Part shown: positions 1 through 64,000 of the stretch, piece by piece
Layout of the letters: every line of letters begins with the position of its first letter
How positions within the stretch are numbered: the stretch's first letter is position 1
Source: Clostridiales bacterium
Lineage (GTDB): Bacteria; Bacillota; Clostridia; Oscillospirales; Acutalibacteraceae
Length of the DNA: 64,000 nucleotides
Direction of reading: 5' to 3'
Assembly: GCA_022801595.1 (NCBI GenBank)
Contig: JAAWSO010000002.1
Coordinates: 124,001 to 188,000, forward strand
Translations under genes and position numbers: made by a program
Notes under the pieces: model-generated
Database searches by the model: none
What the model was told of the DNA's origin: nothing
The model's input: the letters and a program-made list of their open reading frames with translations, nothing else

Positions 1-518
1 CCAGTGGCAATGATATCGCAGCCGTTTTCCCGTAATGTTTTGACCAGATGAATGCCGGTGAGGATGGCTTCTGTGGCCTGCTGCCGGGACATAGCAGGCC
101 CATTGGCCATGTTATGGGTGCCATAGCCGATTTTTTTTTGCAGCAGGCCAGAAATATTCAGGTCTTGCTTCATGCCGATATCCACTGGGAGCACCATAGC
201 GTTGGCCAGGCGCGCCATGGCATTGACGCTGGTTTGTCCCTTGGTCAAGTTTTCGGCGACCTTGGCTGTGATCTCACTGCCCACTTGAGTGACGCCTTCC
301 TCCACCACGCCATTATCCGCACACAGTACGGTGACACAGCGGTTGGAAATCTCTACCTGATGGGAGCCCAAAATTCCAGCCATCTGCACCACGTTTTCTT
401 CCAACAGTCCTAAACTGTGCAGTGGTTTGGCAATGCTGTTCCAGCGTGTTTGCGCCATTTCCATGGAGGGGATGTGCAGCGGCTCAATGCGATGGCAATA
501 AGATTCCAATAAGTCCAT
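1..518 (-). CDS. cobT: Nicotinate-nucleotide--dimethylbenzimidazole phosphoribosyltransferase, N-terminal part (truncated by window edge)
   Basis: Minus-strand frame open to the edge: MDLLESYCHRIEPLHIPSMEMAQTRWNSIAKPLHSLGLLEENVVQMAGI...VLCADNGVVEEGVTQVGSEIT, CobT-like; absent from the ORF track because it has no stop in the window. Confidence 0.88.
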   Translation of the reverse strand, partial: MDLLESYCHRIEPLHIPSMEMAQTRWNSIAKPLHSLGLLEENVVQMAGILGSHQVEISNRCVTVLCADNGVVEEGVTQVGSEITAKVAENLTKGQTSVNAMARLANAMVLPVDIGMKQDLNISGLLQKKIGYGTHNMANGPAMSRQQATEAILTGIHLVKTLRENGCDIIAT

Positions 519-534
519 ATCAATTCCTGCTTTC

Positions 535-1905
535 TTAGTTTCGTGAATGGTGGGCACAGCAAGCGTCATAAAAATGGACGGCAAAGCTGGGGTTTCCGTA
601 CCAGTAAAGGTGGGGAAATCCGGCATATTGGGTGGCGCTGGCGTGGCCGCAAGTCCAGGTGCGGGTTCCGGTGGGCTTTGCAGCGACAAAATCCCCACCG
701 GGATCAGCGCTTTCCCAGTAATGGAATTCGTGAGCTGGGATAGCGGTTTTCGCCGGACCAAAAATTTGATCTTTTTGAGCGGTAAGCCAGAGATAGCCAA
801 ACCGTTGCAGACGGTCGGTAGGATAACAGGCGGCAGGAATGGTTCCTACCATGGGAAATGTATTGCCATGTGTATCCATAAGGGATTGGTGCAGATACAG
901 AAAGCCTCCGCCTTCCGCTACACAGGGCATCCCTTGGGTCCACGCAAGGCGGATGCTCGCTTTCATCGACTCGTTTTTCGACAATGTGGAAGCGTATAGC
1001 TCCGGGTATCCTCCTGGAAGCAAGAAGCCATTGCAGCCGGGAAGGTGAGAATCGGACAAAGGACTGAAAAAACAAAGGGTTGCTCCTAATTTTTCTAACA
1101 GCTCCAGGTTATCGGGATACAAAAAACAGAATGCGGCGTCTCTGGCAACCGCAATTTTTGGGGAAATTCCCGGAATTTTCGGGAGAGGAAGACCAATGGG
1201 AGGGGAAGTATGGGTAGGGGCGGATCGCCCCAGTGCAAGCAGGCCATCCAGATCTAAAGTTTTCTCCGCCTGCTCCGCCAAGCCTTGCAAAACAGCGGAA
1301 ATTTGCTCCAATTCTCCGGCAGGGATCAGCCCCAGGCGCCGGCTAGGCAGGGTGAAATTTGGACAGGGGGGGAAATAGCCATAGACCTGAACGCCCAGTT
1401 CCGACTGGATTTTTTCCCGCATGGCCGGATAAAGCATGGGGGAAATTTGATTTAGAATCACGCCTTGGATTTGATTCGGTTTGGCGTATTCCAGAAAGCC
1501 CTGAATTATCGCTACCATGGAAAGGGAAAGGCCCTTGCAGGAGACAAGCAAAACGGCAGGGGTTTCCGTGGCTTGCGCCACTTGGCAGGTGCTGGCTTCC
1601 AAGGAGGCGCCGCCCAAGCCGTCAAAATATCCCATCACTCCTTCGATGATAGAGAAATCCATCCCGTCTGCATGTTCTTGGAGCAGTGCGTTTAGGGTTT
1701 CTTCCCTCGTAAAAAAAGGGTCCAAATTCCAGGATTTTACGCCGATTGCTTGGGTGTGGAAGAGAGGGTCGAGATAATCCGGGCCGCATTTAAAAGAAGC
1801 AAGCTTCATTCCACGGTTTTTCAACGCCTGTAAAATCGCGCAGGTAATGGTGGTTTTGCCGGTATTGCTGGATACTGCGCCCAGCAAAATGCGGGGGTAG
1901 TTCAT
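535..1905 (-). CDS. cbiA: Cobyrinate a,c-diamide synthase
   Basis: MNYPRILLGAVSSNTGKTTITCAIL...FKCGPDYLDPLFH: P-loop amidotransferase with C-terminal GATase domain. Confidence 0.93.
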   Translation of the reverse strand: MNYPRILLGAVSSNTGKTTITCAILQALKNRGMKLASFKCGPDYLDPLFHTQAIGVKSWNLDPFFTREETLNALLQEHADGMDFSIIEGVMGYFDGLGGASLEASTCQVAQATETPAVLLVSCKGLSLSMVAIIQGFLEYAKPNQIQGVILNQISPMLYPAMREKIQSELGVQVYGYFPPCPNFTLPSRRLGLIPAGELEQISAVLQGLAEQAEKTLDLDGLLALGRSAPTHTSPPIGLPLPKIPGISPKIAVARDAAFCFLYPDNLELLEKLGATLCFFSPLSDSHLPGCNGFLLPGGYPELYASTLSKNESMKASIRLAWTQGMPCVAEGGGFLYLHQSLMDTHGNTFPMVGTIPAACYPTDRLQRFGYLWLTAQKDQIFGPAKTAIPAHEFHYWESADPGGDFVAAKPTGTRTWTCGHASATQYAGFPHLYWYGNPSFAVHFYDACCAHHSRN

Positions 1906-3167
1906 GAAGTTGCCTCCTTGTTCCAAGCGGGACCGTCGGCAGAGAGGATATAAATCGGATTCTGTCCCATCATCATGTGATAATTTCCCACTGGTTTCGC
2001 TTTCGCCACCGAAAGCTGTACCACATCAATATTCTGAAAGCCCAGCTTTTGCAGAGCTTGCAGGGAGTCGCTCAAGGTTTCTAAGGTGATGGCGTTGAGT
2101 ACGACCCGGAGTTTGGGATTTTTATGAAGAAGCGCGGTCAGGATTTTGCGCACTCCGTTTCCACTCCCACCAATGAATGCCCGGTCTGGGGCTGGCAGAG
2201 AGGAAAAGGCTGGGGGAGCGTTCCCAGAGATAATTTCTAAATTATGGAGATGGAATTGATCCCGGTTCGCATGCAGCAAGGTGACGGCTTCCTGGCTGCG
2301 TTCAATGGCGTAGACCATGCCGTTTGGAATTTGCAGGGCGATTTCCACCGAAACCGATCCAGTTCCCGCCCCGATGTCATACACGATTTCCCCATCATAC
2401 AGCCGTAATTTTGAGAGGGATACGCTACGCACCTCGCTTTTGGTCATGGGTACGTTGCCGCGCCAAAAAGCTTCATCCTCTAAACCGTGGGTGGCAAGAC
2501 GAGGCTTTTGGGCGGATGGATTTTCAATCAACATGACGCTGAGCGGGTCAAAAGAACAAGAGAGCAAATCAGTGGCCGAAGCGGTCACAATCCGCTCGTC
2601 GGAATAGGAAAGCCGCTCCCCCACGTGTACGGTGACGTCCGACAAGCCGTGCTCACAAAGTTGCTGGCACAGGCTGGAAATGGTCTGTGTGCCGCCGGTG
2701 AGGAAAAAGGTTTTCGGATGGGAAGAGACTGCTCCCAGCCATTGGGTGTCCCGTCCATGCAAGCTCATGAGACGGACGTTTTCCCAAGGGATGTTTAGTT
2801 TGGAACAGAAATAAACCGGGGAGCTGATGCCGCAGATGGACACGACGTCCATGCCTGGAATATCCTGTAGGCTTTCCACCAGATGGCGCGCACCGCTGTA
2901 AAAGCCGATATCCCCGGAAAACAGGACGGCAATCCGCTGGAATTCGGTGTGGCAAAGGATATATTCCCAAATTTCGTCGGGGTGGAAAGATTCCAGGATC
3001 GGCAGACCCAGAGAAGAAAACGGCTCCGTCATCCGTTTCGCGCCAATCAGAAGCTGGCTGTTTTCCAAGGCTGTTTTTGCTTGGATTGTCAGGGTATCTG
3101 GGTTCCCCATGCCGATTCCAATTAGGAATACGGTGCGTTGGGAGGGGGCTTGTGGTTTCATGGACAA
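1902..3167 (-). CDS. cbiET: Cobalt-precorrin-7 C5-methyltransferase / precorrin-8 C15-methyltransferase (decarboxylating), CbiE-CbiT fusion
   Basis: N-terminal tetrapyrrole methylase (IGIGMGNPDTLT) and C-terminal SAM methyltransferase (VYDIGAGTGSVSVEIA). Confidence 0.92.
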   Translation of the reverse strand: MSMKPQAPSQRTVFLIGIGMGNPDTLTIQAKTALENSQLLIGAKRMTEPFSSLGLPILESFHPDEIWEYILCHTEFQRIAVLFSGDIGFYSGARHLVESLQDIPGMDVVSICGISSPVYFCSKLNIPWENVRLMSLHGRDTQWLGAVSSHPKTFFLTGGTQTISSLCQQLCEHGLSDVTVHVGERLSYSDERIVTASATDLLSCSFDPLSVMLIENPSAQKPRLATHGLEDEAFWRGNVPMTKSEVRSVSLSKLRLYDGEIVYDIGAGTGSVSVEIALQIPNGMVYAIERSQEAVTLLHANRDQFHLHNLEIISGNAPPAFSSLPAPDRAFIGGSGNGVRKILTALLHKNPKLRVVLNAITLETLSDSLQALQKLGFQNIDVVQLSVAKAKPVGNYHMMMGQNPIYILSADGPAWNKEATS

Positions 3168-3182
3168 TCTCCTCTATGAGTA

Positions 3183-4478
3183 TCATTTCCATTGCTGTTC
3201 CAGAAAATTTTTCACGCAGCAAAGGGTGTAGTCAATTTCGGTGGGAGTGTGGGCGTTGGAGAGGAAAATGGCTTCAAATTGGGACGGAGCCAGATAGATT
3301 TCCTGATCCAGCATGTGATGGAAAAATTGGGCGTACCGCTTGGTATCGGCAGTTTTGGCGGTTTGATAGTCTGTCACAGGCTCTCCCGCAAAAAAGAGGC
3401 AGCTGAGGGAGCCGATTCCATTGACGGTAGCGGGCGCTTGATATTGTTCAATCTGGGCGCGTAGTCCGGCCCGGAGCTGGCCGCCTAATTGGTTAATTTT
3501 CTCATAAATTTTCGGATTATCTCGCAGGATTTTCAACTGAGCGATTCCGGCAGCCATGGCCACCGGATTGCCGCTCAGGGTACCGGCCTGATAGACAGGT
3601 CCGAGGGGAGCGATTTGCTCCATAATATCCCGGCGGCCTCCATATGCGCCAACCGGCATACCTGCCCCTATAATCTTGCCGAAACAGGTGAGATCGGGGG
3701 TCACGCCAAACCATGCCTGGGCGCCGCCGACGCTCAAGCGAAAGCCGGTGATGACTTCATCAAAAATCAGCACAGTTTGGTGTTTGGTGCATAGTTCCCG
3801 AAGCTTCTGCAAAAAGCTGGCTTCCGGCACAACAACTCCCATATTGGCGGCCACCGGCTCCAAAATTACCGCGGCAATTTTTCCTTCATTTTCGGCAAAC
3901 AGGCGCTCTACGGAAGCAAGATCCTGATAGACGGCAGTCAGCGTATCCTCCGCACAGCCCTTGGGTACGCCTGCGCTGTCCGGTACCCCGGCAGTCATCA
4001 CGCCGGAGCCGGCTTTTACCAGCATGGAATCGCAGTGACCATGGTAACAGCCTTCAAATTTGATAATTTTCTCCTTTTGGGTATAACCGCGGGCAAGGCG
4101 GATCGCGCTCATCACCGCTTCGGTGCCGGAGTTGACCATGCGCACCATATCTAAGGAAGGCACTAAGGAACAGAGCAGCTCGGCCATGGTGACCTCCAGT
4201 TCGGTAGCGGCGCCAAAGCTCAGACCATTTTCGACTGCATGAATCACCGCTTCCTTGATTGCGGCATGGTTATGGCCCAGGAGCATGGGGCCCCAGGAGC
4301 CTACATAATCCAAGTATTGGTTGCCGTCGGCATCCACCAGGTAAGCGCCGTTTGCTTTTACGATCATCCGGGGCGTTCCGCCCACCGAGCCAAATGCCCG
4401 AACCGGGCTGTTGACCCCGCCGGGAATACGAGCTTGCGCCCGCTGAAATAAAAGTTCCGAATGAGAAAATGCCATCAT
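3183..4478 (-). CDS. hemL: Glutamate-1-semialdehyde 2,1-aminomutase
   Basis: RIPGGVNSPVRAFGSVGGTPR...GCYHGHCDSMLVKAGSG...DEVITGFR. Confidence 0.97.
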   Translation of the reverse strand: MMAFSHSELLFQRAQARIPGGVNSPVRAFGSVGGTPRMIVKANGAYLVDADGNQYLDYVGSWGPMLLGHNHAAIKEAVIHAVENGLSFGAATELEVTMAELLCSLVPSLDMVRMVNSGTEAVMSAIRLARGYTQKEKIIKFEGCYHGHCDSMLVKAGSGVMTAGVPDSAGVPKGCAEDTLTAVYQDLASVERLFAENEGKIAAVILEPVAANMGVVVPEASFLQKLRELCTKHQTVLIFDEVITGFRLSVGGAQAWFGVTPDLTCFGKIIGAGMPVGAYGGRRDIMEQIAPLGPVYQAGTLSGNPVAMAAGIAQLKILRDNPKIYEKINQLGGQLRAGLRAQIEQYQAPATVNGIGSLSCLFFAGEPVTDYQTAKTADTKRYAQFFHHMLDQEIYLAPSQFEAIFLSNAHTPTEIDYTLCCVKNFLEQQWK

Positions 4479-5476
4479 CCAATTCTCCCTTCCTCAATAA
4501 ACTGTGCCAGTTCCTTGGCGTAGTAGGTAATCAATGCGCTGGCTCCTGCCCGAAATATGCTGACGGCTGTTTCACAGATGGCGTTGACTTCGTCCATCCA
4601 TCCCAGCTTGGCCGCCGCTTTGATCATGGAATATTCGCCGCTGACACTGTAAGCTACGGTTGGGACTGGGAAACGGGAGGATACCTCATACAGCACATCG
4701 AGATAGGAAAGAGCCGGCTTCACCATCAAGAGATCCGCTCCTTGCTCCAAATCTTGCTGTGCTTTTTTGACACCTTCCCGACGGTTGTGGTAGTCCATCT
4801 GATAGGATTTCCGATCCCCAAAGGCCGGCGCGGAATCGGCGGCTTCCCGGAAAGGGCCGTAAAATGCCGAGGCATACTTGACTGCGTAGGATAGGATCGG
4901 GGAAGAAGAAAAGCCGTGCTGATCCAAGGCTTGACGAATGGCGAGAATACGGCCGTCCATCATGTCGGAAGGGGCTACCATATCAGCTCCAGCCTGGACA
5001 TGGGACAGAGCGGTTTTGGCCAATAAAGGCAGAGTTTGGTCGTTGTCTACCGTGTTTCCAGATAGGATTCCACAATGGCCATGTGAAGTGTATTCACACA
5101 AACATACGTCGGTAATATAAAAAAGGTTCGGAAATTCTTGTTTGGCAAGGCGCAGTGCAGTCTGCACAACACCCTGCTCAGACCAGGCTTGACTGCCGCA
5201 AGCATCTTTTTGATTGGGAATTCCAAACAGAAGTACTTGCTGAATGCCCGTCTTGGAGAGCGTTTCCAGTTCATACAGCAATTGATCCGGGGAATAGCGG
5301 TATTGCCCTTCCATAGAGGGGATTTCCTGCCGGATTCCCACGCCCTCCTGAACAAACAGCGGGGCGATCAGCGCCGATTTGGACAGCCGGGTTTCCCGCA
5401 CCATCTGGCGCAAAAGCGAGTTGCCCCGCAGCCGGCGGCTGCGTTGAAGAAAAGGGAATGGATCGGGATGATTCAT
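4475..5476 (-). CDS. hemB: Porphobilinogen synthase (delta-aminolevulinic acid dehydratase)
   Basis: RSRRLRGNSLLRQMVRETRLSKSALIAPLFVQEG...DVCLCEYTSHGHCG...GADLLMVKPAL. Confidence 0.97.
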   Translation of the reverse strand: MNHPDPFPFLQRSRRLRGNSLLRQMVRETRLSKSALIAPLFVQEGVGIRQEIPSMEGQYRYSPDQLLYELETLSKTGIQQVLLFGIPNQKDACGSQAWSEQGVVQTALRLAKQEFPNLFYITDVCLCEYTSHGHCGILSGNTVDNDQTLPLLAKTALSHVQAGADMVAPSDMMDGRILAIRQALDQHGFSSSPILSYAVKYASAFYGPFREAADSAPAFGDRKSYQMDYHNRREGVKKAQQDLEQGADLLMVKPALSYLDVLYEVSSRFPVPTVAYSVSGEYSMIKAAAKLGWMDEVNAICETAVSIFRAGASALITYYAKELAQFIEEGRIG

Positions 5477-6987
5477 AGGGCTTCTTCCTTTCTTTGTCTG
5501 TGAAATTCTAGCAAGCAATCCACCAAGGAAGCGATGGTTGCTTGTTTGGCCACCACCGTTTTTATGGCATATTTCCGCGCTTCCTGCGCGGTCTGTTCTC
5601 CAATGCAGATAGCTGTTAGATGTCGGAAGTCCGTCCCAGCCATGGTTTGCACAAAGCCTTTTACCGTCGATGCGCTGGTAAAGGCTACCAGGTCGGTTTT
5701 ACACAACGTCAACGGACGATGGTGAGGGAATTTGATTTGATAAACGGGAACGTCGTCAAAGGCAACTCCAGCATTGGTCAGAGCTTGTGTCAAGCTGGGC
5801 GTGCCTTCCTGAGCGCGGGGAATGCAGACGGTTTCTCCAGGCTGTATGAGAGCCAGCAAAGCTTGGGCCAAAGCTTCCCCATCGTATCGTGTAGGAACAC
5901 AGTCCACCAGGATACCGTGCTGCTCAATCGCCTTCTGGGTAGCAGGGCCAATGGCGGCGAATTTTGCGTGGGCTAGGCGGCGGATATCCACCCGATGCGC
6001 TTGCAAAAGGGAAAAGAAGGCTTCCACCCCGGCCGCGCTGGTAAAGAGCATCCAATGATAGGAAGGTAGGCGGTTCAGCATCCGCTCAATCTGGGGAGTT
6101 GGCTCCAAAGGGATCGTCTGGATGGAAGGCAGTTCCACTACCTCAGCGCCCAGTTCCCGAAGCTGCTGAGAAAGGGCGGAGGCCCGATTACGTGGGCGGG
6201 TGACGATCACCCGGATATCCCCCAGCGGACGGGTAGGAGAGGAAACCCAAGAAAAGGAGGTATGCAGGGCACATACGGAGCCGATGACCAAGACGGCGGG
6301 AGGAGCGATGTTTGCGGCTTTTGCATCAGCCGGAAGCCGCTCCAAGGTGGAATGGACCGCACGCTGGCTAGCAAGAGTTCCGTGCTCCAAAAGGGAAGCG
6401 GGAGTATGGGGGGCCATACCTGCCTGCAGCAATCCTTGGCAGATTTCCGGCAGGGCGTGTACGCCCATAAGGAATACCAAGGTTCCGGGAAGCTTTGCTA
6501 AGGTAGGATAATCCAGGGCAAGAGGACTGTCCTGTTTTTTGTGGCCGGTGATGATGTGCAGGGAAGAACAGAAATCCCGATGTGTGACCGGAATGCCTTG
6601 ATAAGCCGGAACGGCAATGGCGGACGAAACGCCAGGCACTACTTCAAAGGGGATACGGTGCTGAGCCAGCAGCTCCAATTCCTCCCCACCCCGGCCAAAC
6701 AGAAATGGATCGCCGCCTTTGAGTCGAACAACCCGTTTTCCCGCTTTTGCTTTTTCCAGCAAAAGTAGGTTGATCTCCTCTTGTGCCATGTGATGGCGGC
6801 CGACTCGTTTTCCTACCGGAATTTTTTCCGCAGAATCGGGCATCCAGGCCAGAATTCCTTCCCCCACCAAGCTATCGTATAAAATCACTTCCCCTTGTTC
6901 TAAAATCTGTTTGCCCTTCAAAGTCAACAGTCCGCTGTCGCCAGGCCCTGCGCCTACCAGCCAGACTTTTCCATTGGGATATGACAT
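5473..6987 (-). CDS. cobA-hemD: Uroporphyrinogen-III C-methyltransferase / uroporphyrinogen-III synthase fusion
   Basis: N-terminal SUMT (KVWLVGAGPGDSGLLTLKG, RLKGGDPFLFGRGGEE); C-terminal HemD-like domain (VIVTRPRNRASALSQQLRELGAEVVELP). Confidence 0.95.
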   Translation of the reverse strand: MSYPNGKVWLVGAGPGDSGLLTLKGKQILEQGEVILYDSLVGEGILAWMPDSAEKIPVGKRVGRHHMAQEEINLLLLEKAKAGKRVVRLKGGDPFLFGRGGEELELLAQHRIPFEVVPGVSSAIAVPAYQGIPVTHRDFCSSLHIITGHKKQDSPLALDYPTLAKLPGTLVFLMGVHALPEICQGLLQAGMAPHTPASLLEHGTLASQRAVHSTLERLPADAKAANIAPPAVLVIGSVCALHTSFSWVSSPTRPLGDIRVIVTRPRNRASALSQQLRELGAEVVELPSIQTIPLEPTPQIERMLNRLPSYHWMLFTSAAGVEAFFSLLQAHRVDIRRLAHAKFAAIGPATQKAIEQHGILVDCVPTRYDGEALAQALLALIQPGETVCIPRAQEGTPSLTQALTNAGVAFDDVPVYQIKFPHHRPLTLCKTDLVAFTSASTVKGFVQTMAGTDFRHLTAICIGEQTAQEARKYAIKTVVAKQATIASLVDCLLEFHRQRKEEAL

Positions 6988-7868
6988 TCTTTTCCCTCCT
7001 TTTGTATGTCACGGGCTAAGGCGTCACCCACATGTTCCGGTTTGGACGCATCCCCATATAGGATGTGGGTCCGGTAAGTATCGCCTTCGTTCCAATATAG
7101 GCCGGTGAGCCGCAGTTCTTGTCCATGTATCTCCCCATAGGCGGCGATGGGGGAGGAACATCCTCCTTGGAGCGCCCGTATAAAGGCCCGTTCCGCCAAG
7201 GAAACCCTGCGGGTTTTGGGGCAGTTGATATCTTGAAGAAAAGAAAGGTCCTCGCCTTTTCGTCCTTGAATGGCTAAAATGCCCTGACCGGCGGCTGGAA
7301 TCATTTCTTGGGTAGAAAAAAAGCGGAAAACTCGATGCCCCAGTCCTAAACGTTCCAAGCCAGCCGCCGCCAACACCAAGGAGGTGAAGTCATCCTGCTC
7401 CAATTTTTCCAAACGGGTCAGCACGTTTCCGCGAATGCTTTTGATCTCCGCTTCTGGAAAAAGAGAGAGAAGCTGTAGCTTCCGGCGAGGGCTGGAGGAG
7501 CCGACGATCGACCAAAAGGAGGCATGGGATGCCGAAACAGGAACCACCAGAGCGTCTCTCGGGTCTCCCCGCGGAAACAAGGCGGCGAGGGGAAGTTCTG
7601 GGGATTCCTCCATCGGCATGTCCTTCATACTATGGATCGCCAGATCAATGGTTCCCTGAAGCAGCGCTTGATCCAGCTCTTTGACAAACAGCCCTTTTCC
7701 CCCGATTTTATCCAAGCTGCGGTCCAGAATTTTGTCGCCTGTGGTTTTCATGGTAATCAGTTCCAGCTTAAGCTCTGGATGATGAGCTTGAATTTGCTCC
7801 ATGACCAATTTCGTCTGGGCTACGGCCAGTTTGCTTTCCCGGCTGCCAATGCGGATGGTACGTTTCAT
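6954..7868 (-). CDS. hemC: Hydroxymethylbilane synthase
   Basis: IRIGSRESKLAVAQTKLVMEQIQ...GLFVKELDQALL...AFIRALQGGCSSPIAAY. Confidence 0.97.
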   Translation of the reverse strand: MKRTIRIGSRESKLAVAQTKLVMEQIQAHHPELKLELITMKTTGDKILDRSLDKIGGKGLFVKELDQALLQGTIDLAIHSMKDMPMEESPELPLAALFPRGDPRDALVVPVSASHASFWSIVGSSSPRRKLQLLSLFPEAEIKSIRGNVLTRLEKLEQDDFTSLVLAAAGLERLGLGHRVFRFFSTQEMIPAAGQGILAIQGRKGEDLSFLQDINCPKTRRVSLAERAFIRALQGGCSSPIAAYGEIHGQELRLTGLYWNEGDTYRTHILYGDASKPEHVGDALARDIQKEGKECHIPMEKSGW

Positions 7869-9105
7869 GGCTGCTCTCCTTTGTTGTCCTGAAAATAGTT
7901 GCCTGATGATTTCGAATATTTTCTGCGATGGATTTGGCTAAGGTGTGATCCAAGCCACTTGCCGTCACACCAATTACCGCCGAACCTTGGTGGATCAGCG
8001 CGGGGAAAAAGAAACTGCATTCTTCCTTGCAGTCAGCGACGTTCACTGGCAGGTTCTGCCGGGCACATTCCAAAAAGACCGCATGATTGACGGTACGGCA
8101 GTTGGTAGCGGCCAAAACTAAGTCCGCCTCCGCCAAATCTTCTGGCTGATAGGGACGTTTTTTCCATTGGATGTGAGGATGGCTGGGAATTTCGCTCTCC
8201 GGGGCAATGACAGTGATCCAACACCCAAAATCCAGCAGAGCCTGCACCCGCCGCTTGGCAATCCGGCCGCCTCCTACCACAACTACCCGTTTTTTTTGAA
8301 GGGAGACGAAAAGAGGAAAATATTTTTCGGAAGCGGGAAGGGCAGCGGAGGGCCCTTGGGGAAACAGCTTTCTGAGGATTTCCTCCATGGAGTAGCCGGT
8401 TTCCTGTGGTTCTTTTGGGCGGCCGATTACAATTACTTGAGCGCCGGCCTTCTGGGCGGCCCGGCATTTTTCTTCCAGCCCTCCTGGAGCGCCGGAATCC
8501 TTGGTTACCAGCCATTTCGCCTGAATTTGCTGAAGCAGAGCCAGATTAAGAGCTTCGCTAAACGGGCCCTGCATCCCGATCAGATGTTTGCCGGAAAAGC
8601 CCAGTTTTTGGCATTGCTCCAGCACAGACGCCGTAGGCAAAACCCGGGCAAATAGCCTCTCCTGGTAATCGGTGACTGCGGTAAAGGCCGCAAGCTCTTT
8701 GCTGCCGGTGGTGAGTAGGGCGTTTCCAGTCACAGTATTTAAAAAGGTGGCCGCCGCTTCCGTGCTGGGCACTAAAATACTGTCCATGACCCCTTGGGAT
8801 TCCCGCAGAAGGCGGAGATAAGGCGTTTTTGTGCGCAGGGATGCGCCGTAGATGTTTTCCGTCGCTTCCTTGGCGTAGGGATGGGTGGCGTCAATGATAA
8901 CAGAAAAGGAATGGGCACGGATGAATGTTTCCATAGCGGGCTGATCCAGCCTGCCGGTCTGAATATGGAGAGCGGGATGGCGGGGCAGAAGATCGGCCCC
9001 GTAATCGGTTGCCACACAAACAAAAACGGTACAACCGCCTCTTGCGAGCAGGGTTTCAATTAACTCCCGCCCTTCGGTGGTGCCGGCAAAAATCAACAGT
9101 TGCAA
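7768..9105 (-). CDS. Cobalt-precorrin-6A reductase (CbiJ) fused to a precorrin-2 dehydrogenase (SirC/CysG-N-like) domain
   Basis: N-terminal CbiJ (MQLLIFAGTTEGRELIETLL...IDATHPYAKEATENI); residues ~265 onward SirC-like Rossmann domain (FPLFVSLQKKRVVVVGGGRIAKRRVQALLDFGCWITVIAPE); 101-nt overlap with hemC start. Confidence 0.88.
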   Translation of the reverse strand: MQLLIFAGTTEGRELIETLLARGGCTVFVCVATDYGADLLPRHPALHIQTGRLDQPAMETFIRAHSFSVIIDATHPYAKEATENIYGASLRTKTPYLRLLRESQGVMDSILVPSTEAAATFLNTVTGNALLTTGSKELAAFTAVTDYQERLFARVLPTASVLEQCQKLGFSGKHLIGMQGPFSEALNLALLQQIQAKWLVTKDSGAPGGLEEKCRAAQKAGAQVIVIGRPKEPQETGYSMEEILRKLFPQGPSAALPASEKYFPLFVSLQKKRVVVVGGGRIAKRRVQALLDFGCWITVIAPESEIPSHPHIQWKKRPYQPEDLAEADLVLAATNCRTVNHAVFLECARQNLPVNVADCKEECSFFFPALIHQGSAVIGVTASGLDHTLAKSIAENIRNHQATIFRTTKESSHETYHPHWQPGKQTGRSPDEIGHGANSSSSSRA

Positions 9106-9126
9106 GAGAACCCTCCTTTCGCAAGG

Positions 9127-9855
9127 TTATGGGATGGGATAGCCCCGGGGGGTGACCAAAAAGCCGTTGATATCTTTGGTTTTGGAGTTGCCAATATACA
9201 CGGTGGTGAACATATCCACCGAGGCGTTCCGCAATTCCCCCAGAGAGAGAATTTCTGCGGTTTCTCCTTCCCGTCCAATATTTTTTACCCAGCCGCAAAC
9301 CGTATCCGCCGTTTTGGATTCCAGCAGGATATCGCAGGCCTTTTGTAGATAGTCCTGCCGCTTTTTGCTGGCAGGGTTGTAAAGGCAGATCACAAAATCT
9401 CCCTGTGCGGCGCAGCGCAAACGAGCTTCGATCTGTTTCCAAGGAGTGAGCAGATCACTTAGGGAAATCACCGCAAAGTCATGCATCAAGGGAGCCCCTA
9501 AAACAGCCGCGCCGCTGCATGCGGCTGTAATTCCCCCGATCACCTTGATGGTTGGAGGATTTGGGTAGGATTGGGCAAGTTCAAAAATCAAGCCTGCCAT
9601 TCCATATACCCCGGCATCGCCGCTGCATACCATGGCAACAGTTTTTCCAGTTAAGGCGGTTTCAATCGCTAGGGTACAGCGTTTGACTTCCTGTTTCATC
9701 GGAGTAGTGAGAAATTCTTTTTCGGGAAAATAGGGACGGATCAGGTCGATATAAATGGTGTATCCCGCAATGATGTCGCAGGTTGCTAGGGCTTCCATGG
9801 CCTTTGGGGTGATTTCCTCTTTTCCGCCTGGTCCCAGGCCGATCACATATAACAT
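9127..9855 (-). CDS. cbiH: Precorrin-3B / cobalt-factor III C17-methyltransferase
   Basis: MLYVIGLGPGGKEEITPKAMEAL...VCSGDAGVYGMAGL...YNPASKKRQDYLQKACDI. Confidence 0.94.
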   Translation of the reverse strand: MLYVIGLGPGGKEEITPKAMEALATCDIIAGYTIYIDLIRPYFPEKEFLTTPMKQEVKRCTLAIETALTGKTVAMVCSGDAGVYGMAGLIFELAQSYPNPPTIKVIGGITAACSGAAVLGAPLMHDFAVISLSDLLTPWKQIEARLRCAAQGDFVICLYNPASKKRQDYLQKACDILLESKTADTVCGWVKNIGREGETAEILSLGELRNASVDMFTTVYIGNSKTKDINGFLVTPRGYPIP

Positions 9856-9871
9856 AGCATTTCCTTTCTGC

Positions 9872-11083
9872 TCATTCTTTTGGTCGGACCGCTTGCTTCA
9901 AAGCGTCCAAACAAGGCTCCCATAGGGGGACAGGCAAGGTTTCTTTCAGGCCGTAAACCAATTTGGCCACGGCTTTCTTGGCCGCGTCGTAGGCGTTTTG
10001 TTCCCATTCCGGATGGCTTTGCCGAAAATGTTTGTCTAGCCGCAGGGTTGCGTCCTTGGCAACGGCTTGGCTGATTTCGTGGATTTGGGGGATAAATTCC
10101 CGGAACTCATACCAGCGGATAAATTCCTCCTGATATCCCCGCAAAATTTGTTCTGCCTGCTGGAGGATGTCTGGCTTCACCGTATGCTGCAAGCCAAGAT
10201 GATCCATATCAAACAGGGAGACGCCGGGAAGGCTGCCGATGCGGGGGTCAATATCCCGAGGGACGGCAAGATCCAGGAATACATGGGGACGCTGCAAAAC
10301 AGGAGCGACCTCCTCCCATTTCAGGGTGCAGTGAGGGCTGGCCGTGGCGCTGACAATAAGGGAGAATTCATCCAGGAGGGAAACCCGCTGGTCGTAATCC
10401 ACTACCGAACAGTGGGCGGGAATGATGGCGTCCTGGTTTTGATGACGCCCTTTGGCGCGCAGGGTAATGCTTACATCCGCTCCCTGCTCTACCAAGGCGC
10501 GCGCGGCTAGTCGGCCCATTTCTCCATTGCCGATGACCAAGCATTTCTGTCCCAAAAGGCTGGGATGAACTTGTTTTAATAACGCTACCGCAGCTTCCGC
10601 GGCGGAATGGCTGTCTGATGTCAGTTTCATTTGGGTTTTCACTGCTTTTGCGCCGGTAACAGCGGTTCGGAACAAAACCTCTAAAACCGCATCCATGGAA
10701 CCGGAGGAGCGGGCTAAGCTGGCGGCTTCTTTGATCTGGCCCAGAATTTGGTCTTCCCCGAAAATTTGGGATTCCATGCCGCAGGCCAGCCGGAACAAGT
10801 AGTCCACTGCGTCTTTGCCATTTCGTTCCGTAAAAAAACGGGCGTAGTCCGGTTGGAAAAGAGGAAGGGCTTTGGCTAGGATTTGAGACAACGGCAGTTG
10901 TTCAGCGCCGCTGATCCAAAATTCAGTTCGATTGCACGTGGAGAGGATCAGGCAGCCATCCAGGCCGCAGGAGTCTACCAGTTCCTTAGCCATGGCAGCT
11001 GCATGGGCTTTGGTCAGGGCAAAAGCCTCCCGTTGGGCAATGGAAGCATGGACATAGTCGATGCCGGCCATCTTAATCTGCAA
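9872..11083 (-). CDS. hemA: Glutamyl-tRNA reductase
   Basis: LILSTCNRTEFW...GMESQIFGEDQILGQIKEA...VIGNGEMGRLAARAL. Confidence 0.94.
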   Translation of the reverse strand: MQIKMAGIDYVHASIAQREAFALTKAHAAAMAKELVDSCGLDGCLILSTCNRTEFWISGAEQLPLSQILAKALPLFQPDYARFFTERNGKDAVDYLFRLACGMESQIFGEDQILGQIKEAASLARSSGSMDAVLEVLFRTAVTGAKAVKTQMKLTSDSHSAAEAAVALLKQVHPSLLGQKCLVIGNGEMGRLAARALVEQGADVSITLRAKGRHQNQDAIIPAHCSVVDYDQRVSLLDEFSLIVSATASPHCTLKWEEVAPVLQRPHVFLDLAVPRDIDPRIGSLPGVSLFDMDHLGLQHTVKPDILQQAEQILRGYQEEFIRWYEFREFIPQIHEISQAVAKDATLRLDKHFRQSHPEWEQNAYDAAKKAVAKLVYGLKETLPVPLWEPCLDALKQAVRPKE

Positions 11084-12125
11084 AGGAAATCCTCCTTTCT
11101 TCCAATGCCGCCGCTACGGTGACGCCATGTCCGACTTGCTTGCGGATGAGCAAAGCCCCACCTTGGCTCCCCAGAACAGCCGCCCGCTCACAGACGTTGT
11201 CGATTCCCACTGTTTCCTGGACAAAGGAGGAGGTGGAGAAGGTGCCCTTCGCATTTGCCAGCTCTTCAGGAGAGAAAAATTGGATCGGCCAACCATGGGA
11301 TTTCGCAAAGGCCAAAAGGCCGGGTTCTTCTTGTTTGAGGATGATGGAGTTGATATTTTTGATAGAGCGGATATCAATTTCCTGCTCATCCAAAACCGAA
11401 AGTACCATAGCTTCTATGGTTTCCTGAGAAGCGCCCTTCCGGCATCCAATGCCAAGTGAGACAAGATTTGGAATGATCCGCAAAGTTTCCGAAAAGATTG
11501 AACAATTCGATCTGATTGTAATATAGACGCCTAATTTTTCATCTGATTTTCGTGTGAAACCAGTGGGTAAAGATTCTGTTTTTTCTGGAATATCAGAAGC
11601 GAAACCAATGGATTCCCCTTCTAATAACTGAGCGGATACTTTTTTTGCCAAAGTCATATCGGAAAGGCTCCATCCCAGGCGGGCAGCCCAACTATCCACC
11701 GCAAACAGATGGTTGCAGTCCGTTGCGGTGGAGATCACCGGTGTGGAGCCAATTTGCCGGGCTACCAATTGAGTCAGATGATTGGCGTTGCCAATATGGC
11801 CGGACAACAGGGAAATGGCAAACTGGCCATGTTCATCCACCACGACCACAGCGGGATCACGGATTTTCCCCTGAAGATAGGGGGCGACCGCACGTACTGC
11901 AATGCCACAGGCCCCAATAAAAATCATCCCGTCTGATTTTTCTTTGCAAAACCACTGGCGGGTCCATTGAGAAAGACTGTTGCCAAAGGAAGGAAGGCCA
12001 GATTTTTCCGCCTTCTTTTCCGAGGTGAATCCTTGGCAGAGATGCCCGGAAGCTTCCAATTTTTTGCAGAGGGTTTGACAAAGGGATGCGCCTCGGCTAG
12101 TGAAACAAACCAGGGTGATTTTCAT
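11073..12125 (-). CDS. cbiG: Cobalt-precorrin-5A hydrolase
   Basis: MIFIGACGIAVRAVAPYLQGKIRDPAVVVVDEHGQFAISLLSGHIGNAN...LGIGCRKGASQE. Confidence 0.93.
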   Translation of the reverse strand: MKITLVCFTSRGASLCQTLCKKLEASGHLCQGFTSEKKAEKSGLPSFGNSLSQWTRQWFCKEKSDGMIFIGACGIAVRAVAPYLQGKIRDPAVVVVDEHGQFAISLLSGHIGNANHLTQLVARQIGSTPVISTATDCNHLFAVDSWAARLGWSLSDMTLAKKVSAQLLEGESIGFASDIPEKTESLPTGFTRKSDEKLGVYITIRSNCSIFSETLRIIPNLVSLGIGCRKGASQETIEAMVLSVLDEQEIDIRSIKNINSIILKQEEPGLLAFAKSHGWPIQFFSPEELANAKGTFSTSSFVQETVGIDNVCERAAVLGSQGGALLIRKQVGHGVTVAAALEERRISFAD

Positions 12126-12149
12126 AGGGGGCTCCTTTCTGGACGGCTT

Positions 12150-12914
12150 TTATTGGGGAAGGGCTTTCCCCTCCCGAAATTCGTGGGTGAAGGTAGGGTG
12201 ATACAAGAGGGAACGGCTGTAATCGCCGTCCAAAAAACGGCCAACCAGAATTAAAGCAGTTTTGGTGATGTGGTGCTGCTTTGCAGTTTGGGCCAGATTT
12301 TGTACCGTACAGCGCAGGATTTTTTCGTCCTCCCAGGTTGCTTTGTAGACAATGGCGGCTGGGGTATCGGGCAAGTAACCGCCGGCAAGCAAACGCTCGG
12401 TGAGCTGGGGAAGCATTCCGGCGCTAAGGAAAATGACCATGGTAGATTGATGCTGAGCCAGCAGGGAAATTTCTTCCCGCTGCGGCACGGGAGTCCGCCC
12501 AGCCATCCGGGTGATGATGACGGTTTGGGAAACATCAGGCAGGGTATATTCCGCCTGCAAGGCTGCGGCGGCTCCACAAAAGGAACTGACGCCAGGAACT
12601 ACCTCGTAGGCGATGTGACGCTGATTCAGACAATCCATTTGCTCCCGGATTGCGCCATAGAGAGAGGGGTCGCCAGTGTGAAGGCGGACGGTTTGTTTGT
12701 TTTCCTGTTCCGCCTGTACCATAACGGCAATGACTTCTTCTAAGGTCATGGAGGCGCTGTTATAAATCGAGCAAGTTGGCTTGGCTTCCAACAAAAGATC
12801 AGGATTTACCAAAGAACCAGCATAGATGATCACATCGGATTCCCGAATCAATCGCTGTCCCCGCACGGTAATTAAGTCCACTGCTCCTGGGCCTGCTCCC
12901 ACGAAATGAATCAT
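12150..12914 (-). CDS. cbiF: Precorrin-4 / cobalt-precorrin-4 C11-methyltransferase
   Basis: MIHFVGAGPGAVDLITVRGQRLI...LHTGDPSLYGAIREQMD. Confidence 0.93.
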   Translation of the reverse strand: MIHFVGAGPGAVDLITVRGQRLIRESDVIIYAGSLVNPDLLLEAKPTCSIYNSASMTLEEVIAVMVQAEQENKQTVRLHTGDPSLYGAIREQMDCLNQRHIAYEVVPGVSSFCGAAAALQAEYTLPDVSQTVIITRMAGRTPVPQREEISLLAQHQSTMVIFLSAGMLPQLTERLLAGGYLPDTPAAIVYKATWEDEKILRCTVQNLAQTAKQHHITKTALILVGRFLDGDYSRSLLYHPTFTHEFREGKALPQ

Positions 12915-13609
12915 GATGTTTCCTCCTTGACGAGAATGATGGAAAAGTAACTGGCTGCATTTCCGGCGTCGTCTAGATTTTGACAGACCAGTTCCTGTTC
13001 CAGCCCGCAGTTTTGTACCATTTTCGCGTGATGATAGAGCCCTTTTGTTTTCAGCATTTCCTTTACGGATTCTAACTGTTTCCCCATTTTCATTAGCACC
13101 TTCGTGCCTGTTTGAGATAAGGCGGCTTCTGTGTCAGGATAGGAGGCTGGAAGAATGTGAATGGGCTGATCCGCTTCCGCTAAAGCCGTGTTTAGCTTTG
13201 CGGCTACGGCGCAGAACGAAGGAACGCCGGGAATGATTTCGGCAGAGAGATTTTGTTCTAGAATCCGTTGATGGATGTACCAATAGGTGGAATACACCGT
13301 AGGGTCTCCCAAGGTAAGGAAGGCGACATCGTGTCCGCCCAGCAGCTTGGCGGTGATCAGTCCGGCGATTCGATCCCGGTTCCGGTCCAATTCCTCCTGA
13401 TTCTTGGTCATGGGGAAGGGCAGGGATAAAATTTCTTTTTGTTCCAAATCTGCAATGGCCTGGGATGCGATGCTCAAGGCGACCTGCCGGGAATCTCCCG
13501 TTTGCGGGACGGCAAGGATGGGGCATTGACGGATGATGCGCGCTGCTTTCAAAGTGATCAATTCTGGGTCGCCAGGGCCAATGCCCACGCCATATAGGGT
13601 TCCAATCAT
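12911..13609 (-). CDS. cbiL: Precorrin-2 / cobalt-factor II C20-methyltransferase
   Basis: GTLYGVGIGPGDPELITLKAARII...FLTLGDPTVYSTYWYI...IPGVPSFCAVAA. Confidence 0.93.
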   Translation of the reverse strand: MIGTLYGVGIGPGDPELITLKAARIIRQCPILAVPQTGDSRQVALSIASQAIADLEQKEILSLPFPMTKNQEELDRNRDRIAGLITAKLLGGHDVAFLTLGDPTVYSTYWYIHQRILEQNLSAEIIPGVPSFCAVAAKLNTALAEADQPIHILPASYPDTEAALSQTGTKVLMKMGKQLESVKEMLKTKGLYHHAKMVQNCGLEQELVCQNLDDAGNAASYFSIILVKEETS

Positions 13610-13649
13610 GAATCGTTTCTCCTCCTCTATGAAAAATATGGTTACTTTA

Positions 13650-14792
13650 TTAAACGGTATGAAAATAGGTTATCAACGGAACAGCCTCCACCGTTTGTGC
13701 CAGTAATCCGTGCTGATTAGAAAATAGAATAGCGCCTACTGGGATGCTTCCCTGAACCCGATGTTCCAATTGTCGGTGAATCGCTTTGGCTACGGATTCC
13801 ATCACTTGGGTATGGATACCGGCTTCCTTCAAACAATCCAACGCTTCTTCTGTCGTATTGCTTTGAAACACCCGGCCCACTAAAGATGGGGTTGCCTGGG
13901 GAGACAGGCCAGTATGGGCTGCTAAGATTTCCATGCGGCAGTCTCCGTAACGGGAATGGGTGTTCATCATGCCGCCAGCCAGCTTGATCAGCTTTCCAAT
14001 ATGTCCGACCAACAATGCGCCGCGAAACCCGGTTTCGCAGACAAGATCCAAGGTTTGACCAATGAAATTGCTGCATTTTACCGCTTGTTTCAAATCTAAG
14101 CGCAAATGTTGCCGCGCAAAGGTTTCCCCATAATTTCCAGGGGTAAGAAGGACGTACTCTGCACCGGATGCCGCCAGCATGTTGAGCTCTACACGGATGG
14201 AATCCAACAGCGCCTGGTCGCTCATCGGCTCCACAATTCCGCTGGTACCTAATACAGAAATCCCCCCTATAATCCCCAAGCGGGGATTAAAAGTTTTTGT
14301 AGCCAAAGCAACGCCTTCTGGAATGGAAATTTCTACTTGGAAGCCACCCGGATATTCAGAATCGTCCCGCAACTCTTCCAGCTCCTGAATCATCATTTGC
14401 TGGGGCACCCGATTGATGGCGGCTGCTCCCACTGGTTGATCCAGTCCTGGTTTGGTGATGCGTCCGACACCAACCCCGCCGTCAATGAGGATGGTTGGTT
14501 CCGAAATTTTCGTTACCTTGGCATAGACTAAAACTCCGTGGGTGACGTCCGGGTCGTCGCCGCTGTGTTTGCGTACCGCACAGGATACCCAGTCCGGACG
14601 GATGACGATATCCTGCACGGATAGATTTAAGCGAATGCCTTTGGGTGTCATCAGAGCGATGTGAGACACAGGATGCTGACTCAATAACATGACGGCAGCA
14701 GCTTTGGCTGCGGCTGCGGCGCAGGAACCGGTGGTATAGCCGCACCGTAGTTTTTTGTTGTCTTTGATGATAAATTGTTCCAGTTGATCCAT
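13650..14792 (-). CDS. cbiD: Cobalt-precorrin-5B C1-methyltransferase
   Basis: KLRCGYTTGSCAAAAAKAAAVML...AVRKHSGDDPDVTHG...GGVGVGRITKPGL. Confidence 0.95.
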   Translation of the reverse strand: MDQLEQFIIKDNKKLRCGYTTGSCAAAAAKAAAVMLLSQHPVSHIALMTPKGIRLNLSVQDIVIRPDWVSCAVRKHSGDDPDVTHGVLVYAKVTKISEPTILIDGGVGVGRITKPGLDQPVGAAAINRVPQQMMIQELEELRDDSEYPGGFQVEISIPEGVALATKTFNPRLGIIGGISVLGTSGIVEPMSDQALLDSIRVELNMLAASGAEYVLLTPGNYGETFARQHLRLDLKQAVKCSNFIGQTLDLVCETGFRGALLVGHIGKLIKLAGGMMNTHSRYGDCRMEILAAHTGLSPQATPSLVGRVFQSNTTEEALDCLKEAGIHTQVMESVAKAIHRQLEHRVQGSIPVGAILFSNQHGLLAQTVEAVPLITYFHTV

Positions 14793-14835
14793 TGGGCTTG
14801 TCCTTCTAAAAAGTTGTATTGAGAAAAAGCGGAAT

Positions 14836-14867
14836 CAAGAAAAGCCATCCAGTTGGTCACGGATGGC
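14836..14867 (-). terminator. Intrinsic terminator, probable expression platform of the cobalamin riboswitch
   Basis: Minus strand GCCATCC-gtgaccaact-GGATGGC-TTTTCTTG: perfect 7-bp stem and U-rich tail; upstream competing hairpin AATCCAAT/ATTGGATT. Confidence 0.75.
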
Positions 14868-14924
14868 AAAGCAATCCAATTCGAAGAAAGGGATTGGATT
14901 TGTCTATCCATTCAGTGACCGTGA

Positions 14925-15014
14925 AGATAGAAAAGCAGGCCGGCAATCTGGCTATGACAGTAACGGACTTGCGTGGGAATTTCACCCAACTTCCCCGGTG
15001 GTTCCTGCGTGGAT
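14925..15014 (-). promoter_or_regulatory. Cobalamin riboswitch aptamer
   Basis: Minus strand GCAGGAACCACCGGGGAAGTTGGGTGAAATTCCCACGCAAGTCCGTTACTGTCATAGCCAGATTGCCGGCCTGC: matches GGGAA..GGTG.AA.TCCC..GC..G.CC...ACTGT.A core and B12-box-like AGCCAGATTGCCGGCCTGC, with GCAGG/CCTGC closing helix. Confidence 0.88.
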
Positions 15015-15803
15015 TCAATTGTCTGGGAAGGGAGCGGCTTCCGCGAGATGGCGTGCGAACAGCTTCCCGGTATCTGGAAATTCTCCCAAGCCCGTTAGGT
15101 GGGCGGTAACGGTATAACCTTGGCGTTCTAAAACGGATTTCCAGGAGGATTCTTCCTCGCTGGCCATGTCGTTTTGGGCATGGTCACCGGCTACGATTAA
15201 AAATGGAAATAAGGCGACGCGGGAAATCTCCTGTTTTTTCAAACGTTTGCAGATAAAGTCTAGATTGGGAAAACCCTCTACCGTACCAATAAAGATGGAT
15301 TCCATATCCAAATAGCGCATGGTATTTTCTAATTGGGAATAAGCGGCATTGGAAAAGTGATCCGAACCGTGTCCCATGAGTACCAGAGCTTCCCCAGGCT
15401 GTGGCAGGGGCATGTTCTGAGCGATGATGCGGCAGCATTCCTCATAGTCGGCAAAGTCGGTCAGCATGGGCTTTCCCAGGCGGAACGAGAGAAACTGTCC
15501 GGCGAAGGGAGCCAGCTGACGACACATTTTTTCATATTCCCAGCCGTTGAGAATATGGAGTGGCTGGCAGACCACATGGGTATAGCCTTGGAGGGCCAGG
15601 GTCTTGATCAACTGTTCTGGAGTGGGAACCGTTAAGTTTTGTTCTTGCTGCAATTTTCGGATCACCATATTGGAGGTAAAAGCTCGGAAACAGTCGTGAT
15701 CTGGTAGCTGGGCGGCTAAGTGACGTTCCATGGTTTCAATGGCAGTGCGTGCAGTCGGGCAGGTGGTACCGAAGCTAACCACCACCAGCGCTTGTTTGTT
15801 CAT
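15015..15803 (-). CDS. cbiK: Sirohydrochlorin cobaltochelatase
   Basis: ALVVVSFGTTCPTARTAIETMERHL...HVVCQPLHILNGWEYEKM...LVLMGHGSDHFSNAAYSQLE. Confidence 0.93.
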   Translation of the reverse strand: MNKQALVVVSFGTTCPTARTAIETMERHLAAQLPDHDCFRAFTSNMVIRKLQQEQNLTVPTPEQLIKTLALQGYTHVVCQPLHILNGWEYEKMCRQLAPFAGQFLSFRLGKPMLTDFADYEECCRIIAQNMPLPQPGEALVLMGHGSDHFSNAAYSQLENTMRYLDMESIFIGTVEGFPNLDFICKRLKKQEISRVALFPFLIVAGDHAQNDMASEEESSWKSVLERQGYTVTAHLTGLGEFPDTGKLFARHLAEAAPFPDN

Positions 15804-15846
15804 AAAAGAAATTCCTTTCCGCAGGCTCGTTGGCTTTTTGCTTATA

Positions 15847-15941
15847 CTTCACTCTGATGAGCGAGGATTTGAAACTTCTACATCGTGCTTGTATGGTTCC
15901 AATTTTCCGCATGATCTTGGTATTTCCAGGTTATGATACCA
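15847..15941. repeat. Dispersed intergenic repeat, copy A
   Basis: Shares catcgtgcttgtatgg (15881-15896) exactly with 49712-49727 and ggttatgatacca (15929-15941) exactly with 16055-16067. Confidence 0.6.
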
Positions 15942-16007
15942 TAAAAATCTTGCGCAGCGCGCAAGAGAGGCATCGCCGTAAAGAGCGCAACTCTTGTTTT
16001 ATGATTA

Positions 16008-16067
16008 CATGTTCTCAGAAACCTCCGGAATTTTTGATTCTGCTGGCGTTTCGAGGTTATGATACCA
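16008..16067. repeat. Dispersed intergenic repeat, copy B
   Basis: catgttctcagaaacctccggaatttttgattctgctggcgtttcgaggttatgatacca, alignable over its length with 31801-31859. Confidence 0.6.
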
Positions 16068-16220
16068 CACCTGCGGCGGGCAAGTCGCGCACGCTCCCTC
16101 CGGTCGCCAAATTGGACGGGAACCCATACGCCCAAATGCCCGCGCTGCAGGCTCACTGCGCATATTATACCATGGTAGACGGGAAGGGGCAAATATTTTT
16201 TGACTCTTATGGATGGATTC

Positions 16221-16249
16221 TTGATTTCTAGAAGGAAAAGAGATATAAT
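16221..16249 (+). promoter_or_regulatory. Candidate sigma-A promoter for the aro operon
   Basis: TTGATT (16221-16226), 17-nt spacer, TATAAT (16244-16249). Confidence 0.65.
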
Positions 16250-16372
16250 TAAAAATCAATATTACCCCTTTACATATTTGCTATAAAGTGTTAAAGTTTA
16301 AAGTGATGAAGTAAGCCTGAGGTTTTTTCAAAGGCCAGGAAATCGCCCCAGGGGATATTTGGAGGAAATGCT

Positions 16373-17389
16373 GTGAAACTGACGGTGAATTTACAAGAAA
16401 AAAGCTATGATATTGTCATTGAGCGGGGGATTTTGCACCGGATCGGTGATTATACCAATCTAAACCGGAAGGTTTTGGTGATCAGTGACGATGGCGTTCC
16501 CCGGCAATATGTGGACGCGGTTCTAGCCCAATGTCCCCAAGGGCATGTTCACATTGTTCAGCAGGGGGAAGGAGCGAAAAGCTTCCCCGTTTACCAGGAG
16601 CTGTGTCAAAAGCTGCTGGAGCTGAATGTTTCCCGTACCGATTGTATTATCGCTTTGGGTGGTGGCGTGGTGGGGGATTTGGCCGGCTTCGTGGCTTCTA
16701 CCTATCTGCGGGGCATTGAGTTTATCGGCGTACCGACCACGACCCTTTCTCAGATTGACAGCAGCATTGGCGGTAAAGTAGCCATTAATCTGGATCATGT
16801 CAAAAATATTATCGGCAGCTTTTACCATCCGTCTGTGGTGCTGATTGATTCCAATACCTTGGATACCTTGCCCCGCCGCCATTTTGTCAATGGTCTGGTG
16901 GAGGCGGTGAAAGCCGGGTTGATTTATGATGAAAGCATCCTGACTTTGTTTGAAACCAGAGATCCCCAGGCCGACATTGACGAAATTGTGTACCGTTCCC
17001 TGCTTGTGAAAAAGGCGGTTGTGGAACAGGATGAAAAAGAACGGAACCTGCGGAAAATCCTGAATTTCGGCCATACTTTGGGTCATGGTATTGAGAGCGT
17101 ATATGGTCTGAAAGAACTGCTTCATGGGGAATGTGTAGCCATCGGCATGATCCCCATGCTGGAGGACGACGGACTGAAAGCGCGGGTATTGAAGATTTAC
17201 GAAAAACTGGGCCTGCCCAGTGATGTAACTTACGACCCAGAACAGGTGTACCAAGTGATGACCAAAGACAAAAAGGCGCAGGGTAATACGATCACTGTGG
17301 TGAAGGTCCAGAAAGCGGGTCACGCCCGGCTGGAGAAAATCCCAATGGAGGATTTGCGCCAATATCTCAAAGAAGGAAATCAACAGTAA
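16373..17389 (+). CDS. aroB: 3-dehydroquinate synthase
   Basis: IIALGGGVVGDLAGFVASTYLRGIEFIGVPTTTLSQIDSSIGGKVAIN. Confidence 0.97.
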   Translation: MKLTVNLQEKSYDIVIERGILHRIGDYTNLNRKVLVISDDGVPRQYVDAVLAQCPQGHVHIVQQGEGAKSFPVYQELCQKLLELNVSRTDCIIALGGGVVGDLAGFVASTYLRGIEFIGVPTTTLSQIDSSIGGKVAINLDHVKNIIGSFYHPSVVLIDSNTLDTLPRRHFVNGLVEAVKAGLIYDESILTLFETRDPQADIDEIVYRSLLVKKAVVEQDEKERNLRKILNFGHTLGHGIESVYGLKELLHGECVAIGMIPMLEDDGLKARVLKIYEKLGLPSDVTYDPEQVYQVMTKDKKAQGNTITVVKVQKAGHARLEKIPMEDLRQYLKEGNQQ

Positions 17390-17401
17390 GGCGGGACGAC
17401 C

Positions 17402-18505
17402 ATGAAAAGCACCTTTGGAAAAAATATCAACATCAGTTTATTTGGGGAATCTCATGGAGCCGCAATCGGCGTAGTTATCAATGGGCTGGCTCCGGGGATT
17501 GCGTTGGACTTGGATTTGATCCGGGCTCAACTGAATAAACGGAAGCCGAAAGGCAAAATTTCTACCGCCCGGCAGGAAGCCGATGAGTTTGAAATTGTCA
17601 GCGGCTTTTTTCATGGATATACCACCGGAACCCCTCTGTGCCTCATGATCCGCAATCAAAGCCAGCACAGCCGGGATTATGAAAAGACCAAAAACCTCAT
17701 GCGCCCGTCCCATGCGGATTATACGGCCTTTGAAAAATACCAGGGCTATCAGGATTACCGGGGCGGCGGCCATTTTTCCGGCCGGATTACCGCTCCATTG
17801 GTGGCGGCTGGCGCCATTTGCCTGCAAATCTTGGGGAGCAAAGGCATCACCATCGCCACCCATATCGCCCGTTGCCAGGACATTTCCGACGAGCCGTTTG
17901 GAACGAAACCAGAGGAGATGTTCGCTGCGGCGGAAAAGCTCAACCAAAGCTATTTCCCCACCATTTCCGACGAAGCGGAGCGGCAGATGGTGGCGCGGAT
18001 TGAAGAAGCTCACCGTCAGGGGGATTCGGTGGGAGGCATTTTGGAAACAATGGTTCTCAATCTTCCCGCCGGGATTGGGGAACCATTTTTCGGTTCTATC
18101 GAAAGCATACTGTCCCAGTTGCTGTTCAGTGTGCCTGCGGTTAAAGGGGTGGAATTTGGGCTGGGCTTCGGCTTTGCGGATTTATTGGGCAGCCAGGCCA
18201 ACGATCCTTTTCGGATGGAAAACGGTAAGGTAGTCACCGCCACCAATCACAATGGCGGCATCAACGGCGGCATTAGTAATGGGATGCCGATTCAGATTAA
18301 GACCGTGATCAAGCCGACTCCATCCATCTACCAGGAGCAGGAAACCATCGACTATGCAGCCAAAGAAAATACGGTTTTGGCCATCCATGGCCGCCATGAC
18401 CCGGCGATTATCCATCGGGCCAGGGTGGTAGTGGACAGCGTGGTGGCCATTGGCTTGGTAGATTTGTTTGCCGAGCGGTACGGCTATTTGTGGATGGCGG
18501 AGTAA
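17402..18505 (+). CDS. aroC: Chorismate synthase
   Basis: FGKNINISLFGESHGAAIGVVINGLAPG...RPSHADYTAFEKYQGYQDYRGGGHFSGR. Confidence 0.97.
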   Translation: MKSTFGKNINISLFGESHGAAIGVVINGLAPGIALDLDLIRAQLNKRKPKGKISTARQEADEFEIVSGFFHGYTTGTPLCLMIRNQSQHSRDYEKTKNLMRPSHADYTAFEKYQGYQDYRGGGHFSGRITAPLVAAGAICLQILGSKGITIATHIARCQDISDEPFGTKPEEMFAAAEKLNQSYFPTISDEAERQMVARIEEAHRQGDSVGGILETMVLNLPAGIGEPFFGSIESILSQLLFSVPAVKGVEFGLGFGFADLLGSQANDPFRMENGKVVTATNHNGGINGGISNGMPIQIKTVIKPTPSIYQEQETIDYAAKENTVLAIHGRHDPAIIHRARVVVDSVVAIGLVDLFAERYGYLWMAE

Positions 18506-18545
18506 ACGCATTCATGTTCGCAGATAAAAGAGAGGTGGGTATTTT

Positions 18546-19832
18546 ATGATCGAATACGGTTTGATTGGGGAGAAACTGCTCCACAGCTTTTCCAAAATCA
18601 TTCATGAAAGGTTAGCGGATTACACATATGAGCTGTGTCCATTGACAAAAGAAGAATTAACGCCTTTTTTGACGGAAAAAAAGTTTAAAGCCATCAACGT
18701 GACCATCCCCTACAAACGAGATGTGATTCCCTTTTGCGACGAGTTGGACGATTCCGCAAAACAGCTTGGCGTGGTCAATACCATTGTTAACCGGGACGGC
18801 CGGCTGATCGGATATAACACGGATTTCGCCGGTTTTCTTCACAGCGTGGAATCCCACGGCATTGACATGAAGGATAAGAAAGTCATGATCCTGGGGAACG
18901 GCGGCACCTGCCAAACGGTGACAGCCGTAGCCAACCACCTGGGCGCCCGGGAAATCCTGGTGGTTAGCCGGAGCGGCGTTGGGGAGGGAAATGTGATTTC
19001 CTATCGGGACGCCAATTACCACCTGGATACGGATGTGATCATCAACACCACGCCGAAGGGGATGTATCCCAATAATGAGGAACAAGGGCTGAATTTACGG
19101 GCATTTACCAGTTGCCAGGCTGTGTTTGATGTGATTTACAATCCCATGAAAACCCGGTTGCTCCAACAGGCGGAGGAAATGGGCATCCTGGCAGTCAATG
19201 GCATGGAAATGCTGGTGGCTCAAGCGAAATTTGCTGTCGAGCATTTTCTTTCCATTTCCATTCCCAACCAGCGGATTCAGGAAGTTTGCAAGGAACTGCG
19301 TCTGGAGCTGGGCAATATTTCTCTGATTGGAATGCCTAGCTGCGGAAAGACTCTGACCGGCCAGGCTCTGAGCAAATACATCGACAAAACATTTGTGGAT
19401 ACCGACGCTTTGATCGTGGAGCGGGCGGGAATGAGCATTCGGGAGATTTTTGAGCGGCATGGGGAACCTTTTTTCCGCCAGTTGGAACAGGAGGTGATCG
19501 CTGAGCTGGCCAAGAAAAACCAGTTGATCATCGCCACTGGCGGTGGAGCAATCAAGAATCACGAGAATATGTTGAACCTGAAGCAAAACGGCATTGTGAT
19601 TTTTATTGATCGGGAGCTGAAAAAACTGGTTTCCACCCATGACCGGCCTTTATCTTCCAGTAAGGACGCGGTGGCGGAGCTGTATCATCAGCGATATCCA
19701 TGGTATCTTTCCTACGGGGATCTGCGGATTGAAAACAATTACGATGAGGATTTGACCCAGGAAGAACTGGATACGCTTATGAATGAAATTTTGGAGGGAT
19801 ACCATGAAATTATTGGTAATCAATGGTCCTAA
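18546..19832 (+). CDS. aroE-aroK: Shikimate dehydrogenase / shikimate kinase fusion
   Basis: N-terminal AroE (YGLIGEKLLHSFSKIIHERL..VTIPYKRDV); C-terminal AroK (ISLIGMPSCGKTLTGQALSKYIDKTFVDTDALI...IIATGGGAI). Confidence 0.95.
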   Translation: MIEYGLIGEKLLHSFSKIIHERLADYTYELCPLTKEELTPFLTEKKFKAINVTIPYKRDVIPFCDELDDSAKQLGVVNTIVNRDGRLIGYNTDFAGFLHSVESHGIDMKDKKVMILGNGGTCQTVTAVANHLGAREILVVSRSGVGEGNVISYRDANYHLDTDVIINTTPKGMYPNNEEQGLNLRAFTSCQAVFDVIYNPMKTRLLQQAEEMGILAVNGMEMLVAQAKFAVEHFLSISIPNQRIQEVCKELRLELGNISLIGMPSCGKTLTGQALSKYIDKTFVDTDALIVERAGMSIREIFERHGEPFFRQLEQEVIAELAKKNQLIIATGGGAIKNHENMLNLKQNGIVIFIDRELKKLVSTHDRPLSSSKDAVAELYHQRYPWYLSYGDLRIENNYDEDLTQEELDTLMNEILEGYHEIIGNQWS

Positions 19833-20238
19833 CCTCAATATGCTGGGAATCCGGGAACCGGAGATTTATGGCAGCGCCACTTACCAGGCTCTGGAGAATT
19901 TGGTTCGGGAGGCTGCTGCGGAAGCGGGCTTTGAGGTGGAGATTATCCAGAGCAACCATGAAGGGGCGTTGGTAGACGCGATTCAGCAGGCTTATGGCAA
20001 GGCGGACGGCATTATCATCAACCCGGCTGCCTACACCCACACCAGCGTGGCGATTTTAGACGCGCTCAAGACCGTCGCCCTCCCGGCTGTGGAGGTTCAC
20101 ATTTCCAATGTCAAGGAGCGGGAGGATTTTCGCCAGGTTTCCTATGCTGGAATGGCCTGTTTCCATACCGTTATGGGAGAAGGCCTAGAGGGATACCGGA
20201 CCGCGATTCGTGTGATGAAAGACAAATTATCCTCTTAA
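19804..20238 (+). CDS. aroQ: 3-dehydroquinate dehydratase, type II
   Basis: MKLLVINGPNLNMLGIREPEIYG...INPAAYTHTSVAILDAL...EVHISNVKERE. Confidence 0.97.
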   Translation: MKLLVINGPNLNMLGIREPEIYGSATYQALENLVREAAAEAGFEVEIIQSNHEGALVDAIQQAYGKADGIIINPAAYTHTSVAILDALKTVALPAVEVHISNVKEREDFRQVSYAGMACFHTVMGEGLEGYRTAIRVMKDKLSS

Positions 20239-20301
20239 ACAGAGGTTTATTTTATACATGATAGCAGAAAAGAATACCTTAAGAAAGGAATGATAACAGT
20301 T

Positions 20302-21318
20302 ATGATTATTACCATGAAGAAAAATGCGCCCGATTCGGAAATGCACGCCATTATTGAAAACCTTGAGGGGATGGGGCTGAAAGTTACCCTAATTCAAGGT
20401 GCGGATTATAATGTGTTCGGAGTAGTTGGCGATACCACCCGGGTAGACGAAAAGCTGATTGCGGCAAACCCGCATGTAGACCATGTTGCCCGTGTTGCGG
20501 CTCCCTTTAAAAAGGCCAACCGTCTGTTCCATCCCCAGGATACCATTGTGGATGTGGCCGGCGTAAAGGTTGGCGGACAGGAAAATGTGGTTGTGATCGG
20601 CGGTCCCTGCTCCGTAGAAGGGGAAGAGCCTCTTCTGGAAATTGCCAAGGGTGTGAAGGAAGCAGGCGGCGCGATGCTCCGCGGCGGGGCTTACAAGCCG
20701 AGAACTTCTCCATATGCTTTCCAGGGAATGGGCAGCGAGGGTATCCTCTGCATGGTGAAGGCGCGGGAAAAATATGGTTTGCCCATTGTCAGCGAGCTAA
20801 TGAGCGAAAGCAAACTGCCGGAGTTTGAGGAATATGTGGACTTGATTCAAGTCGGCGCGCGGAATATGCAGAATTTTGATTTGCTCAAAGCTTTGGGAAA
20901 ATCCACCAAGCCGGTTCTGCTCAAGCGGGGTCTGTCCAATACCATTGAGGAGTGGATTATGGCGGCTGAATACATCATGGCGGGCGGAAACGAGAACGTG
21001 ATTATGTGTGAGCGGGGTATCCGCACCTTTGAAAAATACACCCGGAACACACTGGATCTCAGCGTGATCCCGATCCTGAAGGAAAAGACCCACCTGCCGA
21101 TTATCATTGATCCATCCCATGCGACCGGTGATTCCAAGCTGGTAGAATCCATGTCTCTGGCAGCCATTGCAGCTGGTGCAGACGGCTTGATTATTGAGGT
21201 ACACAACAATCCCAAATGCGCATGGTCCGACGGCGCTCAGTCCTTGACGCCACCTGCTTTTGCTCAAGTGATTGAGAAGGGCCGCAAGATCGCTCAAGTA
21301 ATCGGTCGGGATATCTAA
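20302..21318 (+). CDS. aroF: 3-deoxy-7-phosphoheptulonate synthase
   Basis: VVVIGGPCSVEGEEPLLEIAKGVKEAGGAMLRGGAYKPRTSPYAFQGMG...IIIDPSHATGD. Confidence 0.95.
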   Translation: MIITMKKNAPDSEMHAIIENLEGMGLKVTLIQGADYNVFGVVGDTTRVDEKLIAANPHVDHVARVAAPFKKANRLFHPQDTIVDVAGVKVGGQENVVVIGGPCSVEGEEPLLEIAKGVKEAGGAMLRGGAYKPRTSPYAFQGMGSEGILCMVKAREKYGLPIVSELMSESKLPEFEEYVDLIQVGARNMQNFDLLKALGKSTKPVLLKRGLSNTIEEWIMAAEYIMAGGNENVIMCERGIRTFEKYTRNTLDLSVIPILKEKTHLPIIIDPSHATGDSKLVESMSLAAIAAGADGLIIEVHNNPKCAWSDGAQSLTPPAFAQVIEKGRKIAQVIGRDI

Positions 21319-21497
21319 GGAAGAAAACTTCCTTTTCTTTGGACATTTCGTTTGTATTGGCTTGTACTGGATATGCCGGTAACTTCGGAATGGAAAGAAT
21401 CGGTTTGAAGTAGGAAAAGTTAAGCCGAAACAAATTTTCCAGGAAGCCGATTGGAGGCTTTCCTAATCAGAAACCATCCATGGAATATCGGATGGAA

Positions 21498-21520
21498 AAG
21501 CGGGCTTGCCCGCTTTTTTT
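21498..21520 (+). terminator. Intrinsic terminator or attenuator between aroF and aroA
   Basis: AAGCGGGCTTGCCCGCTTTTTTT, preceded by AGGAAGCC..GGCTTTCCT and CCATCC..GGATGG hairpins. Confidence 0.75.
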
Positions 21521-21556
21521 GTCAAAAATTTTATATAAAGAAAGGGGATGTGTACC

Positions 21557-22837
21557 ATGAAAGTTCGCATCCATCCAGCATTTTGGGAGGAGGAAGCCCG
21601 GTCGATTCGCATTCCTCCTTCCAAAAGTATGGCCCATCGGGCGATCCTCTGCGCATCTCTGGCAAAGGGGAAAAGCGTGGTGCGAAACATCGCCTATTCC
21701 GACGACATTTTGGCGACCATCGCTGGCATGCGCCAGTTGGGAGCATCGATTGAAACCTTGGAAGATTCGGTGATCGTGGAAGGCATTGCCGATCATTACC
21801 AGGCAGAAAGTATGACAGTGGATTGCAACGAATCCGGCTCCACGCTCCGTTTTTTTATCCCAGTGTTTACCCTTTCCGGTAAGCCTATGACCTTTGTGGG
21901 ACGGAACCGGCTGCTCAAACGGCCACAGGGTGTGTATGAATCCCTGTATCGGGAGCGGGGGCTGCGCTTCACTCAAACGTCCGATGCAATTACGGTAGAG
22001 GGTGGCTTAACGGCGGGAAGGTATGAGATTGACGGCAACATCAGTTCTCAGTTTATTTCCGGCCTGCTGTTTGCTCTGCCGCTTTTGGATGGGGATTCCA
22101 CCATTGTGATCCGCCCGCCCTTTGAGTCCCGTTCCTATATTGAGCTGACCTTGGAGGCGCTGGCTCAATTTGGCGTGCATGCTTCCTTTGCGGATGACCA
22201 TACCCTGTTGGTGCCGGGCAACCAGGAATACCATCCCTGCGATTACACCGTGGAAGGGGATTTTTCCCAGATGGCGTTTTTCGCCGTTTTGGGAGCGGTT
22301 CACGGCGACCTGACCTGTACCGGTATGCGTCTGGATTCTCAGCAGGGGGACAAGGCGATTCTGGATATTTTAAAGCAAGCCCAGGCCAGGATTATCCCAT
22401 TACCGGATGGCTATACGATTATCAAAAGTCCGCTTCGCGGAACGGAAATTGATCTGAGCAACTGCCCGGATTTAGGGCCGATTCTGACGGTGCTGGCTAT
22501 GTACGCCCAAGGGGAAACTCGGATTATGAATGCCGGGCGACTGCGTTATAAAGAGTCTGACCGGATCGCAGCCATGGAGGAGGAACTCCGAAAATTTGGC
22601 GTGGAGATCCGCACCACAGAAGATGAGATCGTGATTTTTGGAAAGGAATCCTACCGCTGTACCGAAGAAATTTTCGGACACAAGGATCATCGGATTGTGA
22701 TGAGCATGGCAGTGGCGGCGGTATGCAGTGGCCAGCCAGCGACCATCCAGGGGGCCGAGTGTATTCAGAAATCCTATCCCAACTTTTTTGAGGACTTACA
22801 ATCCCTGGGGATTCCTGTGGAGGTGTTGGAGTCATGA
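21557..22837 (+). CDS. aroA: 3-phosphoshikimate 1-carboxyvinyltransferase (EPSP synthase)
   Basis: RIPPSKSMAHRAILCASLAKGKSVV...NESGSTLRFFIPV...RLRYKESDRIAAMEEELRKFG. Confidence 0.96.
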   Translation: MKVRIHPAFWEEEARSIRIPPSKSMAHRAILCASLAKGKSVVRNIAYSDDILATIAGMRQLGASIETLEDSVIVEGIADHYQAESMTVDCNESGSTLRFFIPVFTLSGKPMTFVGRNRLLKRPQGVYESLYRERGLRFTQTSDAITVEGGLTAGRYEIDGNISSQFISGLLFALPLLDGDSTIVIRPPFESRSYIELTLEALAQFGVHASFADDHTLLVPGNQEYHPCDYTVEGDFSQMAFFAVLGAVHGDLTCTGMRLDSQQGDKAILDILKQAQARIIPLPDGYTIIKSPLRGTEIDLSNCPDLGPILTVLAMYAQGETRIMNAGRLRYKESDRIAAMEEELRKFGVEIRTTEDEIVIFGKESYRCTEEIFGHKDHRIVMSMAVAAVCSGQPATIQGAECIQKSYPNFFEDLQSLGIPVEVLES

Positions 22838-23685
22838 TTGACCAAAGCAAACGATTTTTAATTGTAGGGCTGGGTCTTTTGGGCGGCAGTTATGCCAAAG
22901 CGCTGAAGCAGAAGGGCTATTCCGTGTATGCCATCACCCGTAGTCAAAACACCATTGATTATGCCCTGGCAAGGGGATGGATTGACGGCGGCTCCACAGA
23001 GGAAGACCCTGCCCTGATTGGACAAGCCGATTTTGTGGTATTCGGCTTATATCCGCACACCATGATCGAGTGGATTGCCCGGAATCAAACGGCATTTCAG
23101 CCGGGAGCGATTTTGACGGATGTATCCGGTGTGAAATGCAATGTAGTGGACGTGATTCAGGAGGGCCTGCGGCAAGATGTGGAATTCATCGGTTCCCATC
23201 CTATGGCGGGCAAGGAGGTCAGCGGCGTACAGCACAGCGATGAAACCATGTTCCGAAGCGCCAATTTTATCATTACGCCTACGGAGAAAAATACGGAGCG
23301 AGGGATTGGATTTGCCCGGGAGCTGGCGGAACTGTTGGAATTCCAACACATCACCAGCCTGAGCATTGAGGAACACGATGAGATGATCGGTTTTGTGTCC
23401 CAACTGACCCATGCGGTGGCAGTGAGCCTGATGAATACCAACGACAACGCCCACCTGAAGGATTATACTGGCGATTCTTTCCGGGATCTGACCCGGATCG
23501 CCAAGATTAACGAATCTCTTTGGAGCGAGCTTTTCTTTTTAAATAAGAAAAACTTAGTCCGGGAGATCGACGAGTTTATCGCTTCCCTCAATGACCTCAA
23601 GCAGAAGATTGCCGATGAAGATGACGAAGGAATTCGGAAGCTTTTTATCCAGTCCACCAAGCGAAGAAAATATTTTGATGAGTAA
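22834..23685 (+). CDS. tyrA: Prephenate dehydrogenase
   Basis: FLIVGLGLLGGSYAKALKQKGYSVYAITRS...IGSHPMAGKEVSGV. Confidence 0.93.
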   Translation: MIDQSKRFLIVGLGLLGGSYAKALKQKGYSVYAITRSQNTIDYALARGWIDGGSTEEDPALIGQADFVVFGLYPHTMIEWIARNQTAFQPGAILTDVSGVKCNVVDVIQEGLRQDVEFIGSHPMAGKEVSGVQHSDETMFRSANFIITPTEKNTERGIGFARELAELLEFQHITSLSIEEHDEMIGFVSQLTHAVAVSLMNTNDNAHLKDYTGDSFRDLTRIAKINESLWSELFFLNKKNLVREIDEFIASLNDLKQKIADEDDEGIRKLFIQSTKRRKYFDE

Positions 23686-23691
23686 CCCTTT

Positions 23692-23722
23692 CCCTCAGGA
23701 TTTTCCTGGGGGGATTTTTTTA
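23692..23722 (+). terminator. Intrinsic terminator after tyrA
   Basis: CCCTCAGGATTTTCCTGGGGGGATTTTTTT hairpin plus T-tract. Confidence 0.7.
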
Positions 23723-23772
23723 TGATTGAACACAAAAAACTGGGCAGAGATTCAGAGAATGTTCAACCAATC

Positions 23773-23811
23773 TTCACATAAGCACAGTAAACTTTTAACA
23801 GTACTTTAACA
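23773..23811 (+). promoter_or_regulatory. Candidate PhoP/PhoB-type box
   Basis: TTCACA (23773), TTAACA (23795) and TTAACA (23806): starts offset by 22 and 11 bp, i.e. an 11-bp phase with one weak position (23784). Confidence 0.5.
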
Positions 23812-23839
23812 CATAACCGAATGAAAGGAGACTTGGATC

Positions 23840-24559
23840 ATGTTTGGTTGGAAAGCAAAAACCGGAAGGGAAAAACAAGGGCTCTTGTTCCGCAACGAGC
23901 TTAAGCACACGATCAACCGCTCCGATTATTTGGTGCTGAAACAGAGGCTGAACGCAGTTGCAAAGCCGGATATTCACGCAGAAGACAACGGGGCGTATCA
24001 TATTCGCAGTTTATATTTTGACAGTCCCGATGACAAAGCGTTGCGGGAAAAGCTGGATGGAATCAGTCAGCGGGAAAAATTTCGCATCCGCTACTATAAT
24101 TGGGATTCTTCTTATATCCGATTGGAAAAAAAGAGCAAACGGAATGGGGTGGGGAATAAGCAGTACGCACCGATGACCAAAGAACAATGCGAACAACTGA
24201 TTGCCGGAGAGACCGACTGGATGCTGGATACTGGGATTCCCCTTCTGGTGGAGCTGTATGGAAAGATGAAATTCCAACAACTCCGCCCCAGGACTATCGT
24301 GGATTATACCCGAGAGGCTTATTTGTTCCCAGCTGGCAATGTACGAGTTACTATTGATTCCAACATCAGAACCGGGCTGCAGTCTCTGGATTTTTTCAAT
24401 CCAGATCTTCCGACCGTTCCCACGGGGCATCCAGACAAAATGATCCTGGAGGTCAAATTTGATGATTTTCTGCCGGAGATTATGCAGGATGTGGTTCAGA
24501 CTAAGGAGAGGCGCAGCGCGGCATTTTCGAAATATGCGGTCTGTCGTATGTATGCTTGA
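23840..24559 (+). CDS. VTC domain protein (polyphosphate polymerase-like)
   Basis: RNELKHTINRSDYLVLKQRLNAVAKPD...YHIRSLYFDSPDDKALREKLDGISQREKFRIRYYN...IRLEKKSKRNGVGNK. Confidence 0.9.
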   Translation: MFGWKAKTGREKQGLLFRNELKHTINRSDYLVLKQRLNAVAKPDIHAEDNGAYHIRSLYFDSPDDKALREKLDGISQREKFRIRYYNWDSSYIRLEKKSKRNGVGNKQYAPMTKEQCEQLIAGETDWMLDTGIPLLVELYGKMKFQQLRPRTIVDYTREAYLFPAGNVRVTIDSNIRTGLQSLDFFNPDLPTVPTGHPDKMILEVKFDDFLPEIMQDVVQTKERRSAAFSKYAVCRMYA

Positions 24560-24586
24560 TGGTTGTTTGGAAAGGAATGGAACAGT

Positions 24587-25258
24587 ATGACATTTTCGGA
24601 TATTTTTAAGTCGAGTTTTTTAGAGAAGGTTACCACTTTCTCCGTTCTGGATACTGCGATTGCGCTTGCTTTGTCGTTTGTGGTTGGCCTGTTTATTTAT
24701 TTTGTTTATAAAAAAACCTTCAACGGCGTTATGTACGCCTCCAGCTTTGGAATTTCCCTGATCGGCTTGTCTTTAATTACCACGCTGGTAATTCTGGCCG
24801 TCAGTTCCAACGTAATCCTGTCCCTTGGTATGGTGGGCGCCCTGTCCATTGTCCGGTTCCGTACTGCTATCAAAGAACCGTTGGACATTGTGTATTTGTT
24901 TTGGGCCATTGCTTCGGGTATTGTGTTCGGCGCGGGTCTCATTCCATTGGGCGTAATCGGCTCTCTGCTGATCGGAATTGTTTTGTTGGTATTCGGTAAC
25001 TACCGGACCAGTGAGAACCCGTATCTTTTAGTGGTCAACTGTGACACCGAAGAAACCGAGCGTCAAGTGAAGGAAACGGTTCAGAACCAAGTGAAAAAAC
25101 AAATGGTTAAATCAAAAACGGTTTCCTCAAAGGGGATTGAAATGACCATTGAAGTTCGGCTCAAAGAAATGTCTACCGACTTTATCAACCGGATCGCTTC
25201 CATGCCCGGAGTGGGAAATGCCGTTTTGGTCAGCTATCATGGAGATTATATGGGATAA
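24587..25258 (+). CDS. DUF4956 family membrane protein
   Basis: Multiple TM segments; SSNVILSLGMVGALSIVRFRTAIKEPLDIVYLFWAIASGI. Confidence 0.87.
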   Translation: MTFSDIFKSSFLEKVTTFSVLDTAIALALSFVVGLFIYFVYKKTFNGVMYASSFGISLIGLSLITTLVILAVSSNVILSLGMVGALSIVRFRTAIKEPLDIVYLFWAIASGIVFGAGLIPLGVIGSLLIGIVLLVFGNYRTSENPYLLVVNCDTEETERQVKETVQNQVKKQMVKSKTVSSKGIEMTIEVRLKEMSTDFINRIASMPGVGNAVLVSYHGDYMG

Positions 25259-25269
25259 GGGGGAGCCCC

Positions 25270-27579
25270 ATGATTACCAACCAATATCTGAATCGGATTA
25301 CTGCTGTGCTGATGGCTGTAGCAGTCGTGATAACAGGAACCGTTTGGATCTGGACCCAATCCGATGGCTTTGTTTCCACCGGCACCCATTTTGATTATGA
25401 AGGCAGTTTGTTTGGTGAAAATACCGTGGCTACAATCGACATCCAGGTAGAGAAAACAGATTGGGAGGACTTGCTGGCTAACGCCACTGATAAGGAGTAT
25501 ATTTCGGCGGACATCACCATCAATGGAAAAACGGTTTCCAATGTTGGAATCCGTGCCAAGGGAAATACAAGCTTGAGTCAGGTGGCCATTGACGACACCA
25601 CCGACCGCTATAGCTTTAAGGTGGAATTTGACCATTACATCACGGATCAAACCTACGACGGTTTGGATAAGCTGGCACTGAACAATATCATTAGTGATGC
25701 TACTTATATGAAGGAATATTTATCCTATCAAATGCTGGAGAGCATTGGGGTCGCGACCCCGCTCTATGGGTTCGCCAATATTACTGTAAACGGCGAGCCG
25801 TGGGGCCTCTATTTCAGTGTGGAAGTGTTGGAAGAATCCTTTGCCCAGCGGAACTATGGCAGCGATTACGGAAAACTATATAAGCCGGAAAGCGACATGG
25901 CCGGCGGGGGCAGAGGGCCACAGGAAGCGGAGGGATCAGGGGAGAAGCGTCAACAAGCGGAGTTAGCTTCTTTGACCGTTTCCGAAGGAGCGGGTTCCCA
26001 GGAAACCGATGTTGCAAAGCTGGAACCGGAACATTCCGCATGGGAGAACCCTGCCGATGTGCAAGCCGACGAACCGCGGCCCACATCCAGTAGTGTTGAG
26101 GGGACACAGGAAGGGACGGCTAGTCCGCCTGACGCAAATGGGTCCCCAGGAATGCAGGGAGGAGGACCCGGTCAGGGTGGAGGTTTTGGCGGTGGTTTCT
26201 CCTTATCGGGAGGCAGTGATTTGGCTTTTATCGACAGGAACCCAAGCAGCTACCCAGACATTTTTGATAACGCGGTATTTGACGTGACAGAAGCGGACAA
26301 ACAGAAGGTTGTAGACGCTCTGGAGCATCTGGACGCTGGCGAGGATTTGGAACATTACTTTGATGTCGATGAAATTCTCCGTTATTTTGCCGCCAATACC
26401 GCCATGGTCAACCTGGACAGCTATGTGGGGATGATGCAGCACAATTATTATTTATACGAGAAGGATGGAAAAATTTCCATTTTGCCTTGGGACTACAATC
26501 TATCTTTTGGCGCATTCCAATCAGGAAGTGCATCAGATGCGGTCAATTTTCCCATTGACACTCCCGTGGCTTCCAATATCGAAATGGAAGATCGGCCGCT
26601 ATTGAATCAGTTGCTGGCAGTGGACGAATACAAAGAAAAGTATCACCAGTATTTGCAGGAAATCGTGGCCAACTATTTTGACAGTGGGCTGTTTGAATTG
26701 ACCATTACCAAATTAAACGCCTTGCTATCCTCTTATGTCAGGGAGGATGCCACTGCATTTTATACCTACGAGGAATATCAGGCTGCCATCGAGGAGCTGA
26801 AAGAATATGGTGCATTGCGTGCCGAGAGCATTAGGGGGCAGTTGGACGGATCTATCCCTTCTACCTGGGCAGGACAGCAGGAAGATTCTTCTGCTTTGGT
26901 GGACGCTTCTAGTGTCGATCTCAATGTTATGGGAACCCAGGGGGGAGGGAATATGGGCGGCTGGCCTGGAGGGCAGCGGAATGAGAATGTTCCTGCCTGG
27001 TCAGGCCAGGAAAACAATCGCAATCCATCTTCCGAATCCAGCGGACCGGGTGAAGCAGGGAAAACTTCCGAAGAAGCTCCCACTGGGACACCCCAAACCT
27101 CCGCTGAGGGAACAGACGCTCGAACTGGCGTGCCATCGGAACCCCAAGCGGGGAACGCGAGTGGCACACCAAACTCCTTGGGAGATTCTTCCCACGATAC
27201 GTCTTCCAGTTCGATAGAACCCAGTGTCGGAGGTGCTCCTTCCGTTCCGCGAGGGGGCAATCGTCCAAGTCGACAAGATATGGGGTTTCATCTGGATGAA
27301 GAGACTCTCCAGCAGGTTATGACGATCCTCCAGTCGGGAGGAACCGGGCAGGAGTTGACCCAGGAACAAAACGATCAGCTTTTAGCCCTGGGAATCACGG
27401 AGGAACAAATCCAGACCATACAGGATTCCTTTGGAAACCGGCACATGCCTGGCATGGATTCCTCCAGTGGCCAAACGGCGATTTCTGCGCAAGCGTGGTG
27501 GATTCTTGGGGGATGCGTTGCCGCAATGGCAGCCGGATTACTGTTTGTGATCTTCTTCCGCCGCAGACGCTATCATTAA
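25270..27579 (+). CDS. CotH kinase family protein with low-complexity insert and C-terminal TM anchor
   Basis: CotH-like segments (IDDTTDRYSFKVEFDHYI..LDKLALNNIISDATYMKEYLSYQML; SILPWDYNLSFGAF); low-complexity at ~25900-26215 and ~26870-27270; C-terminal AWWILGGCVAAMAAGLLFVIFFRRRRYH. Confidence 0.87.
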   Translation: MITNQYLNRITAVLMAVAVVITGTVWIWTQSDGFVSTGTHFDYEGSLFGENTVATIDIQVEKTDWEDLLANATDKEYISADITINGKTVSNVGIRAKGNTSLSQVAIDDTTDRYSFKVEFDHYITDQTYDGLDKLALNNIISDATYMKEYLSYQMLESIGVATPLYGFANITVNGEPWGLYFSVEVLEESFAQRNYGSDYGKLYKPESDMAGGGRGPQEAEGSGEKRQQAELASLTVSEGAGSQETDVAKLEPEHSAWENPADVQADEPRPTSSSVEGTQEGTASPPDANGSPGMQGGGPGQGGGFGGGFSLSGGSDLAFIDRNPSSYPDIFDNAVFDVTEADKQKVVDALEHLDAGEDLEHYFDVDEILRYFAANTAMVNLDSYVGMMQHNYYLYEKDGKISILPWDYNLSFGAFQSGSASDAVNFPIDTPVASNIEMEDRPLLNQLLAVDEYKEKYHQYLQEIVANYFDSGLFELTITKLNALLSSYVREDATAFYTYEEYQAAIEELKEYGALRAESIRGQLDGSIPSTWAGQQEDSSALVDASSVDLNVMGTQGGGNMGGWPGGQRNENVPAWSGQENNRNPSSESSGPGEAGKTSEEAPTGTPQTSAEGTDARTGVPSEPQAGNASGTPNSLGDSSHDTSSSSIEPSVGGAPSVPRGGNRPSRQDMGFHLDEETLQQVMTILQSGGTGQELTQEQNDQLLALGITEEQIQTIQDSFGNRHMPGMDSSSGQTAISAQAWWILGGCVAAMAAGLLFVIFFRRRRYH

Positions 27580-27750
27580 ATTCGCTTACGAGATTTTTTC
27601 TTTTTCTTTTCATAACTAGGGAATGGGATTCCAACGGCTCAGCCGATGGAGTCCTGTTTCCTTTTTAGGAAAGCAAACATCTGAACAGAAGATTGCGCAT
27701 GGGTGAGGGCCCTAGGAGAAATGGAAGGAAAATATTCCGATAAGGGTTTC

Positions 27751-27789
27751 AAAAAAAAACAACACAGGTTCCAAAAGCCTGTGTTGTTT
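27751..27789 (-). terminator. Intrinsic terminator after metH
   Basis: Minus strand AACAACACAGGcttttggaaCCTGTGTTGTTTTTTTTT. Confidence 0.85.
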
Positions 27790-27800
27790 AGGCGGGGAGA

Positions 27801-30179
27801 CTATCCCAGTAATTCTTGGGCGTAATAAACCGAACCCATGGCGTCTTTAGAGTAGAAATCAGCGGAAATCATATCTGCGTATTCCTGGGTCAAAACGGCG
27901 CCGCCTACCATAATTTTACACCCCGGCGCCTGTTGATGAAGCCGCTTGATTGTCTCTTCCATGTTGACCACTGTGGTAGTCATTAGGGCGCTCAGTCCCA
28001 CCAGCTTAACCTTTTGTTCCAAAACGGTGTCTACAATCAATTGAGGGTCTACGTCCTTCCCTAGGTCAATCACATCGTAGCTGTAATTTTCCAGTAATAC
28101 CTTCACGATGTTTTTCCCAATGTCGTGAATGTCGCCTTTGACTGTGGCCAAAATGATTTTATCCTTTTTCACTTGGGTTTCGCCAGTGGAATTCAGGTAG
28201 GACTTGATGGCGTCAAAGGCGGCCTTGGCTGCTTCGGCACTCATCAGAAGCTGAGGGAGAAACAGAGTTCCGGTCTCGAATTCTTTCCCTACTTTGTCCA
28301 AAGCTGGGATCAGCTCTTGATTGATGATATCCAGCGGTGGGATGGTTTGCACCATGGCTTTGGCTGCGTCAAAGGCGCTTTCCTTCAATCCCTTGATAAT
28401 CGCTTGGGTAAGCCCGATCTCCCCAGAAGAAACGGGTGCAGGGGAAGAGGACTGTCCGGCGTATTGGGCGATGTAGTCCATGCATTGTACATCGGCTCCA
28501 CTCAGGGCACAGTAGGAGTAATAAGCTGCCATCATCGGCTTGGAATTGGGGTTGATGATGGCGGCGCTCAAGCCGTTTTGCATGGCCATGGTGAAGAAAG
28601 CGGTGTTGACATTTTCCCGCTGGGGCAGGCCAAAGGAAATGTTAGACACGCCAAGGGAGGTGTATAGCCCCAGTTCGTCCCGTATCAGCTCCAAAGCCTT
28701 CAGGGTAACGGCCGCAGCTTCCTGCTCGGCGCTGACGGTCATGGCCAGCACGTCCACAATGATATCCTTTTTTTCAATGCCGTAGGTGGCGGCGGTATCC
28801 ATAATTTTTTTGGCAATGGCCAGCCGGCCTTCTGCTGTGGAGGGAATCCCATCTTCGTCAATAGTCAAAGCAATGACGGTACCGCCGTATTTTTTCATCA
28901 GCGGAAAAATGCTGTGCATGGATTCCTGCTTGCCGTTTACCGAGTTGATCAGCGGCTTGCCGTTATAAATGCGCAAAGCCCTTTCCATGGCTTCTACGTT
29001 GGTGGTATCAATTTGTAACGGAAGATCGATGATACTTTGGATTTCCCGGATGGCGTCTTCCATCAAAGCCACCTCGTCAATTTCCGGCAGACCCACGTTG
29101 ACGTCTAGAATATGGGCGCCGTTTTGCTGCTGCGCAACCCCTTCTTTGAGAATGTAATTCATATCGTGTTCCCGCAGCGCTTGTTTGAACCGGGATTTTC
29201 CAGTGGGGTTGATCCGTTCTCCAATAATCACTGGCTTAGGGCCGAAGGTTACGGCTTGGGAGTAGGAGGAAACTACTGTGCGGTTTTTGGGGATAATGGG
29301 AGCGGGAAGCAGGCCCTTACAGGCTCGGATCATTTCTGCCAAATGATCTGGCGTGGTGCCGCAACATCCGCCGATGATCCAGGCGCCCTCCATGACGATA
29401 TCCACCATGGAAGCAGCAAATTCTTTCGGGTCCACGTCATATACCGTTTGGCCGTTGACACTTTTGGGCAGGCCGGCGTTAGGGTTAACCACAATGGGAA
29501 TGGAACAGCATTCCGTGAGTTGAGGCATCAGCTTTTTCATCTGCTCCGGTCCAAGGCCGCAGTTAAAGCCCATTCCATCCACACCCAAACTTTCCAAGAG
29601 AGCGACGGCGGCAGGGATATCTCCGCCAGTGAGCAATTTGCCATGTTCGTCAAAGATCATGGTGACGAAAACCGGCAAATCTGTGTTTTCTTTTGCCGCT
29701 AGGATAGCTGCTTTTCCCTCATACGTATCGCTCATGGTTTCGATTAAGATCACATCAGCGCCGGCCTGCGCGCCGGTGACGGCCATTTCCCGGAATAGTT
29801 CATACGCTTGGTCAAAATCCAAATCTCCCAGCGGGCGCATCAGTTTTCCAGTGGGGCCAATGTCCATAGCGACCAAGCCGCGGCCGCTTTCCTCAACGGC
29901 ACGGCGGGCTAGGGCCACACCGTGCTGGATCACATCTTGGGCGGAATATTGGTGATCTTGAAATTTGGTGGCGTTAGCACCGAAGGTATTGGTCTTGATG
30001 ATATCGCAGCCGGCGGCTAAATAATCCTTGTGGATTTTCAGGATCAGCTCTGGATGGGTGATGTTCCAAAGCTCTGGAAGTTCTCCGGCACCCAGACCAT
30101 TTTGTTGTAGAAGAGAGCCCATTCCACCGTCAAAAAAAATCAGGCGCTTTCCCAATTCCTGTTTGATATTCAAAGTCAT
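27801..30179 (-). CDS. metH: Cobalamin-dependent methionine synthase lacking the reactivation domain
   Basis: Hcy-methyltransferase (FFDGGMGSLLQQNGLG), pterin-binding (VIIGERINPTGKSRFKQAL), B12-binding (ATVKGDIHDIGKNIVKVLLENYSYDVIDLG); ends without activation domain. Confidence 0.94.
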   Translation of the reverse strand: MTLNIKQELGKRLIFFDGGMGSLLQQNGLGAGELPELWNITHPELILKIHKDYLAAGCDIIKTNTFGANATKFQDHQYSAQDVIQHGVALARRAVEESGRGLVAMDIGPTGKLMRPLGDLDFDQAYELFREMAVTGAQAGADVILIETMSDTYEGKAAILAAKENTDLPVFVTMIFDEHGKLLTGGDIPAAVALLESLGVDGMGFNCGLGPEQMKKLMPQLTECCSIPIVVNPNAGLPKSVNGQTVYDVDPKEFAASMVDIVMEGAWIIGGCCGTTPDHLAEMIRACKGLLPAPIIPKNRTVVSSYSQAVTFGPKPVIIGERINPTGKSRFKQALREHDMNYILKEGVAQQQNGAHILDVNVGLPEIDEVALMEDAIREIQSIIDLPLQIDTTNVEAMERALRIYNGKPLINSVNGKQESMHSIFPLMKKYGGTVIALTIDEDGIPSTAEGRLAIAKKIMDTAATYGIEKKDIIVDVLAMTVSAEQEAAAVTLKALELIRDELGLYTSLGVSNISFGLPQRENVNTAFFTMAMQNGLSAAIINPNSKPMMAAYYSYCALSGADVQCMDYIAQYAGQSSSPAPVSSGEIGLTQAIIKGLKESAFDAAKAMVQTIPPLDIINQELIPALDKVGKEFETGTLFLPQLLMSAEAAKAAFDAIKSYLNSTGETQVKKDKIILATVKGDIHDIGKNIVKVLLENYSYDVIDLGKDVDPQLIVDTVLEQKVKLVGLSALMTTTVVNMEETIKRLHQQAPGCKIMVGGAVLTQEYADMISADFYSKDAMGSVYYAQELLG

Positions 30180-30823
30180 TCTTCCTTTCTAAATGGACAA
30201 TTTTTGGCCTCGCAGGTCATGCAGCGGGCAATATGACAGCTTTTCTTTTCGTTGGTGAAGCCGATGATGGCGGTCACGGATTTGGATGGTACCAACATAA
30301 AGCTGTCTGTAGTGGTCAGCCCGATTCGTTTCTGCGCATCCAATAATCCCAGCAGGGTCTTTTGATGGGTGATGGGAAAATCCCCGTAGCCGGGACTGTA
30401 TCGAGGCCGTAGGTATAAGCCTTGCTCCGCGGCTTCCGCCTGAATCTCTTCTTGCCGCTGGTCGCAGTATTCTTCAATGGCCGTGGCGGCGCAGGCCTGT
30501 AAAATCACCGCTTTGCTCATATCCAGTATATTATACCGCTGAATCAGGAAATCTACCTTGGCTCCCAAAGTCGCAGCGAAAACGCTGGCCTGTTTGCAGC
30601 CTTGGATATGTAGGGAAAGCTGCTTGCTTTGAATTTCCATACCGCCGATCTTGAGCTGATTGTCTCCAGTTACCGTCACATTATAGGTGCGGAATACTGC
30701 TTTTGGGGCCATAGCCTCCTCCAGCTCCTGCATGCAGACCTGGATTTGTTGTTGGATGATCTCATCCGCTGGCTTGCCTCGATATCCTAAATAACGGAGG
30801 ATTTCTTTTTGATTGAGTTCCAT
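30176..30823 (-). CDS. Stand-alone methionine synthase activation-domain-like protein
   Basis: EILRYLGYRGKPADEIIQQQIQ...YLRPRYSPGYGDFPITHQKTLLGLLDAQKRIGLTTTDSFMLVPSKSVTAIIGF; overlaps metH by 4 nt. Confidence 0.85.
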   Translation of the reverse strand: MELNQKEILRYLGYRGKPADEIIQQQIQVCMQELEEAMAPKAVFRTYNVTVTGDNQLKIGGMEIQSKQLSLHIQGCKQASVFAATLGAKVDFLIQRYNILDMSKAVILQACAATAIEEYCDQRQEEIQAEAAEQGLYLRPRYSPGYGDFPITHQKTLLGLLDAQKRIGLTTTDSFMLVPSKSVTAIIGFTNEKKSCHIARCMTCEAKNCPFRKEE

Positions 30824-30844
30824 GGCGCGCTCCTTCCTGGCGAT

Positions 30845-31717
30845 CTACGATATGCGGATAATATCGGAAAGATTGCCCATGATTTTTTCTGCAATTTCCG
30901 GTTTGTTCATGGTATATAAATGGATGGCGTTGACGCCATTGGCGATTAAGTCAATGATTTGCTCGGTAGCATAGGCGATGCCGGCCTGTTTCATGGCGTC
31001 CGGGTGATCGGCGAACCGTTCCACAATCGCTTTGAACCGGGCAGGTAGCTCCGTGCCGGACAGCTCACAGATCCGTTTGATTTGATTGCTGTTGGTGACC
31101 GGCATAATTCCCGCTACAATGGGAACTTGGATCCCCTTGGCAAGGGCGCGGTACAGAAATTTATATAGAATGTTATTATCAAAAAACATCTGTGTCGTTA
31201 AAAAATCGCAGCCGCTTTCTACCTTTTGTTTGAGGTGGTCGATGTCCGCTTCCTTGCTGGGACATTCCACATGACTCTCTGGATAACAGGCGGCGCCAAT
31301 GCAGAAATCGCCTTGGGCGTTGATTTCCTCAATCAACTGATAGGCATATTGGAAATCCCGGGGGGCGTTTGGGTTGCAATCCTGGGGCATGTCCCCCCGC
31401 AAGGCTAGGATATTCTCAATGTTGTGCTCTTTTAAGGACTGCAAAGTGTCGTTGATTTGGGTCCGTGAGGAGGTGATGCAGGTGAGATGGGCCAAAGCTG
31501 GAATTTGGTGCTGCTCCTGAATTTCTTCCGCGATTTCCAGGGTGCGTTTTGAGGTGCTGCCGCCTGCGCCGTAGGTAACGCTGATAAAATTGGGAGAGGT
31601 GGCGGCAATGCCTTGGATCACCCCGTGAATTTGATCGAGGCTTACGCCCGGTTTGGGCGGGAAAATTTCGCAGGAAATCGTGACGTTTCCTTGACGAAGC
31701 AAGTCAATAATTTTCAT
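30845..31717 (-). CDS. metF: Methylenetetrahydrofolate reductase
   Basis: CEIFPPKPGVSLDQIHGVIQGIAATSPNFISVTYGAGGSTSKRTLEIA...FLTTQMFFDN. Confidence 0.94.
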   Translation of the reverse strand: MKIIDLLRQGNVTISCEIFPPKPGVSLDQIHGVIQGIAATSPNFISVTYGAGGSTSKRTLEIAEEIQEQHQIPALAHLTCITSSRTQINDTLQSLKEHNIENILALRGDMPQDCNPNAPRDFQYAYQLIEEINAQGDFCIGAACYPESHVECPSKEADIDHLKQKVESGCDFLTTQMFFDNNILYKFLYRALAKGIQVPIVAGIMPVTNSNQIKRICELSGTELPARFKAIVERFADHPDAMKQAGIAYATEQIIDLIANGVNAIHLYTMNKPEIAEKIMGNLSDIIRIS

Positions 31718-31800
31718 AATATAAAGTCCTCCCTTGGGGGGATAGAATGAATGGATTGTGTTTGAAAGGAACGCAAACATAAATTTAAGTTTTTTCATTC

Positions 31801-31859
31801 CATGTTTTCAGAAATTCTCGGATCTTGGATTTGGATAATATTTCGAGATTATTATAACA
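31801..31859. repeat. Dispersed intergenic repeat, copy C (upstream of metF)
   Basis: catgttttcagaaattctcggatcttggatttggataatatttcgagattattataaca, alignable with copy B. Confidence 0.55.
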
Positions 31860-31928
31860 AAAAAAGAGGCGGAAGAAAACCCAATTTTACAAATCTAGGT
31901 TTTTTCTGCACTCTTTCTGAAACAATGA

Positions 31929-33212
31929 TTACGCCAAAGCCTGAGAGAGATCGGCAATCAGGTCGTCAATATGTTCGGTTCCAATCGACAGCCGAACGGT
32001 ATTTGGTTTGATGCCGCTGTTCAGCAGTTCGGCTTCGGTCATCTGGGAATGGGTGGTGCTGGCTGGATGGATGACCAGAGATTTTACATCAGCGACATTG
32101 GCCAGCAGGGAGAAAATCTCCAGTTTGTCAATGAACGCCTGGGCCTCCTTGGCGCCGCCTTCCACCTCAATGGTGAAAATAGATGCGCCTCCATTGGGGA
32201 AATATTTTTGATATAGGCCATGGTAAGGGTTGCCTGGCAGGGATGGATGATTGATCTTCACTACCTTTGGATGTCTGCTGAGGAATTCTACGATTTTAAT
32301 GGTATTTTCCACATGGCGCTCTACCCGCAGAGACAAAGTCTCCAGGCCTTGCAGGAAAATAAAGGCGTGGATGGGGGAAAGGGTCGCGCCCATGTCGCGA
32401 AGCAGGATGGCGCGGATTTTGGTGACAAAAGCAGCCGGGCCAACCGCTTTGGTGAAGCTCAGGCCGTGATAGCTTGGGTTTGGTTCGGTGAGGGATGGGA
32501 ATTTGCCGGAAGCCTCCCAGTCAAACTTGCCGCTGTCAACGATGACGCCGCCGATGGTGGTTCCGTGGCCGCCGATGAATTTGGTAGCGGAGTGAACCAC
32601 AATGTCAGCTCCATACTCGAAAGGACGGACCAAGAAGGGGGTAGCGAACGTACTGTCCACCACCAGCGGAATTTTGTTGGCGTGGGCGATTTCCGCCACC
32701 TTCTCAATGTCGATTAGGTTGGCATTGGGATTGCCGATTGTCTCAATGAAAATGGCCTTGGTGTTGTCCTGAATGGCCGATTGGAAGCTTCCTTCTTCAT
32801 CTGGGTCCACAAAGGTGGTAGTGATGCCATATTGGGGGAGGGTGTGCTCCAGAAGGTTGTAAGTGCCGCCATAGATGGTCTTGGCGGCAACGATATGATC
32901 GCCGGCCTGAGCCAAATTTTGGATGGTGTAGGTAATGGCGGCGGCGCCAGAAGAAACCGCTAGGGCTGCCACGCCGCCTTCCAGGGCAGCGATCCGTTTT
33001 TCAAATACATCTTGGGTCGAGTTCGTCAGACGGCCGTAGATGTTGCCGGCGTCGGTTAAATTAAACCGTGCCGCGGCATGCTCCGAGTTTTTGAACACGT
33101 AGGAGGCCGTTTGATAAATCGGCACCGCACGGGCGTCGCTGGCTGGGTCGGGAGATTCCTGACCAACGTGGAGCTGTTTGGTTTCAAATTTCCATTCTCT
33201 TTTTTCGCTCAT
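31929..33212 (-). CDS. metY: O-acetylhomoserine aminocarboxypropyltransferase/cysteine synthase family (PLP)
   Basis: [72 protein letters not shown]...[13 protein letters not shown]. Confidence 0.93.
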
Positions 33213-33313
33213 ATTCATTACCACACTTTCTTTCTTGAAAAATTTCAGTTTTTGAAGGGGTGATTTCTAAAAAAATAATAGTAATCATATCGATTTAGTA
33301 ATCTTTAAAACGT

Positions 33314-33342
33314 ATTTTACCTGTTGCAGCAAAAAATGTCAA
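33314..33342 (-). promoter_or_regulatory. Candidate sigma-A promoter for metY
   Basis: Minus strand TTGACA-17 nt-TAAAAT. Confidence 0.7.
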
Positions 33343-33434
33343 TAGCTTCTGAAGAAATTTTAAAAAAGTTTTTCCAAGAATTAAGAAACCGCGGAAGCTG
33401 TCTAATTTCGATGAACCTCCGTGGTTTTGTGGAA

Positions 33435-33890
33435 TTATGCAGTTTCATGTTTGGAGTTGACTTTGGCGGGTGGGTTAAGCTCCAAATCCCGTTTTACCAG
33501 GTCTGCCAAGGTCACTCGGTTGACCACTTCTTCCACCGCTTCTTTCAATTCCTGCCATAGTTCCACGGTGGCACATCGAGGAGCGCGGTGACAATCATTT
33601 TCCAGGAAGTCCAAGCACGGGACAGGGGAAAGGGTTCCTTCCATCAGGCGCAGAACCATGCCAACGGTGTAATATTCTGGAGGGTGGGAAAGCTGATATC
33701 CCCCATTTGCGCCCCGTGCGCTTTTGACATAACCGGCTTTACAAAGCTGGTTGATAATTTGTTCCAAGTACTTGTCGGATATTTCTTGGCGCACGGAAAT
33801 ACTTTTGATACTGATGTATTCCTCTTTTCCGTTGACTGCCAGATCCAACAGAAGCCGGAGGGCATATCGCCCTTTTGTGGAAACTCGCAT
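33435..33890 (-). CDS. Rrf2 family transcriptional regulator, IscR-like
   Basis: MRVSTKGRYALRLLLDLAVNGKEEYISIKSISVRQEISDKYLEQIINQLCKAGYVKSARGANGGYQLSHPP; three clustered Cys (PCLDFLENDCHRAPRC). Confidence 0.9.
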   Translation of the reverse strand: MRVSTKGRYALRLLLDLAVNGKEEYISIKSISVRQEISDKYLEQIINQLCKAGYVKSARGANGGYQLSHPPEYYTVGMVLRLMEGTLSPVPCLDFLENDCHRAPRCATVELWQELKEAVEEVVNRVTLADLVKRDLELNPPAKVNSKHETA

Positions 33891-34132
33891 GATGACCTCC
33901 TAAAATATCTGATTTTGCGTTGTTGAGACTGATATTATGAATAAAAAATTTTTGTATGATTTCAGTAGGAGAAAAATACTTTACTCATTATACTACGTTT
34001 TTTGTTGTTTTTCAGTAACAGATCGCATATTTTATGTAGAAAAAATCATATTTGTTTTGTAGAGGTTATCCAGTTTCGCTAAAGAGATCAAAGTTGCCAA
34101 GAAACTGCTGGAATTTTTATCTATCATTTCTC

Positions 34133-34161
34133 TTGTATCCTAACACAACATATAGTAAAAT
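34133..34161 (+). promoter_or_regulatory. Candidate sigma-A promoter of the hyd maturase operon
   Basis: TTGTAT-17 nt-TAAAAT. Confidence 0.6.
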
Positions 34162-34167
34162 AAAAAT

Positions 34168-34395
34168 AATTATCCACCTCTTATGGAAAAAGGGCCGGAA
34201 AATGGCTTCCTGCACCAACCAGACTGGATAAGGATTCCAAAGCAAATCGTGCTGACTTCGCGAGGGTGCGGCGTTATCCCAACCGGCAAGGCGATTAGAA
34301 TATTACATAGATCACGCATCCTTACCCCAAAGGAAATTTTGTTGTATTCTATTCCCTCTGCCCCGCGGTTTTGGACAGAGGATTTTTTGTTTTTG
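34168..34395 (+). ncRNA. Candidate structured leader RNA upstream of the hydrogenase maturation operon
   Basis: ~220 nt between promoter and terminator-like hairpin; TAAGGAT (34229-34235) can pair with ATCCTTA (34318-34324) while overlapping GGATAA (34226-34231) can pair with TTATCC (34274-34279). Confidence 0.4.
34356..34395 (+). terminator. Terminator-like hairpin upstream of the TM1266-like gene
   Basis: CCTCTGcCC...GGaCAGAGG followed by ATTTTTTG. Confidence 0.6.
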
Positions 34396-34447
34396 GAAAA
34401 CCTTTTCAAGCAACTTCAAAATTTTTATGGAAAAAGGAGTTTTTGTT

Positions 34448-34711
34448 ATGAGTAATACAACCGATCACCGTATCGCCCTCATCGGGATTATCGCGGAAAG
34501 TCGAGATCAAACGGATGCCATCAACACCTTGTTATCGGAATATGGAGACTACATTGTGGGCAGAATGGGTATCCCTTATCGGGATCGGAAGCTGAATATT
34601 ATCAGCATTGTGATGGACGCCCCCAACGATCAAATCAGCGCTTTGTCCGGTAAGCTTGGTATGCTGGACGGGATTAGCGTCAAGACCGTGTATTCAAAAG
34701 TCGAGGGATAA
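34448..34711 (+). CDS. TM1266-family iron-only hydrogenase system putative regulator
   Basis: HRIALIGIIAESRDQTDAINTLLSEYGDYIVGRMGIPYRDRKLNIISIVMDAPNDQISALSGKLGMLDGISVKTVYSK; directly upstream of hydG. Confidence 0.88.
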   Translation: MSNTTDHRIALIGIIAESRDQTDAINTLLSEYGDYIVGRMGIPYRDRKLNIISIVMDAPNDQISALSGKLGMLDGISVKTVYSKVEG

Positions 34712-34757
34712 GCTAGTCTGATTTTTACAACAAAATAAGGAAGAGGGATGTGTGTCT

Positions 34758-36176
34758 ATGTATAATGTCAAGTCAAAAGTAGCTGCCGAATTTATTGATG
34801 ACAATGAAATTTTAGAAACCTTGGAATATGCCAAACAAAATAAAAGCAACCGGGAATTGATTTCTGGGCTGTTGGAACGGGCCAAGGACTGCAAAGGGCT
34901 AACGCACCGGGAAGCTGCTGTTCTTCTGGAATGCGACCAGGAAGACTTGAATCGTCAGATGGAGGCCCTGGCTAAAGAGATCAAGCAAAAATTTTACGGA
35001 AACCGGATTGTTATGTTCGCCCCTTTGTATCTCTCGAACTATTGCATCAATGGCTGTACTTATTGCCCGTACCATTTTAAAAATAAAAACATTTGCCGCA
35101 AGAAGCTGACTCAGGAGGAAATCCGCCAGGAGGTGATTGCCCTCCAGGATATGGGCCATAAGCGTCTGGCCTTGGAAGCGGGAGAAGATCCAGTTCATAA
35201 CCCGATTGAATACATTTTGGAGAGCATTGAAACCATTTATAGTATCAAACATAAAAATGGAGCGATCCGCCGGGTAAACGTAAATATTGCCGCCACCACC
35301 GTGGAGAATTATCGGAAACTGCACGACGCTGGGATCGGCACCTATATCTTGTTCCAGGAAACCTATCATAAGGAAACCTATGAAAAACTGCATCCTACCG
35401 GCCCAAAACACAATTATGCCTACCATACGGAGGCTATGGACCGGGCTATGGAAGCGGGCATCGACGATGTGGGGATCGGCGTACTGTTCGGCCTCAATCT
35501 TTACCGCTACGATTTCGTCGGCCTGCTCATGCACGCGGAGCATTTGGAAGCCGCAATGGGAGTGGGCCCTCACACCATCAGCGTACCTCGGATCCGTCCT
35601 GCGGATGACATCAATCCTGAGGACTTTCCCGATGCGATCAGTGATGATTTGTTTGCGAAAATTGTTGCTGTCCTGCGCATTGCTGTGCCATATACCGGCA
35701 TGATTATTTCTACTCGGGAATCCCAAAAGTCCCGGGAGCGGGTGTTGGATTTAGGCGTTTCCCAGATCAGCGGTGGTTCCCGAACCAGCGTCGGCGGCTA
35801 TGTGGACGAGGAGCCGGAGGAGGAGAATTCCGCCCAGTTTGATTTGAGCGATACCAGGACTTTGGACGAGATTGTCAATTGGCTGCTGACTTTGGGGTAT
35901 ATCCCTAGCTTCTGTACCGCCTGTTATCGGGAAGGGCGTACCGGCGACCGGTTTATGCAATTGGTGAAATCCGGGCAGATTGCCAACTGCTGCCAACCCA
36001 ATGCCTTGATGACCCTCAAGGAATATTTAGAGGACTATGCCTCCGAGGATACCCGAAGCAAGGGGGAGGCGGTGATCGCGGAGGAGATGGAGCGTGTGCC
36101 GAATCCGAAAGTTAAGGAAATCGCCACCAGGTATTTGCAGGAAATGAAGGAAGGGAAACGGGATTTCCGTTTCTAA
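34758..36176 (+). CDS. hydG: [FeFe]-hydrogenase H-cluster radical SAM maturase HydG
   Basis: Radical SAM CX3CX2C (NYCINGCTYCPYHFKNKNICRKKL), C-terminal FCTACYREGRTGDRFM...ANCCQPNALMTLKEYLEDYAS. Confidence 0.95.
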   Translation: MYNVKSKVAAEFIDDNEILETLEYAKQNKSNRELISGLLERAKDCKGLTHREAAVLLECDQEDLNRQMEALAKEIKQKFYGNRIVMFAPLYLSNYCINGCTYCPYHFKNKNICRKKLTQEEIRQEVIALQDMGHKRLALEAGEDPVHNPIEYILESIETIYSIKHKNGAIRRVNVNIAATTVENYRKLHDAGIGTYILFQETYHKETYEKLHPTGPKHNYAYHTEAMDRAMEAGIDDVGIGVLFGLNLYRYDFVGLLMHAEHLEAAMGVGPHTISVPRIRPADDINPEDFPDAISDDLFAKIVAVLRIAVPYTGMIISTRESQKSRERVLDLGVSQISGGSRTSVGGYVDEEPEEENSAQFDLSDTRTLDEIVNWLLTLGYIPSFCTACYREGRTGDRFMQLVKSGQIANCCQPNALMTLKEYLEDYASEDTRSKGEAVIAEEMERVPNPKVKEIATRYLQEMKEGKRDFRF

Positions 36177-36207
36177 CAGGAGTCTGGCAAGGAAGGGAGG
36201 AACCAAG

Positions 36208-37407
36208 ATGGAATTGCAACAGACCCCTGGCGCCAATCGGCTGCATATTGGAATTTTTGGCCGGCGAAACAGCGGGAAATCCTCGCTGATCAATGCCATC
36301 ACCCAACAGGAGATCGCATTGGTCAGCCAGGTGGCTGGCACCACAACGGATCCAGTTTATAAGGCTATGGAAATTCCAGGCATTGGTCCTTGTATGCTGA
36401 TTGATACCGCGGGATTTGACGACGAGGGGGATTTGGGCGCCATGCGGGTGGAGAAAACCCGGGCGGCTCTGGCTAAAACAGATGTGGCGATTCTGGTGTT
36501 TTCTCAGCTCGACCTGAGCCGGGAAGCGGAGTGGGTTGCCGCCCTGCGCCAAAAGAAAACCCCGATTTTGGCTGTGATCAGTCAACGGGACGTGCGGACG
36601 GAAGCAGAGATTGTAGCTTTGCAGCAGGCGGTGCGGGAACACTTTTCCCTGGAGCCTCTGTTGGTAAGCGCCAAAGAAGGCGCTGGGATTTCCCAAATCA
36701 AAGATGAAATTCTAAGGGCGATGCCGGAAGATTTTGAAATGGCCAGTATCACCGGCCATTTGGTGTCGCCGCACGATGTGGTTTTGCTGGTAATGCCCCA
36801 AGATATCCAAGCCCCCAAAGGCCGTCTGATCTTGCCGCAAGTCCAGACCATCCGGGATTTGCTGGATCATCAATGCGTGGTGATGAGCGCCACAGCGGAT
36901 CAGTTGGAAACGGCTTTGGCTGCCCTGGAAAAGCCGCCCAGCTTGATTATTACCGATTCCCAGGTATTTCCTTTTGTGTTTGAGCGCAAACCAGAGGAAA
37001 GCCGGCTGACGTCCTTTTCCATTCTGCTGGCTGCTTATAAAGGGGACTTATCCGCTTTTGTGACAGGGGCCAAGGCGATTGACACCCTAACCGAACAGTC
37101 CCGGGTATTGATTGCGGAAGCCTGTACCCATGCGCCGCTGAGTGAAGATATTGGGCGGGTAAAAATTCCTGCCATGCTGCGCAAACGGTTTGGTTCAGGC
37201 TTACAGGTGGATTTGGTTAGTGGAGCGGATTTTCCGCAAGATGTTTCCTCCTACGACCTGATTATCCATTGCGGAGCCTGTATGTTCAACCGTAAACATG
37301 TGCTGTCCCGCGTGGAGCAAGCCAAACAGCAAGGGACGCCAATTTGCAATTACGGCGTTGTCATTGCTAAGTTGACTGGGATTTTAGATCATGTTTTCTT
37401 AGGTTAG
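36208..37407 (+). CDS. hydF: [FeFe]-hydrogenase H-cluster maturation GTPase HydF
   Basis: HIGIFGRRNSGKSSLINAITQQEIALVSQVAGTTTDPVYKAMEI...IHCGACMFNRKHVLSR. Confidence 0.95.
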   Translation: MELQQTPGANRLHIGIFGRRNSGKSSLINAITQQEIALVSQVAGTTTDPVYKAMEIPGIGPCMLIDTAGFDDEGDLGAMRVEKTRAALAKTDVAILVFSQLDLSREAEWVAALRQKKTPILAVISQRDVRTEAEIVALQQAVREHFSLEPLLVSAKEGAGISQIKDEILRAMPEDFEMASITGHLVSPHDVVLLVMPQDIQAPKGRLILPQVQTIRDLLDHQCVVMSATADQLETALAALEKPPSLIITDSQVFPFVFERKPEESRLTSFSILLAAYKGDLSAFVTGAKAIDTLTEQSRVLIAEACTHAPLSEDIGRVKIPAMLRKRFGSGLQVDLVSGADFPQDVSSYDLIIHCGACMFNRKHVLSRVEQAKQQGTPICNYGVVIAKLTGILDHVFLG

Positions 37408-37459
37408 GAAACGGGTCATTCTTTTCACCTGTGAGAAAGAGAACTAGTCAAAGAAACTG

Positions 37460-37496
37460 AAAAGCGCACAGAGAAACTTCTCTCTGTGCGCTTTTT
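37460..37496. terminator. Bidirectional terminator between hydF and the PadR gene
   Basis: AAAGCGCACAGAGAaacttcTCTCTGTGCGCTTTTT. Confidence 0.85.
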
Positions 37497-37833
37497 AATT
37501 CTCTAAGGTACGGAAAAACGCAAGAAGGCCGTCATGAATGGAGAGGTACTGTTGTTTCAGTTCCTGAAAGTTGGCGAAGCCTTTTGGTTCGATGTGGTAA
37601 TACACGCCGGTTTTCCGCTTACCGATCAGTTCCTCGTGGTCAGACACCAAACCCTGTTTTTTCATACGATATAGGATGGGATACATGGAGCAAGGGGAGA
37701 ATTTTAGCGTTCCATTGGTGGACTTGGAAATTTCCTGACAAAGCTGAGAAGCATACATGTCCTGCTTGGTTAACAGTCCTAGCAACAGCATGGTGGAAGT
37801 CACCCGCTTCATTTCATTCAGCATCTTGAGCAC
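37495..37833 (-). CDS. PadR family transcriptional regulator
   Basis: MLLLGLLTKQDMYASQLCQEISKSTNGTLKFSPCSMYPILYRMKKQGLVSDHEELIGKRKTGVYYHIEPKG. Confidence 0.88.
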   Translation of the reverse strand: MLKMLNEMKRVTSTMLLLGLLTKQDMYASQLCQEISKSTNGTLKFSPCSMYPILYRMKKQGLVSDHEELIGKRKTGVYYHIEPKGFANFQELKQQYLSIHDGLLAFFRTLEN

Positions 37834-38194
37834 GCTCCTTTTTATTCTGTTGGGCTAAAAATTCGGCAAATTCTAAAAGTTCGCTCTGTTTGGTCTGAGG
37901 CAAGGTGCGGTAATAGCAAATGATTTGCTGTTCCTTTTTTTGGAGATCTGTGCTGCAATTTTTTTTTTCGGTATTTTCGTTTGCATCAAACTGAAAAAAT
38001 TCCTCCAATGTCACGTGGAATATTTTCACTAAAATCAGTAGAGTCGGAATATCCGGTGAGGTAAATCCGGTTTCATAGTAGGAATAGGTGGAGCGATTTA
38101 TGCCGAGAACATTTGCGATTTGCTGCTGGGTGAAACCACGTTCCTTACGCAGTTGGCGGAGTCGATGACAGATTTTAGGATTTAGATTTTCCAA
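37814..38194 (-). CDS. XRE family HTH regulator
   Basis: ICHRLRQLRKERGFTQQQIANVLGINRSTYSYYETGFTSPDIPTLLILVKIFHVTLEEFF. Confidence 0.9.
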   Translation of the reverse strand: MENLNPKICHRLRQLRKERGFTQQQIANVLGINRSTYSYYETGFTSPDIPTLLILVKIFHVTLEEFFQFDANENTEKKNCSTDLQKKEQQIICYYRTLPQTKQSELLEFAEFLAQQNKKERAQDAE

Positions 38195-38379
38195 ATTTTA
38201 TCCTACCTTTTCATTCATTTATCATATTTTGAGAGCTTTTTTTGGTCAATTTGATATTTTAAAAATACATTTTTTAAATAAAGTATAATTTAACAAGGTA
38301 AAAAAGTCAAAATAAATTCCTTGATAATGCATAATTTAGAAAAAACGATGCTAAAATTATACAAGGAGTGATTTTGATT

Positions 38380-38688
38380 ATGTTTGAAGATTTATTCTAT
38401 AAAAGACTCACACAGCTTCGGATGGAAAAAGGTGTATCCGCAAGAGATATGAGTTTATCCATTGGACAAAGTCCAAGTTATATTAATGGATTAGAAAATC
38501 GACATAGTCTTCCAGCAATGGATAGTTTCTTTAATATTTGTGATTATTTCCACATTACTCCAAAAGAATTTTTTAATGATGGAGTAGAAGCTCCCACAAA
38601 ACTGCAAGAAGCGTTAAAAGCATTGGAACCCTTGAGCGCAGAGCAGCTTTCTCATATTATTGCTATTGCAAAAGATATGAAGAGGTAA
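38380..38688 (+). CDS. XRE family HTH regulator
   Basis: RLTQLRMEKGVSARDMSLSIGQSPSYINGLENRHSLPAMDSFFNICDYFHITPKEFF. Confidence 0.88.
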   Translation: MFEDLFYKRLTQLRMEKGVSARDMSLSIGQSPSYINGLENRHSLPAMDSFFNICDYFHITPKEFFNDGVEAPTKLQEALKALEPLSAEQLSHIIAIAKDMKR

Positions 38689-38738
38689 TACACCTCGGTA
38701 AAGTTACTAAAAATATGGTAACTTTACCGAGGTGTATT
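38687..38738. repeat. Perfect 21-bp inverted repeat
   Basis: AATACACCTCGGTAAAGTTAC-taaaaatatg-GTAACTTTACCGAGGTGTATT, no following T-tract on either strand. Confidence 0.9.
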
Positions 38739-38992
38739 GTCGATTAGTTACATTTTATATAGTGTTTCAGGAAAAAATTAACCAATTATATGAAAGTTCC
38801 CGTAGAAAATGGATATTAATATTTCAATTCGCTTAAGGATTTGTTTCCAGTGTAGGGTGGAAGATATTGATAGAAAATCAGAAGCTATGATTCGATGATT
38901 AAGATTTTGGGTTTGTTTCCTACCATATAATTTATCATAATTTTATCAAAAAGTCTATATATCGTCTTATTAATTGGCTGAAAAAATTTACA

Positions 38993-39274
38993 ATGAAAAG
39001 AAACGATAATAATGGAACTGAGATGAAACATGTGGATGTCTGTCAAGCAATCGCGGAACGATTTTTGCAATTGTGTAAAGAAAAAAATACAAATCCCAAT
39101 AAGCTGGCGCAATGGTCTGGGGTTCCACCCTCTACATTGAAAAGTATTTTATACGGAACAAGTAAAAATCCTGGCGCTGTTACCATAAAAAAACTTTGCG
39201 ATGGTTTGGGAATTTCGATGGCGGAGTTTTTTGATTGCGAGCTTTTTTATCAATTGGAACAAGAAATTCGATAA
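38993..39274 (+). CDS. XRE family HTH regulator
   Basis: VCQAIAERFLQLCKEKNTNPNKLAQWSGVPPSTLKSILYGTSKNPGAVTIKKLCDGLGISMAEFF; start may be 39023. Confidence 0.85.
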   Translation: MKRNDNNGTEMKHVDVCQAIAERFLQLCKEKNTNPNKLAQWSGVPPSTLKSILYGTSKNPGAVTIKKLCDGLGISMAEFFDCELFYQLEQEIR

Positions 39275-39585
39275 GGATTTAAGAGAGTTAATTTCCCTAA
39301 AAAATATTAGATATTTCGTGAAAATTTTCGACAAGCAGCATGGGAGTATTAGTAGATATGGGCGCGCTGTCTTTTTACTTTGCCTGCTTTTACTATATTA
39401 AGAATGACCAATTTGCTTCAAACCGGATTTCTCTCTGGACGAAACTTTTATGTTTCCTTGTTGGAAGCATTGGGAGTGGGACGAAGCTTTTGAATGCCTA
39501 AGCATAAGAAAATTTTTCTGTTCCGCGAAACGAGGTACGAGCACATGGGGGAACGCAATGGTGGTTCACCGCCTAAAAATTTCTC

Positions 39586-39614
39586 TTGACAAACACGGGA
39601 GAAAGGAATATTCT
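39586..39614 (+). promoter_or_regulatory. Candidate sigma-A promoter for the T-box/ilv operon
   Basis: TTGACA-17 nt-TATTCT. Confidence 0.65.
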
Positions 39615-39639
39615 ATATAATAACATAAGAAACACACAA

Positions 39640-39915
39640 AATGCGTCGATAGGGAACACACACAGGGATTCCTGATTGCAGAGAGCCGTCGGTAGGTGCG
39701 AGGCGGTGCAGCCCCGGTGTTACATCCCCCTGGAGCAGGCAGCAGAACCGCCCTTTTTCTAAATGGTTAGTAAGCGTCGCCCGGTTTCCCTCCGTTATCG
39801 GGGAATGCATTGCTAGATGCAGCGAAGTGGCCGCTTTTGAGCGGCAAGTAGAGTGGTACCGCGGAGATTCCGGTCTTCGTCTCTGGAAATTGGAGACGAA
39901 GACCGTTTTATTTTT
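39640..39915 (+). promoter_or_regulatory. T-box leader, probable isoleucine specifier
   Basis: AGAGAG..GGTAGGTGCGAGGC.. stem I, TGGAGC, T-box core GAGTGGTACCGCGG (39851-39864), terminator GGTCTTCGTCTC..GAGACGAAGACCGTTTTATTTTTT; ATC at 39724-39726 in the inferred specifier loop. Confidence 0.9.
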
Positions 39916-39957
39916 TCGCAAGCCAGAAAAATCAAATTTTATAAAGGAGAATCCATT

Positions 39958-41679
39958 ATGCTGTTAACAGGTGCTCAAATCATTATGGAATGCTTGTTGG
40001 AACAACAGGTCGATACGGTCTTTGGCTATCCCGGCGGAGCCGTGCTGAATATTTATGACGCTCTTTACGAGTATAGCGATCAGATCAACCACATTTGTAC
40101 TGCCCACGAACAGGGCGCCGCCCATGCTGCTGACGGTTACGCTCGTTCCAGTGGGAAAACCGGCGTGTGTATCGCTACCTCTGGTCCTGGAGCGACCAAT
40201 TTAGTCACCGGGATTGCTACCGCTTACATGGACTCTGTTCCAATGGTGGCCATTACTGGCAACGTAAATTTGAATCTTTTGGGCCTAGATAGTTTCCAGG
40301 AGGTAGACATCACCGGCATCACGATGCCGATTACCAAGCATAACTTTCTGGTCAAGAAGGTGGAGTATTTAGCCGATACCCTGCGCCATGCTTTCCGCAT
40401 TGCAAACGAAGGGCGGAAAGGCCCGGTTCTGGTGGATATCCCCAAGGACATCACCGCCCAGAAATGTGAGTTTACGCCGGTAAAGGATGTAGTGCATCAG
40501 AAATTTGACGAGGCCGCAGAGCATGCTATGCATCTTCCTGTAGCAAAACCCGCGGAGGCTCCCAAAGAATGCCGTCTGAAAAAAGCCTTAGAGCTGCTGC
40601 AAAATAGCAAACGCCCGTTCCTTTATACCGGTGGTGGCTTGTTGGCCGCGGAAGCTTCTTCGGAATTGGCGGAACTGGCGGAAAAATTGGACGCTCCAGT
40701 TTCCTCCTCCCTCATGTGTCAGGGCGGTTTTGACCAGTCCAGCCCTCGTTATCTGGGTATGCTTGGCATGCATGGAACCATGAGCTCTGCCCAAGCCTTG
40801 AAGAACTGCGATTTGTTTGTCGCAGTCGGCACCCGTTTTTCCGACCGTGTGATCTGCAATTCCGGTTTATTCGCCAAACATTGCCCGATCATTCAGGTTG
40901 ATATCGACCCGGCGGAATTTGATAAGAATATTGGAGTCAATGTAAAACTGTGCGGCGACGCAAAAGAAATTTTGACCATCCTCAATGCCCGCCTACCACA
41001 ACAGTCCCATCCAGAATGGATGGCGGAAATTTCCAGTTGGAAAAAGGAGTATCCTCTGCGCCAGGTAACCAAAAATGAAAATGGCGTCACCCCACAGATG
41101 GTTCTGGAAGCCCTCCACGACCTGACCGGCAGGGAGTCGATTCTTACCACGGAAGTTGGCCAGCATCAGATGTGGGCGGCTCAATTCTATGAATTCCAGC
41201 GGCCCCGCCAGTTTATCACCTCCGGCGGCTTGGGCACCATGGGTTTTGGCCTAGGCGCCGCTCTGGGCGCTCAAATGGCGAATCCAGATCGCAAAGTGAT
41301 CAATATCGCTGGCGACGGCAGTTTTCACATGAACTGTAATGAGTTGTCTACCGCCGTGAAATATAACATTCCAATTGTAGAATTGATTTTGGACAATACG
41401 GTGCTGGGTATGGTGCGCCAATGGCAAAAGCTGTTTTATGACCACCGTTTTTCTCAGACTACCCTGGATAAGGCGACCAATTATGAAAAGCTGGCGGAGG
41501 CGTTTGGTTTGAAGGCCTACACCATTGCGAAGAAGGAAGAGATTGCGCCGGTTCTGAAAGAAGCTTTGTCTCAGAAAGGGCCGGTTTTGGTTCACTGTTA
41601 CATTGATAAGGATATCAACGTATTGCCAATGGTGCCTGCAGGAGCTTCGGCGGAGGAACCAATTTTGGAAATGGAATAA
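39958..41679 (+). CDS. ilvB: Acetolactate synthase large subunit
   Basis: LTGAQIIMECLLEQQVDTVFGYPGGAVLNIYDALY...HEQGAAHAADGYARSSGKTGVCIATSGPGATNLVTGIATAYMDSVPMVAITGNV. Confidence 0.96.
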   Translation: MLLTGAQIIMECLLEQQVDTVFGYPGGAVLNIYDALYEYSDQINHICTAHEQGAAHAADGYARSSGKTGVCIATSGPGATNLVTGIATAYMDSVPMVAITGNVNLNLLGLDSFQEVDITGITMPITKHNFLVKKVEYLADTLRHAFRIANEGRKGPVLVDIPKDITAQKCEFTPVKDVVHQKFDEAAEHAMHLPVAKPAEAPKECRLKKALELLQNSKRPFLYTGGGLLAAEASSELAELAEKLDAPVSSSLMCQGGFDQSSPRYLGMLGMHGTMSSAQALKNCDLFVAVGTRFSDRVICNSGLFAKHCPIIQVDIDPAEFDKNIGVNVKLCGDAKEILTILNARLPQQSHPEWMAEISSWKKEYPLRQVTKNENGVTPQMVLEALHDLTGRESILTTEVGQHQMWAAQFYEFQRPRQFITSGGLGTMGFGLGAALGAQMANPDRKVINIAGDGSFHMNCNELSTAVKYNIPIVELILDNTVLGMVRQWQKLFYDHRFSQTTLDKATNYEKLAEAFGLKAYTIAKKEEIAPVLKEALSQKGPVLVHCYIDKDINVLPMVPAGASAEEPILEME

Positions 41680-41692
41680 GGAGGAACACACC

Positions 41693-42187
41693 ATGAGTTA
41701 CCACGATAATACGGAACGCGACTATGTATTGTCTGTTTTGGCGCAGAATAATTCCGGGGTTTTGCTGCGGATTGCCGGCCTGTTCAGCCGCCGCTGCTAC
41801 AACATCAAAAGCATTGTGGCCGCCCAGACCGAAGACGCCGCTCATTCTCAAATGATCATTGTGGTTCAGGGGGATGACCGGATTGTTCGCCAGGTGGATA
41901 AGCAGCTGAGTAAACTGGTGGAGGTGGAGCAGGTTACTGTGCTCAATGACGACAGCGCCGTGGTACGGGAGCACCTGTTGATGAAGGTGGAGCGTACCGC
42001 CGCCACCACAGATCATTTGATGGCGATTGCCAACGTGTTCCATGCTAATGTGCTGAACGTAACCGAGAACAACATGATTGTGGAGTTGACTGGCAGCGCT
42101 CAGACTTTGAATTCCTTTGTGGAGTGCTATAAGCCATACAAGATCCAAAAGATTCTGCGCACTGGTTCCATGGCCATGGAGAAATAA
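41693..42187 (+). CDS. ilvN: Acetolactate synthase small subunit
   Basis: YVLSVLAQNNSGVLLRIAGLFSRRCYNIKSIVAAQTEDAAHSQMIIVVQGDD. Confidence 0.95.
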   Translation: MSYHDNTERDYVLSVLAQNNSGVLLRIAGLFSRRCYNIKSIVAAQTEDAAHSQMIIVVQGDDRIVRQVDKQLSKLVEVEQVTVLNDDSAVVREHLLMKVERTAATTDHLMAIANVFHANVLNVTENNMIVELTGSAQTLNSFVECYKPYKIQKILRTGSMAMEK

Positions 42188-42214
42188 ACAACAAGCGATA
42201 GGGAGATTGACAAG

Positions 42215-43444
42215 ATGCTGACATTAGATAAAGTTTATCACGCGGCGTTTGTGCTGCGGGACGTTATCCGTAAAACCGACCTGATCCATGCGCCGAACAT
42301 CAACCCGGAAAGCGAGATTTATCTGAAAACCGAAAATTTACAGGTAACTGGTTCTTTTAAGGTGCGGGGAGCGTATTACAAAATATCCCAGCTTTCGGAA
42401 GAAGAAAAAGCAAAGGGGGTTATCGCTTGTTCCGCAGGGAACCACGCCCAGGGCGTAGCTTTGGCCGCCACAAAAAACGGCATCCAATCTCTGATTTGTA
42501 TCCCGGATGGCGCCCCGATTTCCAAGGTGGAGGCCACGAAAAAATATGGCGCCGACGTTCTCCTGGTGAATGGGGTTTATGACGACGCGTACAACAAAGC
42601 CCGGGAAATCCAGGAGCAGGAGGGCAGCACCTTTATCCATCCCTTTGACGATGAGGATGTGATTGCCGGGCAGGGGAGCATCGGACTGGAGCTGCTGGAT
42701 CAATTGCCGGATTTGGACGCAGTCATTGTACCCATTGGCGGCGGCGGCTTGATCGGCGGAGTTGCTTTCGCCATCAAATCTTTGAATCCCAACTGCAAGG
42801 TGTATGGGGTGCAGGCAAGCGGCGCACCGTCTATGTACAATTCCATCGCCCGCCACGAGCGGGAAACATTGTCCAATGTATCCACTATTGCAGACGGCAT
42901 TGCCGTCAAGCAGCCGGGTCAGTTGACCTATGAGCTGTGTGAAAAATACGTGGATGAAATTGTCACGGTGACCGACGACGAGGTTTCCACTGCGATCCTG
43001 GCTTTGATTGAGCAGCAGAAGCTGATTGCCGAAGGAGCCGGCGCGGTAGCGGTAGCGGCCGCCTTGTTTAATAAGGTGGATGTGAAGGGCAAGAAAGTCG
43101 TTTGTTTGGTGTCTGGAGGCAACATCGACGTAACCATTTTGTCCCGTGTCATTACCCGCGGCTTGCTTAAGGCTGGGCGTTCCGCAGATATCACAGTAGA
43201 ATTGATGGATAAGCCAGGACAGCTCCGGGATGTTTCCGCAATTATTGCAGAGTTGGGAGGCAATGTGGTTTCGGTGCATCATGACCGTTCGGGAGAAAAC
43301 ACCCATATCGACGCCTGCTATCTGCACTTGGTGATGGAGACCAAGGATCACGCCCATATCGCACAAATCCGCAAGGCGCTGACCGATCATGGATATAAAA
43401 TCATTAGCCAATCCTGCACATATTTACCGGAACAGACAGAATAA
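42215..43444 (+). CDS. ilvA: Threonine ammonia-lyase
   Basis: IYLKTENLQVTGSFKVRGAYYKISQL...VIACSAGNHAQGVALAA...VPIGGGGLIGGVAFAIK; C-terminal ACT-like. Confidence 0.95.
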   Translation: MLTLDKVYHAAFVLRDVIRKTDLIHAPNINPESEIYLKTENLQVTGSFKVRGAYYKISQLSEEEKAKGVIACSAGNHAQGVALAATKNGIQSLICIPDGAPISKVEATKKYGADVLLVNGVYDDAYNKAREIQEQEGSTFIHPFDDEDVIAGQGSIGLELLDQLPDLDAVIVPIGGGGLIGGVAFAIKSLNPNCKVYGVQASGAPSMYNSIARHERETLSNVSTIADGIAVKQPGQLTYELCEKYVDEIVTVTDDEVSTAILALIEQQKLIAEGAGAVAVAAALFNKVDVKGKKVVCLVSGGNIDVTILSRVITRGLLKAGRSADITVELMDKPGQLRDVSAIIAELGGNVVSVHHDRSGENTHIDACYLHLVMETKDHAHIAQIRKALTDHGYKIISQSCTYLPEQTE

Positions 43445-43475
43445 GTTTGGAGATTAGAAAAAGGGGAAATGCATC

Positions 43476-43850
43476 ATGATGAAAAAAGTTTCAACAGAGA
43501 AAGCTCCGGCAGCCATTGGCCCATACTCCCAGGCGATCCTTGCTGGAAATCTGCTGTATTCCAGCGGCCAGATTCCGATTGATCCGGCTACCGGAAATTT
43601 GGTGGACGGGGATGTGACCGCACAAGCCGAGCAGGTGATGAAGAATTTGCAAGCTGTGTTGGAGGCAGGCGGAACCTCCTTTGAGCGGGTGGTCAAAGCG
43701 ACCTGTTTCTTGGCTGATATGGAGGATTTCGCGGCTTTTAACGAGGTCTATGAGAAGTATTTTGTCAGTAAGCCGGCCCGTTCCTGCGTGGCTGTGAAAC
43801 GGCTGCCCAAAAACGCGCTGGTAGAAGTAGAAGTTACCGCTTTGCTCTAA
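43476..43850 (+). CDS. ridA: RidA family reactive intermediate/imine deaminase
   Basis: [58 protein letters not shown]...[22 protein letters not shown]. Confidence 0.95.
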
Positions 43851-43852
43851 AG

Positions 43853-43910
43853 GAAAAAATTCACGGTATGTTGTGACCAAAAATTGGAACAATAATGCCG
43901 TGAATTTTTT
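43853..43910 (+). terminator. Terminator after ilvBNA-ridA
   Basis: AAAATTCACGG ... CCGTGAATTTTTTG, 11-bp stem. Confidence 0.7.
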
Positions 43911-44093
43911 GTTTGGGTTACAATTTATTTGCAAATCCGAATGCGCAGGTGTGGTACAATAAACACACAGAGGCAGCAATGCGTGCGACGGTACTTTTTA
44001 AAAAGGAACGGTACTGCGCAATGTGCCTACCACAGCTGTAAACTACAAAACAAAAGCAAAAATTTTTTCCAAAAATAAGGAGGCAGATTTCGG

Positions 44094-45779
44094 ATGAAAT
44101 TTTCTCAAATGGAATATCAACGGCCCGACATGGAACGGTTGGTGCAGGGGTATCAAGTTATCACCGAGGAGTTTCCAAAGTGTTCATCATCCGAGGAACA
44201 AATGCAGTGTATTCTGCGTCATGAAAAGATGTTTGCAGAATACCAGACCATGAGTACCCTAGCTTTTATTCGCCACAGCATTGACACTACCGACGAGTTT
44301 TACGATAAAGAGCATGGCTTTTTCAACGAAAATTCCCCGGAGCTTCAGGAATATATTCAAGCCTTTAAAAAGGCAGTGGTACAGTCTCGATTCCGCCGTG
44401 AGCTGGAGGAGAAATTAGGAAAGCTGTTTTTCCGCAACATTGAGATTTCGCTCAAGACCTTTTCCCCGGAGATTATCGACTTGCTCAAGGAAGAAAACCA
44501 GTTGACCACAGAATATGAAAAGCTGCTGGCTTCCGCAAAAATTCCATTTGATGGCGAGGAGCTGAATTTATCCAGTATCATCAAATATCAGCAGTCAGAA
44601 GATCGGGAAATCCGCAAGCAAGCTTGGAAAAAGACCGCGGAATTCTTTTCTGCCAATCAGCAAAAACTGGATGAACTGTATGATAAGCTGGTGAAAAACC
44701 GGGATCAGCAAGCCAAGAAATTGGGCTATGACAATTTTATTCAGCTTGGTTACGACCGTTTGGGACGCAATTGTTATCAAGCGGATGAGGTGAAAATTTT
44801 CCGGGAGCAGATTGTTAAGGATTTGGTGCCAGTCACACAGAAAATCCGGGAAAACCAAAAGAAACGGGTTGGGCTGCCTCACATTGGATTTGTGGATGTC
44901 AACGCTTATTTCCCAGACGGCAATCCCAAACCTCAGGGTGGCGCTCAAGAACTGGTGCAGGCGGCGCAAAAAATGTACGATGAAATGAGCCCGGTGACCG
45001 GGGAGTTTTTCCGGTTTATGCGGGAAAATGAGCTGTTTGATCTGGAAAGCAAACATGGCAAGCAGGGAGGCGGCTATTGCACAGAACTGACCAGCTATCG
45101 TTCTCCTTTTATTTTTTCTAACTTCAATGGAACCTCCGGGGATGTGGATGTTTTGACCCATGAGGCCGGCCATGCGTTGGAAACGTATTTGCTGCGCGAC
45201 GTGGAAATCCGGGAAAATGCGGAGTATACCATGGAAACTGCCGAGGTACATTCGATGTCTATGGAACTGTTTGCCCGGCCTTGGTGCGAATTGTTTTTCG
45301 GCAAGGATACAGAAAAATTCCTGGTGTATCAGTTGGAATCGGCCTTAAATTTTATTCCTTATGGCTGTATGGTGGATGAATTCCAGCACCTTGTTTATGA
45401 AAAGCCAGATTTATCCCCGGAGGAGCGGAAAGAAGTTTGGCTGAAGCTGGAGAACAAGTATCGGCCTTGGATGGATTTTGAAGGGTTGGAATTTTTCCAG
45501 GATGGAGGCGGCTATCAGCGTCAGCACCATATCTATTCTTTTCCGTTCTATTATATTGATTACTGTTTGGCCCAAACGGTGGCCTTGGAATTCTGGTCCG
45601 CTTCCAATCAAGATTGGCAAGAAGCCTTTGACCGATATTTGGAATTCCTCAAACAGAGCGGCGACCATACTTTTGTCCAGGTGGTGGAGCAGGCTGGTTT
45701 GAAACTGCCGTTCCGGCCAAACTGCTTGGAGGCTTTGAGCCAAGAAATTCTAAAGTGGGTGGAAAAAGCGGCCCTCTAG
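44094..45779 (+). CDS. M3 family oligoendopeptidase
   Basis: Zn-binding HEAGHALETY in GDVDVLTHEAGHALETYLLRDVEIRENAEYTMETAEVHSMSMELF. Confidence 0.93.
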   Translation: MKFSQMEYQRPDMERLVQGYQVITEEFPKCSSSEEQMQCILRHEKMFAEYQTMSTLAFIRHSIDTTDEFYDKEHGFFNENSPELQEYIQAFKKAVVQSRFRRELEEKLGKLFFRNIEISLKTFSPEIIDLLKEENQLTTEYEKLLASAKIPFDGEELNLSSIIKYQQSEDREIRKQAWKKTAEFFSANQQKLDELYDKLVKNRDQQAKKLGYDNFIQLGYDRLGRNCYQADEVKIFREQIVKDLVPVTQKIRENQKKRVGLPHIGFVDVNAYFPDGNPKPQGGAQELVQAAQKMYDEMSPVTGEFFRFMRENELFDLESKHGKQGGGYCTELTSYRSPFIFSNFNGTSGDVDVLTHEAGHALETYLLRDVEIRENAEYTMETAEVHSMSMELFARPWCELFFGKDTEKFLVYQLESALNFIPYGCMVDEFQHLVYEKPDLSPEERKEVWLKLENKYRPWMDFEGLEFFQDGGGYQRQHHIYSFPFYYIDYCLAQTVALEFWSASNQDWQEAFDRYLEFLKQSGDHTFVQVVEQAGLKLPFRPNCLEALSQEILKWVEKAAL

Positions 45780-46087
45780 CCGGGCTGCGAGCTGTCTTTT
45801 TCGTTCGAGGTCAACGAGTTGACGTTTGGTTCGTGGGTACGTTGGTCTCTCGCTTGGCTGACAGAGAAATTGCTTCCTGCTGCGGGCGCGCCAATTTTTT
45901 TTCTCACTCTAACACAAACGGATTTCTTCTGCCTTTTCCTCTCAAAGGCAGCGAGGCGTTGAGGGGGCAATCCCAGCTTTTCGACGTAACAATAGACTTT
46001 ATCCTCCTATCCAACGACCAGGAGGGGAGGATTGAATATGAAACCGTGAGCAACCCGATCAAGGAGGGCATTTCTCATGGATCGGAA

Positions 46088-46133
46088 AAAACCAGCACGC
46101 AGATAAAAGCCTTCTGTGTGCTGGTCTTTTTGT
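46088..46133 (+). terminator. Terminator hairpin downstream of the M3 peptidase
   Basis: ACCAGCACGCAGAtaaaagccTTCTGTGTGCTGGTCTTTTTG. Confidence 0.7.
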
Positions 46134-46189
46134 ATGTGGATCCAAATTTCCGGTATCGGCCGGATGAACAGCGGACGAATATGAGGAAA

Positions 46190-47773
46190 TTAAGGCTTAC
46201 TATGGGAAGGGCAGGGGCGGTTTTTCTCCCTCTTTTTTGTCAGAAAAATGCTGCGCACCCACTCCTGGTCATATTTTCGAAAGCTTCCCGAAATCCGCAG
46301 CAGCGCATAGTAAAAAATACCGGAAGCCAGGATTTCCACTACGCAGCGCAGCCAATCTGCGATACCGTCAACAGGCAATATTTTCGCTAAAAAAGTAACC
46401 GTCAGAGTGGAAATTCCCCCGCATAAAGCAGGCTTGAGAATCCAATCCATAAACTTGATCTGGACTTCCGCTACTTTGATGAGGCGGTGGATGCTCAAGG
46501 TAGCGTTAAAGATCGTGCTGAAAAACAGGACGCAAAGATATCCTTTGCTGCCGGTGTATGGGATGAGGAAAAAGATCAGCACCACCCGGATGGCGGAGTC
46601 GGAAAAGTTGTATTTTAAGGAATGGAGCTGTTGATCCAACCCTTTCAAAATGCCGTCCACCACGCTGTCCAAATAGAATAATGGGACCAAAGGGGCAAGC
46701 AAGCGCAGCAGAGCGCCGGCTTGTTCTTTTTGGTAAAAGGCCATGCCCAGCTCATGGGAAAAGGCTAGGAAAACAGAGGTTACGAAAATGGAAAACAGCA
46801 AAGTTAATTGAAAGGAACGGCTGGTTGCCCGGTTGATAAAACGTTTGTGCCCGCAGGCATTGGCTTCCGACATTTCCGGGATCAGCAGGGAGGAAAAGGC
46901 GATCAAAAAGGAGGAAGGAAAATATAAAATCGGCATCACCATACCGTGGATCATGCCGTATTCACTCAGAGAATTTTGGGAGGAAGCGCCGTATTTTCGA
47001 AAGCCTATAGGGATTAAAATGTTTTCCAGTGCGCTCAGCCCACTGCGAAGGGTGGAACTGAAGGTAATCGGCAAAGCAATGTGGCAGATCTTGTGGAGAA
47101 TCCCGGTGCTTTTTTGGGGCCGTTGGCCGTTTTGGATCCGTTTTACATGGAACCAATACATTATATAGATAAAAAGGAAAGAGGCTACCTCTCCCACTGT
47201 AGAACCGATCATAATGGCACGGCATCCATGCTCCAGACCGGACGGCGCGAAAAAGCTGAAAATTACCACGGTCACGCCGATGGTCACCACTTGCTCCAAA
47301 ACCTCTCCCACAGCGGATTTTACCACACCGCGCACCGCGAGAAAATATCCTTTTAAACAGGAACAGAGCGCCATAAACGGGAGCCCAAAGGCTAAGATCT
47401 TAAGGGAGGAAATTATCCGTCCGTCACCGAGGATGGAATGGCCAATCCAGTCTGCGGAGAAATACATAGCGGTCATGGCGGCCAGGCTAAGGCAGGCGCT
47501 GAACAGTAGGCATTTCCGCACGCCGCTGCGGACTGTTTGGGGCTGATGATCGGCAATGGCTTCGGAAACCAGTCGGGTGACCGCCAAACTGATTCCTGAT
47601 GTGGACAGGGTAATGGCCAGGACAAACACGGAAAAAACCAACTGATACAGGCCCATTCCCTCCGCGCCGATTTTGGAGGTGAGATATACCCGGTAGCTGA
47701 TGTTCATGGTGCGGAGTAAGAGGGAGGAGGCTGTGAGCAGGACAGCGTTCAAAAAGAAAACACGTTTTTTCAT
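46190..47773 (-). CDS. SpoVB-like oligosaccharide flippase (MOP/MATE superfamily)
   Basis: 14-TM-like; MKKRVFFLNAVLLTASSLLLRTMNISYRVYLTSKIGAEGMGLYQLVFSVFVLAITLSTSGISLAVTRLVSEAIA. Confidence 0.9.
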   Translation of the reverse strand: MKKRVFFLNAVLLTASSLLLRTMNISYRVYLTSKIGAEGMGLYQLVFSVFVLAITLSTSGISLAVTRLVSEAIADHQPQTVRSGVRKCLLFSACLSLAAMTAMYFSADWIGHSILGDGRIISSLKILAFGLPFMALCSCLKGYFLAVRGVVKSAVGEVLEQVVTIGVTVVIFSFFAPSGLEHGCRAIMIGSTVGEVASFLFIYIMYWFHVKRIQNGQRPQKSTGILHKICHIALPITFSSTLRSGLSALENILIPIGFRKYGASSQNSLSEYGMIHGMVMPILYFPSSFLIAFSSLLIPEMSEANACGHKRFINRATSRSFQLTLLFSIFVTSVFLAFSHELGMAFYQKEQAGALLRLLAPLVPLFYLDSVVDGILKGLDQQLHSLKYNFSDSAIRVVLIFFLIPYTGSKGYLCVLFFSTIFNATLSIHRLIKVAEVQIKFMDWILKPALCGGISTLTVTFLAKILPVDGIADWLRCVVEILASGIFYYALLRISGSFRKYDQEWVRSIFLTKKREKNRPCPSHSKP

Positions 47774-47893
47774 AACATCGGTGACCTCATCTGTGATTTT
47801 TCAAAAGAAATTTTTGATTTCCTTCTATCATGGTATGTCTGCGATTGGGCAGAAATGAGACGATTTCAAAAAACGCTCAAGCTCATTTTTTAT

Positions 47894-47922
47894 TTGCAGA
47901 AAGGGACGTTGTATGGTATGAT
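47894..47922 (+). promoter_or_regulatory. Candidate sigma-A promoter for prmA
   Basis: TTGCAG-17 nt-TATGAT. Confidence 0.55.
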
Positions 47923-47990
47923 AACAACAAAAAAGTGATTTTATTTCCATAAAAATAGAGCTTGCAAGGATAAATGAGGAGGAATCTGGC

Positions 47991-48956
47991 ATGGATTGGA
48001 CAGAAGTGGCGATTACGGTAGACGCCAAGGATGTGGACAAGGCTGGGGACATCGCCCAGATGGTAGTGCCGTATGGGATTTATATTGAAGATTATTCCAA
48101 CTTGGAGCAGGAAGCATGGGAAATTGCCCACATTGATTTGATTGACGAGGAACTGCTCAAAAAAGACCGGACCAAGGGGATTATCCATGTCTATATCAGT
48201 CCCGAGGAAAGCCCAGCAGAAGCCATTGCATTCCTCAGCGAACGGTATACGGCGGAACAAATTCCCCACACCATTACCACTGCCGACTGTGTGATGGAGG
48301 ACTGGATCAATAATTGGAAAAAATATTTTAAGCCAATTGAGGTGGGACACAGTATTCTCATCCGCCCAACCTGGGAGGAGGATTACGACGCAAAAGGCCG
48401 ACGGGTACTGCATTTGGAGCCCGGCTTGGCGTTTGGCACTGGAACCCATGAGACTACCCGTCTCTGTATTGAGCTGATTGAGGATTACCTTCGCCCCCAA
48501 ATGGACATTTTGGATGTGGGCTGTGGCAGCGGGATTTTGTCTGTGGCGGCTCTTTTAATGGGGGGACAAAGCGCCGTTGGGGTGGATATTGACGAGCTGG
48601 CTGTGAAAACCGCTGTGGAAAATGCCAAGATCAACCAGGTGGACAGCCGTTTCACGGCCATTGCGGGCAATCTGACGGAAAAAGTACAGGGCAAATTCCA
48701 CATGATTGTGGCTAATATTGTGGCGGACATCATCATCGAACTGACCCAGGATATTGAGCAGTTTATGTATGACGATACGGTGTACATCATGAGCGGGATC
48801 ATCGACACCCGGGAACAGGACGTGCTTCAGGCTTTAGAGAAAGACTTTGAGATCATCGACCGCCGTTGGGAAAAGGGCTGGGTCGCTTTGGCTGCCCAGA
48901 AAAAACGCCGGCAGGTTGGAGACATTGATTGGTCCAGCTTTAAAATTTTTGGATAA
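47991..48956 (+). CDS. prmA: Ribosomal protein L11 methyltransferase
   Basis: RVLHLEPGLAFGTGTHETTRLCIELIEDYLRPQMDILDVGCGSGILSVAALLMGGQSAVGVDID...MIVANIVADIIIEL. Confidence 0.96.
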   Translation: MDWTEVAITVDAKDVDKAGDIAQMVVPYGIYIEDYSNLEQEAWEIAHIDLIDEELLKKDRTKGIIHVYISPEESPAEAIAFLSERYTAEQIPHTITTADCVMEDWINNWKKYFKPIEVGHSILIRPTWEEDYDAKGRRVLHLEPGLAFGTGTHETTRLCIELIEDYLRPQMDILDVGCGSGILSVAALLMGGQSAVGVDIDELAVKTAVENAKINQVDSRFTAIAGNLTEKVQGKFHMIVANIVADIIIELTQDIEQFMYDDTVYIMSGIIDTREQDVLQALEKDFEIIDRRWEKGWVALAAQKKRRQVGDIDWSSFKIFG

Positions 48957-48970
48957 GGGGGAGAGCCAGC

Positions 48971-49498
48971 GTGATATTATCAGGACGAGAAATTGCACAG
49001 CAGGTGGAGCAAGGGAACATTACGATTCAGCCGTTTGACCGGAAGAAAGTGAATCCCAATAGCTATAATCTATCCCTGCACAATGAGTTGTTGGTATATG
49101 AAAATGAGGTGTTGGACATGAAAAAGCCCAACCCCACTCAATTGCTGACCATTCCAAAAGAGGGCCTTTTGTTGGAACCAGGCAAGCTGTATCTAGGCCG
49201 CACCAAGGAGTTTACCACCACCAGCAAGTTTGTGCCTATGCTGGAAGGCCGTTCTTCCACTGGGCGGCTTGGGCTTTGCATCCATGTGACCGCTGGTTTT
49301 GGAGACATTGGTTTCGCCGGATACTGGACTTTGGAAATCCATTGCATTCATCCTTTAATCATTTATCCTGATATTGACGTATGCCAGATTTATTACCATA
49401 CCATCCAGGGGGATTTTGACCTGTACGACAGCGGCAAATATCAGAATAATACCGGAATCCAGCCCAGCCTCATGTACAAAGATTTCGAATCAGATTAA
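48971..49498 (+). CDS. dcd: dCTP deaminase
   Basis: MILSGREIAQQVEQGNITIQPFDRKKVNPNSYNLSLHNELLVYE...EGRSSTGRLGLCIHVTAGFGDIGFAGYWTLEI; GTG start. Confidence 0.95.
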   Translation: MILSGREIAQQVEQGNITIQPFDRKKVNPNSYNLSLHNELLVYENEVLDMKKPNPTQLLTIPKEGLLLEPGKLYLGRTKEFTTTSKFVPMLEGRSSTGRLGLCIHVTAGFGDIGFAGYWTLEIHCIHPLIIYPDIDVCQIYYHTIQGDFDLYDSGKYQNNTGIQPSLMYKDFESD

Positions 49499-49678
49499 GG
49501 TCGGCTCGGCTAATGAGCTGGCCATTCGCTTGCGTGTACCCTCATACCTCGTTTGGCAGAATTTTTTTATGCTGCGGCGCTCCAGTTCGGTTATATGTTC
49601 CCGATGCTCTCAGAGAGCAAACGCAATAGTATCGTCGGCCTTGATAAAGGCGGCAGGGTAGAGGAATGGAGTCCTCTC

Positions 49679-49800
49679 GTTCACTTTGACGAGCGAGAAC
49701 TAAAATATTCGCATCGTGCTTGTATGGAATCAAAATTCCCGATAGGTCTCGGAAGCAAGCGTAAAAGTTACTTCTCGGAAATTGATTTCGGCCTCGAAAG
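49679..49800. repeat. Dispersed intergenic repeat, copy D
   Basis: ttcactttgacgagcgag...catcgtgcttgtatgg aligns with copy A; acttctcggaaattgatttcggcctcgaaa loosely resembles copy B. Confidence 0.5.
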
Positions 49801-49850
49801 AGCAAAGTGATGAGGCAACCGAATTAAATGGATGAAATAGACGAAAAAAT

Positions 49851-49884
49851 GCGCGGAGGAAATTTCTCCGCGCTTTTCTTTTTG
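49851..49884. terminator. Bidirectional terminator between dcd and the SnoaL-like gene
   Basis: GCGCGGAGgaaattTCTCCGCGC flanked by A-tract and T-rich tail. Confidence 0.8.
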
Positions 49885-49911
49885 GAATGCTGTGTGCAAA
49901 CTTGTTTTAGG

Positions 49912-50304
49912 TTAAAGAAGCAGAAGCTCCGTGCCATAAGAATTATCGATGGCGCAGAGCCAATCACCGTCTTTGTTTTTGCGAAATACATAGGTAGCCT
50001 TTCGTTCCGCTGGGTATGGGGAATCGGTCATCAGCGGGGTTTCCACCATCGTGTGGGCCAGCACCAAAGCGGTGTCTCCCGCTTCCAAAATCACCATTTC
50101 TTTTTGACTGGGCCGCATTTCTCCGCGGTAATACTCCAAAATCCGATGAAATGCCGGTTCTATCTGTTCTTTGCCCCGGGCGACTACGCCAGGCTTAACT
50201 ACCAGAATTGCGTCATCGGCGTAAAAGTCCATCAGTTTTTTCAAGTCCTGCAGGGCAATGGCCTCGTCTGCCTGCTTGATCAATGTTTTGATTGGATGTC
50301 CCAT
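49912..50304 (-). CDS. SnoaL/NTF2-like family protein
   Basis: IKTLIKQADEAIALQDLKKLMDFYADDAILVVKPGVVARGKEQIEPAFHRILEYY...WLCAIDNSYGTELL. Confidence 0.8.
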   Translation of the reverse strand: MGHPIKTLIKQADEAIALQDLKKLMDFYADDAILVVKPGVVARGKEQIEPAFHRILEYYRGEMRPSQKEMVILEAGDTALVLAHTMVETPLMTDSPYPAERKATYVFRKNKDGDWLCAIDNSYGTELLLL

Positions 50305-50305
50305 T

Positions 50306-51478
50306 TTATACGCTCCTTTCGGTTAATTCCACATAGTTTCCAAGGAAAGAAAAGTTTGGCATCTCACTGGAAAGTTCACAAATTAAATCCAGGGTTTTGG
50401 GATTGGATACGTTTCCGGTGAAGTCTAAGTAAAAATCATATTCAAACCGGTCTCCTTCGCTGACGCTGTCACTGGAAATGGGGCGGGATTCGATTTTCGT
50501 CAAGTTCAGCCCGTTCATGGCGAACCGGACCAATACGCTGTACAGGGAGCCGGTGGTGTGGGGGAGGGAGAAACACAGGCTGATCTTATTAGCGTCCTCT
50601 GGGAGAAGCAAATCCCGGTGGATGGCGATGAATCGGGTGCGGTTCCGGTCGTTGTTCTGTACGTTTTCGGCTAGGATTTTCAGGCCGTATTCCTCAGCGG
50701 CGATCCGGGAGCAGATGACCCCATAAGAGGGGTTCTGTTTTTCCCCAGCCATTTTGGCGGCAGTGGCGGTATTGGAATATTCTATGCTCTCCCAGTGATG
50801 CTTGGCGATCAGTTCTGAGCATTGGGCGAGAGCCTGGGGATGGGAATAGATGGTGCGAATGGTTTCTAAGCTGCCGTTTTGGGGAACCGCCAGGCAGTGG
50901 TTGATTTTCAAAGTAGTGGCTCCAACGATGCGGAAGCGGTACTTTAAAATCAGGTCATATACCTCTGTCACAGAGCCAGCGGAGGAATTTTCAACAGGGA
51001 CCAGTCCGAAAGCGGCATCGCCCCGTTCTACAGACTGGAACACCTCCTGAAAGCATTCGTAAAAGGCGATGTTCCGGCTGGGGAACAGCAGGCGGGCGGC
51101 TTCATGGGAATGGGAACCGTCTACGCCCGGACAGGCAATGGTCTGGCCCAGGGAGCTTTCGTCTAGGGTGGGGCGGCGTTCCAGAGCTTGTTCTACCTCC
51201 TTGCGGGTTTCACTGCCGCTGAGCATCATTTTGTGCTGGCGGGCACGGCTGAGGGCCATCATGGTGGTATAGAGCATTTTCGCTTCACAGTCGTATTCCT
51301 CGGCGCGGGATGCGACTTTATTCAAAATCTGCTCTTCCCGTTCGGCGTTAAAAATCGGGAGATTGGTTTCCATTTTGGTTTTGGCTACCACTTCGGCGCA
51401 CTTCATCCGCTCCACAAACAACGGGAGAAGCTGGGCGTCAATTTCATCAATTTTTTGTCGGATTTTGTTGAGAGACAT
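50306..51478 (-). CDS. pheA: Bifunctional chorismate mutase / prephenate dehydratase
   Basis: N-terminal CM (LNKIRQKIDEIDAQLLPLFVERMKCAEVVAKTK); PDT (ACPGVDGSHSHEAARLLFP...FGLVPVENSSAGSV) and ACT (HTTGSLYSVLVRFAMNGLNLTKIESRP). Confidence 0.95.
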   Translation of the reverse strand: MSLNKIRQKIDEIDAQLLPLFVERMKCAEVVAKTKMETNLPIFNAEREEQILNKVASRAEEYDCEAKMLYTTMMALSRARQHKMMLSGSETRKEVEQALERRPTLDESSLGQTIACPGVDGSHSHEAARLLFPSRNIAFYECFQEVFQSVERGDAAFGLVPVENSSAGSVTEVYDLILKYRFRIVGATTLKINHCLAVPQNGSLETIRTIYSHPQALAQCSELIAKHHWESIEYSNTATAAKMAGEKQNPSYGVICSRIAAEEYGLKILAENVQNNDRNRTRFIAIHRDLLLPEDANKISLCFSLPHTTGSLYSVLVRFAMNGLNLTKIESRPISSDSVSEGDRFEYDFYLDFTGNVSNPKTLDLICELSSEMPNFSFLGNYVELTERSV

Positions 51479-51562
51479 GATGCTTCCTACCTTTTCTGTG
51501 ATTATTTTGGAAATTCTTTTTGCAGATTTTTGAAAAGAATTTAAAAAAACTTAAAAATAATA

Positions 51563-51591
51563 TTGACAAATACCTCGTTTGCTAATAAGAT
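51563..51591 (+). promoter_or_regulatory. Candidate sigma-A promoter for acpP
   Basis: TTGACA-17 nt-TAAGAT. Confidence 0.7.
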
Positions 51592-51730
51592 ATGGCTAGG
51601 GAAATCAAGGCATGGAACATTCCATCTGATTTCAACTGTGGAAAATTGTAACACATTTGGCGTTCGTTTGTCCACATTTGGCGATTAGCTTGGTTATTTT
51701 TATTTCACAAAATTTTAGGAGGATTTCGCA

Positions 51731-51958
51731 ATGGTATTCGAAAAGGTAAAGGCTATTCTGAGCGAGCAGTTTGACGTTGAGGAGGATTCCATCACCATGG
51801 AAACCATCGTGGCGGAAGATTTGGGCGCCGATTCGTTGGACGTGGTTGATTTGCTCATGTCCATCGAGGATGAGTTTGAGATTGAAATTCCAGATGGGGA
51901 AATCGAGAACATCAAAACTGTTGGTGACTTGGTGAAGTACATCGAGGCAAATTCCTAA
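51731..51958 (+). CDS. acpP: Acyl carrier protein
   Basis: [72 protein letters not shown]. Confidence 0.97.
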
Positions 51959-51997
51959 TTTTGAAAAACAAAAGGTTCTCTTATGGAATCTGCGTAG

Positions 51998-52035
51998 TTC
52001 GTTGTGCGGAAGCTTCTGCATGACGAATTTTTTTT
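51998..52035 (+). terminator. Terminator after acpP
   Basis: TTCGTtGTGCGGAAGcTTCTGCATgACGAATTTTTTTT. Confidence 0.75.
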
Positions 52036-52064
52036 CTCGGTTTCGCTGAATTTGCGGTTTTTAG

Positions 52065-52093
52065 TTGAAATGTTGTCCATCCCGCTTTATAAT
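52065..52093 (+). promoter_or_regulatory. Candidate sigma-A promoter for proS
   Basis: TTGAAA-17 nt-TATAAT. Confidence 0.7.
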
Positions 52094-52177
52094 AAGAATG
52101 GAACAAAAAACATCGAAACTGAAATCCGTTCAGATTCCAAATATAGATCCATTATTTTGAGAAGGAGAATCGGCAAG

Positions 52178-53623
52178 ATGTCAGATCAATTTGGACAGAA
52201 GAAAATGGTGGAGGCGATCACTCCTATGGAGGAGGATTTCGCCAAGTGGTACACCGATATCGTGAAGAAGGCGGAGTTAATGGACTATACCAGCGTACGG
52301 GGCTGCATGGTCATCCAGCCTTATGGCTTTGCGATTTGGGAAAATATCCAGAGCGTTTTGGACGCCCGTTTTAAGGAGTTGGGCCATGAGAATGTTTCCA
52401 TGCCGCTGTTTATTCCCGAAAGCCTGCTGCAAAAAGAGAAGGATCATGTGGAAGGCTTCGCCCCTGAAGTGGCCTGGGTGACTCACGGCGGCGAGGAAAA
52501 GCTCCAGGAACGCCTTTGCGTCCGTCCCACTTCTGAAACCTTGTTCTGCGACTACTATTCCCGGGTGATCCATTCCTACCGGGATCTGCCCAAACTATAC
52601 AATCAATGGTGTTCGGTGGTTCGCTGGGAAAAAACCACCCGTCCTTTTCTGCGTTCGGTGGAATTCCACTGGCAGGAAGGTCACACCATGCACGAAACCG
52701 CTCAGGAGGCCATGGAGGAAACCGAGCAAATGCTCAAGGTATATGCCGAATTCTGCGAGAACCAGTTGGCCATCCCAGTGGTGAAAGGCCGCAAGACCGA
52801 CAAGGAGAAGTTTGCCGGTGCGGAGGCCACCTACACCATTGAGGCCATGATGCACGACGGCAAGGCTTTACAGTCCGGCACCAGCCACTATTTTGGCGAT
52901 GGTTTCGCGAAAGCCTTTGACATCACCTTCCAGGGCCGGGACAACAATTCCTATTACCCCCATCAAACCTCTTGGGGCATGTCTACCCGCATCATCGGCG
53001 GCATCATCATGACCCACGGCGATAACAACGGTTTGGTTCTGCCTCCAGCCATCGCGCCGATTCAGGTGATCATTCTGCCTATCGCCCAGCATAAAGCGGG
53101 CGTGTTGGAAAAGGCCCGGGAGCTGCAAGAGCGTTTGAAGAAATCATTCCGGGTACGGCTTGACGATTCCGACCAAAGCCCCGGCTGGAAATTTGCCCAG
53201 TATGAGATGAAGGGTGTGCCTTTGCGGCTGGAAATCGGCCCCAAGGATATGGAGAAGGGTCAATGCGTGCTGGTGCGCCGTCATGACCGGGAAAAAGTTT
53301 TCGTTTCCCTGGATCGTTTGGAAGAAGCCATCGCGGAACAACTGGAAGCGGTTCGCCAGGGCATTTACGACAAGGCTCTGGCCCGTCGCCAGGAAATGAC
53401 ATACACCGCCGCCAATATGGATGAGCTGAAGGATATCGCGGAGAACAAGCCGGGTTTGATAAAAGCTATGTGGTGCGGCGATCTTGCCTGTGAAGAGAAG
53501 ATCAAGGAGGAGGCTGGGCTTTCCTCCCGCTGCATTCCTTTCGAGCAGGAAACCATTGGGGAAAGCTGCGTTTGTTGTGGCAAGCCAGCGAAATCCATGG
53601 TGTTCTGGGGCAAGTCTTATTAA
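52178..53623 (+). CDS. proS: Prolyl-tRNA synthetase
   Basis: [66 protein letters not shown]...[59 protein letters not shown]. Confidence 0.97.
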
Positions 53624-53779
53624 TTTGTTTTCGGAAAGCTGGTTCCGGCAATCGCCTCAATCCTAGGGAATCAGCTTACAACGGAAAAACCATTTTTTGC
53701 AAAGAGTTAGGATAGTGTTTTTACAGATCGAACATACTAAGGAAAAATTCTTTCTGTATCAATGAGGTGAATCATAACC

Positions 53780-54652
53780 ATGAAAAAAGTAACAATCCTG
53801 GTTTGCGGCTTGGCTATTGCGGTGGTATTGGGGTTGGCGGCCTGTGAGTCAGTCGTTAACCCACCTATTGACCCAGCCGTATCCAGCCAGGTTTCTTCGT
53901 TGGAATCTCAGACGTCGTCGACGGCATCTTCGGTAATTTCGGAGCCGGGAGAAGCGACTTCCTCCACCGTCAGTGAGATCACGAGCACTCCGAACGATGT
54001 TCCAGATGGCTACCCATATAGCATCAAACGGACTCCGTATACTTGGGAAAAGGGCGCGAAAAAATATGAGGTGAATTATCTCAGGATCACAGGAGACAAG
54101 GACAACAGTTATTCTAAGGTTAATATGTTGCTCAAGGAGCGGGCCATGCGGACTGCCAACTCCTTTGGCTATCAGCCCCAATACAACCCCGAAACCAAGG
54201 AAGAAGTTCCGGTGACTGTGACCACCAGCAGCACGTTGATGTATCGGAACCAGCAGTTTATCAGCGTGGTGATTGAGAGCAAATATACGGTGGGGGATGG
54301 GGAGCCGGTTTCCGTGTTTGATACGGTGAACTGCTACTTGGATGAAAGCAGCGCCCTGACTCCAGAGGAAACGGAAGTCACGATGCAAAATTCCTTGGAA
54401 GTCAAAGAAGAAATGGCGGACGTTTTGCTTGAGGCGATATGGGATCAAGGGACTCCAGAGTTACAGGAATATTTGACTAAGGAGCGGATTTTTGCGTCTT
54501 TGGGCCAAAACCCTATGTTCTTTACGGAAAAATATATGGCCATCAGCCTTCAGGTGCCTCATGAACTGGGCGATCATGTAGAGTTGAAGCTGAACTACCC
54601 GGAATTGGCTCCGTTCATGAAAATGAATACCATTTGGCGCACCTTTATTTAG
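53780..54652 (+). CDS. Lipoprotein with DUF3298-like domain
   Basis: Lipobox LGLAAC after signal peptide, Ser/Thr-rich linker, then YLRITGDKDNSYSKVNMLLKERA...FISVVIESKYTVGDGEPVSVFDTVNCYLD. Confidence 0.7.
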   Translation: MKKVTILVCGLAIAVVLGLAACESVVNPPIDPAVSSQVSSLESQTSSTASSVISEPGEATSSTVSEITSTPNDVPDGYPYSIKRTPYTWEKGAKKYEVNYLRITGDKDNSYSKVNMLLKERAMRTANSFGYQPQYNPETKEEVPVTVTTSSTLMYRNQQFISVVIESKYTVGDGEPVSVFDTVNCYLDESSALTPEETEVTMQNSLEVKEEMADVLLEAIWDQGTPELQEYLTKERIFASLGQNPMFFTEKYMAISLQVPHELGDHVELKLNYPELAPFMKMNTIWRTFI

Positions 54653-54704
54653 GACGACCAGACGATCAAGGGATTCCCTATACGGGAAATTGGAGAATAA
54701 GCAT

Positions 54705-54750
54705 AAAACCCCCACTGGCAAAGGATGTGTTCCTTGCCAGTGGGGGTTTT
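54705..54750. terminator. Hairpin terminator between the lipoprotein and HTH genes
   Basis: AAAACCCCCACTGGCAAaggatgtgttCCTTGCCAGTGGGGGTTTT. Confidence 0.75.
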
Positions 54751-54760
54751 GCGTGGAGGG

Positions 54761-55000
54761 TCAGCGGTTGATTTCAGGGTTGTCGGTGCGTCCCAATAAG
54801 TAGTCAATCGACACATTGAAGTAGTCGGCAAGAGCGGTGAGCGTTTGATTGTCAGCCTCACGTACCCCATTTTTATATTGACTAATACTATTTTGGCTCA
54901 TATTTAATTCCATAGCTAGATTGATCTGAGATAAATGCCGCTTTTTGCGCAACTTTTTTAGCCTAAAAATGTCCATCACCTCTTGACAGGATAATACCAA
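54761..55000 (-). CDS. XRE family HTH regulator
   Basis: FRLKKLRKKRHLSQINLAMELNMSQNSISQYKNGVREADNQTLTALADYFNVSIDYLLGRTD; start probably at the internal MDIFRL. Confidence 0.9.
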   Translation of the reverse strand: MVLSCQEVMDIFRLKKLRKKRHLSQINLAMELNMSQNSISQYKNGVREADNQTLTALADYFNVSIDYLLGRTDNPEINR

Positions 55001-55380
55001 GATTGTTATAATATTTTATCTCAAATTCGAGATAAAATAGGCTATAATTAATTTTAGAGATAATCACAGGGAAAAAGTCCAAATTAATAAAAGAAGATAT
55101 CGTCGAGAAAATACAGATAATTGATAGGGAACAAGATCGTGTATTTTCTCATCAGCTTGTCTTTTGGATAAAAGGAGCAATCAAACGGTACGAGGAGGAG
55201 AACGGGAGCGTTGAGGTGTTCAGGCCAAAATGCAAATATTCAGTTAAGAAAATGTGAGATGTGTGGCCTTCTTTTTTTAAACATATGAGACATTGCGATT
55301 CCTCTCTGAGATTAGTGGGAGTTATTTCCAGCACGAGTCCATACCGAGAGAGCGGAAAATAAATCATTGGTAAAAAAGAC

Positions 55381-55409
55381 TTGCATTTTGTTATGGGGTG
55401 TGATATAAT
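55381..55409 (+). promoter_or_regulatory. Candidate sigma-A promoter of the S10 operon
   Basis: TTGCAT-17 nt-TATAAT, ~320 nt upstream of rpsJ. Confidence 0.7.
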
Positions 55410-55613
55410 AACCAAGCAAGACTGCAATAGATATGCGTTGAAGCGGGAGGTTGCGGCCATTTTGGCTGGTTTTTCCGTGGAGTATGTCCGATTTTAAACC
55501 GGGCGAAAGAATATTTGAGTGTATGGCGAAAACATGCGCAATTGCGTGTGTTGACGTATTTTGAGCAAAAATGCGTTGCTGCTGCCATGCCTTAGACGTC
55601 TTTTCGAGACCTG

Positions 55614-55646
55614 CCCGGATCTGCTTTTTAGCAAGTCCGGTTTTTT
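55614..55646 (+). terminator. Terminator-like hairpin in the S10 leader
   Basis: CCGGAtcTGCTttttAGCAagTCCGGTTTTTT. Confidence 0.65.
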
Positions 55647-55727
55647 CATGCCGAGGGAAGAAACACCCGGCACAGTGTAGCGATCAAAAAGGCGCCGCCC
55701 GCCAACTACAATAAGGAGGCGATTACA

Positions 55728-56039
55728 ATGGCAGTCAAAGAAAAAATCCGGATAAGAATCAAAGGGTACGATCATCAGCTGGTGGATCAATCCGCCGAGA
55801 AGATTGTTCAGACTGCACAGCGCACAGGCGCTCGTGTATCCGGCCCTGTACCGTTGCCAACCGAGAAGCAGGTTATCACCATCCTGCGCGCGGTTCACAA
55901 GTACAAGGACAGCCGTGAACAATTCGAGATGAGAACACACAAAAGACTTATCGACATTCTGAGACCATCCAACAAGACCGTTGAGGCGTTGATGAGCTTG
56001 GAGCTCCCCGCTGGCGTTGACATCGAGATTAAACTCTAA
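55728..56039 (+). CDS. rpsJ: 30S ribosomal protein S10
   Basis: [44 protein letters not shown]. Confidence 0.98.
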
Positions 56040-56114
56040 TCTCCGCCAACCAACAAGCGGATGGGGTCATGTTGGCTCCGGCCAACCAATAACCTACACA
56101 GGAGGTAAACTATA

Positions 56115-56747
56115 ATGCAAAAAGGTATTATCGGCAAGAAGATTGGCATGACACAAATCTTCGATGAAAAAGGTAAAGTCATCCCGGTAACCGTTGTAGA
56201 AGCAGGTCCTTGCGTGGTATCACAAAAGAAGACTGTGGAAAACGACGGCTATGCAGCGATCCAAATCGGCTATGGCGATATGAAGGCACATAAAGTCAAC
56301 AAGCCAATGAAGGGTCACTTCGCAAAGGGTGACGTTGCTCCCAAGAGAACGCTCCGCGAGTTCCGCGTGGAAAACATTGACGCTTACAACGTGGGCGATC
56401 TCATTAAGGCAGACACCTTCGCGGCTGGCGACAAGATTGATGTAACCGGTACCAGCAAGGGTAAGGGTTACGCTGGCGTGGTAAAGCGCTGGAACTTCGG
56501 CCGTCTCAAAGAGAGCCACGGTTCCGGTCCGGTTGCCCGTCACGGTGGCTCCATCGGTATGTGTTCCGATCCATCCAAAGTCTTTAAGGGCAGAAAGATG
56601 GCTGGCCACATGGGCGCGGAGCGCGTTACCGTACAAAATCTGACGGTTGTTAAAGTGGACGCAGAGAATAACCTGATCGCAATCAAGGGCGCTATTCCAG
56701 GCCCCAACGGCGGCACCGTTATCATCCACGACAGCGTGAAGGCGTAA
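56115..56747 (+). CDS. rplC: 50S ribosomal protein L3
   Basis: [35 protein letters not shown]. Confidence 0.98.
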
Positions 56748-56764
56748 GGGAAGGAGGAATTGAC

Positions 56765-57388
56765 ATGCCTACAGTAGCAGTACTTGATATGGCTGGTAAG
56801 GAAGTTTCCAAGGTTGAGCTTTCTGAGGCTGTATTTGGAATTGAGCCAAATGTTCCAGTTATGCATGACATGGTAAAGAATTACCTGGCGAACCAGCGTC
56901 AAGGCACACAATCGGCACTGACCCGCGCCGAGGTTTCTGGCGGTGGCAGAAAGCCGTGGAGACAAAAGGGTACCGGTCACGCAAGACAGGGTTCCACCCG
57001 TGCTCCGCAATGGACACACGGCGGTATTGTATTCGCTCCAAAGCCGAGAGACTACCGCTATTCTTTGAATAAAAAAGTAAAGAGACTGGCAATGAAGTCC
57101 GCGCTCTCCAGCAAGGTGGCTGACAGCGAGATGATCGTTCTCGACGGCATCCAACTGGACGAGTACAAGACCAAGACCATTGCCGCTATGCTCAAAGCGA
57201 TTGGATCTGAGAAAAAAGCCCTGATCGTTCTTCCTGAGCGCAACGAGAAGGTAATCGCTTCCGCAGCGAATATCCCAGGCGTGAAGACAGCTATGGTTAA
57301 CACCTTGAATGTATATGACATTCTCAATGCAGATAAATTTATCGTGCTGAAGGATGCCGTAGCTCAGATTGAGGAGGTGTACGCATAA
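56765..57388 (+). CDS. rplD: 50S ribosomal protein L4
   Basis: [53 protein letters not shown]. Confidence 0.98.
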
Positions 57389-57678
57389 TGACAGCACAAG
57401 ACATCATCATCCGTCCGATTATTACGGAGAGAAGCATGGCCGGTATCGGCATGAAGAAGTACACCTTTGAGGTTGCCAAAGACGCGAACAAAGTAGAAAT
57501 TGCAAAGGCAGTGGAAGAGCTTTTCGACGTTAAGGTTTCCAAAGTGAACACCATGAACGTGAGAGGCCACCTGCGCCGCCAAGGCAGAACCGAAGGCTAC
57601 ACTCCGTCTTGGAAGAAAGCCATCGTTTCCCTGACCGAGGGCAGCAAGGCAATCGAATTCTTTGAAGGCATGATGTAA
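57388..57678 (+). CDS. rplW: 50S ribosomal protein L23
   Basis: [46 protein letters not shown]. Confidence 0.98.
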
Positions 57679-57761
57679 TCTCTGCCCCAATCATAAGCAC
57701 AGAGGCAACGTATGGGGAGCGCCATCTCCCCGCAAAGCCATCATGAGGAGTGTGAAACCGA

Positions 57762-58595
57762 ATGGCAATTATTAACTTTAAACCTACCACGGCTTCCAGA
57801 CGGAACATGTCGGTAACTGACTATTCCGTTCTCTCTAAGGTTGAGCCGGAGAAGAGCCTGTTGGCTCCTTTGAATAAAAAGGCTGGCCGCAACAGCTACG
57901 GTAGAATTACCGTTCGCCACAGAGGCGGCGGCAACCGCAGAAAGTATCGTATCATTGACTTTAAGCGTCAAAAGCACGATATGCCTGCAACGGTACTCAC
58001 CCTGGAGTACGATCCAAACCGTTCCGCTTTCATTGCGCTGGTGCAATATGAGGACGGCGAGAAAAGATACATCCTCGCTCCAAACGGCCTAAAGGTCGGC
58101 GATGTGGTTGTATCCGGTCCAAATGCGGATATTAAGCCAGGCAACGCACTGCCGCTGGCAAACATCCCAACTGGTACCTTCATTCACAATGTTGAGCTTT
58201 ACCCAGGCAAGGGAGGCCAATTGGCACGTTCCGCCGGCAACATGGCTCAGCTTATGGCGAAGGAAAACGGCATGGCTCTGCTCCGGCTTCCATCGGGCGA
58301 GTTGCGCAACGTGTCTGCAACCTGCATGGCTACCGTTGGTCAAGTGAGCAACACCGACCATGAAAACGTAAAAATCGGTAAGGCTGGCCGCAAGCGTCAC
58401 CTTGGCTGGCGTCCAACCGTACGCGGTTCCGTTATGAACCCATGCGATCACCCACACGGTGGTGGTGAGGGTAAAGCACCAATCGGCCGTCCTGGTCCTG
58501 TTACCCCTTGGGGCAAGCCTGCTCTGGGTTACAAGACCCGTGCTACCAAGCACCGTTCCGATAAGTTTATCGTAAAACGTAGAAACGGCAAATAA
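57762..58595 (+). CDS. rplB: 50S ribosomal protein L2
   Basis: [26 protein letters not shown]...[33 protein letters not shown]. Confidence 0.98.
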
Positions 58596-58621
58596 GGCAT
58601 ACAGAAAGGAGCTTAAGTAAC

Positions 58622-58897
58622 ATGGGCAGAAGCGTAAAAAAAGGTCCTTATGTACAGCCTGTGCTGTTGAAAAGGATTGAACAAATGAATGCAGCCGGCG
58701 AAAAGAATATCGTGAAAACCTGGAGCAGAGCTTCCACGATTTTTCCGGATTTCGTTGGCCATACCATTGCGGTTCATGACGGCCGCAAGCATGTTCCGGT
58801 GTATGTAACCGAAGATATGGTTGGACACAGACTCGGTGAGTTTGCGCCAACAAGAACTTATAAAGGTCACGCTGGTTCTAAGACTGGCGGCAAATAA
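58622..58897 (+). CDS. rpsS: 30S ribosomal protein S19
   Basis: [19 protein letters not shown]...[38 protein letters not shown]. Confidence 0.98.
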
Positions 58898-58918
58898 CGG
58901 CCGAAAGGAGTGTACAGA

Positions 58919-59254
58919 ATGGAAGCAAGGGCTTATCTGAAATACGCCCGCATTTCTCCACGTAAAGTTGAAATCGTGCTGGACTTGATCCGCAAGCAGC
59001 CGGTTGACAAGGCTATGGCTATCCTGAAGAATACCCCAAAGGCCGCATGTGAAGATTTGCAAAAACTGCTGAAGTCCGCAATGGCTAACGCAGAAAACAA
59101 TCATAATATGGATGTTTCCAGACTTTACGTAGCAGAGTGCTTCGTATGTCCGGGCCCGATCCTCAAGCGCATTCGTCCAAGAGCGCAGGGTCGCGCGTTT
59201 CGAGTATTAAAGAGAACTTCGCACGTCACCCTCGTGCTCAAGGAACAAGAATAA
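58919..59254 (+). CDS. rplV: 50S ribosomal protein L22
   Basis: [41 protein letters not shown]. Confidence 0.97.
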
Positions 59255-59275
59255 GTGCAGAACAGGAGGTAAACT

Positions 59276-59941
59276 ATGGGCCAGAAAGTAAACCCACATG
59301 GTCTTCGTGTGGGCGTAATTAAAGACTGGGATTCCCGCTGGTTCGCGAAGAAGAATGTTTTCGGAGACACCTTGGTTGAGGATTATAACCTCCGCAAGAC
59401 TCTGAAAAAGCAGCTCGCAGCGGCTGGTGTTCCAAAAATTGAAATTGAGCGTGACGCATCCAAAGTCCGCATTCATATCCACTGCGCAAAGCCAGGCATG
59501 GTGATCGGCAAGGGCGGCGCAGAGATCGAGAAGCTCCGTGTACAATGCGAGAAGTTCCTCGGAAAAACCGTTTTGATCAATATCGTTGAGGTAAAATCCC
59601 CGGATTTGAACGCTCAACTGGTGGCAGAAAACATTGCCGAACAATTGGAGAGAAGAATTTCTTTTCGCCGTGCCATGAAGCAATGCATCGGCCGCGCCAT
59701 GAAGCTGGGCGCCAAGGGCATCAAAACCCAGGTTTCCGGTCGTTTGGGCGGCGCGGAAATCGCCCGTACCGAGCAGTATCATGACGGTACCATTCCGCTA
59801 CAAACTCTGAGAGCAGACATCGACTACGGCTTTGCAGAAGCAGCAACCACCTACGGCCGTCTCGGCGTCAAAGTCTGGATTTACAGAGGCGAGGTTTTGC
59901 AAGACAACAACCGTCCTCGTAAGGAAGGAGGAAGCAAGTAA
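59276..59941 (+). CDS. rpsC: 30S ribosomal protein S3
   Basis: [24 protein letters not shown]...[15 protein letters not shown]. Confidence 0.98.
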
Positions 59942-60366
59942 TGCTGTTGCCAAAGCGCGTAAAATACCGCAGAGTTCACCGTGGTCGTTTGACCGGTAAG
60001 AGCTACCGCGGAAACAAAGTAACCAACGGCGATTTCGGCATTCAAGCCCTGGAGCCAGCATGGATTACTTCCAACCAAATCGAATCCGCTCGTATTGCAA
60101 TGACACGTTACTGCAAGAGATTCGGTAAGGTTTGGATCAAGATTTTCCCAGATAAACCAATCACAGAGAAGCCAGCAGAAACTCGAATGGGTTCCGGTAA
60201 AGGTTCTCCAGAGTATTGGGTAGCAGTTGTTAAGCCAGGCAGAGTGATGTTTGAAATCGGCGGCGTTCCAGAGGAAACCGCAAGAGAAGCGCTCCGCCTT
60301 GCAGCGCACAAGCTTCCGGTAAAATGTAAGTTTGTGAAAAAGGAAGAAACGGGGGGTGAGCAGTAA
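59941..60366 (+). CDS. rplP: 50S ribosomal protein L16
   Basis: [56 protein letters not shown]. Confidence 0.98.
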
Positions 60367-60572
60367 TGAAGGCCTCAGAGATCAGAAATTTATCCACAGA
60401 AGAATTGGAAGCGAAGCTGAAGGACCTCAAGGCCGAGCTTTTTAACCTGCGTTTCCAGCTTGCCATTAACCAGCTCGAAAACCCGATGCGTGTTTCCGCT
60501 GTTAAAAAGGATATCGCTCGCGTAAAGACCGTTTTGCGCGAAAACGAGATCAAAAACAGCCAAAATGCGTAA
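60366..60572 (+). CDS. rpmC: 50S ribosomal protein L29
   Basis: [43 protein letters not shown]. Confidence 0.97.
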
Positions 60573-60590
60573 GGAAGGGAGGATTCAGCT

Positions 60591-60848
60591 GTGAGCGATA
60601 GAAACATGAGAAAAACCGACGTCGGTAAGGTTGTAAGCAACAAAATGGATAAAACCGTGGTTGTTGCAATCGAAGACAGCGTAAAGCACCCGCTTTACAA
60701 AAAGATCATCAAGCGCACAATCAGACTCAAGGCACACGATGAAAACAACGAGTGCAACATCGGCGATAAGGTGCGTATCATGGAGACTCGTCCTCTTTCC
60801 AAGGATAAGAGATGGAGACTCGTAGAAATTATTGAGAAGGCCAAATAA
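60591..60848 (+). CDS. rpsQ: 30S ribosomal protein S17
   Basis: [76 protein letters not shown] start. Confidence 0.97.
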
Positions 60849-60884
60849 TTTGGCCCAGCAGAGTAGATAAAGGAGGAACGCACT

Positions 60885-61253
60885 GTGATACAACAACAGA
60901 CCTACCTTAAGGTTGCCGACAACACCGGCGCAAAAGAGCTTATGTGCATTCGCGTTCTAGGTGGTACCGGCAGAAGGTATGCCAATATTGGTGACGTTGT
61001 GGTTGCTTCCGTTAAAAAAGCAGCACCCGGCGGCGTTGTTAAAAAGGGCGACGTTGTAAAAGCGGTTATTGTTCGCACTGCTTTTGGCGTTCGCCGCGAT
61101 GACGGCACATATATCCGTTTCGATGAGAATGCAGCCGTTATCATCAAAGAAGATAAAAACCCAAGGGGCACTCGTATCTTTGGACCTGTTGCCAGAGAGC
61201 TGAGAGACAAGGACTACTTGAAGATCCTCAGTCTTGCCCCGGAAGTATTGTGA
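60885..61253 (+). CDS. rplN: 50S ribosomal protein L14
   Basis: [52 protein letters not shown] start. Confidence 0.98.
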
Positions 61254-61269
61254 TGGGAGGTGCTCACTA

Positions 61270-61587
61270 ATGAATCAAAAAGTTCATGTAAAAACTGGTG
61301 ACACCGTCATCATTTTGAGTGGTAAAGATCGCGGCAAAGAAGGCAAAGTCCTGGCTGTGAGCCCGAAGGAAGGCAAGCTGATCGTGGAAGGCTGCAACCT
61401 GGTGACCAAGCACGTTCGTCCTCGCAGAATGGGCGAGCAAGGCGGCATCGTAAAGGCGGAAGGCGCCATGTACGCCTGCAAGGTTCAGCTGGTTTGCCCT
61501 CATTGCAGCAAAGCAACCAGAATTGCACATGATGTGGACGGCGACAAGAAAGTCCGCGTCTGCAAGAAGTGCGGCAAATCGCTGTAA
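61270..61587 (+). CDS. rplX: 50S ribosomal protein L24
   Basis: [51 protein letters not shown]. Confidence 0.97.
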
Positions 61588-61598
61588 GGAGGATGGAA

Positions 61599-62138
61599 AT
61601 GGCTAGACTGAAGGATTATTATAAAAAAGACGTCGCTCCAGCAATGATGAAAAAATTCTCTTACGACAGCGTGATGCAGATCCCGAAGCTGGATAAGGTT
61701 GTCATCAACGTGGGCGCCGGCGAAGCAAAGGACAACTCCAAAGTGATCGACGCGATCATGACCGACATTGCAGCCATCACCGGCCAAAAGCCAATGACCT
61801 GCAAGGCAAAGAAGTCCGTTGCTAACTTTAAGCTCCGCGAGGGCATGAACATTGGCGTTAAAGTAACCCTGCGCGGCGAAAGAATGTATGAGTTTGTGGA
61901 TCGTCTCTTCAACATCGCGCTCCCAAGAGTGCGCGATTTTCGAGGCATCAATCCAAACTCCTTTGATGGCCGCGGCAATTACAACATGGGCATCAAAGAG
62001 CAATTGATCTTCCCAGAGATCGATTACGATAAGATTGACAAGGTTCGCGGAATGGACATTTGTTTCGTAACAACCGCAAAAACCGACGAGGAGTCCCGGG
62101 AGCTGCTGTCTCTGATGGGCGCCCCGTTTGCGAAATAA
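61599..62138 (+). CDS. rplE: 50S ribosomal protein L5
   Basis: [46 protein letters not shown]. Confidence 0.98.
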
Positions 62139-62150
62139 GGAGGGAATATT

Positions 62151-62336
62151 GTGGCCAAGACTTCAATGAAAGTAAAACAGCAGAGAGGGTCCAAGTACTC
62201 CACTCGCCAATATAACAGATGCAAAATCTGTGGCAGGCCGCATGCCTACCTGCGCAAGTTCGGTATTTGCCGTATCTGCTTCAGGGAGCTTGCTTATAAG
62301 GGCGAGATCCCAGGCGTAAAAAAGGCCAGCTGGTAA
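62151..62336 (+). CDS. rpsN: 30S ribosomal protein S14, zinc-binding type
   Basis: [38 protein letters not shown] with two CxxC pairs; GTG start. Confidence 0.97.
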
Positions 62337-62360
62337 AGCTTAGCAAAGGAGGTAAACGGT

Positions 62361-62759
62361 ATGCAGATTACAGATCCAATCGCCGATTTGCTCACACGTA
62401 TCCGCAACGCGAGTTCTGCAAAGCATGATTCCGTGGAAATTCCTGCTTCCAACATGAAGAAGGCAATTGTCCAAATTCTGGTGGATGAGGGTTACGTGAA
62501 GAATTTCACCATAGTGGAAGATGGCAAACAAGGCATCATTAAAGTAAATCTTAAATATGGCGAGGGCAAGGTTTCCGCCATTAAGGGCCTGCGCAGAGTT
62601 TCTAAACCAGGCCTGAGAATTTATTCCAATGCGGAAGAACTGCCAAAGGTTATCAAAGGCCTTGGCGTTGCTGTCATTTCGACTTCCAAAGGCGTGATGA
62701 CCGATCGTCAGGCTCGGAAAGAGAATGTAGGCGGCGAGGTTCTCGCATTTATTTGGTAA
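62361..62759 (+). CDS. rpsH: 30S ribosomal protein S8
   Basis: [40 protein letters not shown]. Confidence 0.98.
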
Positions 62760-62778
62760 GGAAAGGGGTGCTACTACT

Positions 62779-63327
62779 ATGTCGCGAATTGGAAGAAAAC
62801 CCATAAATATTCCCGCTGGCGTGGATGTAAAGCTCAACGCCAACGTTATGACGGTCAAGGGTCCGAAGGGCACGCTGACACAGGAGCTCCATCCTGCTAT
62901 GGCCATTGCCATCGAAGGCAATGAGATCCTCGTTACCCGTCCCAACGACGCAAAGGAAAACCGCTCCCTGCACGGCTTGACTCGGACGCTCATCCACAAT
63001 ATGGTGGTTGGCGTGACCGAGGGCTTCAAGAAGGAGCTGGACGTGAACGGCGTTGGTTATCGTGTGCAAAAGACTGGCAAAGATTTGGTGATGAACCTTG
63101 GCTTCTCCCATCAGGTAATCATGCCAGAAATTGAGGGCATTACCATTGAGTGCCCAAATCCAAACAAAATCATCGTTTCCGGTCCAGACAAGCAAAAGGT
63201 TGGTCAGTTTGCTGCTGAGATCCGCGAGAAACGTCTCCCAGAGCCATACAAGGGCAAGGGTATTAAGTATGTTGACGAAGTGATCCGCCGCAAGGAAGGC
63301 AAAGCCGGTAAGGGTTCTAAGAAGTAA
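62779..63327 (+). CDS. rplF: 50S ribosomal protein L6
   Basis: [39 protein letters not shown]. Confidence 0.98.
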
Positions 63328-63345
63328 TTAAAGGAGTGAATCATC

Positions 63346-63705
63346 ATGGTGAATAAGGCTGATAGAAACACAGCCCGTCTGAAGCGCCACCTGAGAGTGC
63401 GCAGCAAAATCTCCGGCACAAGCGAGTGCCCACGCCTGAACGTATTCCGCTCCAGCAAGAACATCTATGCCCAGATTATCGACGATGTTAAGGGTGTTAC
63501 TCTGGTAGCAGCTTCTACTCTGGACAAAGAGTTCACTGGAAATGGCGGAAACAAAGAGGCGGCACGCAAAGTCGGCGCAATGATCGCCAAGCGTGCAGCA
63601 GAGAAAGGCATCACCGAGGTTGTGTTTGACCGCGGTGGCTATATTTTCCACGGCCGTGTCAAAGAGCTGGCCGAAGGCGCCCGCGAGGGTGGCCTCAACT
63701 TCTAA
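63346..63705 (+). CDS. rplR: 50S ribosomal protein L18
   Basis: [37 protein letters not shown]. Confidence 0.98.
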
Positions 63706-63723
63706 TTATAAGGAGGGATACTT

Positions 63724-64000
63724 TTGGCTAGAATTGACGCATCAACAATTGATCTGAAAGAACACGTGGTTGCGATTAACCGCGTATCCAAGACCGTAAA
63801 GGGCGGCCGTATCTTTAAGTTCGCCGCTTTGGTAGTGGTGGGCGACGGCAACGGCACCGTAGGCTTTGGTATTGGCAAAGCAGGCGAGGTTCCGGATTCC
63901 ATCCGTAAGGGCATCGAGGACGCAAAGAAAAACCTGATGAAGGTTTCCCTGCGCGGATCCACCATTCCTCACGAGGTTCTGGGCGCGTTCGGCGCAGGCC
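63724..64000 (+). CDS. rpsE: 30S ribosomal protein S5, N-terminal part (truncated by window edge)
   Basis: TTG start; (M)[70 protein letters not shown]. Confidence 0.96.

Follow-up and report, generated by a model that had tools for sequence, protein, structure and literature searches.

The leader upstream of the TM1266-like gene, hydG, and hydF in the window (the whole 64,000-nt stretch of DNA analyzed here) is very probably a transcription attenuator belonging to a previously uncatalogued RNA class. It has a conserved structure, mutually exclusive pairings, a terminator, and a genomic linkage, and as judged from its sequence, it probably decides whether the hydrogenase-assembly genes are transcribed. 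The preliminary description had read this region as a cis-regulatory leader with mutually exclusive pairings and a terminal terminator, a reading for which conservation, covariation, and genomic context provide strong support. The element appears to represent a new class of attenuator and is a candidate riboswitch. As little is known about the control of H-cluster assembly, a conserved RNA switch before these genes would provide a direct handle on it. The coordinates of the features are listed in Table 1.

Table 1. Features of the leader and its neighboring genes (window coordinates).
Feature	Position	Strand	Basis
Divergent Rrf2-family regulator gene	33435-33890	-	adjoins leader
Putative sigma-A promoter, TTGTAT-17-TAAAAT	34133..34161	+	sequence; -10 position kept in genus relatives G082 and G264
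5' accessory hairpin P0, TTATCCA 34170-34176 : TGGATAA 34225-34231	34170..34231	+	MFE fold; genus only
Conserved core (putative sensor), P1-P3 hairpin	34242..34298	+	covariance models R1 and R2
P1 5' strand AATCG, pairs with CGATT 34292-34296	34245..34249	+	sequence; covariation
Near-invariant CUGA, internal loop	34252..34255	+	alignments A2 and A3
P3, GGG 34264-34266 : CCC 34278-34280	34264..34280	+	alignment A3; covariation
Near-invariant AAGGCGA, core 3' strand, common to P1 and predicted antiterminator	34288..34294	+	alignments; antiterminator folds
Predicted antiterminator 5' strand, GGC + GATTAGAATA	34290..34302	+	complementary to 34345-34354 and 34360-34362
Predicted antiterminator 3' strand, TATTCTATTC ... 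GCC, overlaps terminator 5' arm	34345..34362	+	complementarity; folding
Intrinsic terminator, CCTCTG/CAGAGG + T6	34355..34388	+	sequence
TM1266-like gene, NikR-C/ACT-like putative regulator	34448..34711	+	PF21699 112.6 bits; TIGR03959; fold match 2nzc
hydG	34752..36176	+	Pfam Radical_SAM + BATS; 82-92% identity to genus hydG relatives
hydF	36208..37407	+	PF18133, PF18128, PF01926

The boundaries and the gene order given in the preliminary description were reproduced. The putative promoter elements TTGTAT (34133-34138) and TAAAAT (34156-34161) were found with a 17-nt spacer, as were the terminator arms CCTCTG (34355-34360) and CAGAGG (34376-34381) and the T6 run (34383-34388). Profile matches identified the downstream genes as TM1266-like (PF21699; TIGR03959), hydG, and hydF. 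The GC content of the non-coding leader (34168-34388) was 46.6%, compared with 28.9% just upstream and 27.1% just downstream. The promoter is a weak match to the consensus (8 of 12 bases) and was not listed by the promoter scan, for which the threshold was 9 of 12; its -10 position aligned with TAGAAT and TATAAT in two relatives from the same genus (G082 and G264). A simple terminator scan missed the terminator because its loop is longer than 8 nt. The folding energy of the whole leader was not unusual (z -0.98), and global folding energy was rejected as evidence because it was not significant; the case for a regulatory leader rests on comparison and not on folding energy. Two known regulatory RNAs were detected elsewhere in the window, namely an AdoCbl-II riboswitch (RF01689; 14933-15010, minus strand) and an S10-Clostridia ribosomal leader (RF03136; 55430-55506, plus strand).

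Comparison of the upstream regions of related loci for covariation uncovered a conserved, covarying core, a compact RNA of approximately 50 nt located upstream of TM1266/hydE/hydG/hydF operons. Its consensus reads AUCGUNCUGA - P2 - GA - GGG - UNNGU - CCC - GA - P2' - GAAGGCGA, in which the near-invariant internal loop is formed by CUGA and GAAGG, and most copies carry a UNNGU-type loop. The P3 loop of the window copy is enlarged (11 nt versus the usual 5 nt). When the 2.2 Mb genome of the window was scanned with the covariance model R1, which was built without the window, 34242-34298 was the top match (25 bits, E 0.005); model R2, which includes the window copy, scored the core at 37.2 bits (E 5e-8). 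A hairpin of different sequence occupied the position of P0 in three relatives.

The structure was assessed using two alignments. A2 consisted of 12 copies aligned by MAFFT without a model and with the window excluded; P1 (UCG:CGA), P2, and P3 were formed in 92% of its cells, and 12 double changes were observed compared with 3.1 in shuffled alignments (0 of 500 shuffles as high). A3 consisted of 53 copies fitted to the model and thus leans toward the structure, which A2 does not; it showed 73 double changes in P1-P3 compared with 17.8 (sd 4.4) in shuffled alignments (0 of 500), and 93.4% of its cells were paired compared with 35-46% in slid controls. Among the copies, P1 was found as UCG:CGA, UUG:CAA, AUG:CAU, CCG:CGG, and ACG:CGU. 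The length of P2 differed by 0-4 nt among the copies, which argues against a coding role of the core.

The core was present upstream of TM1266 in all three other genus members that have TM1266, with TM1266 identities down to 51%. A pattern search of the hydG loci of other species retrieved it from Herbinix, Acetobacterium bakii, Acetobacterium wieringae, Propionispira arboris, a strain of Erysipelotrichaceae, and several MAGs. Its range covers Clostridia, Negativicutes, and other Bacillota. Gene-blind R1 scans of whole genomes gave matches in 14 of 399 phylum genomes and 27 of 300 family genomes; these counts are lower bounds, as G082 did not pass the strict filter and other TM1266 genes are preceded by weak variants. 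According to tblastn and ORF reading, most R1 matches lay directly before TM1266, and others preceded hydE (L124, L150, L159, and L201), hydG (L108), or an ABC operon of the type found after TM1266 elsewhere (L135 and L204). The copy at L134 (G390) was set aside as a probable false match lacking a hyd gene, TM1266, and a matching terminator, and a DNA match in G224 was read as chance because hyd genes are absent there.

HydF was encoded in 12 of the 15 true motif carriers outside the family set. The three genomes without it (G364, G708, and G709; 98-100% complete) contained operons composed of the motif, TM1266, and an SsuA/NMT1-like ABC transporter (L209:4952-7539, L207:2886-6494, and L206:3451-7061, respectively). 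These operons continued with a HydE-like radical SAM protein in G708 and G709, and the G709 protein scored 193 bits against the HydE model, below the cut-off of 254.6. The signal is thus not strictly tied to hydrogenase, and TM1266 may have a role beyond it. Through the leader, hydrogenase maturation is connected with an SsuA/NMT1-like importer that is so far unexplored, and also, where HydF is missing, with a radical SAM enzyme resembling HydE.

An intrinsic terminator followed the core in 53 of 54 copies, at a very variable spacing. The core motif AAGGCR, which is part of P1, is complementary to YGCCUU of the terminator 5' arm and loop, and 38 of the 53 copies carried GCC in the terminator 5' arm or loop, complementary to the core AAGGC. 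The pairing score between the core 3' strand and the terminator 5' arm averaged 13.4, compared with 10.8 for shuffled arms (sd 0.3, maximum 11.9). The segment from AAGGC to GCC folded as a hairpin closed by AAGGC:GCC in 31 of 37 copies (mean z -2.5), and the corresponding segment of the window gave a z of -2.68 against dinucleotide shuffles, with AAGGCGATTAGAATATTACA paired with TTGTTGTATTCTATTCCC. Compensation was observed in L156 and L161, where the core reads AAGCCGAGG and its partner reads UUUUGGCU. When terminator arms were exchanged between copies, the pairing score was only slightly lower and the difference was not significant (56 of 500 swaps were as good), because the antiterminator pairing is near-invariant.

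As P1 and the antiterminator use the same bases, they are mutually exclusive, and the actual switch is predicted to lie between P1 (34245-34249 : 34292-34296) and the antiterminator (34290-34302 : 34345-34362). The preliminary description had instead proposed that GGATAAGGAT (34226-34235) pairs with either TTATCC (34274-34279) or ATCCTTA (34318-34324). All three sequences are present, and the named pairings were rejected because relatives do not conserve them. TGGATAA is instead predicted to pair with TTATCCA at the 5' end of the leader (Table 1), and TTATCC overlaps the 3' arm of the conserved stem P3.

At the sequence level, the leader thus combines an intrinsic terminator before the first gene with a competing antiterminator, the class-neutral features of an attenuator. 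It also has two features of riboswitches, a covarying aptamer-like RNA in 5' leaders and an expression platform exclusive with the core. In the proposed mechanism, RNA polymerase would start near 34168, and the P1-P2-P3 hairpin would act as the sensor. When stabilized by an effector, P1 (AATCG:CGATT) would hold AAGGCGA, allowing the terminator to form and stopping transcription before TM1266-hydG-hydF. Without the effector, AAGGCGA and the next bases would pair with the sequence overlapping the terminator 5' arm, and the resulting antiterminator would permit transcription of the operon. For the window alone, the antiterminator fold was favored over the core plus terminator (-57.9 versus -47.6 kcal/mol), so that a substantial contribution of the effector or kinetic control would be needed. 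We infer from feedback logic that binding turns the switch OFF, because this RNA is found at the head of ABC importers as well; negative feedback from a single compound on both makers and importers would be the simplest common logic.

The effector may belong to the metabolism of the H-cluster (HydE/HydG) or of iron, as a small molecule or an ion; that the RNA binds it directly, and not through a protein, has in our estimate about an even chance. A fuller version of this reading is more tentative and falls somewhat short of even odds: a riboswitch would sense an H-cluster assembly intermediate or building block (or a precursor of the iron/cysteine type) and turn off the maturases together with the linked importers. 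In most species it would do so through transcription, and in others perhaps by masking the ribosome-binding site in front of hydG. We favor a small ligand or ion that binds the RNA directly, and binding by TM1266 is a serious rival. The leader predicts either that a ligand exists or that TM1266 binds RNA. In the literature searched, TM1266, which is annotated as a putative regulator, was hardly mentioned, and no description of its mode of action was found.

In the rival reading, TM1266, alone or together with a ligand, would bind the P1-P3 hairpin and so control its own operon and, in some species, act in trans on an ABC operon, much as PyrR or HutP do. TM1266 was encoded in all 27 motif-bearing family genomes compared with 146 of 300 overall and in 14 of the 15 other true carriers (41 of 42 motif-bearing genomes together), and its link to the motif persisted in the three genomes without HydF. 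Where the motif heads no TM1266 operon (the hydE copy of G606 and the ABC copies of G670 and G717), TM1266 was encoded elsewhere in the genome. Such co-occurrence is nevertheless expected from the usual location of TM1266 inside the regulated operon alone, and TM1266 was not found in G701, where the motif precedes hydE-hydF-hydG, a weak counterexample given that this genome is 89% complete. Protein binding would also suit the core, which is a small single hairpin whose internal loop is conserved. TM1266 has a stand-alone, sensor-like NikR regulatory-domain/ACT-like fold and lacks a DNA-binding domain, so that a direct ligand is plausible, as is contact between TM1266 and the RNA. RNA binding by this protein family is, to our knowledge, without precedent, which counts against a protein-dependent attenuator; we regard such an attenuator as possible but less likely than not.

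The remaining explanations are improbable. Termination would release an RNA of approximately 220 nt, which might act mainly in trans as an independent small RNA; the copies, however, have the same orientation as the few related operons that they directly precede, the conserved antiterminator complementarity serves control in cis, and the distance from core to terminator varies widely, making this role improbable. Control at the DNA level only, for example by the divergent Rrf2 regulator with the leader being incidental, would fit the presence of a divergent Rrf2 gene in the window and in G191, whereas in G082 and G264, where the RNA is conserved, none was found next to the operon; together with the covariation at the RNA level, this makes exclusive DNA-level control still less probable, and control at both levels may act. 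Least probable of all is translation-coupled attenuation by a leader peptide or a T-box. The attenuator geometry and an ATG-started ORF (34183-34455) that spans the leader would agree with it, yet this ORF crosses the core, where copy lengths differ by non-multiples of three. No conserved short leader ORF was found, the length changes of the core not being divisible by three, and no T-box match to the leader was obtained at the Rfam gathering score or at E<=10.

The preliminary description had recognized no SAM, B12, TPP, FMN, lysine, c-di-GMP, THF, or T-box signature in the leader. In the Rfam 15 scan, no match at the gathering score was found over the element in the window leader and 12 related loci, and relaxed scans gave chance matches only. 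No description of such a leader was found in the literature searched, to which a 2017 paper on 224 candidate structured RNAs did not belong, and the surveys of new bacterial RNAs searched did not mention hydrogenase genes in their main text. The leader thus appears as a new candidate regulatory RNA, widespread in anaerobic bacteria and with testable predictions, and cultured strains, among them Acetobacterium wieringae and Propionispira arboris, are suitable for testing the switch.

PyrR-binding attenuators consist of a sensor hairpin, an antiterminator, and a terminator in series, with a purine-rich internal loop. The present leader shares this arrangement and the purine-rich loop with the PyrR family (RF00515) and differs in the genes controlled. 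A relationship was rejected because the scores were 18.7-29.7 bits against a cut-off of 54 and the alignment of the core was inconsistent; these sub-threshold matches were driven by the generic terminator. The leader also resembles orphan riboswitch candidates such as the thiS motif, which is now the HMP-PP riboswitch (PMC6478431), in being a compact conserved hairpin before cofactor-assembly genes and importers, and those with terminator platforms in having a downstream intrinsic terminator that competes with the conserved core pairing. Unlike the HMP-PP riboswitch, it has another sequence, structure, and set of genes, and is a candidate only. The TM1266 family (TIGR03959/PF21699, "iron-only hydrogenase system putative regulator"), which supplies the first gene of the controlled operon, is a suspected regulator and is a protein, not an RNA.

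Weak matches selected by the covariance model itself were located just before hydG at L072:382-458, L073:3948-3998, L106:3953-4000, L113:2064-2107, and L118:3947-3990, and these copies end with AAAGGA or GAAGGA directly before the hydG start. The purine run after the hairpin is possibly the ribosome-binding site of hydG, which would make these copies a translational version of the element.

An unusual mix of hydrogenase maturases and nitrogenase-like proteins was found at L166:1-8552 and L167:3430-10898, where the motif is the first element of the operon and TM1266 the last. The genes between them are hydE, a NifH-like gene, two nitrogenase-component-1-like genes, a FecB-type ABC transporter, and hydF; the copies in G155 and G031 show this arrangement. 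The raiA RNA (RF03072) was observed near the hydG region of two Acetobacterium species (L062:7142-7345 and L095:7040-7242); like the leader, it is clostridial and occurs near hyd loci, and unlike the leader, it is a separate, much larger RNA located downstream.
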